Shown here in pieces: positions 1-64,000 of a stretch of 64,000 nt of DNA; position 1 is the stretch's first letter; each line of letters begins with the position of its first letter. This DNA is from Victivallales bacterium (lineage in GTDB: Bacteria; Verrucomicrobiota; Lentisphaeria; Oligosphaerales; Oligosphaeraceae). A model generated the notes under the pieces. The model ran no database searches. It was not told where the DNA came from and saw only the letters and a list, made by a program, of their open reading frames with translations. A program made the position numbers and the translations under genes. The stretch spans positions 1 to 64,000 of the forward strand of contig JAFZAB010000112.1 of assembly GCA_017548425.1 (NCBI GenBank), given 5' to 3'.

Positions 1-552
1 GTCCAGGCTGCGGCTCCGGCCGCCGCACCCGCCGCTGAAGGCGGAGCGAAAGGCGAACAGCGCGCAAAGCGCGGCGCGGGCCTTGACAAAATCAAGGAAA
101 TCCTCGCCAAGATCGTCGGCGACAAGGAAGTGCTGGTCGAAGTGAAAGAAATCCGCTGCGTTGAAGTTGATGCGCAGCTGGTCAGCGAGACGGTTGCACA
201 GCAGCTGGTGAAGCGTGTCGCGTTCCGCCGTGCGATGAAGCGCGCCATCCAGACCGCCATGGAAAGCGGTGCGGAAGGCATCAAGATTCGTTGCGCGGGC
301 CGTTTGAACGGTGCCGAACTTGCCCGTACCGAACAGTACAAGGAAGGCAAGGTTCCGCTTCATACGTTGCGTGCCAATATTGATTATGGTTTCTCCGAGG
401 CCCATACCCTCGCTGGTCTTATCGGAGTGAAAGTTTGGATTTGCAAGCCCCAAAATTGGGAGGACACTAAAAATGCCAATGATGCCAAAACGCGTAGATC
501 ATCGAAAGGTACAGCGCGGGTCCCGGGCGGGAATCGCAAGCAGCAGCAATAA
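1..552 (+). CDS. rpsC: 30S ribosomal protein S3, 3' part (5' end outside window)
   Basis: S3 sits at the mRNA entry site of the 30S subunit. The frame is open from the first base, so the N-terminus lies outside. The C-terminal S3 domain is clear: an [10 protein letters not shown] helix, then [31 protein letters not shown] and GVKVWI. The first 20 or so visible residues are an Ala/Pro/Gly-rich stretch directly before [13 protein letters not shown], where the KH domain GxxG loop of ordinary S3 (GRKGAEI-type) should be. It looks like a low-complexity insertion into the KH fold with a degenerate loop. The C-terminal tail runs 80 bases into rplP in another frame. First visible gene of an S10-spc ribosomal run. 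Confidence 0.95.
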
Positions 553-889
553 GCTGGACTTCGGTGAATTCGGTCTTCAGGTGTTGGACCGTGGTTGGCT
601 GACGGCCAACCAGATTGAAGCGGCGCGTATCGCGGCGACCCGCCACATGCAGCGTCGTGGACAGATATGGATTCGGGTGTTCCCCGACAAGCCCTACAGC
701 AAGAAGCCTCTGGAAACCCGTATGGGTAAGGGCAAAGGCGCCCCGGAAGGCTGGGTGGCGGTCATCCGCCCCGGCAACATGATCATCGAGCTGAGCGGCT
801 GCCCGGAGAGCGTGGCGAAGGAAGCATTGGCGCTGGCCTCCAGCAAGCTTCCGTTCCGTTGCCGTTTCCTGAGCCGTGTCGTGAAATAA
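473..889 (+). CDS. rplP: 50S ribosomal protein L16
   Basis: L16 is a late-assembling 50S protein near the peptidyl-transferase centre and A-site tRNA. The 138 aa product has the family length and carries the signatures [17 protein letters not shown] and [14 protein letters not shown]. The ATG at 473 follows a GGGAGGAC ribosome-binding site by a good distance; an ATG at 482 (MPKRVDHRK) is an alternative that matches many homologues equally well. The gene begins inside the end of rpsC, overlapping it by 80 bases, so translation is probably coupled. rpmC follows after 33 bases. Confidence 0.97.
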
Positions 890-922
890 GACGTACCAGG
901 TACAAAGTATCAGGATAGTAAA

Positions 923-1123
923 ATGAAAGCAAAAGAAATACGCGAATTGACGTTGGAGGAAATTGATCGCGCTTTGCTGGACTGCCGCAAAGAGATCTTC
1001 AATCTCCGGCTTCAATTCCAGACGGGGCAGTTGGAGAATTCGGCCCGCATCCGCACGCTGCGGAAGGACGTCGCCCGCCTGGAAACGGAAAAAACCGCTC
1101 GCCGTTTGGCTGATGCGAAGTAA
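923..1123 (+). CDS. rpmC: 50S ribosomal protein L29
   Basis: L29 is a small helical protein at the polypeptide exit tunnel, where it helps dock trigger factor and SRP. The 66 aa sequence starts [20 protein letters not shown] and has the typical helix-turn-helix pattern with [14 protein letters not shown] and an [15 protein letters not shown] second helix. Length is normal. It lies between rplP and rpsQ, the conserved order of the S10 operon. Confidence 0.96.
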
Positions 1124-1137
1124 CAGAGGTGAGTAAC

Positions 1138-1452
1138 ATGTCAGAATCCACAGAAAACAAAGAAACGGTCGCCGCCGAAACGGCGGAGAAGCCCGTGCGG
1201 AATCTGCGCAAGGTCCTCACCGGGACGGTCGTGTCGGACAAGATGGACAAGACGCGCGTCGTTCTGGTCGAACGCCGCGCCGCGCATCCGCTCTACAAGA
1301 AAGTGGTGAAGCACACGAGCAAGTGCTATATCCATGACGAGAACAACGAATCGAAGATCGGCGATGTTGTGGAAATCATGGAGACGCGTCCGCTCAGCAA
1401 ACTGAAGCGCTGGCGTCTTGTGAGAATCATTAAGGCAGCCGTGATCGATTGA
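1138..1452 (+). CDS. rpsQ: 30S ribosomal protein S17
   Basis: S17 is a primary 16S rRNA binding protein with an OB fold. I place the start at ATG 1138, because AGAGGTGA lies 6 bases upstream; a GTG at 1129 overlaps that site and is unlikely. The 104 aa product has about 20 extra acidic residues ([19 protein letters not shown]) before the core [19 protein letters not shown], making it longer than the 84 aa E. coli protein. The core motifs [19 protein letters not shown] and [20 protein letters not shown] are intact. It sits 14 bases after rpmC. Confidence 0.96.
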
Positions 1453-1465
1453 GGAGGATGAGCAG

Positions 1466-1831
1466 ATGATTCAAATGCAAACCACCATGGACGTCGCGGA
1501 CAACTCCGGCGCCCGTAAGATTATGGCCATCCGCACGTTGGGCCAGCGCAAGAAGTTCGCCGAAATCGGTGATGTCATCCGCGCCTCCGTCAAGGAAGCC
1601 CAGCCGCGCGGCGGCGTGAAGAAAGGCGAAGTCGTGCGTGCCGTCATCGTCCGCACGGCCTTCAACATCCGCCGTTCAGACGGCAGCTTCCTGCGGTTTG
1701 ACCGCAACGCGGCCGTCATCATCGACGAACAGAACAACCCGAAAGGGACCCGCATATTCGGTCCCGTGGCCCGCGAGCTGCGCGACAAGAATTTCATGAA
1801 GATTGTTTCATTGGCACCGGAGGTGTTGTGA
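1466..1831 (+). CDS. rplN: 50S ribosomal protein L14
   Basis: L14 binds 23S rRNA at the subunit interface and is the contact site for the silencing factor RsfS. The 121 aa sequence is very well conserved: [20 protein letters not shown] at the start, [16 protein letters not shown] in the middle and [13 protein letters not shown] near the end. A GAGGAGGA ribosome-binding site precedes the ATG. This gene begins the classical spc operon order that continues to secY. Confidence 0.98.
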
Positions 1832-1832
1832 G

Positions 1833-2108
1833 ATGGCACAGGCGAAGATCAAGAAAGACATGACGGTCCGCGTGATCGCCGGCGCCGACCGCGGCAAGGT
1901 CGGTAAGGTGCTGAAGGTTGACCGTGAGAAAGGCCGTGTCGCCGTCGAAGGCGTGGCCATTCGCAAGAAGACAATCCGTCGCAGCCAGGCGCATCCGAAC
2001 GGCGGCATCGAAGAGTCCGAAGGCACGATCCACATCTCGAACGTGATGAACGAGGAAACGTGGCAGGCCAGGATCAAGGCGCGCGAAGCGCGGAAGCAGA
2101 AAGGCTGA
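1833..2108 (+). CDS. rplX: 50S ribosomal protein L24
   Basis: L24 is an assembly-initiating 50S protein with a KOW domain. The true start is ATG 1833 ([17 protein letters not shown]); a longer in-frame reading from 1803 lies inside rplN and is rejected. A CCGGAGG site sits 10 bases upstream within the end of rplN, so the two genes are tightly coupled. The 91 aa product shows the KOW pattern [19 protein letters not shown] and the [17 protein letters not shown] segment. It is slightly shorter than the roughly 104 aa E. coli protein. Confidence 0.96.
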
Positions 2109-2129
2109 TAGCACGAGGTCAAACACATT

Positions 2130-2684
2130 ATGATTACGAGTGTACTAAGTGATTACTACAAGGATACCGTGGTGCCTCAGCTGAAGGAGAAACGCGGTTA
2201 CAAGAATCCGATGGAAATCCCGAAGCTGGTGAAGATCGTCATCAACACGGGCGTCGGTACGGACAAGGACCGCGAGGTCATGACGGCTGCGGTGGAGACG
2301 CTGGGCCTGATCACTGGTCAGAAGCCGGTTATCACGAAATCCCGCGTCAACGTGTCCAACTTCAAATTGCGTAAAGGTATGGCGGTCGGAGCGAGCGTCA
2401 CACTGCGTCGCGGCGTGATGTACAACTTCCTGTACCGTCTGATCAACATCGTGCTGCCGCGCGTCCGCGACTTCCGTGGTATCAGCCCGAAGTCGTTCGA
2501 CGGCGTGGGTAACTACAATTTCGGTCTGACGGACCAGTCCGTTTTCACCGAAATCGACCTTGACAAGATCAAGCACACGATCGGCATGAACATCACCATC
2601 GTGACGACGGCCAAGACAGATGACGAAGCCCGTGATCTTCTGACTCTTCTCGGCATGCCGTTTGCAACGAGCAACAACAATTAA
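2130..2684 (+). CDS. rplE: 50S ribosomal protein L5
   Basis: L5 binds 5S rRNA and contacts P-site tRNA. The 184 aa product contains MEIPKLVKIVINTGVG, KPVITKSRVNVSNFKLRKG, RRGVMYNFLYRLINIVLPRVRD and DFRGISPKSFDGVGNYNFGL, all hallmark segments. Length is typical. It lies 21 bases after rplX and 12 bases before rpsN, as expected for a co-transcribed spc operon. Confidence 0.98.
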   Translation: MITSVLSDYYKDTVVPQLKEKRGYKNPMEIPKLVKIVINTGVGTDKDREVMTAAVETLGLITGQKPVITKSRVNVSNFKLRKGMAVGASVTLRRGVMYNFLYRLINIVLPRVRDFRGISPKSFDGVGNYNFGLTDQSVFTEIDLDKIKHTIGMNITIVTTAKTDDEARDLLTLLGMPFATSNNN

Positions 2685-2696
2685 GGGGGCCTATCC

Positions 2697-2882
2697 GTGG
2701 CGAAGAAAAGTTTGATAGTGAAGTCCCAGCGGGCTCCGAAGTTCTCAAGCAGGGCCTATTTCCGCTGCGAGCGCTGCGGACGTCCGCGTGCCTACATCCG
2801 CAAGTTCCACCTGTGCCGTATTTGTTTCCGCGAGCTGGCCAACAATGGCCAGATTCCGGGTGTGACGAAGGCCAGCTGGTAA
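2697..2882 (+). CDS. rpsN: 30S ribosomal protein S14, zinc-binding type Z
   Basis: S14 is a small 30S head protein. This 61 aa form is the zinc-binding type: Cys24-x-x-Cys27 and Cys40-x-x-Cys43 ([22 protein letters not shown]) are present, so it belongs to the C+ paralogue group rather than the 101 aa zinc-free group. The start is GTG at 2697, supported by an AAGGGGG ribosome-binding site. The end, [11 protein letters not shown], is the family consensus. Zinc-dependent S14 implies a need for zinc; no zinc-free paralogue is visible in this window. Confidence 0.97.
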
Positions 2883-2905
2883 CCTAGAATCGGAGGAATG
2901 AAAAG

Positions 2906-3310
2906 ATGAGCATGAGTGATCCCATCAGCGATATGCTGACCCGCATCCGGAACGCTTCGAACGCGAAGCTGCCGCGTGCGACCATGCCGAGCTCGAAATT
3001 GAAGGCTTCATTGGCCGAGACGCTGAAAGACGCCGGTTACATTGAAGACTACAAAGTCGATGACATCGGTCATAACAAGAAAGAACTGACGGTTGTTTTG
3101 AAGTACAAAGGCAAGAACAACGTCCCTGTGATCGAAGGCCTCACCCGCGTGAGCAAGCCTTCCTGCCGCGTGTATGTCCCGAGCGACAAGATTCCTCGTG
3201 TCCTGGGCGGACTGGGCATCGCCGTGTTGTCGACCTCTTCAGGGGTCATGACGGACAGGGCGGCGCGCAAGCAGAACGTGGGCGGAGAGCTTCTCTGCTA
3301 CGTCTGGTAA
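2906..3310 (+). CDS. rpsH: 30S ribosomal protein S8
   Basis: S8 binds 16S rRNA helix 21 and in many bacteria represses spc operon translation. The 134 aa product begins [20 protein letters not shown] and ends with the signature [24 protein letters not shown]. Start ATG 2906 follows a GGAGGAATG site; ATG 2912 is an alternative. Codon use and spacing match the neighbouring ribosomal genes. Confidence 0.97.
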
Positions 3311-3344
3311 GTCGGAACCATAATTATTGTAAGGAAAGTCAGAC

Positions 3345-3884
3345 ATGTCACGCATGGGCAATAAACCTATAACGGCGGGTTCAGCCGTTAAGCTGGAGGT
3401 TTCTGGCCAGACCGTGAAAGTGACGGGCCCGAAGGGTTCGTTGAGCTACACGATGCCGGCCGGGATCACCCTTGAACAGGACGGGAACACGATTCACGTG
3501 AAGCGTGCGAACGACGAACGCCAGATGAAGATGTACCATGGTTTGGTTCGCAGTCTTGTGAACTCGATGGTCGTCGGCGTCACGGAAGGCTTCAAGATCG
3601 AAATGGAGCTGTTCGGTGTTGGTTATCGTGGCCAGATCGCCGGCCAGAAGCTGACGTTGAATCTTGGTTATTCGAATCCGGTCGTGTACGAGATTCCGGA
3701 AGGTATCAAATGCACGATGGCCGACCAGACGCACATCACGCTGGAAGGCATTGACAAGCAGAAAGTCGGCCAGGTGGCCGCCAACATCCGCAAGTTCCGC
3801 GTTCCGGATGCCTACCATGGCAAGGGCGTGCGCTTCGCCGGTGAACAGATCGTGCTGAAGGAAGGCAAGAAGGTCGGTAGCTGA
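3345..3884 (+). CDS. rplF: 50S ribosomal protein L6
   Basis: L6 lies near the factor-binding site of the 50S subunit. The 179 aa protein begins MSRMGNKPITAGSAVKLEVS and has two repeated L6 domains, with GVTEGFKIEMELFGVGYRG between them and the C-terminal signature RVPDAYHGKGVRFAGE. Start ATG 3345 is preceded by AAGGAAAG. A gap of about 100 bases separates it from rplR; that gap holds a small CTGGA/TCCAG hairpin near 3941-3956 but no gene. Confidence 0.97.
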   Translation: MSRMGNKPITAGSAVKLEVSGQTVKVTGPKGSLSYTMPAGITLEQDGNTIHVKRANDERQMKMYHGLVRSLVNSMVVGVTEGFKIEMELFGVGYRGQIAGQKLTLNLGYSNPVVYEIPEGIKCTMADQTHITLEGIDKQKVGQVAANIRKFRVPDAYHGKGVRFAGEQIVLKEGKKVGS

Positions 3885-3987
3885 TGGCTGTCGCCGCCTG
3901 GTCTGGAAGTAGTTCTTAACGAAAAACGAATAATAAGAGGCTGGAATGCAGTCCAGTTTCTGTCAATGATTGGAGCTTGAGAAAGCA

Positions 3988-4350
3988 ATGGGCAAACTGA
4001 CCAAGAAAGAGGCGAAAGATCGCCGTCATCGCCGTTTGCGCGTGAAAGTCTCTGGCACGGCTGAAGTGCCGCGTCTGAGCGTGTGCCGCACTGGCATTCA
4101 CATCTATGCGCAGTTGATCGACGATGTGAAGGGCGTTACGTTGGCGAGTGCGTCAACGACGGAGAAAGCGATGCGCGAGCAGAAGCTCGCCGCGAACATC
4201 AAGAGCGCGCAGGTCATCGGCAAGACGATTGCCGAACGTGGTCTTGAGCGTCAGATGAAGAAAGTGGTGTTTGACCGCGGTGGTTTCAAATACCATGGTG
4301 TCGTAAAGGCCTTGGCGGACGCCGCCCGCGAAGCCGGATTGGAATTTTAA
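3988..4350 (+). CDS. rplR: 50S ribosomal protein L18
   Basis: L18 binds 5S rRNA together with L5. The preferred start is ATG 3988 ([20 protein letters not shown]), giving 120 aa; a TTG at 3970 is weaker. Family motifs are [27 protein letters not shown], a Lys-rich central segment and the terminal [20 protein letters not shown]. The region between this gene and rpsE is unusually structured (see 4363-4417). Confidence 0.96.
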
Positions 4351-4362
4351 CAGCGTGCGGAG

Positions 4363-4417
4363 TCCCGACCGGGAGCAAGCGAGCGCCGCAAGGCGCGTTT
4401 AGTAAGCATGGTCGGGA
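4363..4417 (+). promoter_or_regulatory. Structured mRNA element between rplR and rpsE
   Basis: The inter-gene RNA can fold into an outer 8-bp helix, TCCCGACC (4363-4370) with GGTCGGGA (4410-4417), enclosing a perfect 5-bp helix GCGCC/GGCGC (4383-4396) closed by a GCAA tetraloop. It lies inside the operon 33 bases before the rpsE start and has no U-tract, so it is not a simple terminator. It may be a ribosomal-protein autoregulatory site, an RNase site or a stabilising hairpin; this is inference from structure and position only. Confidence 0.45.
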
Positions 4418-4449
4418 AATTGACACACAGGAATCAGGAGATTTTACCC

Positions 4450-4995
4450 GTGGCAGATCAATTGAACAAGCCTGAAAACGAAGAAGCGCCTGTCAACACC
4501 CGCGATTTCGTGGGTGCCGTCGCGCAGGATCAGGAATACGAAGAGCGGGTCGTCGCCGTCAACCGCAGCAGCAAGGTTGTGAAAGGCGGCCGTAACTTCT
4601 CGTTCAGCGCCCTGGTCGTCGTCGGCGACAAGAAAGGCAAAGTAGGGATGGGTTTCGGCAAGGCGAACGAAGTAGCCGACGCGATCCGCAAAGGCGGTGA
4701 GCAGGCCCGCAAGAACATTGTGACCGTTCCGATGTTCGGTACGTCGATTACGCATTTTGTGGCGGCGGATTTCCGCGGCGCGAGCGTGATTGTTCGTCCG
4801 GCGTCAGCCGGTACCGGCGTTATCGCCGGCGGCGGCATGCGTCATGTGCTGGAGCTTGGCGGCGTGAAGGACGTCCTCGCGAAGTCCCTCGGTTCCAAGA
4901 ACGCGGTGAATGTCGTGAAAGCGACGTTTGCGGCGATCGCGAAGTTGCGCACACGCAGCGAGATGCTTGCGAAACGCGACCGTAACACTCTGTAA
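4450..4995 (+). CDS. rpsE: 30S ribosomal protein S5
   Basis: S5 helps shape the mRNA entry channel and decoding fidelity. The start is taken as GTG 4450 ([15 protein letters not shown]), because CAGGAG ends 9 bases before it; reading back to 4408 would run into the structured element. The 181 aa product has a roughly 30-residue acidic N-terminal extension, then the S5 core [33 protein letters not shown] and the C-terminal [18 protein letters not shown]. rpmD (L30), normally next, is absent. Confidence 0.96.
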
Positions 4996-5025
4996 TGACA
5001 ACAAAAGGAATTGAGGATACAAGCG

Positions 5026-5541
5026 ATGAAACTTCACGATCTTCACAACACCGTTCCGCGTCAGGCGCGCAAACGCGTCGGCCGTGGTGACGGTTCCGGT
5101 CACGGCCGCACGGCCGGCCGTGGTGACAAGGGCGCGGGTGCGCGTACCGGTCATACCAATCGTCCGTATTTTGAAGGTGGTCAGATTCCGTTGATCCGCC
5201 GTCTGCCGAAGCGCGGTTTCAAGAACCCGAACCACATCGAGTATGAAGTGATCAATCTGGCCGAACTGGAAGAGCTGTTCGAAGCCGGTACTGAAGTCAA
5301 TGCCCAAGTTCTGCAGGAACGCGGCGTGATGAAGAAAGGTGATCGCCCCCTGAAGATTTTGGCTGACGGCGAACTGACGAAGGCCCTGAAGATCACGGCC
5401 GACAAGTTCAGCGCGAGCGCGAAGCAGAAGATTGAGGCGGTTGGCGGCTCCTGCACGGTTATTGAGCATCCCGTCTATAATGAAATGGAACGCCGCGCCG
5501 CCCGCAAGGCAGCCGCCGCGGCCGAGGCGAAGAAGGACTGA
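5026..5541 (+). CDS. rplO: 50S ribosomal protein L15
   Basis: L15 is an internal 50S assembly protein. Start ATG 5026 (MKLHDLHNTVPRQARKR) follows TTGAGGA; an upstream in-frame codon at 5011 lies within that site. The 171 aa product shows the glycine- and arginine-rich N-terminus RVGRGDGSGHGRTAGRGDKG, then FEGGQIPLIRRLPKRGF, and it ends in an Ala/Lys-rich tail (RRAARKAAAAAEAKKD) beyond the usual L15 length. It directly follows rpsE because rpmD is missing. secY follows after 112 bases that contain an imperfect GGCGG.../...CCGCC hairpin (about 5581-5627). Confidence 0.97.
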   Translation: MKLHDLHNTVPRQARKRVGRGDGSGHGRTAGRGDKGAGARTGHTNRPYFEGGQIPLIRRLPKRGFKNPNHIEYEVINLAELEELFEAGTEVNAQVLQERGVMKKGDRPLKILADGELTKALKITADKFSASAKQKIEAVGGSCTVIEHPVYNEMERRAARKAAAAAEAKKD

Positions 5542-5653
5542 GCGGTAACGCGAAAGTCTGTCAATTAGTCAGGACGCTGAAGGCGGGAACAGGGCGCGGC
5601 AATGCCGTTCTCCTGCTTTCCGCCTTTGGGCACAAACGGACAAGGAATCGAAA

Positions 5654-7021
5654 ATGATTTCAGCATATAAGAATTGCCTGAGGATTCCGGAACTGAAGAA
5701 GCGTTTGCTTTTCACGTTCGGAATCATAGCCTTGTGCCGTCTGGCGAGCATGATCCCATGCCCGGGAGTGAATCCTGCCGGTTTGAAGGCCGTCTTCAGC
5801 GCGAACAAAGGCGAAGGCGGTGTCATGGACCTGTTGGATTTGTTCAGCGGCGGTGCTCTTGAGCAGTTCGCCGTCGGGGCCTTGGGCATCATGCCGTACA
5901 TTTCGGCATCAATTATTCTGCAGCTGATGACGCCTGTTCTCCCGCCGTTGGAGCGCATGATGCGCGAAGGCGAGAGCGGCCACCAGAAATACAACCAGAT
6001 CATGCGTTATGTGACGCTGGCGATTTGTATCATCCAGGGCGTGATGTTCGCGTCCGCGATGAGCAATCCGCGCCGCATCGGCTTGTCGGCTGGCGACATT
6101 CCGGTCGTCATCAACCCCGGCTTCTGGTTTGTGATTTCGACGGTCATCACGCTGACGGCCGGCGCCATGCTGGTCATGTGGCTTGGCGAAATGATCACGG
6201 AACACGGCATCGGCAACGGCGCCTCCCTGATCATCACAGTCAACATCATCGCGCGTTTGCCGCTTGCTCTGGACAGCTTGTACAAGCAGGTCTTCGGCGG
6301 CGCGGCGACGGGCGACAACCAGCTGACGGTCATCCATCTGTTGATCCTGTTGGTCATGTTCTTCATCGTTTGCGCGGCGACGGTCGCGTTGACGCAGGCG
6401 TTGCGTCGCGTTCCGATCCGCTATGCGGCGCGCCGCATTTCGAGCATCGGCGGCACGACGGCGGCTCAGACGAGCTACCTGCCTCTGCGTGTGAACTACT
6501 CCGGCGTTATGCCGATCATCTTCGCGGGCGCGATTCTGTCGTTCCCGATGATGCTGATGCGCTATCTGCCGGCGAACTGGACAATCGTCAAATGGATCGC
6601 CCCGATTATCGCCTACGGCAGCGTTGGCTACATCATTCTCTACGGTCTGATGATTCTGTTGTTCTCCTTCTTCTGGGTTGCGAACCAGTTCAATCCCATC
6701 AAGATTTCGGATGACCTGCAGAAGAACGGCGGCTACATCCCGGGCATCCGCCCCGGCAACGACACGGCCGCTTTCCTCGACCACGCCATGACGCGTATCA
6801 CGCTGGCCGGCGCCGTCTTCCTGACGGTTCTGGCGGTTCTGCCGATGCTTCTCAGCCGCGGCATGGGCATCCAGCCGTTGATCGCTCAGTTCTTCGGTGG
6901 CACAAGCCTGCTGATCATCGTCGGCGTCTCGCTGGATACGATGCGGCAGATTGAAGGCTATCTCCTCTCCCGCCACTATGACGGATTCATGGAGAAAGGC
7001 CATCTGCGCAGCCGCCGCTAA
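5654..7021 (+). CDS. secY: Protein translocase subunit SecY
   Basis: SecY is the ten-helix channel of the Sec translocon in the inner membrane, working with SecE/SecG and SecA or the ribosome. The 455 aa sequence begins MISAYKNCLRIPELKKRLLF and contains the plug-region pattern GGALEQFAVGALGIMPYISASI, the conserved GNGASLIITVNIIARLP loop and the cytoplasmic loop ending IPIRYAARR-like (VPIRYAARRISS). The C-terminal SRHYDGFMEKGHLRSRR is a positively charged cytoplasmic tail. It is the last gene of the spc operon here; adk, map and infA, often next, are absent and a terminator follows. Confidence 0.97.
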   Translation: MISAYKNCLRIPELKKRLLFTFGIIALCRLASMIPCPGVNPAGLKAVFSANKGEGGVMDLLDLFSGGALEQFAVGALGIMPYISASIILQLMTPVLPPLERMMREGESGHQKYNQIMRYVTLAICIIQGVMFASAMSNPRRIGLSAGDIPVVINPGFWFVISTVITLTAGAMLVMWLGEMITEHGIGNGASLIITVNIIARLPLALDSLYKQVFGGAATGDNQLTVIHLLILLVMFFIVCAATVALTQALRRVPIRYAARRISSIGGTTAAQTSYLPLRVNYSGVMPIIFAGAILSFPMMLMRYLPANWTIVKWIAPIIAYGSVGYIILYGLMILLFSFFWVANQFNPIKISDDLQKNGGYIPGIRPGNDTAAFLDHAMTRITLAGAVFLTVLAVLPMLLSRGMGIQPLIAQFFGGTSLLIIVGVSLDTMRQIEGYLLSRHYDGFMEKGHLRSRR

Positions 7022-7040
7022 GACAGCTTGATGATTGAAT

Positions 7041-7072
7041 GAGCCATGGAGAAATTCCATGGCTCTTTTTTT
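7041..7072 (+). terminator. Rho-independent terminator of the spc operon
   Basis: A perfect 10-bp stem GAGCCATGGA/TCCATGGCTC (7041-7050 and 7056-7065) with a GAAAT loop is followed by seven T. It lies 20 bases after the secY stop and ends the ribosomal transcript. Confidence 0.93.
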
Positions 7073-7073
7073 G

Positions 7074-7109
7074 TCTGGATATTCTGGAAGTTCTGGAAGT
7101 TCTGGAAAT
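7074..7109. repeat. 9-bp tandem array, TCTGGAAGT type (4 units)
   Basis: Four contiguous 9-base units read TCTGGATAT, TCTGGAAGT, TCTGGAAGT and TCTGGAAAT. The array lies between the secY terminator and the dus start. The same unit recurs at 8129-8207, 38569-38604 and, changed to ACTGGATTT, at 43278-43358, always between genes. Confidence 0.85.
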
Positions 7110-7133
7110 GTGAGACGTAAGAAACATAACGTC

Positions 7134-8123
7134 ATGGAAAAACATCAAACAATGTATGTTCTGGCTCCGTTGGCGGGTTATACGGATTTGCCGTTTCGCC
7201 GCATGTGCTGGAAACAGGGCATGGATCAAGCCTACACGGCGTTGATCGACGCGGGAGCGCTCATCTTCGGCAACCCTGAGAATTCGCATATTCTGGCCCG
7301 TGGCGACGACGAGCCGTGGGTTGGCGTTCAGTTGATGGGCAGCCGGCTAGACTTGTTGGAAAAGGCCGCTCCCATGCTGGACGCGATGAATTATGATTGC
7401 GTCGATTTCAACATGGGCTGCCCTGTTCGGAAAGTCGTGCAGCGCAACGCGGGAGCGGCGTTGCTGAAAACGCCGGAACATGCGTTGGAATGCGTCAAAC
7501 TGCTACGGGATTTAATCCACAAGCCGTTTAGTGTTAAAATACGGATTCTGGATGATCATGATTCAGAACCGACCGTGCGTTTCTGTGAACAATTGGAAGC
7601 GATTGGCGTTGAAGCGATTGCAATTCATGGACGGCTTGCCTGCCGCGTCTATTCAGGGCCAGTGGCGATGGATGTCATCAAGGCGGTGCGGGAGGCCTTG
7701 CATATTCCCGTGACGGCAAATGGCGGCATCTTCGGCGTCCGTAGCGCGAAAGCGTTGCAGGACGGAACGGGATGCAGCCGCCTCATGGTGGCGCGCGGGG
7801 CCATCGGCAATCCATGGATTTTCAAATCACTGGCTGACGGAACGGAATACATTCCGACGCATGGCGAAATCTGCGAAGCGATTCGCGAACATCTCGTGGG
7901 GATGGTCGATTTGTATGGCGAACAACAGGCAATGGTCGATGGACGGAAAATCGTTTTAGCTTATATGCGTGGTCGCGGCTATCATCGGGCGTTGAAGAAT
8001 CCAATTTGCAAGATGGTGAGTTGGAGTGATTTCGAACGGATTCTGGCGTCCATCGCTGCCGACAAGGCGGCGGACGAACGGCTTGGTATTTCCGCTGACG
8101 CGACGTTGCAAGATCTGCCATGA
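7134..8123 (+). CDS. dus: tRNA-dihydrouridine synthase
   Basis: Flavin-dependent reductase that makes dihydrouridine in tRNA D-loops. The 329 aa reading from ATG 7134 begins at the FMN barrel (YVLAPLAGYTDLPFRRMC); the longer reading from 7035 would translate the terminator and repeat array and is rejected. The catalytic cysteine is Cys96 in VDFNMGCPVRKVVQRNAG, and the barrel continues with HGRLACRVYSGP, VTANGGIF and LMVARGAIGNPWIF. Which of DusA/B/C type it is cannot be decided; the pattern is closest to DusB-like proteins. It has no operon partner: arrays flank it on both sides. Confidence 0.92.
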   Translation: MEKHQTMYVLAPLAGYTDLPFRRMCWKQGMDQAYTALIDAGALIFGNPENSHILARGDDEPWVGVQLMGSRLDLLEKAAPMLDAMNYDCVDFNMGCPVRKVVQRNAGAALLKTPEHALECVKLLRDLIHKPFSVKIRILDDHDSEPTVRFCEQLEAIGVEAIAIHGRLACRVYSGPVAMDVIKAVREALHIPVTANGGIFGVRSAKALQDGTGCSRLMVARGAIGNPWIFKSLADGTEYIPTHGEICEAIREHLVGMVDLYGEQQAMVDGRKIVLAYMRGRGYHRALKNPICKMVSWSDFERILASIAADKAADERLGISADATLQDLP

Positions 8124-8128
8124 AGAGG

Positions 8129-8207
8129 CTGGAAGTTCTGGAAGTTCTGGAAGTTCTGGATGTCTGTAGGTTCCAGTAAATCCAGAATATCCAGTTTATC
8201 CAGAATT
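8129..8207. repeat. 9-bp array arranged as inverted arms (TCTGGAAGT family)
   Basis: Three CTGGAAGTT units and one CTGGATGT unit (8129-8163) are followed after a few bases by four units in the opposite sense (TCCAGTAAA, TCCAGAATA, TCCAGTTTA, TCCAGAATT; 8172-8207). The two halves can pair through the repeated CTGGA/TCCAG cores, giving a long imperfect hairpin between dus and the SRP RNA promoter. It may end the dus transcript, but no T-tract directly follows the stem. Confidence 0.8.
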
Positions 8208-8230
8208 GGAAAGTTTTTTTGAGATAGGTT

Positions 8231-8259
8231 TTTGCATTCTTTGGCAGGAGTGGTATATT
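8231..8259 (+). promoter_or_regulatory. Sigma-70-type promoter of the SRP RNA
   Basis: TTTGCA (8231-8236) and TATATT (8254-8259) are separated by exactly 17 bases, and the proposed RNA 5' end at 8267 lies 7 bases beyond the -10 box. A TGG precedes the -10 hexamer. Spacing and agreement with the RNA start make this one of the clearest promoters in the window. Confidence 0.75.
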
Positions 8260-8266
8260 CTATTTT

Positions 8267-8386
8267 GCCGTGTTGCCTGTTTTGGAACCTGTGCGGCAGG
8301 AACGCTGTGAACCGGGTCAGGTTGGGAACAAAGCAGCCCTAAGCAGCCTACTTGGGCGCCAGGACCTCTGATTCAGGTGACACGGC
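8267..8386 (+). ncRNA. ffs: Signal recognition particle RNA, small bacterial type (4.5S)
   Basis: The RNA that scaffolds Ffh in the signal recognition particle. The 5' end GCCGTGT pairs with ACACGGC at the 3' end. The diagnostic domain IV is complete: GGTCAGG (8315-8321), a short TTG/CAA stem closed by a GGAA tetraloop (8325-8328), and AGCAGCC (8332-8338). Length is about 120 nt, and a T-rich run (8387-8393) follows the closing stem. Its position directly before dnaX is conserved in many bacteria, which supports the call. Confidence 0.93.
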
Positions 8387-8444
8387 ATTTTTTATTTCGT
8401 GAAATCAAATGGGACGGAGGAGTCAACCCAAGGGGGCAGTTGTC

Positions 8445-10334
8445 ATGGCGTATCAAGTTCTGGCGAGAAAATGGCGTCCGCAGACGTTTGCGGAAGTAGT
8501 CGGGCAGGAGCATATCAGCCGGACTCTGAGGAATGCGATTATCCAGAACCGCATCGGCCATGCGTATCTATTTGTTGGTTCGCGCGGAATTGGCAAGACA
8601 ACGACGGCGCGAATTTTCGCAAAGGCTTTGAATTGCGCGAATAACATCGATGGTGAGCCATGCTGCCAATGCCAGAGCTGCCGTGAAGTGGCGGCCGGAA
8701 CGTCCATGGATGTGATTGAAATCGATGGTGCGTCGCACAACAAAGTGGAGCATATCCGCGACATCCGTGAAAACGTGCAATACACGCCTGTCAATGGCAA
8801 ATACAAAATCTATATCATCGACGAAGTCCATATGCTGACGCCGCAGGCGTGGAATGCCTTGCTGAAGACGTTGGAAGAGCCGCCAGAGCATGTGAAATTC
8901 CTTTTCGCGACGACGGAGCCGCATAAAGTTTTGCCGACGATCATCTCCCGTTGCCAGCGTTTTGATTTGAAACGCATCTCCGTTCCGTTGATTGTCCAGC
9001 GGTTGCGGCAGATTGCGGACGGCGAACATATCCATGTGGAAGATAACGCTTTGGCGGCCATCGCCCGTGCGGCGGATGGCGGCATGCGCGATGCGCAGTC
9101 CATTTTCGACCAGATGATCGCCTTCTGCGGCGGTTTGGCCGAAGGTGAACTGATTACGGAAAAAGATGTCATCGATGTATTCGGATTGGCTTCCGGCATT
9201 GAACTGCGCGAAATGGCCGCGGCTTTGTTCACGAACGACATTAATCGCGCAATGGTCGTGTTGCAGTCGTTGGCGGACAGCGGCCGTGATTTGGAACGTT
9301 TGTTCGGCGATTTGATTAATTACGTCCGCAACATCATGGTGGCGGGCATTTGCGATGATCCGTCTAAGTTCTTGGAAGTGAGCGATAGCGAACTGGCAGA
9401 TTTGATCGGCATCGGCCGTTCGATTGACCGCCAGATGGTTCAGCGGATTTTGCAAGGATTGGTGGCGCAGGAATGGTCGTTCCGCGCGGCTGTCAATAAG
9501 CGGATTTATTTCGAGACTGTTTTGGCCCGTGTCATGCTGGATGCGCATAGTGTGCAGTTGGATGATATTATTGCGCGACTGAATGTGCTGACAGGCGTGT
9601 TGCCGCCAGACCAATTGCCGCCTCCACGGCCTGCGATTGTGATTCCGCCCGCCGCCGTTAGCACGGCGGCCGCAACACCTACGTCGCAACCTACTGTACA
9701 GCCGCAAGTAGCTGCACAGCAGCCTGTTGCGGCGCCGCAACCAGTAGCCGCACCGCAGCCAATTGAGCCGCAACCCGTAGCCGCGTCGCAGCCAACTGAA
9801 CCACCACCCGCCGCCGTTAGCACGGTAGCTGCAACAACTCCACCACAGCCCGTAGAGGTCCCACAGCCTGTGGCCGACACACCACAACCCGCGCTTGTTT
9901 ACACGGCTCCTGACATGCAGGAGCCGTTGACGACATCTGCTCCGCAAGATCCTGCGCCTCAAGAACCTGTGACAACGCCATCGCAACCCGCCGCGCCATC
10001 AGCAGTTGAGCCGCCAGCGGCCAATCCGGTAGATGACGAAGAGGCCAGACTGACGACGGCGAATGTCCTGTTGAGCATGAGCCAGCAGGATAATTTCGAA
10101 TATAATGACGATATCACGCCGGAGACGGATGTGTCCATTCCGCAGACACCGTTTTTGGCGGCTACGACATCCACGCGGGACAATGTCTCGGAAGAGGCGG
10201 AATCGCTTGGCAAAGGTTTGCGTGAGCCGACGGCGGAAGAGTTGCAAAAGCTTCGTGAACATCCATTTGTGAAACAAGTCAATGATTTGTTTGCGACGGA
10301 TGTCATCTTCGCGCGTGTCAAGAAGAATCAGTAG
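8445..10334 (+). CDS. dnaX: DNA polymerase III subunit gamma/tau
   Basis: AAA+ subunit of the clamp loader that joins the replicative polymerase to the helicase. Start ATG 8445 (MAYQVLARKWRPQTFAEVVG) follows AAGGGGGCAG; the longer reading from 8409 includes this site. The 629 aa product has Walker A GSRGIGKTTTA near residue 45, a zinc site (Cys64 and the cluster CCQCQSC near 73-79), Walker B YIIDEVHML, and the sensor region FATTEPHKVLPTIISRCQRF. Residues about 390-515 are a Pro/Gln/Ala/Thr-rich linker of imperfect repeats typical of tau. No A-rich slippery site was seen, so a separate gamma by frameshifting is not supported. Confidence 0.95.
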   Translation: MAYQVLARKWRPQTFAEVVGQEHISRTLRNAIIQNRIGHAYLFVGSRGIGKTTTARIFAKALNCANNIDGEPCCQCQSCREVAAGTSMDVIEIDGASHNKVEHIRDIRENVQYTPVNGKYKIYIIDEVHMLTPQAWNALLKTLEEPPEHVKFLFATTEPHKVLPTIISRCQRFDLKRISVPLIVQRLRQIADGEHIHVEDNALAAIARAADGGMRDAQSIFDQMIAFCGGLAEGELITEKDVIDVFGLASGIELREMAAALFTNDINRAMVVLQSLADSGRDLERLFGDLINYVRNIMVAGICDDPSKFLEVSDSELADLIGIGRSIDRQMVQRILQGLVAQEWSFRAAVNKRIYFETVLARVMLDAHSVQLDDIIARLNVLTGVLPPDQLPPPRPAIVIPPAAVSTAAATPTSQPTVQPQVAAQQPVAAPQPVAAPQPIEPQPVAASQPTEPPPAAVSTVAATTPPQPVEVPQPVADTPQPALVYTAPDMQEPLTTSAPQDPAPQEPVTTPSQPAAPSAVEPPAANPVDDEEARLTTANVLLSMSQQDNFEYNDDITPETDVSIPQTPFLAATTSTRDNVSEEAESLGKGLREPTAEELQKLREHPFVKQVNDLFATDVIFARVKKNQ

Positions 10335-10360
10335 TCAAAAGAATAATCCGAGAGGTGAAA

Positions 10361-10966
10361 ATGGCCGCATATCCACCTGCATTGCAACGCTTGACGGCGT
10401 ACTTCTCCCGTCTGCCCGGCATCGGCAAGCGGACGGCGGAGCGTCTGGCGTTGTCGTGCATGGATTGGCCGGAGGCGGATTTGCAGGGCTTTGCGGAGTC
10501 GCTTGGCACGTTGCGTTCCCGCATCAGACGATGCGCCATTTGCGGAAATCTTTCGGAGGAAGAGACGTGTTCGATTTGCCGTGACGGGCAGCGTCAGCGG
10601 AATGTGATCTGCGTTGTGGAGCAGCCGTCGCAACTGATGGTTTTGGAAAATTCCGGTTGTTTTCGCGGATTGTACCATGTCTTGGGCGGCAAGCTGTCGC
10701 CGCTTTCCGGAAAAGGCCCGGAAGATTTGCGTATCAAGGAGTTGCGCGCACGATTGGTCGATGGCGGCGTGGCGGAACTGATATTGGCGACAAGTCCGGA
10801 TGTGGAAGGTGAGGCGACGGCGCATTATCTGGCGCAGGAATTCGCTGATTTGCCAGTGCGGATTACGCGAATCGCGTCCGGTGTGCCAATTGGTTCAGAT
10901 TTGACGTATGCGGATGCGGCGACGCTGGCCATCGCCATCGGAAGCCGTCGGTCATTGGGAGAATAG
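10361..10966 (+). CDS. recR: Recombination mediator RecR
   Basis: RecR works with RecF/RecO to load RecA at gaps. The 201 aa product from ATG 10361 (AGAGGTG upstream) has an N-terminal helix-hairpin-helix (FSRLPGIGKRTAERLAL), a four-cysteine zinc motif (CAICGNLSEEETCSIC) near residues 57-72, and a Toprim domain (VICVVEQPSQLMVLENSG ... LATSPDVEGEATAHYL). It lies 26 bases after dnaX; the ybaB gene usually between them is missing. A Xer gene begins immediately after its stop. Confidence 0.96.
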   Translation: MAAYPPALQRLTAYFSRLPGIGKRTAERLALSCMDWPEADLQGFAESLGTLRSRIRRCAICGNLSEEETCSICRDGQRQRNVICVVEQPSQLMVLENSGCFRGLYHVLGGKLSPLSGKGPEDLRIKELRARLVDGGVAELILATSPDVEGEATAHYLAQEFADLPVRITRIASGVPIGSDLTYADAATLAIAIGSRRSLGE

Positions 10967-11863
10967 TTGGATATGCTGAGGGAGTGCTTCAACGATTTCA
11001 TCGGCCATCTACGGCTGGAGCGCGGTCTGTCGCCACGAACGGCGAAGGCCTATGGTTCCGACATGGAGTTTTTCATCCGCTATCTAGAATCTCTGCATAT
11101 CGATGAATGGGAAGATGTTAGACGGGATGATATCAGCGATTTTCTAGAGGCGGATAAAGACAATGGCATGGAGCCGACGACGCTCGCGAGACGTCTTGTC
11201 TCCATCAAAGTCTTTTTCCGCTATCTTGTTGAAGAGCAAATCATCAAGAATGACATCACGGACATCATGGAGGGAAGTCGTAACCGTCTGCTATTGCCTG
11301 GCTTCCTGACGGAAGCGGAGGTGGACAGACTGATCGCCGCATACACGGGCAACGACCTTCTGACGATTCGTAATCGCGCCATCATCGAAGTGCTTTACGC
11401 AAGCGGCCTTCGCGCGTCTGAAATCACACAACTACGGCTGGAGAAGGTCGATTTTAACGAAAGCTACCTGCGAATCATCGGCAAGCGTGATAAAGAGCGC
11501 GTCGTTCCGTTCGGACGCGAGGCGAGCGCTTGCATGGCAGCCTATCTTCGTGAAGTTCGGCCGAAACTGGACAAGACAGGAAAGGCATTGGAGTTTTTCT
11601 TGTCGCGCACGGGAAAGGCTTTGACGCGCGAACGGATATGGATGATTGTGACGGAGGCGGCGCGTATCGCGGGTATTGACAAGGAGATATATCCGCACAT
11701 GCTCCGCCATTCGTTCGCGACGCATCTTTTGAAAAATGGCGCGGATCTGCGCGTGATTCAGGAGATGCTCGGCCATGCGAATATTTCGACGACTCAAATC
11801 TATACGCATACGGATAGTTCGCGGTTCGCGAATGCGCACCACCAGTTCCATCCGCGTGCATGA
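10967..11863 (+). CDS. Tyrosine recombinase XerC/XerD family
   Basis: Site-specific recombinase, probably one half of the XerCD system resolving chromosome dimers. The 298 aa length and N-terminal SAM-like domain (FNDFIGHLRLERGLSPRTAKAY) fit XerC/D. Catalytic residues are visible: Arg in YASGLRASEITQLRLEK, Lys in GKRDKERVVPFG, His-x-x-Arg in HMLRHSFATHLL, His in MLGHANISTTQIY and the Tyr in QIYTH. TTG 10967 directly abuts recR and has GGGAG at an ideal distance; ATG 10973 is the alternative. XerC versus XerD cannot be separated by eye, though XerD is somewhat favoured by length. Confidence 0.92.
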   Translation: MDMLRECFNDFIGHLRLERGLSPRTAKAYGSDMEFFIRYLESLHIDEWEDVRRDDISDFLEADKDNGMEPTTLARRLVSIKVFFRYLVEEQIIKNDITDIMEGSRNRLLLPGFLTEAEVDRLIAAYTGNDLLTIRNRAIIEVLYASGLRASEITQLRLEKVDFNESYLRIIGKRDKERVVPFGREASACMAAYLREVRPKLDKTGKALEFFLSRTGKALTRERIWMIVTEAARIAGIDKEIYPHMLRHSFATHLLKNGADLRVIQEMLGHANISTTQIYTHTDSSRFANAHHQFHPRA

Positions 11864-11894
11864 CGTCTTTTCAATGACCATAACGGAGACGAAC

Positions 11895-12188
11895 ATGAAA
11901 TTGAAGAAAACAATGGTATCGGTTGCCTTGGCTGCTGTGCTGTTCGGTTGCGTGAAGTCGCCGAACGTGGAGCGTGTGGCGGCGGAGACGAAAAAAGGCC
12001 TGGAGGCCAGTTGGGCCGGAAAAGGCGTTACCGTGACGGCCGTCAATTTGTCGCCCGACGGGATAGACAAGTATTCTGGAACGGTTTCCGTGAAAGGCGA
12101 CGGCTGGGAGGAGGACGTCAAGATCACGGTCGCGTACAAGGACGAGCAGATCACATGGAATGTGGATAAATGGGCGATGGCGAAATAG
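11895..12188 (+). CDS. Small lipoprotein of unknown function
   Basis: A 97 aa protein with a classical lipoprotein signal: MKLKK, a hydrophobic stretch, and the lipobox LFGC with Cys19 as the lipidated residue. Start ATG 11895 is supported by GGAGAC upstream; an in-frame extension back to 11775 lies inside the Xer gene. The mature part is short and hydrophilic with a beta-like pattern (GVTVTAVNLSPDG, YSGTVSVKGDGW, DVKITVAYKDEQITWNV), so it may be one small beta domain. I do not recognise a family. It lies 31 bases after the Xer stop and could share its transcript. Confidence 0.8.
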   Translation: MKLKKTMVSVALAAVLFGCVKSPNVERVAAETKKGLEASWAGKGVTVTAVNLSPDGIDKYSGTVSVKGDGWEEDVKITVAYKDEQITWNVDKWAMAK

Positions 12189-12203
12189 GCCGTTGGCCTA
12201 TTT

Positions 12204-12271
12204 CGGCTTATGGCTAAAAGCTTATGGCTTATGGGAAGGGACGAAAGGGACGAAAGGGACGAAAGGGACAG
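12204..12271. repeat. Adjoining GGCTTAT and AAGGGACGA tandem arrays
   Basis: GGCTTAT-type heptamers, mixed with a TAAAAGCTT variant, occupy 12204-12235. They are followed by four 9-base units (AAGGGACGA three times, then AAGGGACAG; 12236-12271). The block fills most of the gap between the lipoprotein and the CPBP protease gene, and a single GCTTAAGGC remnant follows at about 12280-12288. Confidence 0.8.
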
Positions 12272-12309
12272 GAAGAGTGCTTAAGGCCTGTGGCTGATGT
12301 TTATTGGAA

Positions 12310-13059
12310 ATGTTAATGGAAGAAGATCAGGAGAGAGCCGAAATCGTTGAAGCGGAAGCTCTTGATGCGGCGCGGCAGTATGCGGTCGCAGTCGTGTGGG
12401 CTTTGGTTGGCTTCGGGCTCGGCATGGTCGTTGCGCGTGCCGTGACGGCAATATTCAAGCCGCAACAGCCTGTCGTCCAATTGCTTCTGGGGCTTCTTCC
12501 GTTTCAATTGACGGCGCCGTTGGCGGCAGTTATCAGTCTGCGAAGCATGACGGCGCAGAAAGGATGGCGGCAGACGGTTGAATGGGATGTTCCGCGGCTG
12601 GTTGATTTAGTGGCGTTCAGAACGCATGCTGTTCTGTTTGTGTTGTGCATATTCTGTTCGGTTGCAATCAATTGGCTGTCGAAAACGGTTTGTGACAAAT
12701 TCGGCATACCGTTTCCCGAACAGTCGTTGATCCAGATGGCGCATGGCAATTCCAATGTGCTCTTTTGGATTATCGCATTTTTCAGCGTAATGATTTTGGC
12801 GCCTTGCGTAGAGGAATTTCTCTATCGTCAGATCATGTTCAAGGCGTTGGAAGGGGCTTTGCGACGGCGTTGGGCGGCAGTTTCATTGACGGCATTGTGC
12901 TTCGCATTGGCGCACGGCGTACTGCCGATGGCTCCTGCGTTGTTTGTGTTGGGAGTGCTGTTTCAGGAGGCGAAACGGCGCGGCGGATTGCGGCAGTCCA
13001 TTGTGCTTCATTCATGCTACAACGGATTGATGTTGGCCCTCGTATTGTTATTCGACTGA
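12310..13059 (+). CDS. CPBP-family intramembrane glutamic endopeptidase
   Basis: A 249 aa multi-pass membrane protein of the CPBP (ABI, Rce1-like) group. The family motifs are complete: the EEFLYR box with Glu168-Glu169, FALAHG with His202, and HSCYN with His234 and Asn238. About seven hydrophobic segments can be counted. ATG 12310 or 12316 are both possible starts; a TTG at 12304 is less likely. Family members cleave prenylated or other membrane proteins, and in bacteria some act in bacteriocin immunity; the substrate here is unknown. It converges on ung, with 2 bases between the stops. Confidence 0.88.
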   Translation: MLMEEDQERAEIVEAEALDAARQYAVAVVWALVGFGLGMVVARAVTAIFKPQQPVVQLLLGLLPFQLTAPLAAVISLRSMTAQKGWRQTVEWDVPRLVDLVAFRTHAVLFVLCIFCSVAINWLSKTVCDKFGIPFPEQSLIQMAHGNSNVLFWIIAFFSVMILAPCVEEFLYRQIMFKALEGALRRRWAAVSLTALCFALAHGVLPMAPALFVLGVLFQEAKRRGGLRQSIVLHSCYNGLMLALVLLFD

Positions 13060-13061
13060 TG

Positions 13062-13733
13062 TTACAGCGTCCAATCAATAGGAGGCTGGCCTAATTTGGC
13101 GAGCGCTTCGTTGACGCGTGTGAATGGCCGTGAGCCAAAGAAGCCACGATAGGCCGACAGTGGCGAGGGATGGGCGGTCATGATGACGGCATGCCGCGAT
13201 GCGTCGATCAACGGCTTTTTCTTTTGCGCATGACCGCCCCAAAGCAAGAATACCAATGGTTTCGGACGAGCGGAAAGGGCTCTTATGGCGGCGTCCGTCA
13301 CCGCCTCCCAACCTTTATTCTGATGGGAGGCGGCCTGTCCTTCGCGGACGGTTAGAACGGTGTTCAACAGCATGACGCCTTGTTGTGTCCATGGCGACAA
13401 ATCAACGGTTTGCGGCATTGGACGTTGCAGATCGTCCGCATATTCCTTTAATATATTACGGAGCGACGCAGGGGCTTTTGTGTTCGGCGGAACGGAAAAG
13501 GCAAGACCGCAGGCTTGGCCTTGTTCATGGTAGGGATCCTGTCCGAGCAACAACAGTCGGACATCGTCAAACGGCGTTGCGGCGAAGGCGCGGAAAATCT
13601 GATGGCGCGGCGGAAATACCTGTCCTGACGCATATTCGCGATCCAGAAAGGCCTCCAAGGCATCCAGATTGACGCCTTGGAGTTTCAGAAATGGCCGCAT
13701 GGCGGCCAGCCAGTCTGCAGGGATGTCCAGCAT
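13062..13733 (-). CDS. ung: Uracil-DNA glycosylase, family 1
   Basis: Removes uracil from DNA as the first step of base excision repair. The 223 aa reading from ATG 13733 has the catalytic water-activating motif GQDPYHEQG (Asp66) and the DNA-intercalation motif HPSPLSAYRGFFG, with GVMLLNTVLTVREGQAASH between them. An upstream in-frame codon would start inside the aminotransferase gene. It begins 5 bases after that gene ends on the same strand, so the two are probably co-transcribed. Confidence 0.95.
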   Translation of the reverse strand: MLDIPADWLAAMRPFLKLQGVNLDALEAFLDREYASGQVFPPRHQIFRAFAATPFDDVRLLLLGQDPYHEQGQACGLAFSVPPNTKAPASLRNILKEYADDLQRPMPQTVDLSPWTQQGVMLLNTVLTVREGQAASHQNKGWEAVTDAAIRALSARPKPLVFLLWGGHAQKKKPLIDASRHAVIMTAHPSPLSAYRGFFGSRPFTRVNEALAKLGQPPIDWTL

Positions 13734-13738
13734 CGTTG

Positions 13739-15049
13739 TTATTTGGCGGTCAAGTCTTTGCAACCTTGATAGATGATATCGAAAAGCTCTTGAATCTGAT
13801 CGACTTCCAAACAGCTGAAGGCGATACGCAGATCCGTTGGCGTGACTGAGATGGTTCCGACGCCGTAGTTCTCAAGCAAATGCAACCGAAGCTTTTCCGA
13901 ATCCACATTCTTGATGCGAAGGCACATGAAATAACCGCTGTTGAATGGATAGACTTCCCATGCGTCATCGTATTTCGGATTGGAAAGGACTTCCTTCACC
14001 TTCGTGGCGCGATCTTTCATCTTGGCGACTTTCTGGGCACGCTCACGATAGAAGCTCGGACTGTTAAGTGCATGCAGGACAAGCTTCTGCGACAGAGCGG
14101 AGCAGTTGCTGATGACGCTGCGGATGACACCGCCGAACTTGGCGTTGAGCGCTTCATAGAGCGGCCATGGATCAACGGCGGATTTGACGGCGACGCTAAC
14201 GAAACCGACGCGGAGCCCCCAGACATAGACTTCCTTCGTCGCGGCATCCGCCTTGACGGCGAGCAGGCGTTCATGGCGGCCTGCCAGTTTCGTGAAGAGG
14301 GATTCCTGCATGCAGTGTTTGTCAAAAAACAGCCCGAAATAGGCGTCGTCGATGATAGCGACGATGTTGACGCCTTTTTCAGCGAGTTCGACGAGGGCGT
14401 TCGCGATGGCGTCGCCTTCGGCTTCCGTGGGCGTATATCCGCTGGGGTTGTTGGGGAAGTTCAAAAGAACGATAACTTTGTCATGGCCTTCTGAGTATTT
14501 CGTGAGGGCCTCGCGGAATGCATCGATATTGAAACCATTGTTTTTGAAGAACTTGTAGTAACAGGGCACGGCTTCTGAACGGACGACGAAGTTGAGGGCG
14601 TAGTTGCCCCAGTTCATGTCCGGATAGATGAGCGGATCGCCTGGATTGGCGAACATGTCCGCCAAAAGAGAGAGGCCATGGGAAAGGCCGTTTGTCACAA
14701 TGGGCAGGGAGACGGGATGGCCGGACAGCGACGGATTATCATGAAGCGTCTTGATTCGCCACGCTTCACGGAGCTTTGGATTTCCAGGGGACGGCGCGTA
14801 GAGGAGGGCCGAATTGGCGTCGATGCCCGGCAGTTCTTCCATGAGGGACGGGAGGGCCATGGCGTGGCCGTCTTCAAGAGCTGTTCCGATAGTGGCGTTG
14901 AATTTAGTGGCCAGGCTTTTCGCTTCCGCGGACTGGCTTAAGATGCCTTTTGGAAAATAGAAGCGCTTGCCGCGCTCGGATAGCATGTCGAGCACGTGTG
15001 GGTTGACGGCGGCGATTTGCCGGTTAAGTTCCTGTGCCAATGGGTTCAT
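13739..15049 (-). CDS. Class I/II aminotransferase, PLP-dependent
   Basis: Fold-type I PLP enzyme of 436 aa. Recognisable features are the cofactor-ring asparagine in VLLNFPNNPSGYTP, IIDDAYFGLFFD, the likely Schiff-base Lys in ADAATKEVYVWGLRVGF and the carboxylate-binding Arg in TDLRIAFSC. The protein resembles aspartate/aromatic aminotransferases and related 4-decarboxylases, but the amino-acid substrate cannot be read from sequence. It has no signal peptide and is cytoplasmic. ung follows on the same strand after 5 bases. Confidence 0.85.
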   Translation of the reverse strand: MNPLAQELNRQIAAVNPHVLDMLSERGKRFYFPKGILSQSAEAKSLATKFNATIGTALEDGHAMALPSLMEELPGIDANSALLYAPSPGNPKLREAWRIKTLHDNPSLSGHPVSLPIVTNGLSHGLSLLADMFANPGDPLIYPDMNWGNYALNFVVRSEAVPCYYKFFKNNGFNIDAFREALTKYSEGHDKVIVLLNFPNNPSGYTPTEAEGDAIANALVELAEKGVNIVAIIDDAYFGLFFDKHCMQESLFTKLAGRHERLLAVKADAATKEVYVWGLRVGFVSVAVKSAVDPWPLYEALNAKFGGVIRSVISNCSALSQKLVLHALNSPSFYRERAQKVAKMKDRATKVKEVLSNPKYDDAWEVYPFNSGYFMCLRIKNVDSEKLRLHLLENYGVGTISVTPTDLRIAFSCLEVDQIQELFDIIYQGCKDLTAK

Positions 15050-15336
15050 TCGGTGGCTCCCAAGAATAGCTCATGATTACAGACGTTGCCATTGAAGGCA
15101 AAAGACAAATTACTTAATATAATGCCACGGCATGAAAAAACTAGAAATTGACATTGGCAAGGCTTGGGAGTTGGACGAATGGGAATAAGAAGTTTTTCCA
15201 AAAAGTGTTTTTTCTTGTGTTGATGGCATAAGAAAATGGATTTGCAAACGTCTAATTAGAAGATATGTTTTAGTATGGCATGTTTCACAATGTCGTGATG
15301 GCAAGAGGTTAGGCAAACGAGACGCGGAGAAGCACG

Positions 15337-16953
15337 ATGAAAAGAATGCTGTTATTGGCGCTGTTATTGACCGTCTGTACGGTGTATGCAGACGACTCGA
15401 AGCCGATTCCGCCTGCGGATTTGAGGCGGAGGGAACAGGCCAAATGCATTCTGTGGCATGAAACAGAATTGACGGAGGCCGAGATGCAGTTGCTTATGGA
15501 GCTTCTGCACAATCCGCATCCAGATGTGGTGAAATATGCCTTTGTCGTTGCCGCTACGCGGAATGCGGATCATGTGGACAAACTGCATGCTGTGAGCACG
15601 GAAATCCAGAGACTTCAGGCGTTGGAACCGTTATTGACGATGGCCGGATTCTTTTTGCAACGCACAAATCCGCTGACTACGGAAGTGCTTGCGCAGGAGA
15701 TAAAAAGGCTAAGAGAAGCAGATAATCATGATGGCAAAGGAAATGATAATGAAAAGGTTTTCAGCCAAAAAACGGCGGCGGATTTTTATCAGGATATGCT
15801 GGTCTATCTACTGCTTCGTGAGGCGCGTCGAACAGGAAAAACTGTGGAAATTCCTGCCGGTGTTTCGTTAAGCAAGTCACAAAAGACGTTGTTGGAATAT
15901 GGTGTCAAGCCTGAAAGGGATGCTTGGGAATATCTGTTCGGAAAAATTAAGGCATTGGACAAGTCGCTCATGGTTGTTGACGGGGAGCAGAGGAGAAAGC
16001 TGATTCTCGTCAGATATGCGGTAGAAGAAGCCATGACCGCCTATTCAAAGGTGTTTTTCGATGAGGTCGCCGCTGTCTTGCAGTCTGGTGACGTTTCTGA
16101 TATGACGTGGGAGTTTCTTTGTAATTATATAGTTAGGGCGATGTGGCTTTTAGATGAAGAGCAAGAGAAGCGCCTTGTGGACATGAAACGCCAGTTGAAG
16201 AGGCCAATTGGGAGGGCGCAGGATATTCTGTGGAACGAAGTGGAACCGACGGTGGATGATTTGCGTGAGCTTTTGAACATGATTCATAGTCCATCGGCGG
16301 GGACGTCTGCATTTGCGTTGTCCGTCCTCATGGCGCGTTGTGCAGGCGAACGACGTGGGTTGCGTCGGATTGCGGATGTAATTTTGGAAAGCAGGTTAGA
16401 GGATAAGCCAGTCACTCGGCAGATGGCGGAATATATCAAGAAGAAACGTGGTGTTGTTACCGTGAAGAGCTTGCGTGAGACGCTGAAGCATGAAAAAGTG
16501 CCACGCGATGACTTGATAGGAAAGCCAGTGGACTGCTATCGCAATGTGTTGGTTTATCTGTTGCTTTGTGAGGCGCGGAAGAGCGGACAGAAACCAGACG
16601 TTTTCAAGGATGTCCATTGGGAAGATGGTCAGTATAATAAATTGAAGTATGCCTTCAAACCAGAAAAAGAGGCATGGAACTATCTGGTTTCGTATCTTGA
16701 AACAGATCCAAATAAAAAGTATTATGAAAATCCGAATGATTTCTTCGGCCCTTCATTGTCATCCTATTCAAAAGTGTTCTTTGAGGAGGCGATGACCGCC
16801 ATCCGTGCGGAAAGTACGTCCAATATGGCACGGTCTGCAATGATTCTTTATCTTTCGTTTAATCTTGAACGTCTGGACGAAAGGCAGTTCCAGCAGCTTT
16901 GGGATGTGCTGAAAGAATTAAAGATGCCATGGTATATCCTGTGGTGGTATTGA
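15337..16953 (+). CDS. Secreted protein with internal duplication, unknown function
   Basis: A 538 aa protein with a signal peptide (MKRMLLLALLLTVCTVYADD). It is built from two copies of one module about 250-260 residues long. QAKCILWHETELTEAEMQ in the first half matches AQDILWNEVEPTVDDLR in the second (Trp40 with Trp299), and DFYQDMLVYLLLREARRTGK matches DCYRNVLVYLLLCEARKSGQ (from about residues 149 and 399). A FFDEV/FFEEA segment after YSKV also repeats. The content is strongly helical with leucine-rich amphipathic patterns, so an alpha-solenoid is plausible. I recognise no family. Base composition is more A+T rich than neighbouring genes, and it stands alone between opposite-strand genes. 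Confidence 0.8.
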   Translation: MKRMLLLALLLTVCTVYADDSKPIPPADLRRREQAKCILWHETELTEAEMQLLMELLHNPHPDVVKYAFVVAATRNADHVDKLHAVSTEIQRLQALEPLLTMAGFFLQRTNPLTTEVLAQEIKRLREADNHDGKGNDNEKVFSQKTAADFYQDMLVYLLLREARRTGKTVEIPAGVSLSKSQKTLLEYGVKPERDAWEYLFGKIKALDKSLMVVDGEQRRKLILVRYAVEEAMTAYSKVFFDEVAAVLQSGDVSDMTWEFLCNYIVRAMWLLDEEQEKRLVDMKRQLKRPIGRAQDILWNEVEPTVDDLRELLNMIHSPSAGTSAFALSVLMARCAGERRGLRRIADVILESRLEDKPVTRQMAEYIKKKRGVVTVKSLRETLKHEKVPRDDLIGKPVDCYRNVLVYLLLCEARKSGQKPDVFKDVHWEDGQYNKLKYAFKPEKEAWNYLVSYLETDPNKKYYENPNDFFGPSLSSYSKVFFEEAMTAIRAESTSNMARSAMILYLSFNLERLDERQFQQLWDVLKELKMPWYILWWY

Positions 16954-16980
16954 ATGACACCATGATTAGAGGACAATCTG

Positions 16981-17901
16981 CTATGCCTGCATGACGCCGA
17001 CGATATCGTTGACATTGGCGATGTTATGGCGGTCCAGCCAGGCGTCCAGCCCATCCACGATGCGGACGAGGCAGGAAGGATCGCTGAAAATGGCCGTGCC
17101 GACGGCGACGGCGTTGGCACCCGCCATCATGAATTCGACGACGTCTTCCGCCGTCGATATTCCACCGATTCCGATGATCGGGACATTGACGGCCTGCCGC
17201 GCTTCATAAACCATGCGGACGGCGATCGGCTTGAGGGCGGGGCCGCTGAAGCCGCCGGTCTTGTTGGCGATTTTGAAGGCGCGCCGTTCGATGTCGATGG
17301 CCATGCCGGGGATCGTGTTGATGAGGGAGATCATGTCCGAACCTGCGTCCACGACGGCTTTTGCGAAATCGCCGATTCGTGTGACATTGGGGGAGAGCTT
17401 TGTGACGAGCGGTAACGTCGTGGCGTTGCGGACGGCGCGGACGACGGCGGCGGCCTGCACGGGATCGGTGCCGAAGGCGATGCCGCCTTCTTTGACGTTC
17501 GGGCAGGAGATGTTGATTTCCAACGCCGCGATGCCGCGTTTTTCCGCTTCAAGACGTGCGGCGACTTCCGCGTACTGTTCGATGGATTTGCCCCAGATGT
17601 TGACGAACACGGCGCAATCGACCGTTCGCAGGAAGGGGAGATAGTCCTCATGGGTGATGAATTTGTCTATGCCCGGATTCTGGAGGCCGATGGCGTTGAG
17701 CATGCCGCCATAGACTTCCGCCGTGCGCGGCATGGGATTGCCGTGGGACGGGAAGGGCGAAACGCCTTTGACGGTGATGCCGCCGATTTTTTCGAAGGGG
17801 ACTAAATCTTTGTATTCCTTTCCGTAGCCGAAGGTTCCGGAAGCGGTCAGAACAGGATTGCGGAGCTGGACGCCCGCGAGATTGACAGCCAGATTGGCCA
17901 T
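16981..17901 (-). CDS. pyrD: Dihydroorotate dehydrogenase, class 1B catalytic subunit
   Basis: Oxidises dihydroorotate to orotate in pyrimidine synthesis. The 306 aa reading from ATG 17901 (MANLAVNLAGVQLRNPVLTA) has an AGGAGT site upstream. Motifs include ASGTFGYGKEY, GGMLNAIGLQNPG, EINISCPNVKEGG with the active-site cysteine, VTKLSPNVTRIGD and the phosphate-site IIGIGGISTAEDV/AVAVGTAIF. Class 1B enzymes normally pair with the iron-sulfur subunit PyrK, which is not adjacent here. A reading extended to 18018 has no support. Confidence 0.93.
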   Translation of the reverse strand: MANLAVNLAGVQLRNPVLTASGTFGYGKEYKDLVPFEKIGGITVKGVSPFPSHGNPMPRTAEVYGGMLNAIGLQNPGIDKFITHEDYLPFLRTVDCAVFVNIWGKSIEQYAEVAARLEAEKRGIAALEINISCPNVKEGGIAFGTDPVQAAAVVRAVRNATTLPLVTKLSPNVTRIGDFAKAVVDAGSDMISLINTIPGMAIDIERRAFKIANKTGGFSGPALKPIAVRMVYEARQAVNVPIIGIGGISTAEDVVEFMMAGANAVAVGTAIFSDPSCLVRIVDGLDAWLDRHNIANVNDIVGVMQA

Positions 17902-18039
17902 GGTGATGGACTCCTGATAAGGAACAAAACGTGAATTACCGTGGTCATACGATAATGATGATTTGGAAAAAAACAATAAAACAGATGCAATTAGGAGAGG
18001 CGGTGAACAATGCGACATGAAAAAAATTGCCGTGATGGT

Positions 18040-18067
18040 TTGACAATGTTTAGCTAATAGATAATAG
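18040..18067 (+). promoter_or_regulatory. Promoter candidate upstream of the zinc-ribbon genes
   Basis: TTGACA (18040-18045) and TAATAG (18062-18067) are separated by 16 bases. The -35 box continues as TTGACAATG, the same extended form seen before the pseudopilins. It lies about 120 bases before the FmdB-type gene at 18185. Confidence 0.5.
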
Positions 18068-18184
18068 TATATATGGTTTCAAAATCCTTAAGAAAAGTTG
18101 AATTTTTACAGAAATGGTATAAATTTATAGGTTCTAACGATTCACAGGAGACGAGAGGTTTGGAAAAGAACGGATTGGTTTGAG

Positions 18185-18472
18185 ATGCCTACGTACGAGT
18201 ATAAATGTGAAAAATGCGGCGACCGCTTTGAAGTTTTTCAAAGCATGACGGAGCCGAAGCTGACGACGTGTGAGAAATGCGGTGGCGCGTTGCGTCGTCT
18301 GATTGGTGCAGGCGCTGGTATCATCTTCAAAGGCAAGGGGTTCTATTGCACGGACTACAACGGCAAGCAGAATCCGCCGCCTGAACATGCGCCTAAAAAG
18401 AAAGAAAGCGAATCGAAGCCTGCGGCCACGCCGCCACCCGCGAAGGGCGGTGATGCGGCCAAGGCGTCTTGA
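18185..18472 (+). CDS. FmdB-family zinc ribbon protein
   Basis: A 95 aa protein with the FmdB putative regulatory zinc ribbon: MPTYEYKCEKCGDRFEVFQS with Cys8-x-x-Cys11 and Cys29-x-x-Cys32, then the family IGAGAGIIFKGKGFYCTDY segment. The last 40 residues are a Lys/Pro/Ala-rich disordered tail. The family was named from formamidase regulation, but its general role is unsettled. Another zinc-ribbon gene follows after 50 bases in the same direction, probably on the same transcript. Confidence 0.9.
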   Translation: MPTYEYKCEKCGDRFEVFQSMTEPKLTTCEKCGGALRRLIGAGAGIIFKGKGFYCTDYNGKQNPPPEHAPKKKESESKPAATPPPAKGGDAAKAS

Positions 18473-18522
18473 GCGGTATAGGCGAGAGATATTGAGATAA
18501 ACAAGATTTCAGGGAGCGAACC

Positions 18523-19314
18523 ATGATTAATTGTCCGAAATGCGGTGCCGACAATTTGCTGAACGCGATTTTCTGCCGTACCTGTGGCGAGAAGCTGAAC
18601 CTTGATGAATTGAAGCCGACGGAAGTCGGTCCGTCTGAAGAAGATAAGAAGCGTCTTGCTCAGCAGAAACTGATGAATCAGATTGGCGGCGGCATCATCG
18701 CCGTCATTCTGGCGGTCGTTTTGGGCGGCATTCTGATTCCTCCCGGTGGTAAGATTAAAGGCGCGGAGCCGTCGCCGGACGCGATGGCGAAATTCGAGGC
18801 CGGCAAATGCAAGCCGCCAAAAGTGGAGGCGGAGGAAGGCGGCAAGAAGGACAAGAAAGGTGATAAGAAAGGCGGCAAGAAGAAGAAGGAAGCCCCAATA
18901 CCTGATGTCGATTTGACGTTTACGAACGAAGAGGCGACGAATATCGCGAACAAGACGATGGGCTTGCTGAACGGCCCGAGCGGCGAAGGCAACATGGTGG
19001 CGAACAACGTCAGCGTGAATTTCCTCGCCAGCGGCAATGTGAAAATCATCTTGAGCTGCACGGCCTACAAGTTCGCCCCAGTGAACTATGTCATTGAATG
19101 GAAGCCGAATCTGACTGGTAGAGGCGCCTTGGTGTTGGAGGATGTGAATCCAAAGGTTGGTCTTCTGCCGATGCCTGTAAAGCAGGCGGCCGATTTCGTG
19201 AAGCAGCAGTTTGCGGCGATGTCCGGCAAATGCGGCGAGATGGGCGAAGTCCGCAAGAATCTGAAGAGCGTGAAAGTTGAGGAAGGGCGTCTTCTGATCA
19301 CCTGCGGCAAATAG
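18523..19314 (+). CDS. Zinc-ribbon membrane protein with Lys/Gly linker, unknown
   Basis: A 263 aa protein with a clear domain string. It starts with a zinc ribbon (Cys4, Cys7, Cys18, Cys21), then a charged segment, one transmembrane helix (about residues 53-73, GGGIIAVILAVVLGGIL), a Lys/Gly/Glu-rich linker (about 105-125), and a C-terminal domain of roughly 135 residues with beta-strand character. The topology suggests a cytoplasmic zinc finger with the linker and C-terminal domain outside the membrane. I do not recognise the C-terminal domain. The mRNA ends at the hairpin at 19330. FmdB-type protein upstream is a likely partner in expression. Confidence 0.78.
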   Translation: MINCPKCGADNLLNAIFCRTCGEKLNLDELKPTEVGPSEEDKKRLAQQKLMNQIGGGIIAVILAVVLGGILIPPGGKIKGAEPSPDAMAKFEAGKCKPPKVEAEEGGKKDKKGDKKGGKKKKEAPIPDVDLTFTNEEATNIANKTMGLLNGPSGEGNMVANNVSVNFLASGNVKIILSCTAYKFAPVNYVIEWKPNLTGRGALVLEDVNPKVGLLPMPVKQAADFVKQQFAAMSGKCGEMGEVRKNLKSVKVEEGRLLITCGK

Positions 19315-19329
19315 TCTTTTTCGAATTTT

Positions 19330-19366
19330 AAAAGGGCGTGTCCCTTGAAAGGGATGCGCCTTTTTT
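19330..19366 (+). terminator. Rho-independent terminator
   Basis: AAAAGGGCGTGTCCCTT pairs with AAGGGATGCGCCTTTT through one bulge and G-U pairs, with a short loop, and ends in six T. It closes the zinc-ribbon transcript 15 bases after its last stop. Confidence 0.85.
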
Positions 19367-19410
19367 GTATCTGGAACCAACGGAAGGGCAATGTGATACG
19401 GGGTTAGAGA

Positions 19411-20814
19411 ATGGAAGAGGCGCAACGTCCATTAACTGTCAGTGAAGTGAACCGCGCGGTGAAGACCTGCGTGGAGCGGTCGTTTCCGCAGATATGGGTT
19501 CGCGGCGAATTGAGCGATTTGACGGTACATGCGTCCGGCCATGTGTATTTCAGTTTGAAGGACGCGACGAGCCAGCTTCGCGGCGCGGCGTTTCGTTATG
19601 CGCAACAGGCCCAGCAGATGCGGCTTGAACGCGGCATGGAGGTGGATGTCTGCGGGCGAATCACGGTTTATGAGCCGCGCGGCGAATATCAGTTGCAGGC
19701 GAGTTCCATCACTCCAGTAGGGGCAGGCGAACTGAATCGTTTGTTTGAAGAGCTGAAACTGAAGCTTGGTGCGGAAGGGCTGTTCGATCCGTCACGCAAA
19801 CGGCCGATTCCGACGATGCCGCGCATTATCGGTCTGATCACATCATGGAGCGGAGCCGCCATACAGGACTTCCTGCGGGTGTTGAATCGACGTTTCAGCG
19901 GCATGCATGTGCGTGTCATTCCGTCACTTGTGCAAGGCACGGAAGCCCCGCCAAAATTGATCAAGGCGATTGAATATTTCAACAAGACACAGTCGTGTGA
20001 CGTTATCGTATTGACGCGCGGCGGTGGTTCCGTGGAGGATTTGTGGGCGTTCAACGACGAACAGTTGGCGCGGGCGATTGCGGCATCGGAAATTCCTGTC
20101 GTCAGCGCAGTTGGACATGAGCGGGATCATTCGATTTCGGACTTTGTGGCGGATTACGCGGCGGCGACGCCGACGGCGGCGGCGGAGTTTCTTGTTCGCG
20201 GCAAAGCGGAGCTTGGCGAACGGCTGGAGACCATCGAACAGCGGATGACCGGCGTCATGCAGCTTCGCGTGGCGAATCTGCATCGGCGTTATGAAAGGGC
20301 GTCATCTTGTCCAATGCTGTCGCATCCGGAGGATTATGTGAACCGTTTGTCGCAACAGGTGGATTATCTGGGGGCGCGGCTGTTGTCTGCGCTTCCAGGG
20401 CTTGCGACGGCTCGCCGTCAACGGTTGGATTATCTGGAATCGCGTCTGTTGCAGGCACTTCCGGGGTTGGCGACGGCTCGCCGTCAGCGGCTGGACTATG
20501 TGGAATCGCGATTGTTGCAAGTGCTTCCAAGTTTGGCGACGACACGACGCCAACGGTTGGACGCAGCAGCGGAGCGGCTGCCGCAGGCCATGGAACGGCA
20601 GATGGAAGAGCGGACTCATCGGTTGGAACGTGTCGCAGTCGGCATGAAAGCTTTGAATCCAAAATCCGTATTGACACGTGGTTACAGTATCCTGTTGGAC
20701 AGCGGTGGTCATGCGGTTCGGCGGGCGGACGAGACGTTTGAAGGAGCGAAGCTCCATGCGTTGCTTGGCGACGGTGAACTTGACGTGGCCGTTGAAAGCG
20801 TGAAGGAATCATAA
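19411..20814 (+). CDS. xseA: Exodeoxyribonuclease VII large subunit
   Basis: Large subunit of the single-strand exonuclease ExoVII. The 467 aa product begins with an OB fold (LTVSEVNRAVKTCVERSFPQIWVRGELSDL, RGEYQLQASSITPVG). The catalytic core follows, with IGLITSWSGAAIQDFLRVL, VIVLTRGGGSVEDLWAFND and VSAVGHERDHSISDFVAD. The coiled C-terminal region carries three near-identical 22-residue repeats (around residues 317-382) before the conserved NPKSVLTRGYSIL end. xseB follows after 45 bases, as is common. Confidence 0.95.
   Translation: MEEAQRPLTVSEVNRAVKTCVERSFPQIWVRGELSDLTVHASGHVYFSLKDATSQLRGAAFRYAQQAQQMRLERGMEVDVCGRITVYEPRGEYQLQASSITPVGAGELNRLFEELKLKLGAEGLFDPSRKRPIPTMPRIIGLITSWSGAAIQDFLRVLNRRFSGMHVRVIPSLVQGTEAPPKLIKAIEYFNKTQSCDVIVLTRGGGSVEDLWAFNDEQLARAIAASEIPVVSAVGHERDHSISDFVADYAAATPTAAAEFLVRGKAELGERLETIEQRMTGVMQLRVANLHRRYERASSCPMLSHPEDYVNRLSQQVDYLGARLLSALPGLATARRQRLDYLESRLLQALPGLATARRQRLDYVESRLLQVLPSLATTRRQRLDAAAERLPQAMERQMEERTHRLERVAVGMKALNPKSVLTRGYSILLDSGGHAVRRADETFEGAKLHALLGDGELDVAVESVKES
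20361..20558 (+). repeat. 66-bp in-frame tandem repeats inside xseA
   Basis: Three 66-base units begin at 20361, 20427 and 20493; a fourth, degenerate, begins at 20559. Each codes for 22 residues of the type LDYLESRLLQALPGLATARR. They lie in the helical part of XseA that binds XseB subunits. DNA similarity is high between units, so the expansion is recent. Confidence 0.88.
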
Positions 20815-20859
20815 GTCATTATATTATATAGTATAATAATTGAAAATAGGGGAACGACG

Positions 20860-21105
20860 ATGGAAGAGAATAAGAAAAAAGAAGAGAAACAGGAAATCAA
20901 ATTCGAAGAGGCGTTGGCCCGCTTGGAGGCGATTGTGGCGCAGTTGGAGAATGGCGGCTTGTCGTTGGAGGAAAGCATGGCGCAGTTTGAAGAGGGCATG
21001 CGTCTGAACAAGCTCTGCCAGGCGAAGCTGAAGGAGGCGGAGCAGAAAATCGAACGGCTTGTTCGAAAAGAAGATGGCAGTTTGGAATGGCAGCAGAAGA
21101 GCTAA
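20860..21105 (+). CDS. xseB: Exodeoxyribonuclease VII small subunit
   Basis: The 81 aa small subunit coats the helical arm of XseA. The family core is clear: KFEEALARLEAIVAQLENGG, SLEESMAQFEEGMRLNKLC and the Leu/Lys-rich end EAEQKIERLVRKEDG. It starts at ATG 20860 after AGGGGAACG. The first 12 residues are a Lys/Glu-rich extension. The coding region ends in an AGCTTAA-type array. Confidence 0.94.
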   Translation: MEENKKKEEKQEIKFEEALARLEAIVAQLENGGLSLEESMAQFEEGMRLNKLCQAKLKEAEQKIERLVRKEDGSLEWQQKS

Positions 21106-21130
21106 AAGCTTAAAGCTGAAAGCTTAAGGC
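21101..21130. repeat. AGCTTAA-type heptamer array
   Basis: Copies of AAAGCT and AAGCTTA alternate over about 30 bases between xseB and the rhomboid gene. The array belongs to the AGCTTAA family also found at 26262, 33638 and 58998. Confidence 0.75.
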
Positions 21131-21167
21131 AAATGCAGGAAGAAGAGCTCAAAAGCATGTGCAAAAA

Positions 21168-22229
21168 ATGAATGACCAGCCTGAAAGACCATTGGATGAT
21201 GGGCCAGACAGTGCGGAACAGCCAAAGAAACGGCCTGAAATCTTGCCGTTGCCGCCGCCGCCACCGCTTCCGTCACTCTTGAAACAGGCGGAGAGTGATG
21301 TCGCGGAGCATCCGGATTTTGTGCCGTTCAGGCCGCCGCGGCGGGAGCATTTTATGCCGTGGCTGGCGTTGCTGTCGAGCCAGAAGATTCCGTATCGTGT
21401 TGAATTCGAAGGTGTTGAGCCAATGATTCTTGTCCCGTGGGATTATGCGGAAAAGGCGGAGCAGGAGTTTTCGATTTATGAAGCCCGCCATGCGGATTGG
21501 CCGCCGCCGCAAGATGATGCGGCGCGGGAGGCGGAAGCGGCCGCTGCGCGGCCGTTGGTCACCGACGAGGCGTTCTGCGTGTTTCTGCTGTTTTTCGCGT
21601 TGTTGTTCCGTTTCTACCTGTTTGTCGGTGGAACTTTGGACGGAATGAACCGCTGGCATGAGGCGGGAATTTGGGACAACGCGTTGGTTCGCGGCGGTGA
21701 ATGGTGGCGGAGCCTGACGGCGTTGACGTTGCATTCAGACGCGACGCATGTGTTGTCCAACGTGTTCTGGGGCTTTGCTTTAGGATGTCTGGTCGGGACG
21801 GAGACCGGAGCGGGCGTCGGACTGCTGTCGATGACCATGGCTGGTTTTCTTGGCAATGGTCTGATGGCGGTGATCGGCATGGAAGGGCATCGGGCACTGG
21901 GTGCTTCCACGATGGTTTTCGGGTTGCTTGGAATTTTGGGGGCATTGCATACGCGGAAGGCATGGCGGCGACATCGGCAGTTTCCGGGCGGGCCAATCAT
22001 CAAATTGATTCCATGGACGCCGCTGTTGGCAATGGTTGCCATGCTGAGTTTGAATGGAACGGGGCCAGGAACGGATTTGATGGGGCATGCGTTGGGCTTC
22101 GGCGTTGGGGCGCTCATCGGGGCGGCGTTGCCGATGGAAGACAAACGACTTGCCTCATGGCCTCTCCAGATAGGGCTTGGTTTGTCGGCAGTTGGCCTGT
22201 TCGTCATGGCTTGGCTGCTTGCTTTTTGA
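21168..22229 (+). CDS. Rhomboid-family intramembrane serine protease
   Basis: A 353 aa membrane protein. The rhomboid core is in the second half: [23 protein letters not shown], the catalytic serine in [12 protein letters not shown] (GxSxxxFG) and the catalytic histidine in [12 protein letters not shown]. Six hydrophobic segments can be drawn. The first 150 residues form a proline-rich cytoplasmic region ([13 protein letters not shown]) and a small folded part. Start ATG 21168 is preferred over GTG 21159. Substrates are unknown. The gene follows xseAB and precedes the pseudopilins, but there is no evidence of function shared with either. Confidence 0.88.
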
Positions 22230-22271
22230 GGAATTTTACCCAAAAAGTTAAAAAAATATTAAAAAAAGTGG

Positions 22272-22301
22272 TTGACAATGGCTTCTTCATGGTCATATTA
22301 G
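22272..22301 (+). promoter_or_regulatory. Promoter of the first pseudopilin
   Basis: TTGACA (22272-22277) and TATTAG (22296-22301) are 18 bases apart, or ATATTA at 17. A run of A-rich sequence just upstream could be an UP element. Sequence from about 25 bases before the -35 box through the -10 box is nearly repeated at 23480-23534 before the second pseudopilin. Confidence 0.75.
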
Positions 22302-22372
22302 AATCAGGTAACCATTCCAAAAGATTACATAACCATTGTTTTGAGTACAAAACGCCCAAAAAGGAGCAAAAC

Positions 22373-23041
22373 ATGAAGAAGCATTTTACGTTGATTGAAC
22401 TGCTGGTCGTCATCGCCATCATCGCCATTCTGGCCGCCATGCTGCTGCCGGCGTTGGCGAAGGCCCGCAACAAGGCTCGCGCCGTCACATGCACAAACCA
22501 GCACAAGCAGATTATGCTTGCGCAGCAGTTGTATGCGTCCGACTACCACAACATGATGGTCTCGAACTACTCGAACCAGCCGGCCTCCTTTGTGTTGGCG
22601 GAAGACCTTCAGTACTGCTCCTACAAGGAGTTCCACTGCCCGGCCATTACAGCCAACAGCGCTCCGACGAACGGCAACCGCTGGAATACAATCGGCGTGT
22701 TCTATGCTGTCTGGGATGGCAGCGCTTGGTACAACGCCAACAAGACCCGTATCGGCGCGATTTTGGTCGGCAACGTCTATTACAGTCTGGACAATCTGCT
22801 TAAAGCTTCTGAAACGCAGCTTCATATGGACACATTGCGTTCGAATGGCTCGATGGTTGGCGAATGGGCCTGTAATCCGAACAGCCTTGTCGAGACGGGG
22901 TCCATTGCGACGCTGCACAACGACATGGCGAATGTCTCCTACTTCGACGGCCATGCGGCGTCCATCAAGTCCGGCCAGGCGAAGGACTACGGCTACAGCC
23001 ACTATGTGAACTCCACCGGCACGGCCATCCCGTTGAAGTGA
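22373..23041 (+). CDS. Type II secretion/pilin-like pseudopilin with H-X9-DG motif
   Basis: A 222 aa protein starting [18 protein letters not shown], a prepilin N-methylation segment followed by [15 protein letters not shown]. The C-terminal [14 protein letters not shown] fits the H-X9-DG motif of pseudopilins abundant in Planctomycetes and Lentisphaerae. The residue before the processed Phe is His rather than the usual Gly. The start is ATG 22373, preceded by AAGGAG; a long in-frame reading from 21701 overlaps the rhomboid gene in another frame and is rejected. It is a close paralogue of the gene at 23606. Role (pilus-like fibre, secretion or surface display) is not known. Confidence 0.93.
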
Positions 23042-23097
23042 CAACTTCCATTCTCGTCATCGGCTTCTCGTGGAGGGAATGCCGATAGCGACAATTC

Positions 23098-23392
23098 AAA
23101 AGGGGCTGTTGCAAAACCTAACAAGAGATGCAACAGCCCTTTTTGTTTTTCCTTGTCAGCCTCGAAGAGGCGTCATGTAAGTAACCCCAGGCAAAGCCTG
23201 GGGGGATAGGCACCCTTCTGACTAGCAGCCTCGAAGAGGCTGAATGTGAGAATGTTACACATCAGGCCTTTTCACATTCGGCCTCTTCGAGGCCGCGTTT
23301 TCTTTTCTTGCCTCACCCCAGGCTTCGCCTGGGGTTACTCACATCTGGCCCCTTCGGGGCAAATTGGCAGAGGTTTTACAACAGCCCCTTTT
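23098..23392. mobile_element. Nested fold-back element with near-perfect terminal inverted repeats
   Basis: The element is bounded by AGGGGCTGTTGCAAAACCT (23101-23119) and its inverse AGGTTTTACAACAGCCCCT (23371-23389); with three flanking A/T pairs the ends match over 22 bases with one mismatch. Inside are palindromes GCCTCGAAGAGGC (23159), CCCCAGGCAAAGCCTGGGG (23185), CAGCCTCGAAGAGGCTG (23226), CGGCCTCTTCGAGGCCG (23279), CCCCAGGCTTCGCCTGGGG (23316) and GCCCCTTCGGGGC (23348). Two longer inverted pairs link 23175-23192 with 23327-23344 and 23236-23250 with 23272-23286. It contains no gene. A MITE or a REP/RAYT-type composite are both possible. No clear target duplication is visible. It fills most of the 564-base gap between the two pseudopilins. 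Confidence 0.75.
23101..23146 (+). terminator. Terminator hairpin of the first pseudopilin
   Basis: GGGCTGTTGCA (from 23103) pairs with TGCAACAGCCC (23129-23139), followed by TTTTTGTTTTT. It shares its left arm with the terminal repeat of the fold-back element. Confidence 0.75.
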
Positions 23393-23504
23393 TTGTGGAA
23401 AAAACAGAAGAGAGTGGGATACAGAGGCTGAATCGGACAGGATGGAGAGGCATTGACAAGCCCTCCCTCCCTTCTAAAAAAATTAAAAAAAGATTAAAAA
23501 GCGA

Positions 23505-23534
23505 TTGACAATGGCTTCTTTATTGGCATATTAA
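23505..23534 (+). promoter_or_regulatory. Promoter of the second pseudopilin
   Basis: TTGACA (23505-23510) and TATTAA (23529-23534), 18 bases apart, with an A-rich stretch upstream. The extended -35 TTGACAATGGC and the following CTTCTT are identical to those at 22272. Confidence 0.78.
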
Positions 23535-23605
23535 AACAAAAAGGGATTCCATAAGTTCACATTATGATTGTTATAGAGCAAAAAAACGCCCAAAAGGAGC
23601 AAAAC

Positions 23606-24280
23606 ATGAAGAAGCATTTTACGTTGATTGAGTTGTTAGTTGTCATCGCCATCATCGCCATTCTGGCCTCCATGCTGTTGCCTGCGCTGGCGAAAGCCCG
23701 CAACAAGGCGCACGCCATTACCTGCACGAACCAGCACAAGCAACTTATGCTTGCCGAGCAACTGTATTCGTCCGACTACAACAACATGATGGTGTGCAAC
23801 TATCCTAGCGAACCTCCGGCCTACGTGTTGGGTGATCAGCTTCAATACTGCAGCTACAAGGAGTTCCACTGCCCGACCATCCAGGCCTACAACCAACCGA
23901 CCTACACGTACAGATGGTACACAATCGGCGTTTTCTACGGTGTTTGGAACAACATGGCGTGGTACAACGCCAACAAGTCCCGTTTCGGCACATTCTTGGT
24001 CAACAACGGAGGTGTCTATTACAATCTTGCCGGCTTGACGAAGCCTTCCGAGACGATGATCTTCATGGACACGCAGCGGTCGAACGGCTCCAATATCGGC
24101 GAATGGGCCTGCTGCCCGGATGATCTCGTCGAAACGGGTTCCATTTCCACGTTGCACAACGACTTGGCGAACGTTTCCTGGTTCGACGGTCATGCGTCGT
24201 CCATCAAATCCGGTCAGGCGAAGGACTACGGTTTCAAGTATTATGTGAACGCGGTTGGCACGGCCGTGAATCTGCAGTAA
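23606..24280 (+). CDS. Pseudopilin with H-X9-DG motif, paralogue of 22373
   Basis: A 224 aa protein with the same N-terminus ([18 protein letters not shown]) and the same architecture as the gene at 22373. Shared segments include [47 protein letters not shown] and [14 protein letters not shown] (H-X9-DG). Start ATG 23606 has AAGGAG upstream; the short extension to 23564 covers the 5' leader. Conserved cysteines at matching places (CTNQ, QYCSY, HCP, EWACC) suggest disulfides. Promoter, leader and coding sequence are all duplicated, so this is a tandem gene duplication later separated by the fold-back element. Confidence 0.93.
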
Positions 24281-24344
24281 CAGTTGCTGTCATCGTGTTT
24301 GTTCCGCCTTGCATAGGCGTGAAAAGCGATGACGAGAGGTCAAG

Positions 24345-24379
24345 AATGCCGTCAACTGAGCAAGTTGGCGGCATTTTTT
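24345..24379 (+). terminator. Rho-independent terminator of the second pseudopilin
   Basis: ATGCCGTCAACT pairs with AGTTGGCGGCAT (one T-G pair) around a GAGCA loop, followed by a run of T. Confidence 0.88.
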
Positions 24380-24553
24380 ATGAAAAAGAGTGAGAAAAAG
24401 ACCAAAAAATATCGATTTTTTCTTGAAGGTGCTTGTTTAAGGATAAATACGTAGTATCTTATAACATCGTTCGGACATTACAGGAGTCCGTGAAGTATGG
24501 TAACGGAGTGGCATGACGAGTGCCATAAATCAAAAACTTAAGGAAGAACAGCA

Positions 24554-24868
24554 ATGACCATGACGAAAAGAGATTTAGTGATTCGCGTTGCCCGTCAGGC
24601 GAACATGAAGCAGAGTGACGTGATGGACATCATCCAGCTGACGTTGGATACCATCACGGAAGAACTGGCCGCTGGTAACAACATCGAGTTCCGTAACTTT
24701 GGTGTTTTCGAAGTTCTGACCCGCAAGGCCCGCGTCGGCCGTAACCCGAACTCCCCGAAGCAGGAAGTCAAGATTCCGGAACGCGCCGTTGTTAAGTTCA
24801 AGCCCGGCAAAGAAATGCGCAAGCTCGTTGTGAAGCTCAGCCCGAAGGCTGTGAAGAACGCGAAGTAA
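24554..24868 (+). CDS. HU/IHF-family DNA-binding protein
   Basis: A 104 aa nucleoid protein that bends DNA. It has the HU dimerisation helices (MTKRDLVIRVARQANMKQSD, ITEELAAGNNIEFRNFGVFEV) and the beta-arm with the proline-tip sequence RVGRNPNSPKQEVKIPERAVV, ending FKPGKEMRKLV. ATG 24554 or 24560 can be the start. The 273-base upstream gap carries a terminator, a possible promoter (TTGTTT at 24433, TATCTT at 24455) and a long leader. HU alone versus an IHF subunit cannot be decided. Confidence 0.93.
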   Translation: MTMTKRDLVIRVARQANMKQSDVMDIIQLTLDTITEELAAGNNIEFRNFGVFEVLTRKARVGRNPNSPKQEVKIPERAVVKFKPGKEMRKLVVKLSPKAVKNAK

Positions 24869-24909
24869 GGCAAGGAAATTCGAATTAAGCTTCGTTTTTC
24901 AAGTCAATG

Positions 24910-24953
24910 GCGGGAAGTCGGCAATCATCAGAGTGTCTGGCTTCCCGCTTTTA
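24910..24953 (+). terminator. Rho-independent terminator of the HU gene
   Basis: GCGGGAAG (24910-24917) pairs with CTTCCCGC (24941-24948), followed by TTTTATTT. Confidence 0.82.
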
Positions 24954-24991
24954 TTTAATTAAGGTATAGTGTTGACAGAAGGTGGACGATT

Positions 24992-26263
24992 ATGGCCGCG
25001 AACATAGAACCCCTGCCGGGGACGTCGGATATTTGGGAACCGGAGACGTTGGAATGGATAGAGCTAGAACAGGCGGCCCGCGATGTGTTCCACCGTTATG
25101 GATACGGCGAAATCCGCACGCCGATTTTTGAGCGTACGGAAGTGTTTGAGAAGAACTTGGGCGAAGAGTCGGACGTTGTGCAGAAGGAGATGTACACGTT
25201 CCAAGACCGCGGCGGCCGTAGTCTGACGCTGCGTCCCGAAGGGACGGCGGGCGTCATTCGCGCGATTGCGAACAGCGGGTTGGATCAAGGCGATGAACGG
25301 CGCGTGTTCTACTTTGGCCCGATGTTCCGTGGCGAACGTCCGGCGGCGGGGCGCCGCCGTCAGTTCCACCAGATCGGTGTGGAATCCGTCGGGACGAACA
25401 ATCCGTGGATGGACGTCGAAGTGATTTCGATGCTGTGCCGTTTTCTGGACAAGATCGGCCTGAAGGACTGCCATGTGAACATCAACACGAAAGGGCTTCC
25501 GGAAGATCGTCAGCGGGTGACGACCGCCCTCAAGGAATATTTCGCTCCGAAAATCAACGACATGTGCGAAGATTGCCGCCGCCGTCTGGAGACGAATGTG
25601 TGGCGTATTCTGGACTGCAAGTGCGAACCGTGCAAGACGTTCGCGCAGGACGCGCCGAAAATCATTGATTTGCTGAGTGATACGAGTCGCGACTACTTCA
25701 ATAAGGTCTGCGAAGGGTTGAAGCAGGTCGGCGTCGATTACGAATTTGCGCCGCGTCTCGTTCGCGGTCTGGACTACTATGTCCACACGGTTTTCGAAGT
25801 GACCCACACGGGGCTTGGCGCGCAGGATGCGGTCGCTGGCGGCGGGCGCTATCAGATTGCGTTCCCTGGCATGAAGAATCCGATTGAAGGCATCGGTTTC
25901 GCGGCGGGCATGGAGCGTCTGCTGCTGGCTCGCGAGAGCCTCGGCATGGGCGTGAAGACGATCCGTGACGCGGATATCATGATTCTGAGCCTTGGCGAAC
26001 CAGCCGTTCTGCCTGGCCTGCAGTTGGCGGAAACGTTGTGGCAGTCGTTCGGCGACTTGCGCATCAAGGCGGATTTCACGGCGCGAAGCATGAAGGCGCA
26101 GATGCGCGGCGCGAACAAGGCGAACGCGCGGTTGGTGCTGATTCGCGGCGAAAACGAATTGGCGGACGGCACGATCGGCTGCAAGCTGATGGAGACGTCC
26201 GAGCAGGTGACCATCAAGATGGACGAACTGCATGATTTCATAGCCAGCAAGCTGTCTATTTAA
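24992..26263 (+). CDS. hisS: Histidine--tRNA ligase
   Basis: Class II synthetase charging tRNA-His. The 423 aa protein has motif 1 region RYGYGEIRTPIFERTEVF, motif 2 (RPEGTAGVIRA, FRGERPAAGRRRQFHQIGVE), the HisA signature LVRGLDYYVHTVFEV and AGGGRYQIAF, motif 3 GFAAGMERLLLA, and a C-terminal anticodon-binding domain. An insert with four cysteines (CEDCRRRLE ... CKCEPC, about residues 190-214) resembles that of many bacterial HisRS. Ends in an AGCTTAA-type array. aspS follows, the usual hisS-aspS order. Confidence 0.97.
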   Translation: MAANIEPLPGTSDIWEPETLEWIELEQAARDVFHRYGYGEIRTPIFERTEVFEKNLGEESDVVQKEMYTFQDRGGRSLTLRPEGTAGVIRAIANSGLDQGDERRVFYFGPMFRGERPAAGRRRQFHQIGVESVGTNNPWMDVEVISMLCRFLDKIGLKDCHVNINTKGLPEDRQRVTTALKEYFAPKINDMCEDCRRRLETNVWRILDCKCEPCKTFAQDAPKIIDLLSDTSRDYFNKVCEGLKQVGVDYEFAPRLVRGLDYYVHTVFEVTHTGLGAQDAVAGGGRYQIAFPGMKNPIEGIGFAAGMERLLLARESLGMGVKTIRDADIMILSLGEPAVLPGLQLAETLWQSFGDLRIKADFTARSMKAQMRGANKANARLVLIRGENELADGTIGCKLMETSEQVTIKMDELHDFIASKLSI

Positions 26264-26312
26264 AGCTAAAAGCTTAAAGCTAAAAGCTTAAAGCTAAAAG
26301 CTTAAAGCTAAT
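26262..26312. repeat. AGCTTAA-type array, 14-base period
   Basis: AAAGCTAAAAGCTT is repeated about three and a half times directly after the hisS stop. It belongs to the AGCTTAA family. A double-hairpin element begins 14 bases later. Confidence 0.85.
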
Positions 26313-26326
26313 TGCCATTCAATCAT

Positions 26327-26371
26327 GGGAGAGGCGCGCTTCTGCGCGATCGTCGCTTGAAAAGCGACATG
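26327..26371. repeat. Double-hairpin REP-like element upstream of aspS
   Basis: Two adjacent hairpins: CGCGC-TTCT-GCGCG and GTCGCTT-GAAA-AAGCGAC. The layout is the same as at 27830-27881 on the other side of aspS: an AGCTTAA/GGCTTAT array, then GGGAG, then two hairpins of seven or so base pairs. Confidence 0.65.
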
Positions 26372-26407
26372 TAAGACAAAAATGATAGGGCATAATAGAG
26401 GTATAAC

Positions 26408-27766
26408 ATGAGCAACGAAACGAACAAATCTCTGCCGCGCACGAGCATCGGATCGATCAAGGAGAATCTGGACAAGCCAGTGTTGCTTCGTGGTTTCGTG
26501 GAGAATTTCCGCGACAGCAAGGCGATGGCGTTCATCGTCCTGAAGGACATCACGGGCAAGGTGCAGGTGACAGTTGAAAAGGAGAAGCATCCTGAACTGC
26601 TGGAAGAACTTGCGAAAGTCACGCTGGATTCCGTGATCACGGTGGAAGGCGTCGCGGTGGCGAGCGAATACGTGAAACTGAACGGCGTCGAAGTACTGCC
26701 GACGGCGTTGAAAGTGGATTCCGTTGCGGATCCGCTGCCGATCGTCCGCGAAGCGATTCCCGCGACGAAGAAGAAGCCCGGCCTGGATCGTTCGGACATC
26801 GATACGCGTCTGGACTACCGTTGGGTCGATTTGCGCACGGCGAAAAATCAGCTGATGTTCAAGGCTCAGACGGCGTTCGTCGCCGCTTTGCGCGAATTCC
26901 TGCTGAAGAAGGATTTCATCGAAATCCATACGCCGAAACTGATCGGCGCGGCCAGCGAAAGCGGTGCGGATGTGTTCAAAGTCGAGTATTTCGACCGCTT
27001 TGCGTATTTGGCGCAGAGTCCGCAGTTCTACAAGCAGATGGCGATGGCGGCCGGTTTCGAACGCATTTTCGAATGCGGCCCCGTGTTCCGCGCGGAGAAG
27101 TCGTTCACGAACAAGCATACGACGGAATTCACAGGCTTCGATCTAGAGTTCAGCTACATTGATTCCTTCCATGACGTGATGGATATGGAAGCGCAGTTGC
27201 TGACCTACGCATTAGCCGCCGTGAAGGAAAAGTACGGAGACCAGATTGCCGAAGCCTTTGGGCTGGAAGTCGTTGTGCCGACGTTGCCGTTCCCGACCGT
27301 CAAATTGGCGGATCTCTATGCCGCCTTGGAGGCCGAATTCGGCTACAAGGTTCCCGAATCCGAAAAGGGCGATCTGACGACGGAAGCGGAACAACTGAGC
27401 TACGAATGGGTGAAGAAGCACTACAACCACGAGTTCCTCTTCATTACCGACTACAGCGCCGAAAAGCGCGCGTTCTACCACATGCGCGACGAAAACGGCA
27501 TCCCGCAAGGCTACGATTTGATTTGGCGCGGCGTCGAAATCACGACGGGCGCCCAGCGTGAACATCGCTATGACGTGTTGAAGAAGCAGGCCCAGGAGAA
27601 AGGCTTGGACGAAGACGTCAAGTTCTATCTGGAATTCTTCAAATACGGCTGCCCGCCGCATGGCGGTTTCGGTCTTGGCGTGGACCGCTTGACGATGCTG
27701 CTCTGCGGTCTGCACATCAACGAGGCGATGTTCCTCTTCCGCAGCCCGAAACGCCTCACACCATAA
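26408..27766 (+). CDS. aspS: Aspartate--tRNA ligase, archaeal/eukaryotic type
   Basis: The 452 aa length and sequence follow archaeal AspRS, not the roughly 590 aa bacterial form with a GAD insertion. Diagnostic stretches are DIDTRLDYRWVDLRTAKNQ, FIEIHTPKLIGAASESGADV, YLAQSPQFYKQMAMAAGFER (motif 2), FITDYSAEKRAFYHMRDE, RGVEITTGAQREHRYDVL and GCPPHGGFGLGVDRLTMLL (motif 3), ending FRSPKRLTP. The N-terminal 100 residues are an OB anticodon domain. Archaeal-type AspRS enzymes in bacteria are often non-discriminating and feed the amidotransferase route to Asn-tRNA; whether this one is cannot be told here. It sits in the usual place next to hisS. Confidence 0.93.
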   Translation: MSNETNKSLPRTSIGSIKENLDKPVLLRGFVENFRDSKAMAFIVLKDITGKVQVTVEKEKHPELLEELAKVTLDSVITVEGVAVASEYVKLNGVEVLPTALKVDSVADPLPIVREAIPATKKKPGLDRSDIDTRLDYRWVDLRTAKNQLMFKAQTAFVAALREFLLKKDFIEIHTPKLIGAASESGADVFKVEYFDRFAYLAQSPQFYKQMAMAAGFERIFECGPVFRAEKSFTNKHTTEFTGFDLEFSYIDSFHDVMDMEAQLLTYALAAVKEKYGDQIAEAFGLEVVVPTLPFPTVKLADLYAALEAEFGYKVPESEKGDLTTEAEQLSYEWVKKHYNHEFLFITDYSAEKRAFYHMRDENGIPQGYDLIWRGVEITTGAQREHRYDVLKKQAQEKGLDEDVKFYLEFFKYGCPPHGGFGLGVDRLTMLLCGLHINEAMFLFRSPKRLTP

Positions 27767-27783
27767 ACCGCCCGATGGGCGGT

Positions 27784-27829
27784 GCTAAAGGCTTATGGCT
27801 AAAGGCTTATGGCTTATGGCTTATGGCCT
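27784..27829. repeat. GGCTTAT-type heptamer array
   Basis: About six units of GGCTTAT alternating with GGCTAAA, directly after a small ACCGCCC/GGGCGGT hairpin at the aspS stop. It precedes the double-hairpin element at 27830. Confidence 0.82.
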
Positions 27830-27881
27830 GGGAGGGTCACGCTCCTGCGTGACCGGATGCGCTGGAGCGCGTCCCTCCCTG
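27830..27881. repeat. Double-hairpin REP-like element downstream of aspS
   Basis: GTCACGC-TCCT-GCGTGAC is followed by GATGCGC-TGGA-GCGCGTC, framed by GGGAGG and CCTCCC. It repeats the layout of the element at 26327. Confidence 0.72.
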
Positions 27882-27890
27882 AAATGCTTA

Positions 27891-27928
27891 AGGCTCCTAG
27901 GATCCTGGAATTCTAGGAGCCTGTTTTT
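27891..27928 (+). terminator. Rho-independent terminator downstream of aspS
   Basis: A perfect 10-bp stem AGGCTCCTAG (27891-27900)/CTAGGAGCCT (27913-27922) followed by G and six T. It lies in the convergent gap between aspS and the sialidase gene and works on the aspS strand. Confidence 0.88.
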
Positions 27929-27943
27929 TGCTTGGAAGCTTCT

Positions 27944-29527
27944 TCAGTCTTCAAAGAAGGCGTTCAGCGTGACGGTCTGCGGAACGCCGACGATGACACC
28001 GCGCGGCGAAGAGCAGCGGAAACGAAGGCGTTGCGTCGTCAGCGTCGGTTGCGACCAGACGACGGGATGGCGTTCGCCGACTGTCGTCTTGACGCCCTGC
28101 GTGAAGACAAGCGTCCATTTCCCATCCGCAAATGCTTCGATGGCAAAAGCATATGGCGGAGCCGACGTGAAGCGTTCGGCGGTCAATGCCACGTCCGACA
28201 GTTTCTGCGGGGCGGGCAGATTCAATTCCATGGATGTTTCGGCGCCGCCTTTTAAATTGATGCCTTTGCCGCGCACATAGGTCATGACTTCCATCTGGCC
28301 TTCGGCGGCCGTCCATGTTCCAAGCGACGTCTCAAGAGTCGTGAACGGGCCGTTGGCGACATTGTCGAAAATGGACGGACTGCATTCGTACGGCCGTGCG
28401 GGAACATCCCTATATAGCCAGCTGACAGGGACTTTCGTGATTCGCGAATGGGCGAGTCCGTCCAACGCGCAGTAGCCGAGCAGGATGTCGTCACCGACGA
28501 AATGGATGGCGATGTAGCAATACCATCCGTTGCGGAGATTGCCTTCCAGCGTCTTGACGAGCGTCCATGTCTGGCCATCGTCTTTTGAAACTGCCATGCT
28601 GAGCGGGACGCGTCGCCCTACCAAAATAGGCGGGAGGTTGCGATGGTTGTTCCAGACGAGCAACAGGTCACCTGTCTTCGGAATCCGTTTGATGGAGGCG
28701 GGGGCGAGTGGCGACATCATGTCGGACGGCTGCGATTTTGTCCATGTTTCGCCGCCGTCGCTGGAATAACTGACCATCTGGCTGCCGCAGCTGCTACGGA
28801 TGAACATCATGATGCGCCCGTCCTTCAGTTCGACGACGCCCGGCTCTTGGACCGTAATGCGTTGTCCGTTGTCGTTGAACACCTTCCATTCCTGCTTGCT
28901 CCGATGCCATGTGAGTCCGTTGTCGTCGGAGAGATAGCAGAGCAGGAGGCCCCTGTAATCCGACTGCATGTCGTTCTGTTTGGCATGCTGTGCCAGCGGC
29001 ATGACAAGACGACCGCTGGACAGTTGGATGACGCGGTCGTTGTTCAGGACGTAATAGCCGATTTCGCGCGGGATGCAGTCGATGGGAGCGCTCCATGATT
29101 CGCCTTCGTCATCGGAAAACCGCAGGAAGGGACGGCAGTCGAAATCGCTGTTTTTCTTTAGGTAGAAGAGGGCGATGCGTCCGTTGGCGAGGCGGAGGAG
29201 GCTGACGGACATGACGTTCTGCGTCCCTTCGTTTTCGACGATGATTTTGTCCTGTTTTGTCCATGTTTCGCCGTTGTCGTCAGAATGACGTTGGGCGATG
29301 ACGGCGGCACCGTCGTCGCCGCCATGCTTGCCGTTGAAGCGTGTATAGATGAACAAAATGCGTCCGTTTTTCAGCGTGACGAAAGAACCTTCGCTGTTTC
29401 GCGGATTGCCCGGACCGGACGGCAGTTCAAGACAGCGATGGGGCAGGGCGGCTGGTTCGGCGGCGGCGAGATTGGTGATGGCGAGCAGGCAGCCTGCGAG
29501 GCTTGCCATGAAGGGCTTGACATTCAT
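27944..29527 (-). CDS. Secreted sialidase-family (BNR/Asp-box) protein
   Basis: A 527 aa protein with a signal peptide ending near LAAAEP. It has at least five Asp-box/BNR repeats (SDDNGETW, SDDEGESW, SDDNGLTW, SSDGGETW, SKDDGQTW) spaced as in a six-bladed propeller of the exo-alpha-sialidase fold. ITVQEPGVVELKDGR and GSFVTLKNGRILFIYTRF match conserved blades. About 150 residues at the C-terminus form a beta-rich domain. Glycan hydrolase activity is likely but sialic acid as substrate is not certain, because this superfamily includes rhamnosidases and other specificities. Its promoter is at 29607-29635. It stands alone, convergent with aspS. Confidence 0.85.
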   Translation of the reverse strand: MNVKPFMASLAGCLLAITNLAAAEPAALPHRCLELPSGPGNPRNSEGSFVTLKNGRILFIYTRFNGKHGGDDGAAVIAQRHSDDNGETWTKQDKIIVENEGTQNVMSVSLLRLANGRIALFYLKKNSDFDCRPFLRFSDDEGESWSAPIDCIPREIGYYVLNNDRVIQLSSGRLVMPLAQHAKQNDMQSDYRGLLLCYLSDDNGLTWHRSKQEWKVFNDNGQRITVQEPGVVELKDGRIMMFIRSSCGSQMVSYSSDGGETWTKSQPSDMMSPLAPASIKRIPKTGDLLLVWNNHRNLPPILVGRRVPLSMAVSKDDGQTWTLVKTLEGNLRNGWYCYIAIHFVGDDILLGYCALDGLAHSRITKVPVSWLYRDVPARPYECSPSIFDNVANGPFTTLETSLGTWTAAEGQMEVMTYVRGKGINLKGGAETSMELNLPAPQKLSDVALTAERFTSAPPYAFAIEAFADGKWTLVFTQGVKTTVGERHPVVWSQPTLTTQRLRFRCSSPRGVIVGVPQTVTLNAFFED

Positions 29528-29606
29528 GTTTATTCCTGTGATTTTATGCGAAAATGGATCCTATGCCGAGGCGGTTTTTCATGTGTTGTAAACCAATAGA
29601 ATGAAT

Positions 29607-29635
29607 AGTATAAGCGTTTATAAGCATTGATGCAA
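29607..29635 (-). promoter_or_regulatory. Promoter of the secreted sialidase gene
   Basis: On the minus strand TTGCAT (29635-29630) and TATACT (29612-29607) are 17 bases apart. It is about 80 bases before the start codon of the sialidase gene. Confidence 0.6.
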
Positions 29636-29691
29636 GTAAATGGGCGGAGATGGTTCATTTTATTAAGGTATAGATAATCGAAGGAGAAGAC

Positions 29692-30807
29692 ATGTCAAAA
29701 CTAGTTTCGCAATACGAAACGCAGCAGATTTTACTGGCCGTCGGCGAAGTATGGCAACGGGCCGTTTGGGATCATGTGCCGAAAAAGTCATGGGATCAAG
29801 TGTTGCGGCCGACGTTTGCCTTGAACGACGATATGAAGGCGTGGGGACGTTGGACAGGCGGCTCCAAGCGGCTGATGGAAATCAAGACGCAGTTGGTTTT
29901 GGAGCATCCATGGTATGCCGTCGTCGATGTCGTGCTGCATGAGACGGCGCATCAATTGGTGGAGATTTTCACGCCGTATTGCGACGAACCGCCGCATGGC
30001 GACCGTTTCAAATGGTTCTGTCGGCTGATTGGTGCGAATCCAGTCGCAAGTGGTGACTATCCGCCATTGGATATGCGTGTTTTCATGGAGGACGAATCTG
30101 CGAATGAATCGCCGATCTCATTGAAAATACGTAAGTTGCTGGCGTTGTCGAAAAGCCCGAACGAAAACGAGGCGAAGATGGCGCTGATGAAGGCGCGGGA
30201 GCTGATGGCGAAACATGACATGGGCCATTTGGAGCAATCGTCCATCGTCACAAAACAGAACGGCTATGTGACGATCACGGTGGGCAAGACGTTGAATCGC
30301 GTGACGTTGGAGTATTATTATCTGGCGAACATCTTGAAGGATTTCTACAACGTCATGATTATTTGGAATACTGTGCCGGTTAATTTCATTCCGTTGAGAT
30401 GGGGGAAGGTGTTGGAAATTTCCGGAACGCCGCTTGACGTGCGGATTGCGTCATATGCGTGTGATTTCCTGCTGAACTATGTGGAGATGGCGTGGGCAAA
30501 CCAGCCGCCGAATGTGCGCTATCCGGACAACGCACGCCGTCGCCGCGATTTCGCCATTGGTGTGTATTCTGCTTTCCATGAAGCACTTGCGGCGCAGAAT
30601 CGCCGTCCGGAAATGAAAGCTCTTGTTCAAGTGGAACATCCAGATCTGGACGCGTATTATGCCGTTCGTTATCCGCATATTCGCCATACGTCTTCCAACG
30701 TCAAAATCGACCAGAAGACGATGGACGCAGGAGCGGAATTGGGGCGGAAACTGCGTGTGCCGCATGGTCTTGAAAACAATGGCCGAAACAGCAAATTGCT
30801 GGAATGA
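29692..30807 (+). CDS. SprT-like metallopeptidase domain with DUF2786
   Basis: A 371 aa protein. The first 140 residues are SprT-like, with the zinc site His83-Glu84-x-x-His87 (VVLHETAHQLVE) and a further His in PPHGDRFKWF. Residues about 140-180 match DUF2786 (SLKIRKLLALSKSPNENEAKMALMKARELMAKHDM), and the remainder is the region usually linked to DUF2786. Similar two-domain proteins occur in many bacteria and phages; function is unknown, though SprT domains often act in DNA-protein crosslink repair. No signal peptide. Start ATG 29692 follows GGAGAAG. Confidence 0.88.
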   Translation: MSKLVSQYETQQILLAVGEVWQRAVWDHVPKKSWDQVLRPTFALNDDMKAWGRWTGGSKRLMEIKTQLVLEHPWYAVVDVVLHETAHQLVEIFTPYCDEPPHGDRFKWFCRLIGANPVASGDYPPLDMRVFMEDESANESPISLKIRKLLALSKSPNENEAKMALMKARELMAKHDMGHLEQSSIVTKQNGYVTITVGKTLNRVTLEYYYLANILKDFYNVMIIWNTVPVNFIPLRWGKVLEISGTPLDVRIASYACDFLLNYVEMAWANQPPNVRYPDNARRRRDFAIGVYSAFHEALAAQNRRPEMKALVQVEHPDLDAYYAVRYPHIRHTSSNVKIDQKTMDAGAELGRKLRVPHGLENNGRNSKLLE

Positions 30808-30945
30808 AGGATGATATGGAAAATCGCCCGCCTTTGTCAGTTGCGTGATGTGAAAGCTGTTGTAAATTAATTAATTTCCCTTCTGCAAGAAATCATCCAA
30901 ACGACTAGCGAATCCTGCTGAGCCATTTCGGCAGAAAGGAAAAAA

Positions 30946-31725
30946 ATGTATTTGTATTTTATCCGTCACGGAAAACCGAATTATAAAATCGACCGTCTCG
31001 TTCCGGAAGGCTGGGAGCAGGCCCGCGCCGTCGCGCCGCGCATGAAAATCAGCGGCATCGACGAAATCCACGCCTCCCCCATGGGCCGTGCGCAGGAGAC
31101 GGCGCAACCGACGGCTGAGTTATTGAATCTTCCCATCATCACGGAACCATGGGCGTATGAGCTTGGAGAAGAAGCACATACGACGTATCCTGATGGCAAG
31201 TCACGGCTACTTTCCGCCATGCCGTCCATCTACATGGGGCAGAAGGCGCATCGCGGGATGGACATCGAGGAATCGTTCGAGAAGATCGAAGGCTTCAAAG
31301 GACGTGAGTTTGAAAAACGCTATCATGCGATCGCAGAAGGACTTGACGGCATGCTCGCGAAGCTTGGCTATGTGCGGAACGACGATGGTTTCTATGATAC
31401 AGTCGCGTTGAATGACCGCCATGTCGCGCTATTCTGCCATGCAGGTATGATGCGCGTCATGCTGTCGCATCTCTTCCATATTCCGTATCAACTACTTGCG
31501 GGAACATTGCAGACGCATTTCACAGGCGTGACGGTTGTCCATTTTGCGACGAAACCATGCTACGCGACTTGCGAACGGCCTGGCTTCCAATATACGAACG
31601 ACAATCTCGATGAGATTCCTGATGTCTTCCCATGCCAGCCGTGCTTGGTTTCCTACGGCGATATCGGCCATCTCTACACAAATGGCCAAGCTCCTGTGCA
31701 TTATGTTCATAGGGATGAATTTTAA
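30946..31725 (+). CDS. Histidine phosphatase superfamily protein
   Basis: A 259 aa branch-1 histidine phosphatase. The catalytic motif is FIRHGKPN with Arg7-His8-Gly9; the second half of the site is ALFCHAGMMRVML. PMGRAQETAQPTAELL carries the conserved second arginine region. Length is above the usual 200 aa because of an insert of about 60 residues (LLSAMPSIYMGQKAH...YHAIAEGLDGML). The last residues are not typical of phosphoglycerate mutase, so a small-molecule phosphatase is likelier. Substrate unknown. Confidence 0.85.
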   Translation: MYLYFIRHGKPNYKIDRLVPEGWEQARAVAPRMKISGIDEIHASPMGRAQETAQPTAELLNLPIITEPWAYELGEEAHTTYPDGKSRLLSAMPSIYMGQKAHRGMDIEESFEKIEGFKGREFEKRYHAIAEGLDGMLAKLGYVRNDDGFYDTVALNDRHVALFCHAGMMRVMLSHLFHIPYQLLAGTLQTHFTGVTVVHFATKPCYATCERPGFQYTNDNLDEIPDVFPCQPCLVSYGDIGHLYTNGQAPVHYVHRDEF

Positions 31726-31908
31726 TCGTCTGGCATCATGATTCTTCTTGCTGACGGCGTATGCTCCAATCGGATTTAGGAAGAATAGGGCATGACTTTT
31801 TCCAAAGACTTTGGTGACAATCATGCCGACATGTATATATTATTTATAAAGTAATGGGAATTGGACACTAGGGACAGGCGAGACCACCATTGGAAAAAGG
31901 AGACAAGC

Positions 31909-32346
31909 ATGATTGTCGTCAATACAGAAACCATTCCCGGTAAAATGATTGTGGAACTCAAGGGGCTTGTGCAGGGCAATACCGTGCGGGCAAAGCATTT
32001 TGGGCGCGATCTGGCCGCTTCCTTCAAAAATCTTGTCGGCGGCGAACTGAAGGGGTACACGGAACTTTTGGTGGAGGCGCGCCGTGAGGCGGTCGCACGG
32101 ATGATCGCGCAGGCGGAAGAGCTTCAGGCGAACGCAATTGTCAACGTGAGATTTGCGACGAGCAGCATCACGGCGGGCGCCGCAGAATTGTATGCATATG
32201 GGACGGCGGTGGTCGTGGTTGACTGTCTAACCGAGGTTCCCAATGCGATTATGGTTCCGCCTCCGATTTCAGATTCAAATTCGCTTTCTGATTCGGCTCC
32301 GGTCTCAGACGCAACTCCGAATGAGGGCTCGATGAATGGACAATAA
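31909..32346 (+). CDS. YbjQ/UPF0145-family protein
   Basis: A 145 aa cytoplasmic protein of the YbjQ (UPF0145) family, which forms pentameric rings and is sometimes called a heavy-metal-binding domain. Signatures: IVVNTETIPGKMIVELKGLVQGNTVRAKH, GGELKGYTELLVEARREAVARM and ANAIVNVRFATSSI. ATG 31909 has AAAGGAGAC before it; the reading from 31861 extends into the leader. A Ser/Asp/Pro-rich tail of about 35 residues ends the protein. It overlaps the next gene by 11 bases and the two are paralogues. Confidence 0.9.
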   Translation: MIVVNTETIPGKMIVELKGLVQGNTVRAKHFGRDLAASFKNLVGGELKGYTELLVEARREAVARMIAQAEELQANAIVNVRFATSSITAGAAELYAYGTAVVVVDCLTEVPNAIMVPPPISDSNSLSDSAPVSDATPNEGSMNGQ

Positions 32347-32836
32347 TGAAATTAGATCATTGTTCTTCACTTTGGGGATTCCTTTGGTGCTTATCATCGG
32401 CTCTTGGATTGTTCATCGGTCGATTGAAAATTCGCGTCATCAGTATCTTGACAATCAAGAGGCTTATTATCGGAATCGCATCAGGCTGACGAATCTGAAA
32501 CAGTTTCCCGAGGACATCAGCGAGTCTGCAACGCTGGTTTCGGGATGCGTCGTCATCGCAGGTAATTATTTCATCTCTTTCATTTCGCGTTTCAAGCACA
32601 TTTTCGGCGGGGAGTTGACGGGATACACGCAACTTTGCACGGATGCGCGCAGAATGGCGTTGGTGAGGCTTTTGCAAGAGGCAGAACAGTTTGGAGCGAA
32701 CATCGTTTACAATGTGCGATTCGAGACGGTAACGATATCCTTCGGGAAGAACAAGAATAAGGCCAACGGCGTGGAGTTGATAGCCTACGGCACGGCCGTT
32801 AGGGAAAAGCCCCCGATGGCGATTCTCATTCAGTGA
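32336..32836 (+). CDS. YbjQ-family protein with N-terminal membrane anchor
   Basis: A 166 aa paralogue of the preceding gene. It begins with a transmembrane helix (LFFTLGIPLVLIIGSWIV), a basic linker (RIRLTNL), and then the YbjQ core GGELTGYTQLCTDARRMALVRLLQEA, IVYNVRFETVTISF and VELIAYGTAV. The membrane form may tether the ring of the soluble paralogue, but this is a guess. Translationally coupled to the gene before it. A PrsW-like gene follows after 40 bases. Confidence 0.85.
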   Translation: MDNNEIRSLFFTLGIPLVLIIGSWIVHRSIENSRHQYLDNQEAYYRNRIRLTNLKQFPEDISESATLVSGCVVIAGNYFISFISRFKHIFGGELTGYTQLCTDARRMALVRLLQEAEQFGANIVYNVRFETVTISFGKNKNKANGVELIAYGTAVREKPPMAILIQ

Positions 32837-32876
32837 GTTATTTGTAACTGCCGTGAAATGAAGTGGATGAAAACTG

Positions 32877-33635
32877 ATGAGTCCTAAGGATAAAGAGCTT
32901 TTTTCCGTTGATAACGAAATTGCAGTGCATCCGGATATTCCCCATGAGGCTGCTTCTGAAGAGAATCCGCTGACGGAGACGGTAGGTTCTCCCGCCTCTT
33001 CCGACTCCTATTATTTGTCTGTTGCCTTCGAGCCGGGGATACCTGGAACGCATACCAGAACATACAGTGCCAAGCTGGCTGCTGAGGGGGCAAAATACAC
33101 CATTGGTAAAGTGTTGCTGATAACGCTTTTGTGTGGTTTGATAGGTGGTTTTGTGTCTGTTCCAGCCGTTTTCCTCCAGGGAAACAAGACAAGAATTGCA
33201 ATTTTGCTTATTGTTGTCTTCGGACCGTTTGTAGAGGAGTCGTGCAAGCAGATTGGAATGATTTTTCAACTTGAAAAGATTCCCGCCTCGGTCAAATACG
33301 CCTGGCAATTCTTCGTGGTGGCGGTTATTGGCGGTGCGATATTCAGCGCTTTGGAGAATTTGATTTATGAGCATGTCTATCTGGCGAAACTGCCGGCGGA
33401 GCGACTGGCGGAAATCATGGCTTTCCGCTGGAAGTACTGCGTGATGCTGCATGTTTTTTGTCCATTGATTTCGGCGTTTGGACTGTATCGTGTATGGAAG
33501 AGGAGTTTGAAGGAAGGCCTTCCCTGTAAAATCGAGAAGGCGTTCTATTGGTTTGTCGCCGCCATGACCGTCCACGGACTATACAATCTTACCATGATTT
33601 TCTTGGAAAAGAATCTGTTCAAGACTGGAAATTGA
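32877..33635 (+). CDS. PrsW-like intramembrane metalloprotease
   Basis: A 252 aa multi-pass protein. Motifs match PrsW: Glu120-Glu121-x-x-Lys124 (FVEESCKQIG), ALENLIYE with Glu160, His192 (MLHVFCPL) and His233 with Asn237 (TVHGLYNL). The first 75 residues are acidic and probably cytoplasmic. PrsW is a site-1 protease for anti-sigma factors in Bacillus; the target here is unknown. It is the third gene of a run with the two YbjQ genes and may be functionally linked. The gene ends in an AGCTTAA array. Confidence 0.82.
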   Translation: MSPKDKELFSVDNEIAVHPDIPHEAASEENPLTETVGSPASSDSYYLSVAFEPGIPGTHTRTYSAKLAAEGAKYTIGKVLLITLLCGLIGGFVSVPAVFLQGNKTRIAILLIVVFGPFVEESCKQIGMIFQLEKIPASVKYAWQFFVVAVIGGAIFSALENLIYEHVYLAKLPAERLAEIMAFRWKYCVMLHVFCPLISAFGLYRVWKRSLKEGLPCKIEKAFYWFVAAMTVHGLYNLTMIFLEKNLFKTGN

Positions 33636-33637
33636 AT

Positions 33638-33668
33638 AGCTTAAAGCTTAAAGCTTAAAGCTTAAAGC
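33638..33668. repeat. AGCTTAA heptamer array
   Basis: Four perfect AGCTTAA units (7-base period) followed by AGC. It lies directly between the PrsW-like gene and the end of the FAD oxidoreductase on the other strand. Confidence 0.85.
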
Positions 33669-33682
33669 AAAATGCGAGAGTT

Positions 33683-35500
33683 TCAGGATCGCACTTCAAA
33701 AGCGAAGATGTGGCATTTGCCGGAGCCGTAGGTGTGATACAGGCGGGAGCTGTGCCATGTGGCTTTCGGAACAAGGCGGACGGCGCGAGTTTCGGCGTCG
33801 ATTTCGCCGCGGATGAGGCGTTGGATGTTGTCGGTCGCTTCGAAAACGGTCCGCCATGAGCCGTCGTCTTCCTGCACGTCGATCGTGAATTCCTTCAGAA
33901 CGCAGGTCGGGAAGCCAAATGTCGTGTGTTCGTAGGAGGCGGCGAAGAAAAGCGGCATTGGAATTTTCATGAGATTCGGATTACCTTCCATGTATTCGCG
34001 GTCGAGATCGCTATCGACGACGAGGCGGAAGGATGACAGCCGCCGTTTTTCAGGGAACGTGCATACGATCGGAATGTTCAGCTTGCCAAAATAACCATTG
34101 TCGTTGCCGTCATAGACGCGGTCGATACCGTTGATGAGAGTGGCTGGATTACCAGTCGAAGACCATTCGGCGTCTTTGCAAATTTGCGGAATGGAACGGG
34201 TTACATGCGGCAGGAAGCAATCGTCGTCCAACAGGAGATCCTGTATTTCACGGATGTGCTGTTTGCCTGTTTCACGTGGATTGAGGCCGTATTTGATGGC
34301 GACAGATGCAGCGGTTCCGACAGCCTGACCCATGATGCCGCAAGTGCCCATGACGCGGGCGGATGCGAATGCGATGTGCGATGCGCTAAGATTGCGGCCT
34401 GCGAATAGTAAGTTACTGATATTGCGTGAATAAAGCGAACGGAACGGGATGCCGTAGGCTTCCGTGAGACGGCGTTTGAGCAGGTGGCCGCCTTCGTGGC
34501 CGTTCATGAAAAATCCGCCCGGCAGATGGTTGTCGATCTGCCAGCCGCCGTAGGCGACTTCGTCGTCGAAAGCCGCGCCGCGTTCGACGTCGTTTTGCGT
34601 CAGCGTGTAATCGCCGACATAGCGGAGCGATTCGCGTTTTCCGGGCAGGAATCCAACCCATTCCAACTCCCAATTTTCAGCGCCATGGTCGCCATGGTTT
34701 TTCATGTGGTCCCAACAGCCGAAGGCGATTTTAAGCAGTTCATCCCGAACCGTTTCCGTGTCGTGAATGGTGTCCTGCAAGCCGCCCAGTTCGATCCAGT
34801 AGAAATTCGTATTGAGATCTTGCAGCATCGTGTGCGGCTTGTTATTCATCTCTTCGTCCGTCTTGAAATCATAGGCCCATGGCGGCGGCGTGTAGGTGAC
34901 GGGATGGTCGGTCTCGCGGCATTGAAGCATGAGGCTCATGCCCATCGTGTAGGGATCCGCCTTGTCGAGCCCGAACTCTTCGTTGAATTCCTCCTTCGCC
35001 TCGCGGCCAATGCGTGTTTCAGCGTCCGACAGCGGCGCGAGAATGGAATCGCCTGAACAGTCGGCGAACAGCTTGGCGCGAACGGTCTGCCATGTGTAGG
35101 TTGTCAGTTGGAAACCAGTGACTTCCGCGATTTTATCGCCGTCCATCTTCGCTTGGCAGCATGCGCAATTGAGGAGGAGGGTGATGTTTGGTTCGAAGCG
35201 GACTTTTTCATAAAGCAACGCATCCCATGTCGTGTAGTTTCGCGTGGGATTGCGGTACATGTTTTCGAGGGCGATCTCCTCCATGATGCCAGTTTCCTGC
35301 AGGTAGGGGACGCGCGTTCCCGCGCCTGAAATCCACATGCGGATTTCGGAAGAGGCGTTGCCGCCGAGCACGGGGCGGTCATGCATCAGGACGGTTTTCA
35401 CGCCATGACGCGCTGCCGAAATGGCCGCCAGCATGCCTGCCATGCCGCCGCCCACGACGCAGAATTCCGCTTCGATGATGTTGTGTTTCAGTTCGCCCAT
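33683..35500 (-). CDS. FAD-dependent oxidoreductase (FAD_oxidored family)
   Basis: A 605 aa flavoprotein with an N-terminal dinucleotide fold CVVGGGMAGMLAAISAARHG, followed by HDRPVLGGNASSEIRMW and FADCSGDSILAPLSDAETR. The second FAD-binding site is NLLFAGRNLSASHIAFASARVMGTCG. The last 150 residues are beta-rich and may be a carbohydrate-binding-like domain (FRLVVDSDLDREYMEGNP). Proteins of this build are common in carbohydrate loci of Bacteroidota and Lentisphaerota; substrate unknown. Divergent from the GH-like gene at 35684; the intergenic region holds TTGCGC-17-TACATT on the minus strand as a promoter candidate. Confidence 0.8.
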   Translation of the reverse strand: MGELKHNIIEAEFCVVGGGMAGMLAAISAARHGVKTVLMHDRPVLGGNASSEIRMWISGAGTRVPYLQETGIMEEIALENMYRNPTRNYTTWDALLYEKVRFEPNITLLLNCACCQAKMDGDKIAEVTGFQLTTYTWQTVRAKLFADCSGDSILAPLSDAETRIGREAKEEFNEEFGLDKADPYTMGMSLMLQCRETDHPVTYTPPPWAYDFKTDEEMNNKPHTMLQDLNTNFYWIELGGLQDTIHDTETVRDELLKIAFGCWDHMKNHGDHGAENWELEWVGFLPGKRESLRYVGDYTLTQNDVERGAAFDDEVAYGGWQIDNHLPGGFFMNGHEGGHLLKRRLTEAYGIPFRSLYSRNISNLLFAGRNLSASHIAFASARVMGTCGIMGQAVGTAASVAIKYGLNPRETGKQHIREIQDLLLDDDCFLPHVTRSIPQICKDAEWSSTGNPATLINGIDRVYDGNDNGYFGKLNIPIVCTFPEKRRLSSFRLVVDSDLDREYMEGNPNLMKIPMPLFFAASYEHTTFGFPTCVLKEFTIDVQEDDGSWRTVFEATDNIQRLIRGEIDAETRAVRLVPKATWHSSRLYHTYGSGKCHIFAFEVRS

Positions 35501-35683
35501 GGTGAAAAACTCCTTGCTAAAAAAGTTGAATGCGCATGGTCATAATGTAGTGTCGCTTTTTGCATGGCGCAATCAAAAGAGGGGGTGAATGTGATTTTGT
35601 TGAAAAAGATGATTACGGCATTAAGATAATGAAATAACAGATGGTTGTGATTCTTTTTACCATAATTGAAAAGGACGGAAACG

Positions 35684-38542
35684 ATGCTAAAGAAAATGAC
35701 TTGCTGTTTGATGGCGTGCGTTGGGCTGTCGGCGTTTGGGGCGGAATGGGTATTGAACATGAATCCGTCGGGCGATACTGAAATATTGCTTGGCGAGGAG
35801 AAAATAGGCGAAATTCGCGCCGTTGTGTTCAGACCGAATTGGCAGGCGAAGCAGTTCGCCGTCATTGCTGATAAGAAAAAGGAGCCCGGAAAGGTTTTCG
35901 CGAGAAGCGGTCATGACGGTGCGGCGACGTTGGATTTGACGATTGCTTATGAACAGACGGCTCCGAATGCCGTGTCGTTCCAATATTCATTCACGCCGCA
36001 GGGCGATATGGACGCAAATTCCATCAATGCGCAAATCGTGTTGGCAACGGAATTTACGGCTGGTCGCGCATATGAGACGGACAATGAAAAAGGCGTGTTT
36101 CCCGTCAATCATAGTGAAATCCATCTATTGCGGACTAAGGCGAGCCAATTGACGGCGGATACGAAATTTGGCAAAATCGGCCTTAAGTTAGACGGCGGCA
36201 ATACTTTATTAATTCAGGACAACCGCCGCTGGACGCATCAGGAGTTTGAAATCCGCATGAGCGTCACGCCGAAAAACGCCGTGATGTCGGAAGAAAATGT
36301 TTATGGCTGGAAGGGCGGCGTGGAATATGTCGTGTCGTTCACGGTGACGTTGCCGGAAGCCGTCAAAATCATACAGGACGGGCCAGTCGTCATGAAAGCG
36401 GACAATGAGACATGGATTCCGCTGAACAACAAGCTGGAGATTGAAAAAGGCTCCGCCATTGATTTTACGGATGTTGTGTCGTTGGATGGTCCCGCTGGAA
36501 AATACGGTTGGACGAAAGCCGTCGGGCAGAATTTCGAATTTGAAAAACTGCCGGGCAAGCCGCAGCGTTTCTACGGCGTGAATCTCTGCATGGGGGCGAA
36601 CATTCTCACCCATGAGCAGAGCGACATTCTGGCGGATCGTCTTGCGCGTTTCGGCTACAACACGTTGCGCTACCATCATCATGAAAACCGTCTCATCAAG
36701 AACGACCCGAACGATTCGACAATCATCGATCCAGAGAAAATGGATCAGTTCGACTACCTGTTCGCGGCGTTGAAAAAGCGCGGAATCTATTTTACGACAG
36801 ACGTTTATGTTTCCCGTGACGTCCGCGCGGCGGAAATCTATCCGGGCGAGACAGGCAATATCGCCATGGATGAATTCAAGAATCTCCTTCCCGTCAACGC
36901 GAAGGCGATGGAGAGTTGGAAGAAGTTCGCGCGCAACTTCTTGGGGCATGTGAATCCCTATACAGGGCTGACGTTGGCTGAGGATCCCGCGTTGAATCTG
37001 CTGTCGATGGTCAACGAAGGCGTCATTTCTGGTCGTGGCGGCGGTAATTTTGTGCCGAAAATGCGTGAGCAATGGCTGGCGGCGTTCAACCAATGGCTGA
37101 CGGAGCACTACACGCGGGAGGAAATCGCTGAGAAGCTGAAAATCAAGGACTTCCCTGTCAAAGAACTTCCGGGAAATGGAACGACGGAAATCGGCAGCGC
37201 GTTCAACCACTGCCGTTATGATTTGCATCAGAAAATGTACAAGGAAATGACACGTTTCCTGCGGGATGAACTGCATTCGAAGGCGCTGTTCACGGACATG
37301 AACAATTCTGGCCGCGAAATCTGGGCGCAGTGCACACGGAGCACGTTCGACTATGTGGATGATCATTTCTACATTGATCATCCGCGCTTTTTGCAGACTG
37401 CGTGGCGGTTGCCGTCGATTTGCGAGAACAAATCGGTCATCAAGACAGGCAATATCGGCGGCGCTAACTGCGCATTTATTCGTAACTTAGACAAACCGAT
37501 GACGATCACGGAATGGAACTACTGCGGGCCCGGCAAGTATCGCGGCATCGGCGGCATCGTGACGGGTTGCTTGGCGACGCAACAGAACTGGGCGGGGCTG
37601 TGGCGGTTCACCTACAGCCACAGCGCGGATATGTTCGTGCCGAACCGTGGTGCGTCCTATTTTGATATGGTGGCGGATCCGCTGAACCAACTGAACGAAC
37701 GCGCCATCATCTGCCTGTATCTTCGCGGCGATATGACGCCAGCGGAACACACGGTGGCGTTGACCATCGACAAGGCATGGACGGCGGACAAATTCGCGAA
37801 GGACGCACGTTTCAGTCCCGCGTGGGACGGCTACACGCTCGTCAGCAAAGTCGGCACGGTAGTCGCTGATTCGCAGGCGGATGTGAAGGCGGATGTCACG
37901 ATTCCCGTGACGCCAGACGCGCCAATCGGTGGGACGGTCATCCGCGCGAAGGATCCGATGAATCCAGATGAGGCGGGCATGGCCTTGCAGGGTATCATCC
38001 GCGAAAGGAAATGGCTGCCGGACGGCAATCGTACGGACTTGCGGCGCAAGATCTTCCAGACGGCGAACAATCAGTTTATGATCGACGGCGAGACGAATAC
38101 CATGATTCTGAATACGCCGATGACCGCCGGCGGCTTCGTCGAAAAAGGCGGCGTCATCACGACGGATGTCGCGACGTTCAGCGTACGCGAAGCGGACGCG
38201 ACGGTGTGGGTGTCCTCCGTGACGAAGGAGCCGATTGCGACGAGCCGTCGTCTTGTTCTCAACCATGTGACGGAGCTTCACAACACGAACCAGTTGTATG
38301 GTGACCGTGCGCGGAAGATTGTGCAGGCGTGGGGCATGACGCCGCATTTGTTGCGCAACGGAGCGGTCGATTGTGAACTGAAACTTACGAAACCGGAAGA
38401 AGTTACGGTGTATCGTCTTGATGTCGGCGGCAAGCGGTTGGGCAAAGTCGCGACGGCAGTTAAAGACGGCAAACTGTGCTTTGAACTGCGTGTGAAGTCG
38501 CCTGACGGCGCGCAGTTGTTGTATGAATTGATTCGTGAATAA
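35684..38542 (+). CDS. Secreted glycoside hydrolase, clan GH-A fold
   Basis: A 952 aa protein with a signal peptide (MLKKMTCCLMACVGLSAFGAE). The middle, about residues 300-650, looks like a GH-A (beta/alpha)8 barrel: FYGVNLCMGANIL, RLARFGYNTLRYHHHE, the acid/base candidate Glu in LLSMVNEGV and the nucleophile candidate Glu in MTITEWNYC. The flanking 300 residues at each end are beta-rich, with a long C-terminal part (TMILNTPMTAGGFVEKGGV) seen in related cellulase-superfamily proteins. A family number cannot be assigned. ATG 35684 is preferred over 35666, with AAAGGACGG upstream. It precedes fucI, and both may act on fucose-bearing glycans. Confidence 0.75.
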   Translation: MLKKMTCCLMACVGLSAFGAEWVLNMNPSGDTEILLGEEKIGEIRAVVFRPNWQAKQFAVIADKKKEPGKVFARSGHDGAATLDLTIAYEQTAPNAVSFQYSFTPQGDMDANSINAQIVLATEFTAGRAYETDNEKGVFPVNHSEIHLLRTKASQLTADTKFGKIGLKLDGGNTLLIQDNRRWTHQEFEIRMSVTPKNAVMSEENVYGWKGGVEYVVSFTVTLPEAVKIIQDGPVVMKADNETWIPLNNKLEIEKGSAIDFTDVVSLDGPAGKYGWTKAVGQNFEFEKLPGKPQRFYGVNLCMGANILTHEQSDILADRLARFGYNTLRYHHHENRLIKNDPNDSTIIDPEKMDQFDYLFAALKKRGIYFTTDVYVSRDVRAAEIYPGETGNIAMDEFKNLLPVNAKAMESWKKFARNFLGHVNPYTGLTLAEDPALNLLSMVNEGVISGRGGGNFVPKMREQWLAAFNQWLTEHYTREEIAEKLKIKDFPVKELPGNGTTEIGSAFNHCRYDLHQKMYKEMTRFLRDELHSKALFTDMNNSGREIWAQCTRSTFDYVDDHFYIDHPRFLQTAWRLPSICENKSVIKTGNIGGANCAFIRNLDKPMTITEWNYCGPGKYRGIGGIVTGCLATQQNWAGLWRFTYSHSADMFVPNRGASYFDMVADPLNQLNERAIICLYLRGDMTPAEHTVALTIDKAWTADKFAKDARFSPAWDGYTLVSKVGTVVADSQADVKADVTIPVTPDAPIGGTVIRAKDPMNPDEAGMALQGIIRERKWLPDGNRTDLRRKIFQTANNQFMIDGETNTMILNTPMTAGGFVEKGGVITTDVATFSVREADATVWVSSVTKEPIATSRRLVLNHVTELHNTNQLYGDRARKIVQAWGMTPHLLRNGAVDCELKLTKPEEVTVYRLDVGGKRLGKVATAVKDGKLCFELRVKSPDGAQLLYELIRE

Positions 38543-38568
38543 ACGTATTTCCTGCTAATCCTTTGTAT

Positions 38569-38604
38569 TCTGGAAGTTCTGGATATTCTGGAAGTTCTGG
38601 ATAT
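38569..38604. repeat. 9-bp tandem array, TCTGGAAGT type (4 units)
   Basis: Four units, TCTGGAAGT, TCTGGATAT, TCTGGAAGT, TCTGGATAT, in an alternating order, lying 26 bases after the GH-A stop. The rest of the 300-base gap before fucI contains the fucI promoter at 38748 and otherwise nothing recognisable. Confidence 0.85.
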
Positions 38605-38747
38605 TTGCGGTAGGGCATTCAACATGGTGAAGCGGTTGGCCTCCGGCGGCTGTGGCGGTCTGAAAGCGCTGTGTGAGGAGATTTCTCGCAAAAGACTCGA
38701 AAATGGATGATGCCTGTGGAAAGTCCTCAATTCATTTATAAAAGGTA

Positions 38748-38776
38748 TTGACAATCCGCCCGCGGGCATTATTTTA
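38748..38776 (+). promoter_or_regulatory. Promoter of fucI
   Basis: TTGACA (38748-38753) with TATTTT (38770-38775) at 16 bases or ATTTTA at 17. A GCCCGCGGGC palindrome lies in the spacer, so a regulator may bind there. The distance to the fucI start is about 70 bases. Confidence 0.6.
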
Positions 38777-38842
38777 GATTCAATTGATTTATAAGAAAGT
38801 TGTTTTTTAGTATAAACCATCCATTTCAAGGAGCAATTGACC

Positions 38843-40717
38843 ATGAGTTGCACATGCCGTCCTGATTTCAAGAAACTGGCGAATCCGAAACGTTCGTTCC
38901 AAGAAGCGGACAAGACCATTCTCGGACAGGTTCCGACAATCGCCATCACGCCCGTATCTGACGGTCGCCGTGGTGCTTACGAAGACAACGTCATCAAAAC
39001 ATGGGCCATCGTCGAGAAGGTCTATGATTTGATCAAGAAGAATGTGAAGACGGTTGACGGCGGCGAAATCAACGTCGTCGTCGCGCCGGAAATCGTCTAT
39101 GGCGCGCGTACGGCGGCTCGTGCGCAGGCGTACTACGCGACGCAGGGCGTCGGCGCGAACATCTGGGTCGGTCGCAGCTGGTCGTATTCGGATGAATTGA
39201 TGGGCGCGATGATGGGCATCGGTTCCACGGAATGGCAGCAATGCGCATACGGTTTGAACCAGACGGACCGCCCCGGAGCGGTGTGGCTGAAGGCCTTTAC
39301 GGCGGCCATGGACGAAAAGAAGCGTCCGATTTTCTGCGTGTATTCGCCCGATCTGGAAGATGAAGACGGCCCGTTGAACGATTTCGTCGCGACGCGTCTG
39401 CTCCGCTTTGCGCGTTGCGCGGCGGCGGTTGCGTATCTGCGCGGCAAGAACTACCTGTCGGTCGGCGGCGTGGCGATGGGCATCATCGGTTCGGATGTCC
39501 GCCGCAACATGTTCCTCAACTACTTGGGCATGGGCACGGTGTCCGTTGACATGAGCATCATCACAGGCCGTATCAAGACGAATTTCTTCGATCCGGAAGA
39601 AGTGAAGAAAGGCTTGAAGTTCTTGCGTCAGTTCAAGCGTGTCCACAGCAACAAGCCGAGCGAACGCCGCACGGGCATGTCCAACGACGAATTGGAGGAA
39701 TTCACGATCAAGATGAGCTGTATCGTGAAAGATTTGATGCACGGCAATGCGAAACTGGCGGACGCCGCCTACGGCAAGAAGTGCGGTTTCGTGGCGGACG
39801 TCGAATACGCGCAGGGCGTCAACGCCATCGCGGCCGGTACGCAGGGCCAGCGTCAGTGGACGGATTACAATCCGAACTTCGATGTGACGGAATCCATGCT
39901 GAACTCGTCGTTCGACTGGGACGGCTTCCGTGCGCCGTATGTCGTTGCGACGGAAAACGATTCGAAGAACGGTCTCGGCATGATGATCGGCAACATCCTG
40001 ACGGGCGGCGTCCCGCAGATGTTCGCGGATATCCGTACGAACTGGACGCCCGCCTCCATCAAGAAGGCCACGGGCGTCGATGTCTCCAAAATCTGCCCGA
40101 ACGGCATCATTGACAAACGCAATTCCGGCGCGGCCGCTTTGGATTACGCCGTCGATATCTTCAAGCTGGTCAAAGGTAGCGAGAAGATGAGCGTGAACGA
40201 AGTCTGGAACGTCATCAAGGCGGATAAGAAGTTGCAGGCCAAGTTGATGGAACTTGCCATCGCAAACACGACGTACATGAACGCCGCGTTGACGTACTTC
40301 CCCGGCGACGGTCTCTCCAGCCATTTCACGACGCCCGGCGGCATTCCGATGACGTCCTACCGCTACAACATGGTCGGCGATCTGCTGACCTGCTCCGTCG
40401 TCGAAGGCGAATCTGTCGCGCTGCCGAAGAAAGTCGCCGACCACATCAGCAAAGTGACGGATCCGACGTGGCCCGAAACCTACTGGACGCCGCGTGACAT
40501 GACATCGCACGAATACATGACGAACATCGGCCCGAACCATGACGGCAGTTCGTTCGGTCTCGTCGGCGCGGATTTCATCACGTTCAACGCGATGCTGCGC
40601 ATTCCCGTTGACATGACGAACGTCGATAAGAAGGACATCTTCCGCCCGACGATGTGGCAGCGTTTCGGTCAGGACGACTATCGTGCCTGCGCCGCGCTCG
40701 GCCCGATGTATATGTAA
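38843..40717 (+). CDS. fucI: L-fucose isomerase
   Basis: Interconverts L-fucose and L-fuculose (also D-arabinose and ribulose). The 624 aa protein aligns along its length with FucI: GVNAIAAGTQGQRQWTDYNPN-like (AGTQGQRQWTDY), LNSSFDWDGFRAPYVVATEND with metal-binding Glu, FADIRTNWTP with Asp, GPNHDGSSFGLVGADFIT with His, and a final DDYRACAALGPMY. Start ATG 38843 is preceded by AAGGAG; the TTG at 38837 is less likely. Fuculokinase and fuculose-1-P aldolase are not adjacent, so the later pathway genes are elsewhere. A lactonase gene follows. Confidence 0.95.
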   Translation: MSCTCRPDFKKLANPKRSFQEADKTILGQVPTIAITPVSDGRRGAYEDNVIKTWAIVEKVYDLIKKNVKTVDGGEINVVVAPEIVYGARTAARAQAYYATQGVGANIWVGRSWSYSDELMGAMMGIGSTEWQQCAYGLNQTDRPGAVWLKAFTAAMDEKKRPIFCVYSPDLEDEDGPLNDFVATRLLRFARCAAAVAYLRGKNYLSVGGVAMGIIGSDVRRNMFLNYLGMGTVSVDMSIITGRIKTNFFDPEEVKKGLKFLRQFKRVHSNKPSERRTGMSNDELEEFTIKMSCIVKDLMHGNAKLADAAYGKKCGFVADVEYAQGVNAIAAGTQGQRQWTDYNPNFDVTESMLNSSFDWDGFRAPYVVATENDSKNGLGMMIGNILTGGVPQMFADIRTNWTPASIKKATGVDVSKICPNGIIDKRNSGAAALDYAVDIFKLVKGSEKMSVNEVWNVIKADKKLQAKLMELAIANTTYMNAALTYFPGDGLSSHFTTPGGIPMTSYRYNMVGDLLTCSVVEGESVALPKKVADHISKVTDPTWPETYWTPRDMTSHEYMTNIGPNHDGSSFGLVGADFITFNAMLRIPVDMTNVDKKDIFRPTMWQRFGQDDYRACAALGPMYM

Positions 40718-40720
40718 GCA

Positions 40721-40810
40721 TGGTGTGGCGGAGGCGTCTCGCCTTCGCCCGACGGCGGGGACGCCGCCGCCACACCGTATCGCGACGGCGGGGACGCCGC
40801 CGCCACACCG
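40721..40810. repeat. GC-rich REP-like palindrome block
   Basis: A 27-base segment beginning GACGGCGGGGACGCC and ending CCGCCACACCG occurs twice (40751-40777 and 40784-40810). A degenerate inverted copy (GGTGTGGCGGAGGCGTC) precedes them at 40721. The same GACGGCGTCCCCGCCGTC core recurs at 41963, on the other side of the lactonase gene. Confidence 0.75.
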
Positions 40811-40831
40811 CTAATTGGCGGGAGGATATTC

Positions 40832-41959
40832 ATGAGACTGTTTTTATCGGTAATTTGTTTATTTGGAGCAATGGAGATTATGGCGAAACATATCGCATAC
40901 ATCGGCACTTACGCGAAACCGGACGGCGGTGTCCATGTGTTGGAAATCGATGGCGAGACGGGCGCGTTCCGTGAAGTGCGCGTCGTGACGGGCATTGCCG
41001 ATCCGACGTATCTTTGTATGAACAAAGCGAAGACAAAGGTCTATGTCGGTTGCGGAAAAGTGAAAATCGCGGGAGCTCCCGAAAACGACGGAGGCGTGGC
41101 CGCGTTTGACGTGAAGGGCGACAATCTCGTGTTCACAAGCTTCCAGTCGTGCCACAGCGCGAAGCCGTGCTATGTGTCGTTAGATCGCAATGAAGGCTAT
41201 CTTTTCGCGGCAAACTACGGCGAAGGAACGGGTTGCGCATTCAAATTGGATGCGAAAGGCGAACTTGTGAAGGAAGTGAAGCATTTCGTCCATACTGGCC
41301 GTGGTCCGCATCCGACGCGGCAGGAGAAGGCGCATGTCCATTGGTGCGAAACGACGCCCGACAACAAGACGCTGTATTTCGTTGATTTGGGCATTGATAC
41401 AGTGAAAGCGTACAATTTCGACAACGGCAAAGGCGACTTCTCGCCGCTGCCCGGCCTTGATTTGAAGGCGGAGCCTGGAGCGGGGCCGCGCCATGTGTGG
41501 TTCACGCAAGGCGGAAAACGCATCTACGTCGTCAACGAACTGGCCTCGACGGTCACGTTGTTTGAAGAATCCAACGGTGGTTATGCGCGCATCCAGACGG
41601 TCGCGATGCTGCCGGAAGACTATCCGAACAAAGACAAGAATACGGCTTCCGCCATCCGCCTGACGGCTGATGGAACGCGTCTTCTGGCCTCCAATCGCGG
41701 CCATGACAGCATCGCCGTCTATGACGTCGATGCCGCGACGGGCAAGCTGACGCTGATGGCGATCAATCCGACGCTTGGCCGTGGACCGCGCGATTTCGAA
41801 TTCATGCCCGGAGAGAAATTCGTCTTGGTGGCGCATCAATACACGGACAATGTCGTCTGCTTCGCGTTCGACCGTGAAACAGGCAAGATGTCGCCTGTCG
41901 GCGAACAGATTCTCGTGCCGAAAGGCGTCTGCGTGAAAATCGGACAGGAAATCAAATAG
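40832..41959 (+). CDS. Lactonase family protein (YbhE-type beta-propeller)
   Basis: A 375 aa seven-bladed propeller of the 6-phosphogluconolactonase/YbhE superfamily. Typical pieces are AYIGTYAKPDGGVHVLEIDG, FAANYGEGTGCAFKLD, GPHPTRQEKAHVHWCE, FVDLGIDTVKAYNFD, GAGPRHVWFTQGGKRIYVVNEL, LLASNRGHDSIAVYDVD and LGRGPRDFEF. ATG 40832 has a strong GGGAGG site and adds a hydrophobic start (MRLFLSVICLFGAMEIMA) that may be a signal peptide; ATG 40880 (MAKHIAYIG) gives the bare cytosolic propeller. It follows fucI and could hydrolyse a sugar lactone in the same route; substrate unproven. Confidence 0.85.
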   Translation: MRLFLSVICLFGAMEIMAKHIAYIGTYAKPDGGVHVLEIDGETGAFREVRVVTGIADPTYLCMNKAKTKVYVGCGKVKIAGAPENDGGVAAFDVKGDNLVFTSFQSCHSAKPCYVSLDRNEGYLFAANYGEGTGCAFKLDAKGELVKEVKHFVHTGRGPHPTRQEKAHVHWCETTPDNKTLYFVDLGIDTVKAYNFDNGKGDFSPLPGLDLKAEPGAGPRHVWFTQGGKRIYVVNELASTVTLFEESNGGYARIQTVAMLPEDYPNKDKNTASAIRLTADGTRLLASNRGHDSIAVYDVDAATGKLTLMAINPTLGRGPRDFEFMPGEKFVLVAHQYTDNVVCFAFDRETGKMSPVGEQILVPKGVCVKIGQEIK

Positions 41960-41962
41960 TAA

Positions 41963-41982
41963 CGACGGCGTCCCCGCCGTCG
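41963..41982. repeat. GC-rich palindrome after the lactonase gene
   Basis: CGACGGCG-TCCC-CGCCGTCG is a perfect 8-bp hairpin with a four-base loop. The sequence repeats the core of the block at 40721-40810. Confidence 0.7.
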
Positions 41983-42010
41983 AACAGAACAAGAATACAA
42001 GGCATTGAAC

Positions 42011-43267
42011 ATGAACATATTGCTTATTGGCGGCGGTGGCCGCGAACATGCGTTGGCGTGGAAGATGCGCCAAAGTCCTTTGGCTGAAAAGATTTACTGC
42101 GCTCCTGGTAATCCGGGCATGAAAGGCGTCGAATCCATTCCGCTTGGAACGCTGGAGGAAATGGCGGATTTCGCCGTCAAGAACAACGTCGGTCTGACGA
42201 TGGTCGGGCCGGAAGCGACGTTGTGCGAAGGAATTGTGGATGTGTTCCGTGCCAAAGGGCTGCGCATTGTCGGCCCCGACAAAATCGCCGCGCAGTTGGA
42301 AGGCAGCAAGAGCTTCGCGAAGGATTTCATGAACCGCCATGGTCTGCCGACGGCGAAAGCCGCCGTGTTCGATGCGGAAGCTCCCGCATTGGAATATCTT
42401 AAGAAAAACGGCGCGCCGATTGTCGTGAAGGCCGACGGCTTGGCGGCGGGAAAAGGCGTCATCGTCGCGATGGCGCAGAAAGAAGCGGAAGACGCTGTAA
42501 AGTCGTGCTTCGCAGGAACATTCGGGCAAGCTGGAGCACGCGTTCTGCTGGAAGAATGCCTGATTGGCGAAGAGGCATCCATCATCGCCTTGTGCGACGG
42601 CAAGACCATCAAACCGTTGGCGAGTTCGCAGGATCACAAACGCGCATTGGACGGCGATCTTGGCCCGAACACGGGCGGCATGGGCGCCTATTCTCCCGCA
42701 CCCGTCGTGACGGACGCGATGTGGAAGATCATCAACGAGAAGGTGTTGCAGCCTTTTCTGAAGGGCGTCCAGAAGGACGGCCTGAATTTCCGCGGCATCA
42801 TCTACGCGGGATTGATGATCACAAAAGACGGCCCGAAGGTTCTGGAATTCAATGTCCGTTTCGGCGATCCTGAGACGCAGGCGATTCTCATGCGGCTGGA
42901 CAGCGATCTGGTGGAGGCGCTGTGCGCCGTCGCCGATGGCCGTCTGGCGGATGTCGAACTGCGTTGGTCACCGAAGCCCGCCGTTTGTGTCGTCATGGCA
43001 TCTGCCGGATATCCAGGCAGTTATGAAAAAGGAAAAGTCATTTCCGGTCTGGATGAAGCGGAAGCGACGGGAGCCGTCGTGTTCCATGCTGGAACGAAGC
43101 TGAAGGACGGCAAAATCGTGACGTCTGGCGGTCGTGTTCTCGGCGTGACGGCGTTGGGCGTGGATGTGGCGGATGCCGTGAAGAACGCCTACAAGGCGGT
43201 CGGCAAGATCACGTGGGAAGGTGTGCAGTATCGTAAAGACATTGCGCACAGAGCCTTAAATCGTTAA
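42011..43267 (+). CDS. purD: Phosphoribosylamine--glycine ligase
   Basis: Second step of purine synthesis, an ATP-grasp enzyme. The 418 aa protein begins MNILLIGGGGREHALAWKM. Family motifs: APGNPGMKGVESIPLG, GLTMVGPEATLCEGIVD, VVKADGLAAGKGVIVAM, EECLIGEEASIIALCDG, SQDHKRALDGDLGPNTGGMG and LEFNVRFGDPETQAIL. ATG 42011 is chosen over TTG 42005. It is followed by the inverted 9-bp array and is not next to other pur genes here. Confidence 0.96.
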   Translation: MNILLIGGGGREHALAWKMRQSPLAEKIYCAPGNPGMKGVESIPLGTLEEMADFAVKNNVGLTMVGPEATLCEGIVDVFRAKGLRIVGPDKIAAQLEGSKSFAKDFMNRHGLPTAKAAVFDAEAPALEYLKKNGAPIVVKADGLAAGKGVIVAMAQKEAEDAVKSCFAGTFGQAGARVLLEECLIGEEASIIALCDGKTIKPLASSQDHKRALDGDLGPNTGGMGAYSPAPVVTDAMWKIINEKVLQPFLKGVQKDGLNFRGIIYAGLMITKDGPKVLEFNVRFGDPETQAILMRLDSDLVEALCAVADGRLADVELRWSPKPAVCVVMASAGYPGSYEKGKVISGLDEAEATGAVVFHAGTKLKDGKIVTSGGRVLGVTALGVDVADAVKNAYKAVGKITWEGVQYRKDIAHRALNR

Positions 43268-43277
43268 TGCATAATTA

Positions 43278-43358
43278 ACTGGACTTTCTGGATTTACTGG
43301 ATTTACTGGATTCACTGGTGCCATCTCCAGAACATCCAGAATCTCCAGAACATCCAGA
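43278..43358. repeat. 9-bp array with inverted arms (ACTGGATTT / ACATCCAGA)
   Basis: Direct units ACTGGACTT, TCTGGATTT, ACTGGATTT, ACTGGATTC (43278-43313) are followed by ATCTCCAGA and ACATCCAGA alternating twice (43323-43358). The two halves are complementary through CTGGA/TCCAG, the same layout as at 8129-8207. The array fills most of the purD to dehydrogenase gap. Confidence 0.82.
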
Positions 43359-43405
43359 ATCATAGTCCTTTAGCCATAAGCGCCGCCTTCGGCGGCTATA
43401 ATAAT

Positions 43406-44365
43406 ATGAATGTTTATTTCTTTGAGGCTTTTGAAGAGGAGCGCGCTGCGTTGGTGAAATACGGCGCTGAATCGCTTGACGCCGGATTCACGTGGAAAAC
43501 GATCCAGGAGGCGGACATGACGGAGCCGCCCGCGCCGATTATTTCGGTGCGGACGCAGTCCGCCATTCCTGTCGAATGGGCGTCGAAACTCAAAGGAATT
43601 CTGACACGTAGCACGGGATACGACCATTTGAGCCGCTATCGTCTGGCGAGCGGTCATGCGGAACTGCCGTGCGGCTATCTGCCGTTGTATTGCAACCGCA
43701 CGGTGGCGGAGCAGGCGTTGCTGCTGTGGATGGCGTTGGCGCGGAAACTGCCCGTGCAGACGCGTCAGTTCAAGGCGTTCAATCGCGACGGATTGACGGG
43801 CCGTGAAATACTCGGAAAAAATCTGCTCGTGATTGGCGTTGGCAAAATCGGCACGGAAATCGTGTCGATCGGCCGTGGTTTGGGCATGAACGTGAAAGGC
43901 GTCGATCCCGTCCATCGTCTGGCTGATTTGGAATATGTTTCATACGAAGACGGCGCGCCATGGGCGGACATCGTGGCGGTGGCCATGAAACTGACGCCTG
44001 AAAACACGGGATATTTCACGACGGAGCGTCTTAACTGCTTGAAACAAGGTGCTTTGCTAGTGAATGTCGCGCGTGGCGAATTCACGCCGTTGGCGGCGAT
44101 TGCGGAAGCCGTGAAAAGCGGTCGTCTGGGCGGCGTCGGTCTGGACGTTTATGAGACGGAGACGAAGCTCGGCCCGCAATTGCGCGAACATCCTGAAAAT
44201 TGGGAAGGCACGCCATTGCAATATTTAATGGATGCGGACAATGTCATTTTGACGCCGCACAACGCCTTCAATACGAAAGAGGCCGTCGAACGGAAGTCCG
44301 AGCAGTCCGTCCGTCAAGTGACGGAATTTCTGAAGAGCGGCAAATTCATCTGGCCGATTGAATAG
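43406..44365 (+). CDS. D-isomer specific 2-hydroxyacid dehydrogenase
   Basis: A 319 aa NAD-dependent enzyme of the D-2-hydroxyacid dehydrogenase family. The Rossmann motif is LLVIGVGKIGTEIVSIG; catalytic residues are Arg in LLVNVARGEFTPL, Glu in GLDVYETETKLGP and His in VILTPHNAFNTKE. Substrate could be lactate, glycerate or a phospho-sugar acid; the sequence does not say. It has no close operon partner. A GCCGCC-TTC-GGCGGC hairpin lies just before it (43382-43395). Confidence 0.88.
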   Translation: MNVYFFEAFEEERAALVKYGAESLDAGFTWKTIQEADMTEPPAPIISVRTQSAIPVEWASKLKGILTRSTGYDHLSRYRLASGHAELPCGYLPLYCNRTVAEQALLLWMALARKLPVQTRQFKAFNRDGLTGREILGKNLLVIGVGKIGTEIVSIGRGLGMNVKGVDPVHRLADLEYVSYEDGAPWADIVAVAMKLTPENTGYFTTERLNCLKQGALLVNVARGEFTPLAAIAEAVKSGRLGGVGLDVYETETKLGPQLREHPENWEGTPLQYLMDADNVILTPHNAFNTKEAVERKSEQSVRQVTEFLKSGKFIWPIE

Positions 44366-44485
44366 AAGATGGAAAATTGAAAGATAGTGGAGGGGAGCTT
44401 GTCATATGCTAGTATGCACAAGGCTTTTGTTAATCTTTGAATATTGCTTCATGGAAGAAAGTTCAGTAGCAAAAACAGAATAAAC

Positions 44486-45307
44486 ATGTTGAAATATATA
44501 TCAATAATTGTGTTTGTAGTTTTATTGGCTAGTGCATTGGTTCCAATTGTCTTTGCACAGGGCAAGACACGTGAGGAAATGATTGAGTGGATTGCAGAAC
44601 TGGACAAGCGAGACGCAGAACTTCTTCAGCAAGATGCCAAATATCAAGTGGAAATCAATGGAATTACCTCAGAACGTCTTGAGCTTTGGGATACCGAGAC
44701 AGTGTTGGGAAAAGTTGCAGAGTGGAAGATTAAACATTTGAAGGATGAGACGAAAAAAGCGAAGGTCCATGAGGCGTACCAAGAAGCCTTGAAATATATC
44801 GACGCCATTTGGGAAAATGCCGGTGATGGCACTGGTTCGACTACCTTTGGGGGAACAGAAATCATCGATTTGATTAGAAGGCAAATAGCTCTTTGGCTAC
44901 TACCGGATGATGAATATGACGAATGGATGGCTTCATGGTCCAATGCCAAGTTAGTCTTTCAGGGAAAGATCATTCCCTTGACATCTGGAATGGCGCACGC
45001 CAAACTGCTTAGGGAGGATAGTAGTGTATCGTTTTTGTTGAAGCGTGAGAATTGCTTTACAATTGATGGAGAGAAATATGCTTTGGTGGAGAGAAACTAT
45101 GTGGTCGGTATTACTGATGACAACTATCGTGTGTATCTCTACCGTTTGGATTCCAATGGCATGGCAATTCTGATCGAAGAAGTGATTCGGGAACACTTTG
45201 CGAGTGAAATGAAATTATTCAAGTATATGGAGGGATGTTTGCAGTTGGACTGGAAATACCTTGAAGAGGATAAAAAGGAAAGCACGTGGATTCTTTTACT
45301 GGAATAA
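44486..45307 (+). CDS. Secreted protein of unknown function
   Basis: A 273 aa protein with an N-terminal signal (MLKYISIIVFVVLLASALVPIVFAQ). The start is ATG 44486; the longer reading adds a hydrophilic stretch. After a helical, Glu/Lys-rich first half (EEMIEWIAELDKRDAELLQQ) a beta-rich second half follows (KLVFQGKIIPL, YALVERNYVVGI). The gene is visibly more A+T rich than its neighbours, suggesting recent arrival or low expression. I do not recognise a family. Confidence 0.72.
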   Translation: MLKYISIIVFVVLLASALVPIVFAQGKTREEMIEWIAELDKRDAELLQQDAKYQVEINGITSERLELWDTETVLGKVAEWKIKHLKDETKKAKVHEAYQEALKYIDAIWENAGDGTGSTTFGGTEIIDLIRRQIALWLLPDDEYDEWMASWSNAKLVFQGKIIPLTSGMAHAKLLREDSSVSFLLKRENCFTIDGEKYALVERNYVVGITDDNYRVYLYRLDSNGMAILIEEVIREHFASEMKLFKYMEGCLQLDWKYLEEDKKESTWILLLE

Positions 45308-45404
45308 GGAACTCTACCTATAAAAAGATAAAGTTTATTCTCTTTGATGATATATTAAAAAACAAAGCAAATAGTTCATTGTCAGTGATCAAGATGGTTT
45401 TATG

Positions 45405-45437
45405 CAAGGCCCCTCGGACATTGTCGAAAGGGCCTTG
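45405..45437. terminator. Convergent hairpin, candidate two-way terminator
   Basis: CAAGGCCC (45405-45412) pairs with GGGCCTTG (45430-45437). It lies between convergent genes and is followed by only short T-runs, so termination is uncertain. Confidence 0.45.
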
Positions 45438-45452
45438 ATTATTCCTATAATT

Positions 45453-46709
45453 TTATATGTCCATCACTTTGCCGTTTTTGCGGGATTCTTCTGCTGCGAA
45501 GACCATCAGATGGCTTTCGAGCGTTTCATCCGTGCCGGAAAGGATTTTTGAAGGATCTTGTTCCGCTACGGCGGAAATGAATGCGTCCATCAGGCCGCCA
45601 TCGCCGCCACCATGGCCGCTCAAGATGCCGCCGTCGTTTTTCACGGCGGTGTCGATGACGGTTTTCTTGTCGGTGAGGAAATCGAACAGCGTCATGGTAT
45701 TGCTGTCGGTATCAATGGAGCCTCGTGTTCCGAAGATGCGCGTCAACCGGCCGCTGTGGGCGTTGAAGGCGGTCATCGTCATGGAGATGGTGCTTCCGTT
45801 GTCGAAAATCATATTGACGACTTGATTGTCCACGACGTCGTTGTCACAGGCATAGACACAACGTCCATACGGTCCGTTGCGCAAAGCGTCAAGAATCGTC
45901 TCCCTCGTAACTTCGTGGGAGAGAACATTTACGGGCCAGCCTGAATGGCCTTTGTCTAAGCGGTCGCGCAAATAGATTTTGATGGCGGAATAAGGACAGT
46001 TTTTCTCAATTTCCGCCGGGCAGTCGAGACAACGTGTGGCCGCTCCCTTCGGGGCGCATTCGGATCGAAAATGTTTTAGTGTTCCAAATGACTGGACTTG
46101 ACGGCATGGACGGTTCATCACATAACGAAGCCAATCCACGTCATGGCAGCATTTTGCGAGAAGCATGAAGGAGGATTCCTCTTCGTTGCGCCAATTGCCG
46201 CGCACGAAGGAATGGGCCTGATGCCAATAACCGACTGGTTCCAGATGCTGGATGTTGATGATTTCGCCAATGGCGCCGGAGGCCAGAACTTCTTTAAGCT
46301 TTCTTGTGTAGGCGGTGTAGCGGAGAACGTGGCAGACCGCAAAGAGGACGCCTGCTTTTTTCACGGCGGCGACGATTCGGCGGCACGCTTCGGCAGTCGG
46401 AGCCATTGGTTTTTCCAAGAGAATGTCATAACCCAGTTGCGCAAAGGCGATTGCAGGAGCTTCATGCATCTGGTCCTGCGTGCAGATGAGCACTGCGTCG
46501 GCCAGACGCGGGAGGCGTGCGACATCCTCCCAACTGTTGAAGCGATATTCCGGCGGAACGTTGTGCGCATCCCCTACGGCATTCCGCCGTTCGGCAATCG
46601 GTTCCGCGATCGCCACGACTTTTGCACGTTCCGGACATTGCAGCACAAACCGTCCATAACCACTTCCACGTGCACCGCAACCGACAATCAGTATTTTTAC
46701 CTGTTTCAT
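45453..46709 (-). CDS. Gfo/Idh/MocA family oxidoreductase
   Basis: A 418 aa NAD(P)-dependent sugar oxidoreductase. The start is ATG 46709 (MKQVKILIVGCGARGSGYG) with AGGAGT upstream. Motifs: VAIAEPIAERRNAVGD, ADAVLICTQDQMHEAPAIAFAQLGYDILLEKPMA (EKP catalytic lysine), HVLRYTAYTRKLKEVL and CCHDVDWLRYVM. It has a Cys-rich insertion (ATRCLDCPAEIEKNCPYSAI) seen in a subset of the family, perhaps a metal site. Likely acts on an inositol, hexose or amino-sugar; it is not adjacent to an obvious pathway partner, though the xylose-isomerase-like gene at 47292 is nearby. Confidence 0.88.
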   Translation of the reverse strand: MKQVKILIVGCGARGSGYGRFVLQCPERAKVVAIAEPIAERRNAVGDAHNVPPEYRFNSWEDVARLPRLADAVLICTQDQMHEAPAIAFAQLGYDILLEKPMAPTAEACRRIVAAVKKAGVLFAVCHVLRYTAYTRKLKEVLASGAIGEIINIQHLEPVGYWHQAHSFVRGNWRNEEESSFMLLAKCCHDVDWLRYVMNRPCRQVQSFGTLKHFRSECAPKGAATRCLDCPAEIEKNCPYSAIKIYLRDRLDKGHSGWPVNVLSHEVTRETILDALRNGPYGRCVYACDNDVVDNQVVNMIFDNGSTISMTMTAFNAHSGRLTRIFGTRGSIDTDSNTMTLFDFLTDKKTVIDTAVKNDGGILSGHGGGDGGLMDAFISAVAEQDPSKILSGTDETLESHLMVFAAEESRKNGKVMDI

Positions 46710-46904
46710 GAAAGACTCCTGTTGTTCTTCAACTGTCCATAACTGGGTGAAAGACTTGAATAATGTTAGTTTCACGACATCTTGATGAATGGCTGACAAA
46801 GAGCCATCAAGATGTGGAAAATTCGTAAGAACATACTATCTCTGTTCTTGTCCAGATTGCAAATTGGACGAGAATGAATTCAAATCAAGACAATTTTTAT
46901 GGCC

Positions 46905-47210
46905 TTAATGTATGTGTTTCATGGCTTCACCGAAAGCACATAGGAAGAAAATCAAAGTTATAATGGCTATGACAAAACTGACTGCCAAGAAGATAAGATT
47001 GACTTTCGCGAGATTGGCACGGCTTGGTTTGGTATTGTCCAATGCATAGACGATGAGCATCACAAGATTCACGACTGGAATCATTTGCAGAATGAGATAG
47101 AGAAACCATTCGCCTTTGGTTACAGTAGGACTGTAGTCTGGCGGCAGTTGCACATAGACTGGCTGGACGGGAGGTTGGTATTGCGTTGAATAGGGGGATT
47201 GTTCGGACAT
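46905..47210 (-). CDS. Small membrane protein, unknown
   Basis: A 101 aa protein with a Pro/Tyr/Gln-rich start (SPYSTQYQPPVQPVYVQLP), followed by two transmembrane segments (WFLYLILQMIPVVNLVMLIVY and LIFLAVSFVIAIITLIFFLC) and a loop DNTKPSRANLAKVN. The layout, a short disordered cytoplasmic lead plus a two-helix hairpin, resembles many small DUF-type membrane proteins with a TKPSRANLAK-like loop. Function unknown. The intergenic hairpin at 47238 belongs to the next gene on the same strand. Confidence 0.7.
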   Translation of the reverse strand: MSEQSPYSTQYQPPVQPVYVQLPPDYSPTVTKGEWFLYLILQMIPVVNLVMLIVYALDNTKPSRANLAKVNLIFLAVSFVIAIITLIFFLCAFGEAMKHIH

Positions 47211-47237
47211 GTGATTTTTCTATTGAATGTTGTGAAA

Positions 47238-47269
47238 CAAAGCCCGAAACCAAGAGGCTTCGGGCTTTG
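47238..47269 (-). terminator. Terminator of the sugar isomerase-like gene
   Basis: CAAAGCCCGAA (47238-47248) pairs with TTCGGGCTTTG (47259-47269), with short T-runs on the minus strand. It lies 23 bases after the end of the gene at 47292. Confidence 0.72.
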
Positions 47270-47291
47270 ATATTTTACTGGAATTCAACGA

Positions 47292-48095
47292 TTAGCGGCG
47301 GCCATAGGCGAAGCCAGCCTGATTCATGTAGATATAGGAGCGGGTGAGGGAGACGACCATGTCGTAGGGGGAGTTGTCCAGTTCGACGATGATGTTGTCG
47401 ATGGATTCAGGAGCCTCTTCGAGAATGTCGCGGATGTTGAGCTTGCCTTCGCCGAGCGGGCGGAGCGGGACTTTCTGTTCGTAGGTACCCTTCACGATGG
47501 TCGGATTGAGGTTGGGCTTTTCGGTCGTGCCGTCTTTCATATGGAGAAGGATGATGCGATCGTAGTATTTGCGGACCATTTCGGCGGCGTTGTTGGCGCC
47601 GAAGTTGGACGACCAGTAGGCGTCGAGCTGGAATTTGATGTCCGGGCAGTACTTCAGATAGATGTCGTATTTGAGTTCGCCGTCGAGGCGTTCGAATTCC
47701 CAGTAGTGGTTATGCTGGAAGAGTTCGATGCCGAGGGGCTTCAGTTTCTGCATCATCGTGTTGGTGGCGTCAGCGGTGCGTTTGATGGCGTCAAGATTTT
47801 CGAAATCCTTGGGGCCGTAACCGCAGACGACGCGTTTGAGGCCGAGTTCGCCAGCCTGGTCAATGGATTCGTTGATGTTGTCAAGATTGCACCACGGACG
47901 GTGGGAGGAAGTGATTTCGAGACCGAGATCGGAAGCGGCCTTGTAGAAATCTGGAATGGAGAGGTCGCCGAAGCCGCAGGGCTCGATACCGATGTAGCCG
48001 ATGTCGGCGACGGTTTTTAGGACGCTGCGCATGCCGAGTTTTTCGATTTCGTTGCGGAGGGAGTACATCTGTACGGCCAACTTGCGTTTGAACAT
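47292..48095 (-). CDS. Sugar phosphate isomerase/epimerase (xylose isomerase-like barrel)
   Basis: A 267 aa TIM-barrel protein of the AP-endonuclease-2/xylose isomerase-like group. It begins KRKLAVQMYSLRNEIEKLG and contains the metal-ligand regions GIEPCGFG, ELFQHNHYWEF, QLDAYWSSNFG, LLHMKDG and IIVELDNSPYD. No signal peptide. Members isomerise or epimerise sugars or sugar-like acids, often encoded beside Gfo/Idh oxidoreductases, and one lies 0.6 kb downstream here on the same strand. Confidence 0.85.
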   Translation of the reverse strand: MFKRKLAVQMYSLRNEIEKLGMRSVLKTVADIGYIGIEPCGFGDLSIPDFYKAASDLGLEITSSHRPWCNLDNINESIDQAGELGLKRVVCGYGPKDFENLDAIKRTADATNTMMQKLKPLGIELFQHNHYWEFERLDGELKYDIYLKYCPDIKFQLDAYWSSNFGANNAAEMVRKYYDRIILLHMKDGTTEKPNLNPTIVKGTYEQKVPLRPLGEGKLNIRDILEEAPESIDNIIVELDNSPYDMVVSLTRSYIYMNQAGFAYGRR

Positions 48096-48210
48096 GGGAA
48101 TCTCCTTTTGTTTTTTTAGGTTTGGACAAGTTGAAAATGCTGATGAAATCTGCTTTTAATATAATCGCTTTTGAAAATTATACGTGATGGATTGGATTAT
48201 TCAATTGGCG

Positions 48211-48897
48211 TTATGAAAAAAGATTGTATTTCAGGATGTACCAAATGGCGGCGACGCCGTCTTTCCAGCCGATTTTTTTCCCAGCGTCGAATGGACGGGC
48301 ATGGTAGGCGATCGGAACTTCGTAGAGGCGAATCCGCCGTTTTGACAGTTTGGCGGTGATTTCGGGCTCGAAACCGAAGCGGTTGCATTCCAACGTGAAA
48401 GACTTGAAAATTTCCGCGCGGATCATCTTGTAGCATGTCTCCATGTCCGTTAGATGCAGATTGGAGAAAACATTGGAGACGAACGTGAGAAACTTGTTGC
48501 CGCAGTAGTGCCAGAACGTATCGACGAGAATCTCGCGGCCTGAGTAGCGCGAGCCGAAGACGGCGTCCGCCTTGTCGTCGATAATCGGTTGGAGCATGGA
48601 TGGAAATTCGTTTGGAGAGTATTCCAAATCAGCATCTTGGATGATGACGACATCGCCCGTCACATTGGCCTGCGCGGTGCGGATGCCGGCGCCTTTGCCT
48701 TGATTTGTCGGATGATGGAAGATACGAAGATCCGGCGAAGGCGGGAGGCTGTCCAGCAATTGAGTGGTACCATCGGTCGAGCAGTCATCGACAACAAGAA
48801 TCTCCAGATCCTTCACGCCGCAGTTGCGGACGGCGTTGATGACATCGACGACCGTGGTGACTTCATTAAATACAGGGATGATGACGGAGAGTCGCAT
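48211..48897 (-). CDS. Glycosyltransferase family 2 (DPM1/GtrB-like)
   Basis: A 228 aa GT-A glycosyltransferase. Start ATG 48897 (MRLSVIIPVFNEVTTVVDVI). The donor and metal sites are visible as LEILVVDDCSTDGT, HPTNQGKGAGIRTA and VVIIQDADLEYSP; the sequence DMETCYKMIRAEIF and RFGFEPEITAKL are typical of dolichyl-phosphate-mannose-like synthases. No transmembrane helix, so it is the soluble catalytic type. Its start lies 13 bases from the end of the upstream gene (48911-50170), so the two probably share an mRNA. Confidence 0.9.
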   Translation of the reverse strand: MRLSVIIPVFNEVTTVVDVINAVRNCGVKDLEILVVDDCSTDGTTQLLDSLPPSPDLRIFHHPTNQGKGAGIRTAQANVTGDVVIIQDADLEYSPNEFPSMLQPIIDDKADAVFGSRYSGREILVDTFWHYCGNKFLTFVSNVFSNLHLTDMETCYKMIRAEIFKSFTLECNRFGFEPEITAKLSKRRIRLYEVPIAYHARPFDAGKKIGWKDGVAAIWYILKYNLFS

Positions 48898-48910
48898 GGT
48901 GGTTGGTGGG

Positions 48911-50170
48911 TTATTTGGTTTCTGGATATAAATACTTGAGCATGAGCAACGTGGCATGGACTTGATGCTGCACGTTGTCGATACGGACGAACGGACTGTT
49001 CGGCGCGGCGGTGATACCGCCGTAGGCTTCCGGAACGACGTTCTTCAGACTCGTGAGATAAGGGTTGTACTGCATGAACGGCCCTTTATACTGGCAGAGG
49101 ATGAGTTTGCCCATGATATTGTCGATGACGGATTTAAGCCGTTTTTCTTCCTCCTGCCGTCCTGTCATTTTGGCGATTCGCCATGTGGCGGCGAGGCCTT
49201 CGACGGCGTAGGCCACGTTGGCCTTTTTGCCCTCCAGTTGGTTTTCGTCTATCTGCCACCAGGCGAGAGCCATGGCGGCGTCTGCCGCGAGTTTCGCATG
49301 CGACTCCCATCCCGCTTCGACATATTCCGCGAAGGCCATGGAGCCCCACTGGTAGAAGCCTTTCGTGAGATCTTGGTCGCCATCGGGCTGCCATGTCTGG
49401 ACAGTGTATCGGTGGATGAGGCGCGGCAACGCGAAATTGATGCGTCGTATCAAGTCTTTACGATTGTAGAAACGCGCCGCCTTGCAGTAGGCGAGAAGCG
49501 CTTCGCCATCGTAGTAGGAGCTTGGGACGGGTTTGCGAATGCCTGAACTGAGTTCGTAGGCGCGAGACCATGAGCCGTCATCCAATTCCATCGTGCGAAG
49601 GAATTGCAGATGGGTGAACAGAATGCGGCGATATTTGTCTTTTGTATTCTGGTCCAGATACTTATCTTGTCCTGCGAGAAAATCCGTCAACGCAAGACAG
49701 AAGAGGGCGACCGTTCCCGAATTCAGATTTTTCTCGCCTGGATAGACAATGACGGTTTCGCCAGTCGGAAGCGTCTTGATGTTCTGGATGAAAAAATCAA
49801 AGCCGAGAAGGAGTGCACGGCGTGTCGGTTCATTGAAGAAATCGCGATTGAGACAGGCGAGACCCCAGATGGCTCCCGCCTGGCGAACTTGGTTGTCATC
49901 ATCGGAAGTCTTTCCGTCGGAAAGATCTAGAAGATATTTGAAATTGCCATCCGCCTTCTGTTGGTTCAGATAGTAGGCGCGAGCGGCTTCCAACGATTGG
50001 AGGAGGATGTCGCGCGTGAGGGGCGGCGTCTGGATTTCATGCTGCCACGCGTCCATCGGCGTATAGGTCTGCAATTGCTTCGTCGTTTCCTCCAACGAAA
50101 CGAAGGAGTTGGCCTGCGCAAACAGGTGACAAGAAATGCAAATTGAAAGAATAAATAAGAATCTAGTCAT
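48911..50170 (-). CDS. Secreted alpha/alpha-barrel-like protein, unknown
   Basis: A 419 aa protein with a signal peptide (MTRFLFILSICISCHLFAQA). The body is helical with repeats of aromatic-rich helix pairs (QAGAIWGLACLNRDFF, ALFCLALTDFLAG, GEALLAYCKAARFYNR, FYQWGSMAFAEYVEAG, VAYAVEGLAATWRIAK), a pattern of alpha/alpha toroids such as glycoside hydrolases or polysaccharide lyases. A GTVALFCL and TWQPDGDQDLTKG segment may line the cavity. I cannot name a family. Co-transcribed with the GT2 gene, which suggests a role at a cell-surface glycan. Confidence 0.72.
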   Translation of the reverse strand: MTRFLFILSICISCHLFAQANSFVSLEETTKQLQTYTPMDAWQHEIQTPPLTRDILLQSLEAARAYYLNQQKADGNFKYLLDLSDGKTSDDDNQVRQAGAIWGLACLNRDFFNEPTRRALLLGFDFFIQNIKTLPTGETVIVYPGEKNLNSGTVALFCLALTDFLAGQDKYLDQNTKDKYRRILFTHLQFLRTMELDDGSWSRAYELSSGIRKPVPSSYYDGEALLAYCKAARFYNRKDLIRRINFALPRLIHRYTVQTWQPDGDQDLTKGFYQWGSMAFAEYVEAGWESHAKLAADAAMALAWWQIDENQLEGKKANVAYAVEGLAATWRIAKMTGRQEEEKRLKSVIDNIMGKLILCQYKGPFMQYNPYLTSLKNVVPEAYGGITAAPNSPFVRIDNVQHQVHATLLMLKYLYPETK

Positions 50171-50199
50171 GTTTCAGTCGTCGATTGTTCAATTGAGAT

Positions 50200-50228
50200 T
50201 GACAATGGCAAAGAGAGAGATTAGGATT
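50200..50228 (+). promoter_or_regulatory. Promoter of the PHP phosphatase gene
   Basis: TTGACA (50200-50205) and TAGGAT (50223-50228) at 17 bases, with the extended -35 form TTGACAATGGC shared with the pseudopilin promoters. Confidence 0.6.
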
Positions 50229-50283
50229 ACATTAATACATAATTGTGATTTTTCATGTTGAAACGTGTTTTTTGAGTGATTCG

Positions 50284-51090
50284 ATGGATTTTTCTAGCAG
50301 GATTAATTTTCATACGCATACGCGGTTGTGCAAACATGCGGATGGCGAGCCGATAGACTACTGCCGTGAGGCCGTGAAGCAGGGCGTTTCCGTGCTGGGC
50401 TTCAGCGACCATACGCCGTATCCCGTGAAACGTTGGGAGACGGTTCGCATGGATTTGGATCAGATGCCGTTGTATGTCAACGGGATAGAGGCCGCGCGGA
50501 GGGAGTTTCCGCAATTGCGCATCATCATGGGCATGGAATGCGAATACGATCCGGCCTATGCGAATTTCTTCAAAGACGTCCTGATGGGCGAATACGGCTG
50601 CCGCTATTTAGTGGGTGCCATCCATTCGTATGTGGACCGAAATGGCGAATGGAAAGGACTTTACGGCTATCGTATGACAGATGAGAATCTTCGCGATTTC
50701 GCCGACCATACGGTGGCGGCCATCCAGAGCGGATTGTATTTGTTCATGGCGCATCCGGATGTCTTCGGCGTGAGCTATGAAGGATGGACGGCGGAGGCGA
50801 CGGCCTGTTGCCGTGAAATCTGCAAGGCGGCTGTCGCGGCAGATATGCCGTTGGAAATCAACGGCTATGGGTTGCGGAAAAAGTTGAAGTTGGACGAAGG
50901 GACCATGCGGCCGCAGTATCCGTTGGAGAAATTCTGGGAAATCGTGGGCGAAGAGGGCGTGAAGGCCGTCGTAAGCAGTGACGCGCATCGTCCAATCGAT
51001 GTCTGGAGCAACACGGATGACTGTGTTGACTGGGCGAAACGCCACGGCGTGGAGATTGTGAACGAGTTGATTGCCGAAAAAATCGAATAA
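50284..51090 (+). CDS. PHP-domain histidinol-phosphatase family protein
   Basis: A 268 aa metal-dependent PHP phosphatase. Metal-ligand motifs: NFHTHTRLCKHADG, LGFSDHTPYP, LVGAIHSYVD, FMAHPDVFG and VVSSDAHRP. The whole outline (metal-site order and about 270 aa length) matches HisK-type histidinol-phosphate phosphatases. ATG 50284 begins at the PHP fold; the earlier ATG adds 13 residues. The other his genes are not here, so the true substrate may be another phosphate. eda follows after 24 bases, same strand. Confidence 0.82.
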   Translation: MDFSSRINFHTHTRLCKHADGEPIDYCREAVKQGVSVLGFSDHTPYPVKRWETVRMDLDQMPLYVNGIEAARREFPQLRIIMGMECEYDPAYANFFKDVLMGEYGCRYLVGAIHSYVDRNGEWKGLYGYRMTDENLRDFADHTVAAIQSGLYLFMAHPDVFGVSYEGWTAEATACCREICKAAVAADMPLEINGYGLRKKLKLDEGTMRPQYPLEKFWEIVGEEGVKAVVSSDAHRPIDVWSNTDDCVDWAKRHGVEIVNELIAEKIE

Positions 51091-51114
51091 TGCAAAAAAG
51101 GACAGAAACGGAAG

Positions 51115-51741
51115 ATGTTTGACAAATTGCGTGAATACGGAGTCGTGCCGGTAGTGGCGGTTGACAGCGTTGATGACGGGATGCGGCTTTGCGAGGCTCT
51201 CATTGCGGGCGGCCTGCCTGTCGCGGAAGTGACGTTTCGGACGTCGGCCGCGGCCGACGTCATCCGCGAGGCCCGTGTGCGTTTTCCTGAAATGATTCTG
51301 GGAGCGGGGACGGTTCTGACGGTTGACCAAGTGAAACGTGCGAAAGCGGCGGGAGCAGGCTTTGCCGTGGCGCCCGGCTGCAATCCGACGATTGTGAAAG
51401 CCGCTCAGGCCGAAGGACTTCCGTTCGCTCCTGGCATCTGCACACCGAGTGATGTTGAACGCGCTGTCGAGCTTGGCTGCAAGCTGTTGAAATTCTTCCC
51501 GGCGGAAGTTTCCGGCGGTGTTCCGATGCTGAAGGCGTTGATTGGACCGTATGGCCATCTGGGCATCGGCTTCTGCCCGACGGGCGGCGTGACGACGGCC
51601 AATTTGAAAGATTATCTGGCGTTGCCGCAAGTGGCGTTCGTCGGCGGCACATGGATTGCGAAGAAAGACTTGATCAAGGCTGGCGACTGGGCTGGCATCA
51701 CGGCATTGGCCAAGGCGGCTGTCGCCGCCGCAAAGCGTTGA
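51115..51741 (+). CDS. eda: KDPG/KHG aldolase
   Basis: A 208 aa class I aldolase that splits 2-dehydro-3-deoxy-6-phosphogluconate or 4-hydroxy-2-oxoglutarate to pyruvate. The catalytic Glu is in VAEVTFRT and the Schiff-base Lys in LLKFFPAEV; APGCNPTIVKAA and FCPTGGVTTANL are family signatures. Standard length and start. It allows the Entner-Doudoroff or uronate/hexonate routes to be completed; the neighbouring nucleotidyltransferase and ROK genes may use related sugars. Confidence 0.94.
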   Translation: MFDKLREYGVVPVVAVDSVDDGMRLCEALIAGGLPVAEVTFRTSAAADVIREARVRFPEMILGAGTVLTVDQVKRAKAAGAGFAVAPGCNPTIVKAAQAEGLPFAPGICTPSDVERAVELGCKLLKFFPAEVSGGVPMLKALIGPYGHLGIGFCPTGGVTTANLKDYLALPQVAFVGGTWIAKKDLIKAGDWAGITALAKAAVAAAKR

Positions 51742-51766
51742 ATCAAGAGAAATTAGGAGAATAGGC

Positions 51767-52687
51767 ATGAAACCCACATTGTTGGTATTGGCGGCTGGTC
51801 TGGGCAGCCGTTATGGTCAGGGCATCAAGCAGATGGATCCCGTCGGCCCTGATGGCGAATTCGTGTTGGACTATTCGGTCTATGACGCATGTCGGGCTGG
51901 CTTCGGCAAAGTTGTGTTCATCATCCGTCAGGATTTGGAGGAAGACCTCCGGAAACATTTTGGAACCAATCTCGAAGGACGGATGGATGTCGAATACGTC
52001 GTACAGGACAAGACCGTCCTGCCGGGCGGCGTCACCTGCCCCGCAAAGCGCGAGAAGCCGTGGGGCACTGGCCATGCCATCTGGAGCGCGCGAGACGCCA
52101 TCAACACGCCGTTCGCCGCCATCAACGCAGATGACTACTACGGAACGACTTCCTTCGAACTGATGGCGGAATTCCTGCAGTCAGACAAATGCGGCGACAC
52201 GCAGTTCGGCATGGTTGGTTTCGAACTGAACAGAACGCTTTCCGCGAATGGAACTGTTTCGCGCGGAATTTGTCAAAAGTCCCATGACGGTTATCTTTTA
52301 AGTGTCGTCGAACGGAAGGGCATCGAAGCCGCGGAAGGCGGCGCACGTTGTTTGGGCGATGACGGCAAGACATTCATCTCGCTGACAGGGCGGGAGACGG
52401 TGTCCATGAATTTCTGGGGCTTCACGCCTGCGATTTTCGGCCATCTGGAAAGCCAGTTTGCCGAATTCTGGGCGAAGAGCTCCCATGATCCGAAAGCGGA
52501 ATATTTCATTCCGACAGTTGTCGATACGCTGATTCAGCGCGGCAACGCGACGGTTCGCGTGTTGGAGACGACAGACCATTGGTTTGGAATGACATACGCG
52601 GAAGATCGCGCGATTGTCCGTGAAAAACTGAAGGATCTGACCGCCCTTGGCCTGTATCCGCAACCGCTCTGGCAGGCGAAGAACTGA
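51767..52687 (+). CDS. Sugar nucleotidyltransferase (NTP transferase family)
   Basis: A 306 aa GT-A-fold nucleotidyltransferase. It opens with the activated-sugar signature LLVLAAGLGSRYGQGIKQMD and has AAINADDYYGTTSFELMAEF with the metal-binding Asp pair, plus EKPWGTGHAI. Members transfer UTP, dTTP or another NTP to a sugar-1-phosphate. The exact sugar is not recognisable. It lies 25 bases after eda and 56 bases before a ROK-like gene, suggesting a two-gene activation unit. Confidence 0.85.
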   Translation: MKPTLLVLAAGLGSRYGQGIKQMDPVGPDGEFVLDYSVYDACRAGFGKVVFIIRQDLEEDLRKHFGTNLEGRMDVEYVVQDKTVLPGGVTCPAKREKPWGTGHAIWSARDAINTPFAAINADDYYGTTSFELMAEFLQSDKCGDTQFGMVGFELNRTLSANGTVSRGICQKSHDGYLLSVVERKGIEAAEGGARCLGDDGKTFISLTGRETVSMNFWGFTPAIFGHLESQFAEFWAKSSHDPKAEYFIPTVVDTLIQRGNATVRVLETTDHWFGMTYAEDRAIVREKLKDLTALGLYPQPLWQAKN

Positions 52688-52743
52688 TTTTTTATTTTTA
52701 TTATAATAAATAGGTAAAGATTAACAGCAAAAGGAAAACGACC

Positions 52744-54207
52744 ATGAAAGAACTGTTCAAGCTTGTTGCTCCGAAGACCGTCCCTGTTCTGGATCCGGAT
52801 TTCAGACCGCCAGTTTTAGCGAACCGCGCGTTTTTGGCGGAAGTCGATGCCACGGGCAAGGCGGTTCCGTTTATCATCGCCGTTGAGCGCGATCAGAACC
52901 GTGTTTCCCGTTTCGCGACGCGTGTCTTCCCGATGGACCATCCGCGTGCGGGCGCGAACTATTTCTACGTTGAACGCATCTTGAAATTCTTGCTGTGGCA
53001 GTTCGGCGGCTGGAAAGTGACGATTTTCGGCCCGAAGGAATTGGTCGGCTATCTGGCGTCCTGCTACACCAATACGGGCGTTCGCCGTTTTGATGCGGAA
53101 TTCTGGGGCGACCAGACGTATGAGCATGAGATGCAGATCATCCATGTTGATCGTGAAGCGGATCTGCCGGCTGAGAACGATGGCGCGGGCAGCGCTGTCG
53201 AATTGGATTGGAAAGGTTGGCGCATCGGTTTCGATCTTGGCGCGAGCGACCGCAAGGTGGCCGTCGCGAAAGACGGCAAACTGGCTCTGAAGGCGAATGG
53301 CGAACCCGTTCTCTCCGAAGAATATGTGTGGGATCCGAAGCCCCAGACGAACATCAAATACCACTATGATGAAATCAACTGGGTGCTGAAGGAAGCCGAA
53401 AAGGCCATCAAGGCGATCGACCCGCAGGCGAAGGTCGAAGCCATTGGCGGTAGCTCCGCCGGCGTGTATGTTGACGGACGCGTCCGCGTGGCGTCTCTCT
53501 TCCGTGGCATCACGCCGCGTGAACGTTTCGACGCGGAAGCCGCGCCGATCTTCAAGGAAATCGCGAAGCAGTGGGGCATTCCGCTTCGTCTGGAAAACGA
53601 CGGCGATGTGACGGCTCTGGCTGGTTCCATCTCGTTGGGCGACGGTGCTGTGCTCGGTCTTGCCATGGGCTCCTCCTTGGCCGGCGGTTATGTCGATGAC
53701 AAACGCGCCATCAAAGGATGGATGAACGAACTGGCGTTCGCTCCTGTTGACTACAATCCGCTGGCGGCCACGGATGAATGGTCCCGCGACTTCGGCGTCG
53801 GCGCTAATTACTTCTCGCAGCAGGCGGTCGCCCGTCTGATCGGCCCGGCCGGTCTCGAAGGCGAAATGGCCGGAATCGATGCCGGTGCCTTCCCGCTCCG
53901 TCTGAAACGCGTGCAGGAACTCATGGAGAAGGGCGATGCCCGTGCTCGCAAGATCTACGAGACGATTGGTGTCTATCTTGGTTATACGGTTGCACATTAC
54001 GCGGACTTCTACAAGCCGATCCGCCATGTTGAAGTTCTCGGCCGTGTTGTCACGGGCGAAGGCGGCCAGATCATCCTGTCGATCGCGAAGAAGATTCTGG
54101 CGGATGAGTTCCCCGAACTGAAGGGAATCAACTTCTACGAACCGGACGAACGCGAAAAACGCCATGGCCAGGCAGCCGCCGCGGCCAGCCTGCCATTGAC
54201 GAAATAA
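52744..54207 (+). CDS. ROK-family-like protein with N-terminal extension
   Basis: A 487 aa protein. The C-terminal 330 residues have the ROK/ASKHA kinase pattern: IGFDLGASDRKVAVAKDG (phosphate 1), AIGGSSAGVYVDGRVRV, LENDGDVTALAGSISLG and LGLAMGSSLAGGYVDD (phosphate 2). The Cys-rich zinc motif of classical ROK proteins is missing. The first 150 residues form an extra domain (FIIAVERDQNRVSRF, YFYVERILKFLLWQFGGWKV). It may be a sugar kinase that feeds the nucleotidyltransferase upstream, but this is inferred. Not a regulator: no DNA-binding motif is seen. Confidence 0.78.
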   Translation: MKELFKLVAPKTVPVLDPDFRPPVLANRAFLAEVDATGKAVPFIIAVERDQNRVSRFATRVFPMDHPRAGANYFYVERILKFLLWQFGGWKVTIFGPKELVGYLASCYTNTGVRRFDAEFWGDQTYEHEMQIIHVDREADLPAENDGAGSAVELDWKGWRIGFDLGASDRKVAVAKDGKLALKANGEPVLSEEYVWDPKPQTNIKYHYDEINWVLKEAEKAIKAIDPQAKVEAIGGSSAGVYVDGRVRVASLFRGITPRERFDAEAAPIFKEIAKQWGIPLRLENDGDVTALAGSISLGDGAVLGLAMGSSLAGGYVDDKRAIKGWMNELAFAPVDYNPLAATDEWSRDFGVGANYFSQQAVARLIGPAGLEGEMAGIDAGAFPLRLKRVQELMEKGDARARKIYETIGVYLGYTVAHYADFYKPIRHVEVLGRVVTGEGGQIILSIAKKILADEFPELKGINFYEPDEREKRHGQAAAAASLPLTK

Positions 54208-54232
54208 TCCTTTTATTTCCAGAGGGATAGCT

Positions 54233-55015
54233 ATGACGACGAAAGAACGTGACGAGTATATCGCCTCGCAGTTGAACGCGGGCGTGTCGTTGTCGGACGT
54301 GCAGACGAAACTTGCGCAGGAATACGGCGTGAAGATGACGTATTTCGAATTGCGCATGTTGGCGATGGGACTGGCGGTTGACTGGGAGAAACAGGACAAG
54401 CCGAAGCCCGCCGCCACGCCTGCGCCAGTCGTCGCCGCTCCGCAGGAAGCGGCGGCGGACGACGACGACATGGCCGCCGCCGATGACTTCAACGCGAATG
54501 ACGCGGAGGACACGGAAGCGGAACCGACGGACGATGACGAAGATGAAGACGAAGAGCCTGACGACGAAGAAGCGGCGACGGACGGCGAGACGAAGATCGT
54601 GCTGGACGAGACGCCCCATCCGGGCGCCGCGCTGAGCGGCACCGCCGTCTTCGCCAGCGGCGCTTCCGGCAAGTGGGCCTTGTCCCGCAACGGCCGTCTT
54701 GGCTTCGAACCGGACGAAGGTTCGAAAGAGCCTGATGAGAACGACTGGCAGTTGTTCCAAGCGGAACTCCAGAAGACGCTGCAAGGCGTTGAGGAAGAGG
54801 AGAACACGACGGTTGTGGACGTTGACAAAGTCGTCCGCCCCGGCGTGCAGCTGTCTGGATCCGTCACGTTCGCTTCTGGTGCCAAGGGAACATGGTACAT
54901 CGGACAGCGCGGCCTGGGCGTCGAGCCGGATGAAGGTTCCGCGAAGCCGACGCAGAAGGACGTGATTCTGTTCCAGCGGAAACTGCAGGAAGTTCTGCAG
55001 AAGCAAGGCTATTGA
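54233..55015 (+). CDS. Acidic protein with two novel C-terminal repeats
   Basis: A 260 aa protein with three parts. Residues 1-50 are a helix-rich, HTH-like region (YIASQLNAGVSLSDVQTKLA). Residues about 55-125 form a disordered, strongly acidic linker (DDDEDEDEEPDDEEA). Residues about 126-183 and 200-257 are two copies of one module (PGAALSGTAVFASGASGKW ... FEPDEGS and PGVQLSGSVTFASGAKGTW ... VEPDEGS), each ending in a LFQxxLQxxLQ helix. I recognise no family. No signal peptide or membrane helix, so cytoplasmic. The structured element at 55021 and rpsP follow. Confidence 0.8.
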   Translation: MTTKERDEYIASQLNAGVSLSDVQTKLAQEYGVKMTYFELRMLAMGLAVDWEKQDKPKPAATPAPVVAAPQEAAADDDDMAAADDFNANDAEDTEAEPTDDDEDEDEEPDDEEAATDGETKIVLDETPHPGAALSGTAVFASGASGKWALSRNGRLGFEPDEGSKEPDENDWQLFQAELQKTLQGVEEEENTTVVDVDKVVRPGVQLSGSVTFASGAKGTWYIGQRGLGVEPDEGSAKPTQKDVILFQRKLQEVLQKQGY

Positions 55016-55020
55016 TTGAC

Positions 55021-55104
55021 AGAGCGTTTAATATAGGTATGGAAGAGGATAAAATCTTCCGGCTGATTTGCCTTTACGGCAATCGGAGTTATATTAAACG
55101 CTCT
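55021..55104 (+). promoter_or_regulatory. Three-way-junction RNA or operator upstream of rpsP
   Basis: A perfect 15-bp inverted repeat, AGAGCGTTTAATATA (55021-55035) and TATATTAAACGCTCT (55090-55104), encloses two further hairpins: GGAAGA/TCTTCC (55041-55060) and CTGATTTGCC/GGCAATCGG (55063-55086). TTGACA overlaps its left end (55016-55021), so the same region may be a promoter. The block lies between the acidic-protein gene and rpsP, and no U-tract follows it, which argues against a plain terminator. Confidence 0.6.
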
Positions 55105-55156
55105 TGTTGATTTATAACCAGAAGTCATTTGTGTATTGAATCGTTGAGGAAAAGCA

Positions 55157-55426
55157 ATGTCTGTCAAAATAAGACTACGCAGAACCGGCAAGCTGAACCA
55201 GGCTTGCCATCGTATTGTGGTTTGCGACGGCCGCAGCCCGCGTGACGGCCGTTTCATCGAAGTGATCGGTTACTATGACCCGCGTCATGAAGATGAGAAG
55301 ATCAATCTGGAACGTGTTGACTACTGGATCCCCCGCGGTGCTCAGCCGAGTGACACGGTCAAGAAGATCATCGAACGCGCCCGTACGGGAAAGAAGCTGG
55401 GCAAAGCTGCTGCGGCTGAAGCATAA
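55157..55426 (+). CDS. rpsP: 30S ribosomal protein S16
   Basis: The 89 aa S16 starts [20 protein letters not shown] and has [20 protein letters not shown], the family signature. C-terminal Ala-rich residues extend it slightly. It heads the rpsP-KH-trmD-rplS group. Start ATG 55157; the leader is long and structured. Confidence 0.96.
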
Positions 55427-55442
55427 ATCGTAGGGCGGCAAT

Positions 55443-55910
55443 ATGGCGTTTTCATTCTGGAAAAAGATGTTTGGCGACCAAGCCCAGTCTGGGCAGGCCG
55501 GCTCCGCCGCTCCGGCGGCGGGGGCTGCAGTTTCTGCGGAAGAAAAAGTGGAAGCGCCCGTCAAATCTGAAGTGGTCGTGGACGATGTGGACGTGAATGT
55601 CCCTGTCGCCGAAGAGGATACGGCTACTGAAGACACCTTGAAGAAAGGTGTCTTGGACAGCAAGGTCACCAAGGAAGGGCTGGAGGATTTCGTCGCCTAC
55701 GTGTCCCGTTCTTTGGTTGACAATCCTGATGCCGTTCAGGTTTCGACGTTGGAGAAGGATCGTTTGAGCGTGATTCAGATTCGCAGCGAGAAGCGCGACA
55801 TCGGCAAGATTGTCGGCAAGAGCGGCAAGACCATCGCGGCCATTCGGCTGTTGGTGAGCGGAGCCGGCGGACGGATCGGATTGCGCATGACGGTGGAAGT
55901 GCTGGATTGA
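55443..55910 (+). CDS. khpA: KH-domain RNA-binding protein (KhpA-like) with extension
   Basis: A 155 aa protein whose last 75 residues are a KH domain (LEDFVAYVSRSLVDNPDAV, IVGKSGKTIAAIRLLVSG with the GxxG loop GKSG). That part matches KhpA of the rpsP-trmD locus. The first 75 residues are an Ala/Gly-rich then acidic extension absent from the usual 76-80 aa protein. RNA-binding role inferred from the domain. It lies 16 bases after rpsP. Confidence 0.88.
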   Translation: MAFSFWKKMFGDQAQSGQAGSAAPAAGAAVSAEEKVEAPVKSEVVVDDVDVNVPVAEEDTATEDTLKKGVLDSKVTKEGLEDFVAYVSRSLVDNPDAVQVSTLEKDRLSVIQIRSEKRDIGKIVGKSGKTIAAIRLLVSGAGGRIGLRMTVEVLD

Positions 55911-55944
55911 ATCCGGCAAGTCTCGTTAATGACGGGAGATCGTG

Positions 55945-56640
55945 ATGCGGTTTGATATCGTAAGCCTTTTTCCGGAGATATGCGAGGCATCGCTGGGAGA
56001 GTCGATCATCGGTCGTGCGAACCGCGCAGGACTGGTGGAGATTCACTCGGTGGATTTGCGTTCATACGCCCACGACAAACGTGGGACGGTGGATGACACG
56101 CCGTACGGCGGCGGGGCTGGAATGGTCCTGCGGCCGGAGCCATTGTTCGAATGCGTGGAGGACTTGAGGACTCCGGAGGCCCATGTGGTCTTGATGACGC
56201 CGCAAGGCAATCGTTTCACGCAGAAGGACGCGGTGAGGCTGTCGAAACAGACGCATGTGATCATCGTATGCGGGCACTACGAGGGAGTTGACGAACGTGC
56301 CCGGCAGGCGTTGTTTGACGAAGAGTTGTCGTTAGGCGACTTTGTCTTGACGAACGGCGCCATCGCGGCGGCGGTTGTCGTGGATTCGGTTGTTCGGCTT
56401 TTGCCGGGCGTCTTGGGTAGCGACGAGTCGTCGGTTGAAGAGTCTTTTGGTGGCGGCAGCCATTTGCTGGAATACCCGCAATATACGCGGCCGCCGGAAT
56501 ATCGAGGTATGCCAGTTCCGGACGTGCTCCTGTCCGGAGACCATGAACAGATCAAGCGCTGGCGGTTGGAGCAACGCTATGTCCGCACCTCGGGCCGCCG
56601 TCCCGATCTGCTTGGTCAAGGTGAACAGGAATACAGGTGA
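55945..56640 (+). CDS. trmD: tRNA (guanine-N1)-methyltransferase TrmD
   Basis: Makes m1G37 in tRNA to prevent frameshifting. The 231 aa product has the SPOUT trefoil knot ([57 protein letters not shown] and [19 protein letters not shown]). Start ATG 55945 has GGGAG before it; GTG 55942 is an alternative. rimM, often located between khpA and trmD, is absent. The stop overlaps the ribosome-binding site of rplS. Confidence 0.96.
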
Positions 56641-56645
56641 CAGTG

Positions 56646-57023
56646 ATGGAAAACAACGAAGAGAAGAAAACGGGAATGAGTTTGATTGAACAGTTGCGCC
56701 GTGAGAATTTGAAGAAAGACGTTCCGGAATTCTCGGTTGGCGATACGCTGGAAGTCGGCGTGAAGATCATTGAAGGCGGCAAAGAGCGTGTTCAGGCCTT
56801 CCAGGGCGTTGTGATTGCGCGCGACGGCGGTGGCATTGCCGAGACGATTACGTTGCGCCGCGTGTCCCATGGCCAGGGCGTTGAGCGTATTTTCCCGATC
56901 CATTCTCCGCGTATCGCCAGCTTCAAAGTTTTGCGTCAGGGCCGTGTCCGCCGCGCGAAACTGTACTATCTGCGTGATCAGGTCGGCGCCGCCGCGAAGA
57001 TCAAGGAAAAGAGACTGCACTAA
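56646..57023 (+). CDS. rplS: 50S ribosomal protein L19
   Basis: The 125 aa L19 has [47 protein letters not shown] and [21 protein letters not shown]. The start is ATG 56646, preceded by AGGTGA; the GTG at 56637 would overlap trmD. Slightly longer than E. coli L19 (115 aa) through an N-terminal ENNEEKKT stretch. A GGGGAAGGA/TCCTTCCCC hairpin lies at 57053-57080 before rnhB. Confidence 0.96.
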
Positions 57024-57089
57024 AAGGCCTTTTGACAATTCAGGCTTTTTCCGGGGAAGGATTAGCATTAGTCCTTCCCCTTCGTGTTT

Positions 57090-57743
57090 ATGGGGAAGAA
57101 GGATTTGTTCAAATTTGAACGGGAGGCGAAAGCCGTTCGTCCGGAACTGGTTATCGCGGGTGTTGACGAAGCGGGGCGTGGCCCTTTGGCGGGGCCTGTC
57201 GTCGCGGCGGCCGTCATTCTGCCGCCTGAAGAAGAGTTTGACCTGCCTGTGAATGATTCGAAGGCGCTCGACGAGGCGTTTCGTGAAGAACTGGGGGAAC
57301 GGTTGCGTTCGGATCCGCGTGTCGTATGGGCCGTTGCGGAGCGTTCCGCCGGAGCAATCGACCGAATCAATATTCTGCGTGCGACGCATGAGGCAATGCG
57401 GGAGGCCGTCATGTCGCTGAAAGTCCATCCGGACATGGCGTTTGTGGATGGCCTGAAAGTGCGTGATTTTCCTGTCGAGGCTCGTTTCATCGTGAAGGGG
57501 GACGCGCAGTCCGCCAGCGTCGCGGCGGCGAGCATCATCGCGAAGACGCATCGTGACCATCTGATGATGGAATTGGACAAAGTCTATCCGGGCTATGGTT
57601 TTGCGCAGCACAAGGGATATGGCACGGCGCAGCATCTGGAGGCCTTGCGCAAGTTGGGGCCGTGTCCTGAACACAGAAAGACATTTGGTCCAGTCGCACG
57701 GATCATCTCACCGCCGCCGGAACAGCTTGAGTTCGACTTGTAG
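57090..57743 (+). CDS. rnhB: Ribonuclease HII
   Basis: Removes ribonucleotides from DNA. The 217 aa product has the catalytic pattern VIAGVDEAGRGPLAGPVVAAAV (Asp, Glu), NDSKALDEAFREEL, MAFVDGLKV and AASIIAKTHRDHLM. ATG 57090 is preferred over GTG 57084; no strong ribosome-binding site is present, and the gap to rplS is 66 bases with the hairpin, so expression may be reduced. pcnB follows after 39 bases. Confidence 0.94.
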   Translation: MGKKDLFKFEREAKAVRPELVIAGVDEAGRGPLAGPVVAAAVILPPEEEFDLPVNDSKALDEAFREELGERLRSDPRVVWAVAERSAGAIDRINILRATHEAMREAVMSLKVHPDMAFVDGLKVRDFPVEARFIVKGDAQSASVAAASIIAKTHRDHLMMELDKVYPGYGFAQHKGYGTAQHLEALRKLGPCPEHRKTFGPVARIISPPPEQLEFDL

Positions 57744-57782
57744 CTGTTGAATATTGGACATCCATGTCGTGATTGTCGAGAA

Positions 57783-58985
57783 ATGATCGGAGTCAAATCG
57801 TTATTGAAAAAAGTGAACCCTTCGGCCATACAGGTCGTCTCGCGTCTGGTTCAGAACGGATACGAGGCGTATCTGGTGGGCGGAGCCGTTCGCGACCTCC
57901 TGTTGGGCTGCGAGCCGAAGGATTATGACATCACGACGGATGCGACACCGGAAGAGGTGCGGGCCATCTTTGGTCGCCGCAACTGCATGGTGATTGGCCG
58001 CCGTTTCCGTTTGGCGCAAGTTCGCGTTGGAGGCGAAGAATTTGAAGTGAGCACGTTCCGCCGCAAACCGACGCAGGAAGAGCGCAAAGGCCGCTATGAA
58101 GACGACGGCATGATGATTTGGAGCGACAACGAATTCGGTACGTTGGAGGACGATGTCCAACGGCGCGATTTCACGGTGAACGCCCTCTACATGGATTTGG
58201 TCGGAACGCGCGGTATCATCGATTATACGGGCGGCATTCAGGATTTGAAGGACGGCATCGTACGGACGGTTGGCGATCCGGAAGAGCGGTTTGAAGAGGA
58301 TCCTGTGCGCATGTTGCGCGCCTTGAAATTGGTCGGCCAGCATGGCTTTAAATTGGAGGATAAGACAGCCGCCGCATTGGAACGGAAGCGCGGCATGATC
58401 ACGCTGTCGTCCGTGGCGCGTCTCTATGAAGAGTTGCTGAAGATTTTCTTCACGGGCAAGTCGCTGCGGATTCTGACAGCATTCCACGAACACCGCTTCC
58501 TCATGCATTTCTGGCCGATGATGGATGAAATTTGGGACACAGCCGATGGCGCGGTCGCGCGACGGTTGTTGAAGTTGCGCGACGAGGCGTTGTCAACAAG
58601 CGACTATTCGCATTCCAAGGCGTTGGCGTTGGCGACGGCCTGCCTGCCCGTCGCGTTGCGCGCCATGTGTCCGGCGGACGGCGATGAAGAGAATGCGGAT
58701 TTGGTTGATCGTGGGCGGATTTGTCTGAACGTCGTGCGCGATTTCTATGGAATGTTCGTCGTTCCACGGCTTTATACGATTCGTGTGAAGGAGATTCTCA
58801 TGCTGATTCCGTTGTTGAGTTCTCCTGAAACGGCGTACAAAGGCTATCACAACCGCGAATACATTTACGGCAAACTGCTGTTGACGTTGCTTGTGAAAGC
58901 GATGGGCTGGAATTCGGAAATCTATGAATCGCTGCCGGATCCGGATACGGCCATGAACATGAAACGCCGTCGCCGCAGGCGGTAA
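57783..58985 (+). CDS. pcnB: Polynucleotide adenylyltransferase / CCA-adding family
   Basis: A 400 aa nucleotidyltransferase. It has the head motif YEAYLVGGAVRDLLLG, the metal-binding KDYDITTDA, VSTFRRKP, RRDFTVNALYMDL and DPVRMLRALKLVGQHGF. The order and length, and a C-terminal Arg-rich end (KRRRRRR), resemble PcnB more than the CCA-adding enzyme, but the two are hard to separate. Start ATG 57783 is preferred; an alternative TTG at 57747 lies just after rnhB. Its gene ends in an AGCTTAA array. Confidence 0.85.
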   Translation: MIGVKSLLKKVNPSAIQVVSRLVQNGYEAYLVGGAVRDLLLGCEPKDYDITTDATPEEVRAIFGRRNCMVIGRRFRLAQVRVGGEEFEVSTFRRKPTQEERKGRYEDDGMMIWSDNEFGTLEDDVQRRDFTVNALYMDLVGTRGIIDYTGGIQDLKDGIVRTVGDPEERFEEDPVRMLRALKLVGQHGFKLEDKTAAALERKRGMITLSSVARLYEELLKIFFTGKSLRILTAFHEHRFLMHFWPMMDEIWDTADGAVARRLLKLRDEALSTSDYSHSKALALATACLPVALRAMCPADGDEENADLVDRGRICLNVVRDFYGMFVVPRLYTIRVKEILMLIPLLSSPETAYKGYHNREYIYGKLLLTLLVKAMGWNSEIYESLPDPDTAMNMKRRRRRR

Positions 58986-58997
58986 GCCGCTTCGCGG

Positions 58998-59078
58998 AGC
59001 TAAAAGCTTAAAGCTGAAAGCTTAAAGCGAATGCAAAATTGCTGAGCTAAAAGCTTAAAGCCTAAAGCTTAAAGCGAA
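58998..59078. repeat. Double AGCTTAA-type array
   Basis: Two similar blocks, each GAGCTAAAAGCTTAAAGC-like and ending in GCGAATGC or GCGAATG, cover the gap between pcnB and the next gene (58998-59030 and 59045-59078). Confidence 0.82.
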
Positions 59079-60184
59079 TGCAGATGGGCGATGAAAATGC
59101 TGTTGTCGCTGCCGTATTCCATGCAGCGGCGGAAATTGAAATGATCTGGTCCGGTCGTCTGCATCCATTCGGCGGCGACGACGATTCCCTCCGTTTCCGA
59201 AAGCTTTGCGCAGCAGAAGTTTCCAAGCCTTGCGCCGCGTGCGGGCACGGCGATTTGCTCTGTGTTTCGAATGACACGAAGCTTCTTCGTATCGATTTCC
59301 GCGATGAAGAGCGGTGCACGATGGCGGAAGATGTGGTCATTGAAGCCTGCGCGGCGTGTGTAAATAAGGTAAAGCTTGCCGCCAAGCGACAGCCAATGCT
59401 GTTGCGTGTTGTAGGTTCCGAGCGGCGTTCCGTCGTCGAACAGCCATTCGATTGGCTCGCTGAAATGGAGGCCGTCCTTTGAAACGGAGATATAGGACGT
59501 TTCATCATGGCGGATGCAAAGATAGAAAGTGCCTTGATGGAGGACGATGGACGGTTCGCCGAAGCCACGTGCTGTGTCAGATTTGAGTAAGTTGCCGTAT
59601 TCAAGCAACTTAAGTTCCGATCCATCAAATGAACAACGCATGACAAAAGCAGCGTCTTTTTTCGTTGGCATTCGAACGGAGGCCGGAATCAGCAACGTGC
59701 CGTCTGGATTTTCATGGATTTGCGAACAGCCTGCGCCGCAGTTGGAGAAGCCATCGGGCATGTCGAGCAGACGATATGGCGTCCATGTGTTGTTTTTTGC
59801 GTCGAATACGCTCCATGATGTATGGCGCGGCCGCAGACCGGGCATGATTTCATCATTTTGGTAGATGACGGTATGTCCCGTGAGGAGAAGCTTTTGGGTG
59901 GCGTTATGGAAGATCGGTGTCGCGTCGCACATGGCGATTTCCGCGCCGTCCTCCCATGGACGGCGTGAGAGAGACGGGCAGGGCGTGATAGGCGACCATT
60001 CGCCTTGTGAATTGCGGATGGTCATTTCCAGACCGAAGAAGATGTCGCTTCCAGAGAGGCGTAGTTTCTGCATGGTCATGACCATGCGTCCATCCGGCAG
60101 TTGCGCGGCGCGGGCATGGACATAGCAATAGCCAGATTCTGGTGAAAAATGCGTGTCAAGTCGTTCTAAATTAATGGAAAGCAT
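59069..60184 (-). CDS. Cytoplasmic sialidase-like propeller protein
   Basis: A 371 aa protein similar to BNR/sialidase-superfamily enzymes without a signal peptide. Features: HARAAQLPDGRMVMTMQKLR, FGEPSIVLHQGTFYLCIRHDE, ISVSKDGLHFSEPIEW and QQHWLSLGGKLYLIYTRRAG, i.e. repeated Asp-box-like strands. Start ATG 60184 is chosen; a longer reading to 60334 would cross the first 32-bp repeat and begins with an unlikely sequence. It is divergent from the PL22-like gene, with the array between them. Substrate unknown. Confidence 0.78.
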   Translation of the reverse strand: MLSINLERLDTHFSPESGYCYVHARAAQLPDGRMVMTMQKLRLSGSDIFFGLEMTIRNSQGEWSPITPCPSLSRRPWEDGAEIAMCDATPIFHNATQKLLLTGHTVIYQNDEIMPGLRPRHTSWSVFDAKNNTWTPYRLLDMPDGFSNCGAGCSQIHENPDGTLLIPASVRMPTKKDAAFVMRCSFDGSELKLLEYGNLLKSDTARGFGEPSIVLHQGTFYLCIRHDETSYISVSKDGLHFSEPIEWLFDDGTPLGTYNTQQHWLSLGGKLYLIYTRRAGFNDHIFRHRAPLFIAEIDTKKLRVIRNTEQIAVPARGARLGNFCCAKLSETEGIVVAAEWMQTTGPDHFNFRRCMEYGSDNSIFIAHLHSL

Positions 60185-60292
60185 GATATTTTCTTTTGGG
60201 TTATGGATATCAGATGGTGTGTTAAATAAGATAGCGTGTTTTTGAGAAAAATGAAAGTTGCTCAATGGAAAAACGCTCAAGGCTAGAAGCCC

Positions 60293-60452
60293 AAAACAAT
60301 ACCAGATTTTGTGATAAAACGGCCAAAACAACACCAGATTTTGTGATAAAATGGCTAAAACAACACCAGATTTTGTGATAAAACGGCCAAAACAACACCA
60401 GATTTTGTGATAAAACGGCTAAAACAACACCAGATTTTGTGATGAAATGGCT
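60293..60452. repeat. Five-unit 32-bp tandem repeat between divergent genes
   Basis: Five contiguous 32-base units start at 60293, 60325, 60357, 60389 and 60421. All share AAAACAACACCAGATTTTGTG (one unit has a T in place of the third C), then ATAAAACGGCC or a near variant. Each holds an imperfect dyad TTTTGTGATAAAA. Units 2-4 differ at only a few positions. The unit length is not a multiple of three and there are no spacers, so neither a coding nor a CRISPR role fits. The array fills most of the 406-base gap between the sialidase-like and PL22-like genes. Confidence 0.92.
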
Positions 60453-60590
60453 AGAATAATATCAGTATTGGAAGATTGCTATGGATAAATGGCGTGGAAA
60501 TTGTTCTAAATGGCTTGTAAACATGTCTTGGCGAAGTATTATGATGATTTAACGGTGTTTGGGAAAACTCAATCATTCAGGAAATTATTT

Positions 60591-61661
60591 ATGCAGGACA
60601 ATGACAATATCGTGTTGGAAGAGCGGAAGATCGGTTTTGCAGGAAATGTGAATTTCGTTCCGTACTACACAAACAGTTCATGGAACGCGACGGATAACGC
60701 GTTCTATTTCTTCACCATGCCATGCGACGACGTGACGCCGACGCTCTGCATCTACCATGTCGATACAGATACATCCGAGCGGCTTTTTGATTTGGAATTC
60801 TTCAAGTTCAAAAAGGACAGTGTGGATTTGTTTCCCGCCGTCGTCCTTCCCAAGCGCGGTCTGATGATTTACGGAAACGACGAGAGGATCGCCGTCGCCG
60901 ATCTGAAAACAGGCAGGCAGGAAATCAAGATAACATTGGAGAAAAAGCACATTCATGGTTGCTGCATCTCGCCTGATGAACGGTGTTTATGCTATGGTGA
61001 TTCTGACGACTACGCCGTCACGGACATCCATATCGTGGATACGTTACCGCCTCAATGGAAGGATGTAAGCGTTAACACCGTCAATCTGTTCGCCAATCAT
61101 TTCCAGTTCTTTCCGAACGGCGAAGAAATCCTTTTCGCGCATGAAGGCACGACGGAAAAGATTCCGGACAGGCTAAATCTTCTCAATTGGAAGACTGGCG
61201 AGACGCGTTGCCTGCATCACCATATTTTCGATGACAACGGCCATCAGATAGAATGCATCGGCCATGAACAAGTCGCTGGAAACAAAGTGCTTGCCGTCCG
61301 TTATCCTGTCTCGCGGATGGACTTCGGCATCATCGTGGTCGATCCGAAGACCGGTTCATGTGAACTAGTGGATCAAGGCGACTACTGGCATGCGTCGTCG
61401 GACAAAAATGGCGATCAATTTGTCATGGACACCATGTGGTGGGGGAACAGCCGCCGCCGTACGGGCGGTCTTTTCGACATCACGTTGTTTGACATGAAGG
61501 AACGCAAACGCTTCGTCTTGAAGACATTCGAGGCTGGTTCCATAAACAACCAGATGTATCATCCGCACCCGCATTTCGACGGCACGGGAAAAAAGATTCT
61601 CTATTCCGTGCATCCCAAAGGAACCGAAGAGTGCCATCTCAAACTGCTTCTGCTCAAATAG
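60591..61661 (+). CDS. PL22-like oligogalacturonate lyase family protein
   Basis: A 356 aa beta-propeller. It has the PL22-type stretches NHFQFFPNGEEILFAHEG, LNLLNWKTGETRCLHHH, GHEQVAGNKVLAVRYP and HPHPHFDGTGKKILYSVHP, which contain the His residues that hold the metal in oligogalacturonate lyase. Start ATG 60591 follows AGGAAA; a longer reading from 60510 is possible but unlikely. No signal peptide, as expected for the cytoplasmic enzyme. Activity on unsaturated digalacturonate is likely for the family but not shown. Terminator at 61672. Confidence 0.68.
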   Translation: MQDNDNIVLEERKIGFAGNVNFVPYYTNSSWNATDNAFYFFTMPCDDVTPTLCIYHVDTDTSERLFDLEFFKFKKDSVDLFPAVVLPKRGLMIYGNDERIAVADLKTGRQEIKITLEKKHIHGCCISPDERCLCYGDSDDYAVTDIHIVDTLPPQWKDVSVNTVNLFANHFQFFPNGEEILFAHEGTTEKIPDRLNLLNWKTGETRCLHHHIFDDNGHQIECIGHEQVAGNKVLAVRYPVSRMDFGIIVVDPKTGSCELVDQGDYWHASSDKNGDQFVMDTMWWGNSRRRTGGLFDITLFDMKERKRFVLKTFEAGSINNQMYHPHPHFDGTGKKILYSVHPKGTEECHLKLLLLK

Positions 61662-61671
61662 GATAAGCAAA

Positions 61672-61715
61672 ACAGGCCGCCATGCAAGCAAAACATGGCG
61701 GCCTGTGATTTTTTT
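61672..61715 (+). terminator. Rho-independent terminator of the PL22-like gene
   Basis: A perfect 13-bp stem ACAGGCCGCCATG (61672-61684)/CATGGCGGCCTGT (61694-61706) followed by GA and seven T. Confidence 0.93.
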
Positions 61716-61728
61716 GGTGATAGCGTGA

Positions 61729-62700
61729 TTACAGTCCGACGGCGGCGCGGACTTTCGCCATCGTGGCGTCGGCGACTTTGCGGGCGCGGCTCGCGCCGTC
61801 CTGCAGGATGTCCTCTACCTTCTGCGGGTTGGCGAGAAGCTCCTTGCGCTTCTCGCGGGCTTCCGCGAAGTAGTCCGTGTATTTCTCGAACAGGGCCTGC
61901 TTCGCGTGGCCGTAGCCGAATTCCGGATTTTCCAGATAGTTCTTGCGGAGGGCTTCGACTTCCTCCGGCGTGGCCATCAGCTTGTACAGCGCGAAGACGT
62001 TGCAGGTGTCCGGATTCATCGGCTCGCCCATGGGGGTGGAGTCGGTCTTGATGGACATGAACTTCTTGCGGACTGGCTTGCCTTCGCCGAACAGCTCAAT
62101 CGTGTTGTTGTAGCTCTTGGACATCTTCTGTCCGTCGAGGCCGGGGATGACGGCGACTTCGGTGGAGATGTAGGCGTCCGGAACGGTCAGAATGTCGCCG
62201 AAATGGTTGTTGAAGCGGATGGCGAGATCGCGTGTCACTTCAAGATGCTGCTTCTGGTCTTTTCCGACGGGAACGAGCTGTGACTGGTAGAGAAGGATGT
62301 CGGCGGCCATGAGGGCGGGGTAGGCGAACAGGCCGTGGTTGGCCTCGAGACCATGGGCGAGCTTGTCCTTGTAGCTGTGGCAGCGTTCGAGAAGACCCAT
62401 GGGGCAGATGCAGGAAAGGAACCATGCAAGCTCTTGGACTTCAGGAACATCGGATTGACGGAAGAAAACCGTCTTCTGCGGGTCGATGCCGGCGGCGAGA
62501 AAATCGACGGCGACGCCGAACGTGCGTTCATGCAGATCCTTTGGATCGGGCATGGAGGTCATCGCGTGGTAGTTGGCGATGAAATAGAAACATTCGTTGC
62601 CGCTGTCCTGTAATGTGACGGCGGGGCGCATGGCGCCGAAATAATTGCCGATATGAAGGGTTCCAGACGGCTGGATGCCTGTAAGAATTCGTTTGCTCAT
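61729..62700 (-). CDS. trpS: Tryptophan--tRNA ligase
   Basis: Class I synthetase of 323 aa. HIGN motif in GIQPSGTLHIGNYFGAM near residue 16 and KMSKS in IPGLDGQKMSKSYNNTIELF near residue 195. LMAADILLYQSQLVPVGKDQKQHLE matches the tryptophan-binding region. The normal length and start. The next gene upstream (MBL) is separated by a 74-base gap that holds two short tandem arrays. Confidence 0.96.
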   Translation of the reverse strand: MSKRILTGIQPSGTLHIGNYFGAMRPAVTLQDSGNECFYFIANYHAMTSMPDPKDLHERTFGVAVDFLAAGIDPQKTVFFRQSDVPEVQELAWFLSCICPMGLLERCHSYKDKLAHGLEANHGLFAYPALMAADILLYQSQLVPVGKDQKQHLEVTRDLAIRFNNHFGDILTVPDAYISTEVAVIPGLDGQKMSKSYNNTIELFGEGKPVRKKFMSIKTDSTPMGEPMNPDTCNVFALYKLMATPEEVEALRKNYLENPEFGYGHAKQALFEKYTDYFAEAREKRKELLANPQKVEDILQDGASRARKVADATMAKVRAAVGL

Positions 62701-62708
62701 ATTAGTTT

Positions 62709-62773
62709 TTAGTGGTTAGTGATTAGTGGTTAGTGGCTTTGGCATTAAGCATTAAGCATTAAGCATTAAGCAT
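62709..62773. repeat. TTAGTGG and GCATTAA tandem arrays
   Basis: TTAGTGG-type heptamers with one variant (62709-62736) are followed by four GCATTAA-type units of 8-base period (62742-62773). Together they fill the gap between trpS and the MBL gene. Confidence 0.8.
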
Positions 62774-62774
62774 T

Positions 62775-63383
62775 TTAAAAGACTTGTGTTTGTTTTTCTT
62801 CTCCAATGGTCGTCGATTCGTTATGGCCGGGCCAGACTTTGACGTCGTCGGGGAGGGTGAACAGCTTCGTGCGGATGGAATGGAAAAGCGTGGGGGCGGA
62901 GCCGCCAGGGAAATCCGTTCTGCCGTAGGTGCCTTGGAAGAGGGTGTCGCCGGAGAACAACCGTTTTTCCTCTTTGAAATAGAAACAGACGCCGCCAGGC
63001 GTATGTCCCGGAGTTTCAATGATTTCATACGGATGGTTCGGCAGTTGGGGCGGCGTGTCCACAGGCTGCGGGAGGTTTTCGGCGGCGGTCAGCCATGGGA
63101 GAATGGCGTTGTCCGGGCTGAGGTACATGGCGCGGTCCGCCTCATGAATCCACACAGGCAGATTGAAGGCCGCCGACACGGCACCGACGCCGCGGATGTG
63201 ATCGACATGCGCATGCGTCAAGAGGATGCCCAACGGCTTGGCTTCGACAAGCTTGACGGCTTCGATGATGCGGTCGGCCTCGTCGCCTGGATCGATGATG
63301 AGCGCGTCATTTGTCTCGCTGTCGCGGACGATGAAACAGTTGACTTCCAGCGCGCCGACGATGACTCTTTTGATTTTCAACAT
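62775..63383 (-). CDS. MBL-fold metallo-hydrolase (glyoxalase II-like)
   Basis: A 202 aa hydrolase with the zinc motif LLTHAHVDHIRGVG (HxHxDH), then ETPGHTPGGVCFY, LFSGDTLFQGTYGRTDFPGG and VWPGHNESTTIGEE. It starts MLKIKRVIVGALEVNCFIV. Length and motif order match the small glyoxalase II-like group (YcbL type). Substrate unproven. It lies 6 bases after the glnS stop, so the two are co-transcribed. Confidence 0.93.
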   Translation of the reverse strand: MLKIKRVIVGALEVNCFIVRDSETNDALIIDPGDEADRIIEAVKLVEAKPLGILLTHAHVDHIRGVGAVSAAFNLPVWIHEADRAMYLSPDNAILPWLTAAENLPQPVDTPPQLPNHPYEIIETPGHTPGGVCFYFKEEKRLFSGDTLFQGTYGRTDFPGGSAPTLFHSIRTKLFTLPDDVKVWPGHNESTTIGEEKQTQVF

Positions 63384-63389
63384 GATAGT

Positions 63390-64000
63390 TTATCCGATGC
63401 TAGCGCCTGGGACGATGTCGCCATCGACGGTCAGCAGGCGGAGTTCGTTCTTCTTCTTGGCGGCGAGCAGCATGCCGTTGGATTCGATGCCACGGATGAC
63501 GGCGGGTTTGAGATTGACAACCATGACAATCAGTTTGCCGACGATTTCCTCCGGTTTGTAATAGGCCGCGACGCCCGCGACGATCTGGCGTTTTTCGCCG
63601 CAGTCAACTTGCAGTTTGAGCAACTTGTCCGCGTTTTCAACACGTTCAGCTTCAAGCACTTTGGAGACTTTCAACTGAAGCTTGGCGAAGTCTTCGACGC
63701 CGATGACGGCGACGTTGACGGGCTGTTCCGCAGGCTTCTTTTCCGCCTTCTTCTCCGCTTTCGGGGCGGGCTTGGCGGGCTCTTCCTTCTTTTCGATCTT
63801 CGCCCACGAATCCTTCAGGGAGACGGTCAGATTGAACACGGGATGTTCAGGGGAGTAGTCATAACGATCCGCGCAGAAATAGCCGACGCGCTCCAACTGG
63901 ACGCGCGTTTCAGGCGTGACCTTGCCGAGAGCGGGTTCGAGCTTGCAGTTGTGAAGGATGTGGAGCGAATCCGGATTCAGATTCGCGAGGAAATCCTCCT
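63390..64000 (-). CDS. glnS: Glutamine--tRNA ligase C-terminus fused to a tRNA-binding domain
   Basis: Only the last 200 or so residues are visible; the gene continues upstream beyond 64000. The first part is the GlnRS anticodon-binding barrel: DFLANLNPDSLHILHNCKLE, LERVGYFCADRYDYSPEHPV and NLTVSLKDSWAKI match E. coli GlnRS. After a Lys/Glu/Ala/Pro linker (KKEEPAKPAPKAEKKAEKK) comes a domain of about 110 residues with the Trbp111/MetG-C signature (FAKLQLKVSKVLEAERVENA, LLKLQVDCGEKRQIVAGVA and IRGIESNGMLLAA). So GlnRS here has an extra OB-type tRNA-binding arm. MBL gene follows in the same operon. Confidence 0.88.
   Translation of the reverse strand, partial: EDFLANLNPDSLHILHNCKLEPALGKVTPETRVQLERVGYFCADRYDYSPEHPVFNLTVSLKDSWAKIEKKEEPAKPAPKAEKKAEKKPAEQPVNVAVIGVEDFAKLQLKVSKVLEAERVENADKLLKLQVDCGEKRQIVAGVAAYYKPEEIVGKLIVMVVNLKPAVIRGIESNGMLLAAKKKNELRLLTVDGDIVPGASIG

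What the first reader, a model, noticed from the sequence alone, without database searches (positions are those of the whole stretch)
60293..60452. Five-unit 32-bp array between divergent glycan genes
Five near-identical 32-base units without spacers separate a sialidase-like gene and a PL22-like gene that point away from each other. Each unit holds an imperfect TTTTGTGATAAAA dyad, and the array lies upstream of both starts. It looks like a stack of operators for one regulator, or a recently expanded DNA element with unknown function. Nothing in the known gene content explains a non-coding array of this unit length.
Basis: partly seen in the sequence, partly recalled or inferred. Interest (0 to 1): 0.65.

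Follow-up and report, generated by a model that had tools for sequence, protein, structure and literature searches.

The report
Orphan operator array of defence ATPases
Five head-to-tail 32-base units in a rumen bacterium are a stray copy of a promoter array that, in many bacterial phyla, sits in front of one of the commonest but untested phage-defence genes (an ATPase joined to a nuclease-type domain); the array was not described in the papers searched and gives that gene a testable DNA target.

Summary
The array is real: five 32-bp units at 60293-60453, non-coding, the unit found nowhere else in this genome. It is not a private repeat. Arrays of 32-33 bp units sit upstream of AAA_14-DUF4143 ATPase genes (PADLOC PDC-S01, a common, unvalidated defence candidate): 34 of 55 such genes against 5 of 385 control genes, with significant examples in six other phyla and in viral contigs. 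The repeats are directional, core (A/T)4-N-GTG(A), read toward the ATPase. The window unit matches the arrays of one ATPase clade best (32-bp spacing, core TTTTGTGAT; that clade fills the top ranks). Yet no ATPase of that clade is in this assembly, and the gene the array faces is a beta-propeller ('PL22-like') gene. In relatives, arrays persist where the ATPase is missing (G003 against G001; G000 against G004), so orphan arrays recur. In sister genome G002 the same array keeps the clade's promoter geometry in front of the propeller gene, and its unit is 30/32 identical although fourfold sites are only 70% identical. Best reading: a captured (orphan) operator array. That the ATPase itself binds it is inferred, not shown; a decaying relic is the main rival.

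The parts
60293..60453 (+). array of five 32-bp direct repeats (units at 60293, 60325, 60357, 60389, 60421), consensus AAAACAACACCAGATTTTGTGATAAAACGGCT; directional core TTTTGTGAT reads toward the + strand gene
60454..60465 (+). decayed sixth half-unit at the right edge of the array
   Evidence: sequence and lag-32 segment 60291-60465
60515..60542 (+). promoter-like TTGTAA-N16-TATTAT of the beta-propeller gene, also present in array-less G004; 62 bp downstream of the array
   Evidence: consensus match only
60591..61661 (+). beta-propeller ('PL22-like') gene that the array faces, 356 aa
59069..60187 (-). BNR-like ('sialidase-like') gene on the other side, 372 aa; the array does not read toward it

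Best explanation
The array is an orphan ('solo') member of a class of promoter arrays that normally belongs to AAA_14-DUF4143 ATPase genes (PADLOC PDC-S01; an ATPase fused to a PD-(D/E)XK nuclease-type domain). In that class about two to seven direct repeats, 32 or 33 bp apart (about three helical turns, so on one face of the DNA), lie just upstream of, or overlap, the -35 box of the ATPase gene, with a directional core (A/T)4-N-GTG(A). The window unit belongs to the 32-bp, TTTTGTGAT subclass of one ATPase clade. Most likely an oligomeric protein, plausibly the clade's own ATPase, binds the stack and sets transcription of the gene downstream. Here the array (in G002 together with its promoter) stands before a beta-propeller gene while the ATPase gene is absent, so that gene is, or recently was, under that control. 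Shown: the array, its class, clade match, direction, absence of the clade's ATPase from the assembly, conservation in G002, and array-without-ATPase states in relatives. Inferred: that the ATPase is the binder, whether it represses or activates, and that the window array is still read.
For: Arrays (lag 31-34, score >=18) precede 34 of 55 GxRQVGKT-type ATPases against 5 of 385 control genes, and 7 of 15 AAA_14-type genes of the window's own genome. Phased core: 31 of 81 loci in sense, 4 antisense, against 2 of 385 controls. 17 of 20 ATPase loci from plasmids, phage records and IMG/VR contigs beat 99% of dinucleotide shuffles. The window unit's eight best matches among 75 ATPase upstreams (the eighth tied) are all of the MYLKRK clade, in sense, scores 28, 21, 21, 19, 19, 13, 13, 12, against a control maximum of 14. 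That clade is supported 100/100 and is mostly the 32-bp group. In it the -35 TTGAnn lies mostly 5-10 bp after the array with an N16 spacer; in G002 TTGTAA-N16-TATGTT lies 8 bp after the array, before the propeller gene. No ATPase of the clade is in G000, G002 or G003. Array kept while the ATPase is missing: G003 against G001, G000:C47 against G004:C90. Unit 30/32 identical between G000 and G002 at 70% fourfold-site identity. PADLOC PDC-S01 match E 1.7e-147 for the G001 ATPase.
Against: No binding or expression data. The assembly is 86% complete, so the cognate ATPase may simply be missing from it. In the window the array's own promoter looks eroded and the gene's promoter is 62 bp away, so the array may be a relic. 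Over a quarter of the genes on the array-bearing ATPase branch show no array by these tests (15 of 54). The correlation of array similarity with ATPase similarity is significant but weak (r 0.21) and partly reflects common descent. Thresholds were set after seeing the first Victivallales loci; the plasmid, phage and IMG/VR loci are the cleaner test. Other AT-rich arrays without an ATPase exist in the genome, so not every such array is ATPase-linked today.
Confidence: 0.62

Rival explanations
1. The array is a non-functional relic: an ATPase locus or its promoter once stood or recombined here, the gene was lost, and the repeats are drifting.
For: No cognate ATPase in the assembly; no recognisable promoter directly after the array in the window; G004 lacks the array and keeps the propeller gene; other array-without-ATPase loci exist.
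Against: Unit consensus 30/32 identical to G002 although fourfold sites of the next gene are 70% identical (P about 0.001 at that rate); both copies keep the sense direction toward the propeller gene.
Confidence: 0.27
2. The arrays are operators for a separate regulator (for example one helix-turn-helix protein per genome) that controls both defence ATPases and other genes; the ATPase is a client, not the reader.
For: Arrays also stand before non-ATPase genes (window; MATE gene at L109:2415); the core GTG(A) is shared over clades.
Against: Unit sequences differ between arrays of one genome and follow the ATPase clade rather than the genome; ATPases are single genes on plasmids and viral contigs of many phyla with the array attached and no constant second gene seen.
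Confidence: 0.2
3. A neutral minisatellite made by replication slippage, unrelated to the ATPase arrays.
For: Near-identical units, copy number five here and about four in G002; the genome has other tandem repeats.
Against: Clade-specific match to ATPase arrays in period, core and direction; same unit at the same place in G002.
Confidence: 0.04

Closest known systems
PDC-S01 (AAA_14-DUF4143, PADLOC phage-defence candidate) loci
   Same: The array class found here precedes these genes, and the window unit matches one PDC-S01 clade
   Different: No ATPase gene stands next to the window array; an upstream array is not mentioned in the passages on PDC-S01 that I could read
Direct-repeat operators of ATPase regulators such as MalT and mycobacterial IniR
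   Same: An ATPase-type regulator acting at a promoter; IniR has an SSO1545-like ATPase domain and binds the iniBAC promoter (PMC5760070); MalT boxes as direct repeats are from my own knowledge
   Different: Regular 32-33 bp phasing, an attached nuclease-type domain, and here no ATPase gene; binding is not shown
Iterons and ORB sites of replication initiators
   Same: Phased direct repeats; the ATPase model has ORC/Cdc6-type structural matches after 2QEN
   Different: No replication gene or origin at the window locus; the arrays abut promoters
Solo LTR-like remnants
   Same: A cis element left where the gene is missing
   Different: Not terminal repeats: units flank the ATPase on both sides only exceptionally

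Membership tests
Promoter array of PDC-S01 ATPases (class defined here) | direct repeats of 32-33 bp period, AT-rich, non-coding | tested here: met
Promoter array of PDC-S01 ATPases (class defined here) | directional core (A/T)4-N-GTG(A) reading toward the next gene | tested here: met
   8 phased cores toward the propeller gene, 0 toward the BNR gene
Promoter array of PDC-S01 ATPases (class defined here) | unit resembles the arrays of an ATPase clade | tested here: met
   top ranks all MYLKRK clade, best 28 against control maximum 14
Promoter array of PDC-S01 ATPases (class defined here) | array abuts or overlaps the -35 of a promoter | tested here: inconclusive
   met in G002 (8 bp, N16), not in the window (62 bp to the nearest promoter-like site)
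Promoter array of PDC-S01 ATPases (class defined here) | AAA_14-DUF4143 gene directly downstream | tested here: not met
   the next gene is a beta-propeller ORF; no clade ATPase in the assembly: works like, or derives from, such an array, but is an orphan
Operator bound by the ATPase | protein-DNA binding | not testable with these tools
   needs gel shift or DAP-seq
CRISPR array | unique spacers between repeats | tested here: not met
   units abut without spacers
Dispersed (REP-type) repeat | many copies in the genome | tested here: not met
   one place in the own genome
Structured RNA of Rfam | covariance model match | tested here: not met
   none up to E 1

The most novel reading that the evidence does not exclude
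The 32-33 bp arrays are recognition sites of the PDC-S01 ATPase-nuclease and serve both as its operator and as recombination borders, so that ATPase genes and other small cassettes enter and leave between repeat units, leaving solo arrays that rewire neighbouring genes, much as solo LTRs do.
Probability: 0.15. Interest if true: 0.9.

Novelty: new variant of a known kind. Interest (0 to 1): 0.7.

Why it matters
PDC-S01 is reported as the fourth most common defence system over all prokaryotes, with experimental validation pending for most such candidates (PMC12988326), and as the most frequent individual defence locus in a rumen survey (PMC13356809). The literature library holds one paper with the word DUF4143. 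A conserved, clade-specific repeat array before these genes gives a concrete DNA target for a protein family without a known substrate and suggests self-control by repeat binding. Orphan arrays such as this one show that the sites can outlive the gene and stand before other genes.

Tried and rejected
CRISPR, dispersed-repeat and Rfam readings. A two-sided operator for both neighbours: rejected on direction. A general rule that array units flank the ATPase on both sides: tested over the array-bearing loci, not general (one marginal case). A link of the window array to the ATPase_2-DUF234 gene (PDC-S27) that follows the propeller gene in G002: no array was seen in front of that gene, only 2 of 6 loci of its kind have a 32-33 bp array, and it looks like a separate insertion with a 163-bp duplication of the propeller gene's 3' end. 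An early count of 9 of 15 array-bearing ATPase genes in G000 in my notes was corrected to 7 of 15 (an eighth, L067, has a 23-bp array). The ATPase model (pLDDT 72) is too weak to place a DNA-binding domain with confidence.

Full report
The observation. The window (contig C92 of a 4.9 Mb, 86% complete assembly) carries five 32-bp direct repeats at 60293-60453, consensus AAAACAACACCAGATTTTGTGATAAAACGGCT. The unit is found at one place in the assembly. The array is non-coding, between a minus-strand BNR-like ORF and a plus-strand beta-propeller ORF. The closest named relatives of the propeller gene lie in a Victivallales MAG (RGIG7794, water buffalo reticulum) and in RUG12186.

Relatives at the same place. 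G002 (RUG12186) has about four units of the same array at the orthologous place, upstream of the orthologous propeller gene. G004 (RGIG7794) has the gene at 89% protein identity but no array. The unit consensus of window and G002 differs at 2 of 32 positions, while the gene's fourfold sites are 70% identical; the chance of at least 30 of 32 matches at that rate is 0.001. Shared descent under constraint is the simplest reading; lateral transfer of the array is not excluded.

The lead to the ATPases. A DNA search of 60 relatives gave, besides G002, arrays in G003, G001 and G016. In G001 and G016 the array stands directly upstream of an AAA_14-DUF4143 ATPase gene. Fetching the AAA_14 genes of G000 and G002 showed 32- or 33-bp arrays in front of many of them, most with a unit sequence of their own.

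Statistics. Over 75 ATPase genes and 387 control genes of G000, 34 of 55 GxRQVGKT-type ATPases have a repeat of lag 31-34 (score >=18) within 300 bp upstream, against 5 of 385 controls after removing the window's own two genes (Fisher P 5e-31). GPRQ[SC]GKT-type ATPases had none in 6. A phased core (A/T)4-N(0,1)-GTG is found in sense at 31 of 81 loci, in antisense at 4, and in 2 of 385 controls. Loci chosen only by protein search in plasmids, phage records and IMG/VR confirm it: 17 of 20 exceed 99% of dinucleotide shuffles, with significant representatives of Bacteroidota, Pseudomonadota, Bacillota, Fusobacteriota, Chlamydiota and Actinomycetota. Examples: TTGAAAAGTGTA (Prevotella), GGAAAAGTGTCG (Collinsella), GGAAAAATGTGATA (IMG/VR). 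Phocaeicola, one Fusobacterium and Ruminococcus albus did not pass. The thresholds were chosen after the Victivallales loci were seen, so these other loci are the fairer test.

Which ATPase clade. In a tree of 69 ATPases the clade whose members mostly begin MYLKRK is supported 100/100 and is mostly 32-bp, while its neighbours are mostly 33-bp. The window unit's eight best matches among all ATPase upstreams (the eighth tied) belong to that clade, all in gene-sense direction; the first five score 28, 21, 21, 19 and 19 against a control maximum of 14. In the clade the array is followed, mostly after 5-10 bp, by TTGAnn-N16-TAnnnT. G002 shows the same geometry in front of the propeller gene: array end 4923, TTGTAA at 4931, N16, TATGTT. 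In the window the gene's promoter-like site (TTGTAA-N16-TATTAT at 60515, shared with array-less G004) is 62 bp downstream of the array.

The missing ATPase. The assemblies G000, G002 and G003 hold no member or fragment of the clade; best identities are 30-37%. Arrays without their ATPase recur. G001 and G003 differ by a 1.4 kb segment holding the ATPase, with the array kept in both. The array G000:C47:5480-5631 stands in G004 directly upstream of a DUF4143 gene with one in-frame stop, and the segment that G000 lacks is bordered in G004 by array units on both sides. A third array, G000:C10:2232-2320, precedes a MATE-like gene; its best match in another genus lies before an ATPase in G016. Array units on both sides of the ATPase are not general.

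What the ATPase is. PADLOC calls the family PDC-S01 (E 1.7e-147 for the G001 protein). The DUF4143 part keeps an E-x-DF ... PxEVK pattern of the PD-(D/E)XK kind, and PMC12988326 describes PDC-S01 and PDC-S27 as ATPase domains fused to PD-(D/E)XK members. A model of a viral-contig member (pLDDT 72) resembles 2QEN first, then ORC/Cdc6-type AAA+ proteins and, lower down, MuB: a fold family with DNA-binding members, a lead only.

Mechanism. Most likely the repeats are operators read by an oligomer whose subunits sit about three helical turns apart. Unit sequences that follow the ATPase clade make the ATPase itself the best candidate reader. Overlap with the -35 in several clades would suit autorepression; the geometry of the MYLKRK clade, array just upstream of the -35, could suit activation. 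Nothing here decides the sign. In the window the array is best described as a captured, orphan operator before the beta-propeller gene; a decaying relic is the main rival.

Limits. No experiment; mostly MAGs; 28% of the own genome scanned for orphan arrays; open-access literature only, so 'not described before' means not found there.

Noticed in passing
L109:425-475 and 2232-2320 (G000:C10) against L274 (G004:C230): Two unknown genes (255 and 292 aa) are bordered by copies of the same array unit; G004 lacks this segment and keeps one array: an array-bounded cassette without an ATPase.
   Followed up: partly
L030:5001-8211 (G002:C79): An ATPase_2-DUF234 gene (PDC-S27) is inserted after the propeller gene with a 163-bp duplication of that gene's 3' end, like a 3'-end-restoring insertion.
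   Followed up: partly
window 7074-8206, 26260-27827, 33638-33668, 38566-38605, 43274-43361, 58998-59075, 62709-62774: Short tandem repeats of 7-14 bp (AGCTTAA/GCATTAA type) and 9-18 bp (TTCTGGAAG type), a different repeat family of this genome.
   Followed up: no
L111:1819-1957, L114:16634-16732, L133:19636-19709, L157:1-76: GC-rich repeats of about 33 bp (GGCGTCCCGCC type) recur between genes of G000; not related to the finding.
   Followed up: no
L108:13418-13508 (G000:C8): A 33-bp array (TCTGTCTC...GGAGACAGA dyad) lies downstream of a gene that looks like the AAA-ATPase_like/PDDEXK_9 kind (named from its sequence, not tested) and a 166-aa gene.
   Followed up: no
L104:1-62 (G000:C1) and L076:1-123 (G000:C130): Two contigs begin with the same array unit; the assembly apparently broke inside an ATPase array, so such arrays may be under-counted in short-read MAGs.
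   Followed up: no
L084:2168-2267 (G002:C19): An ATPase_2-type gene has a two-copy 51-bp repeat upstream instead of the 32-33 bp kind.
   Followed up: no
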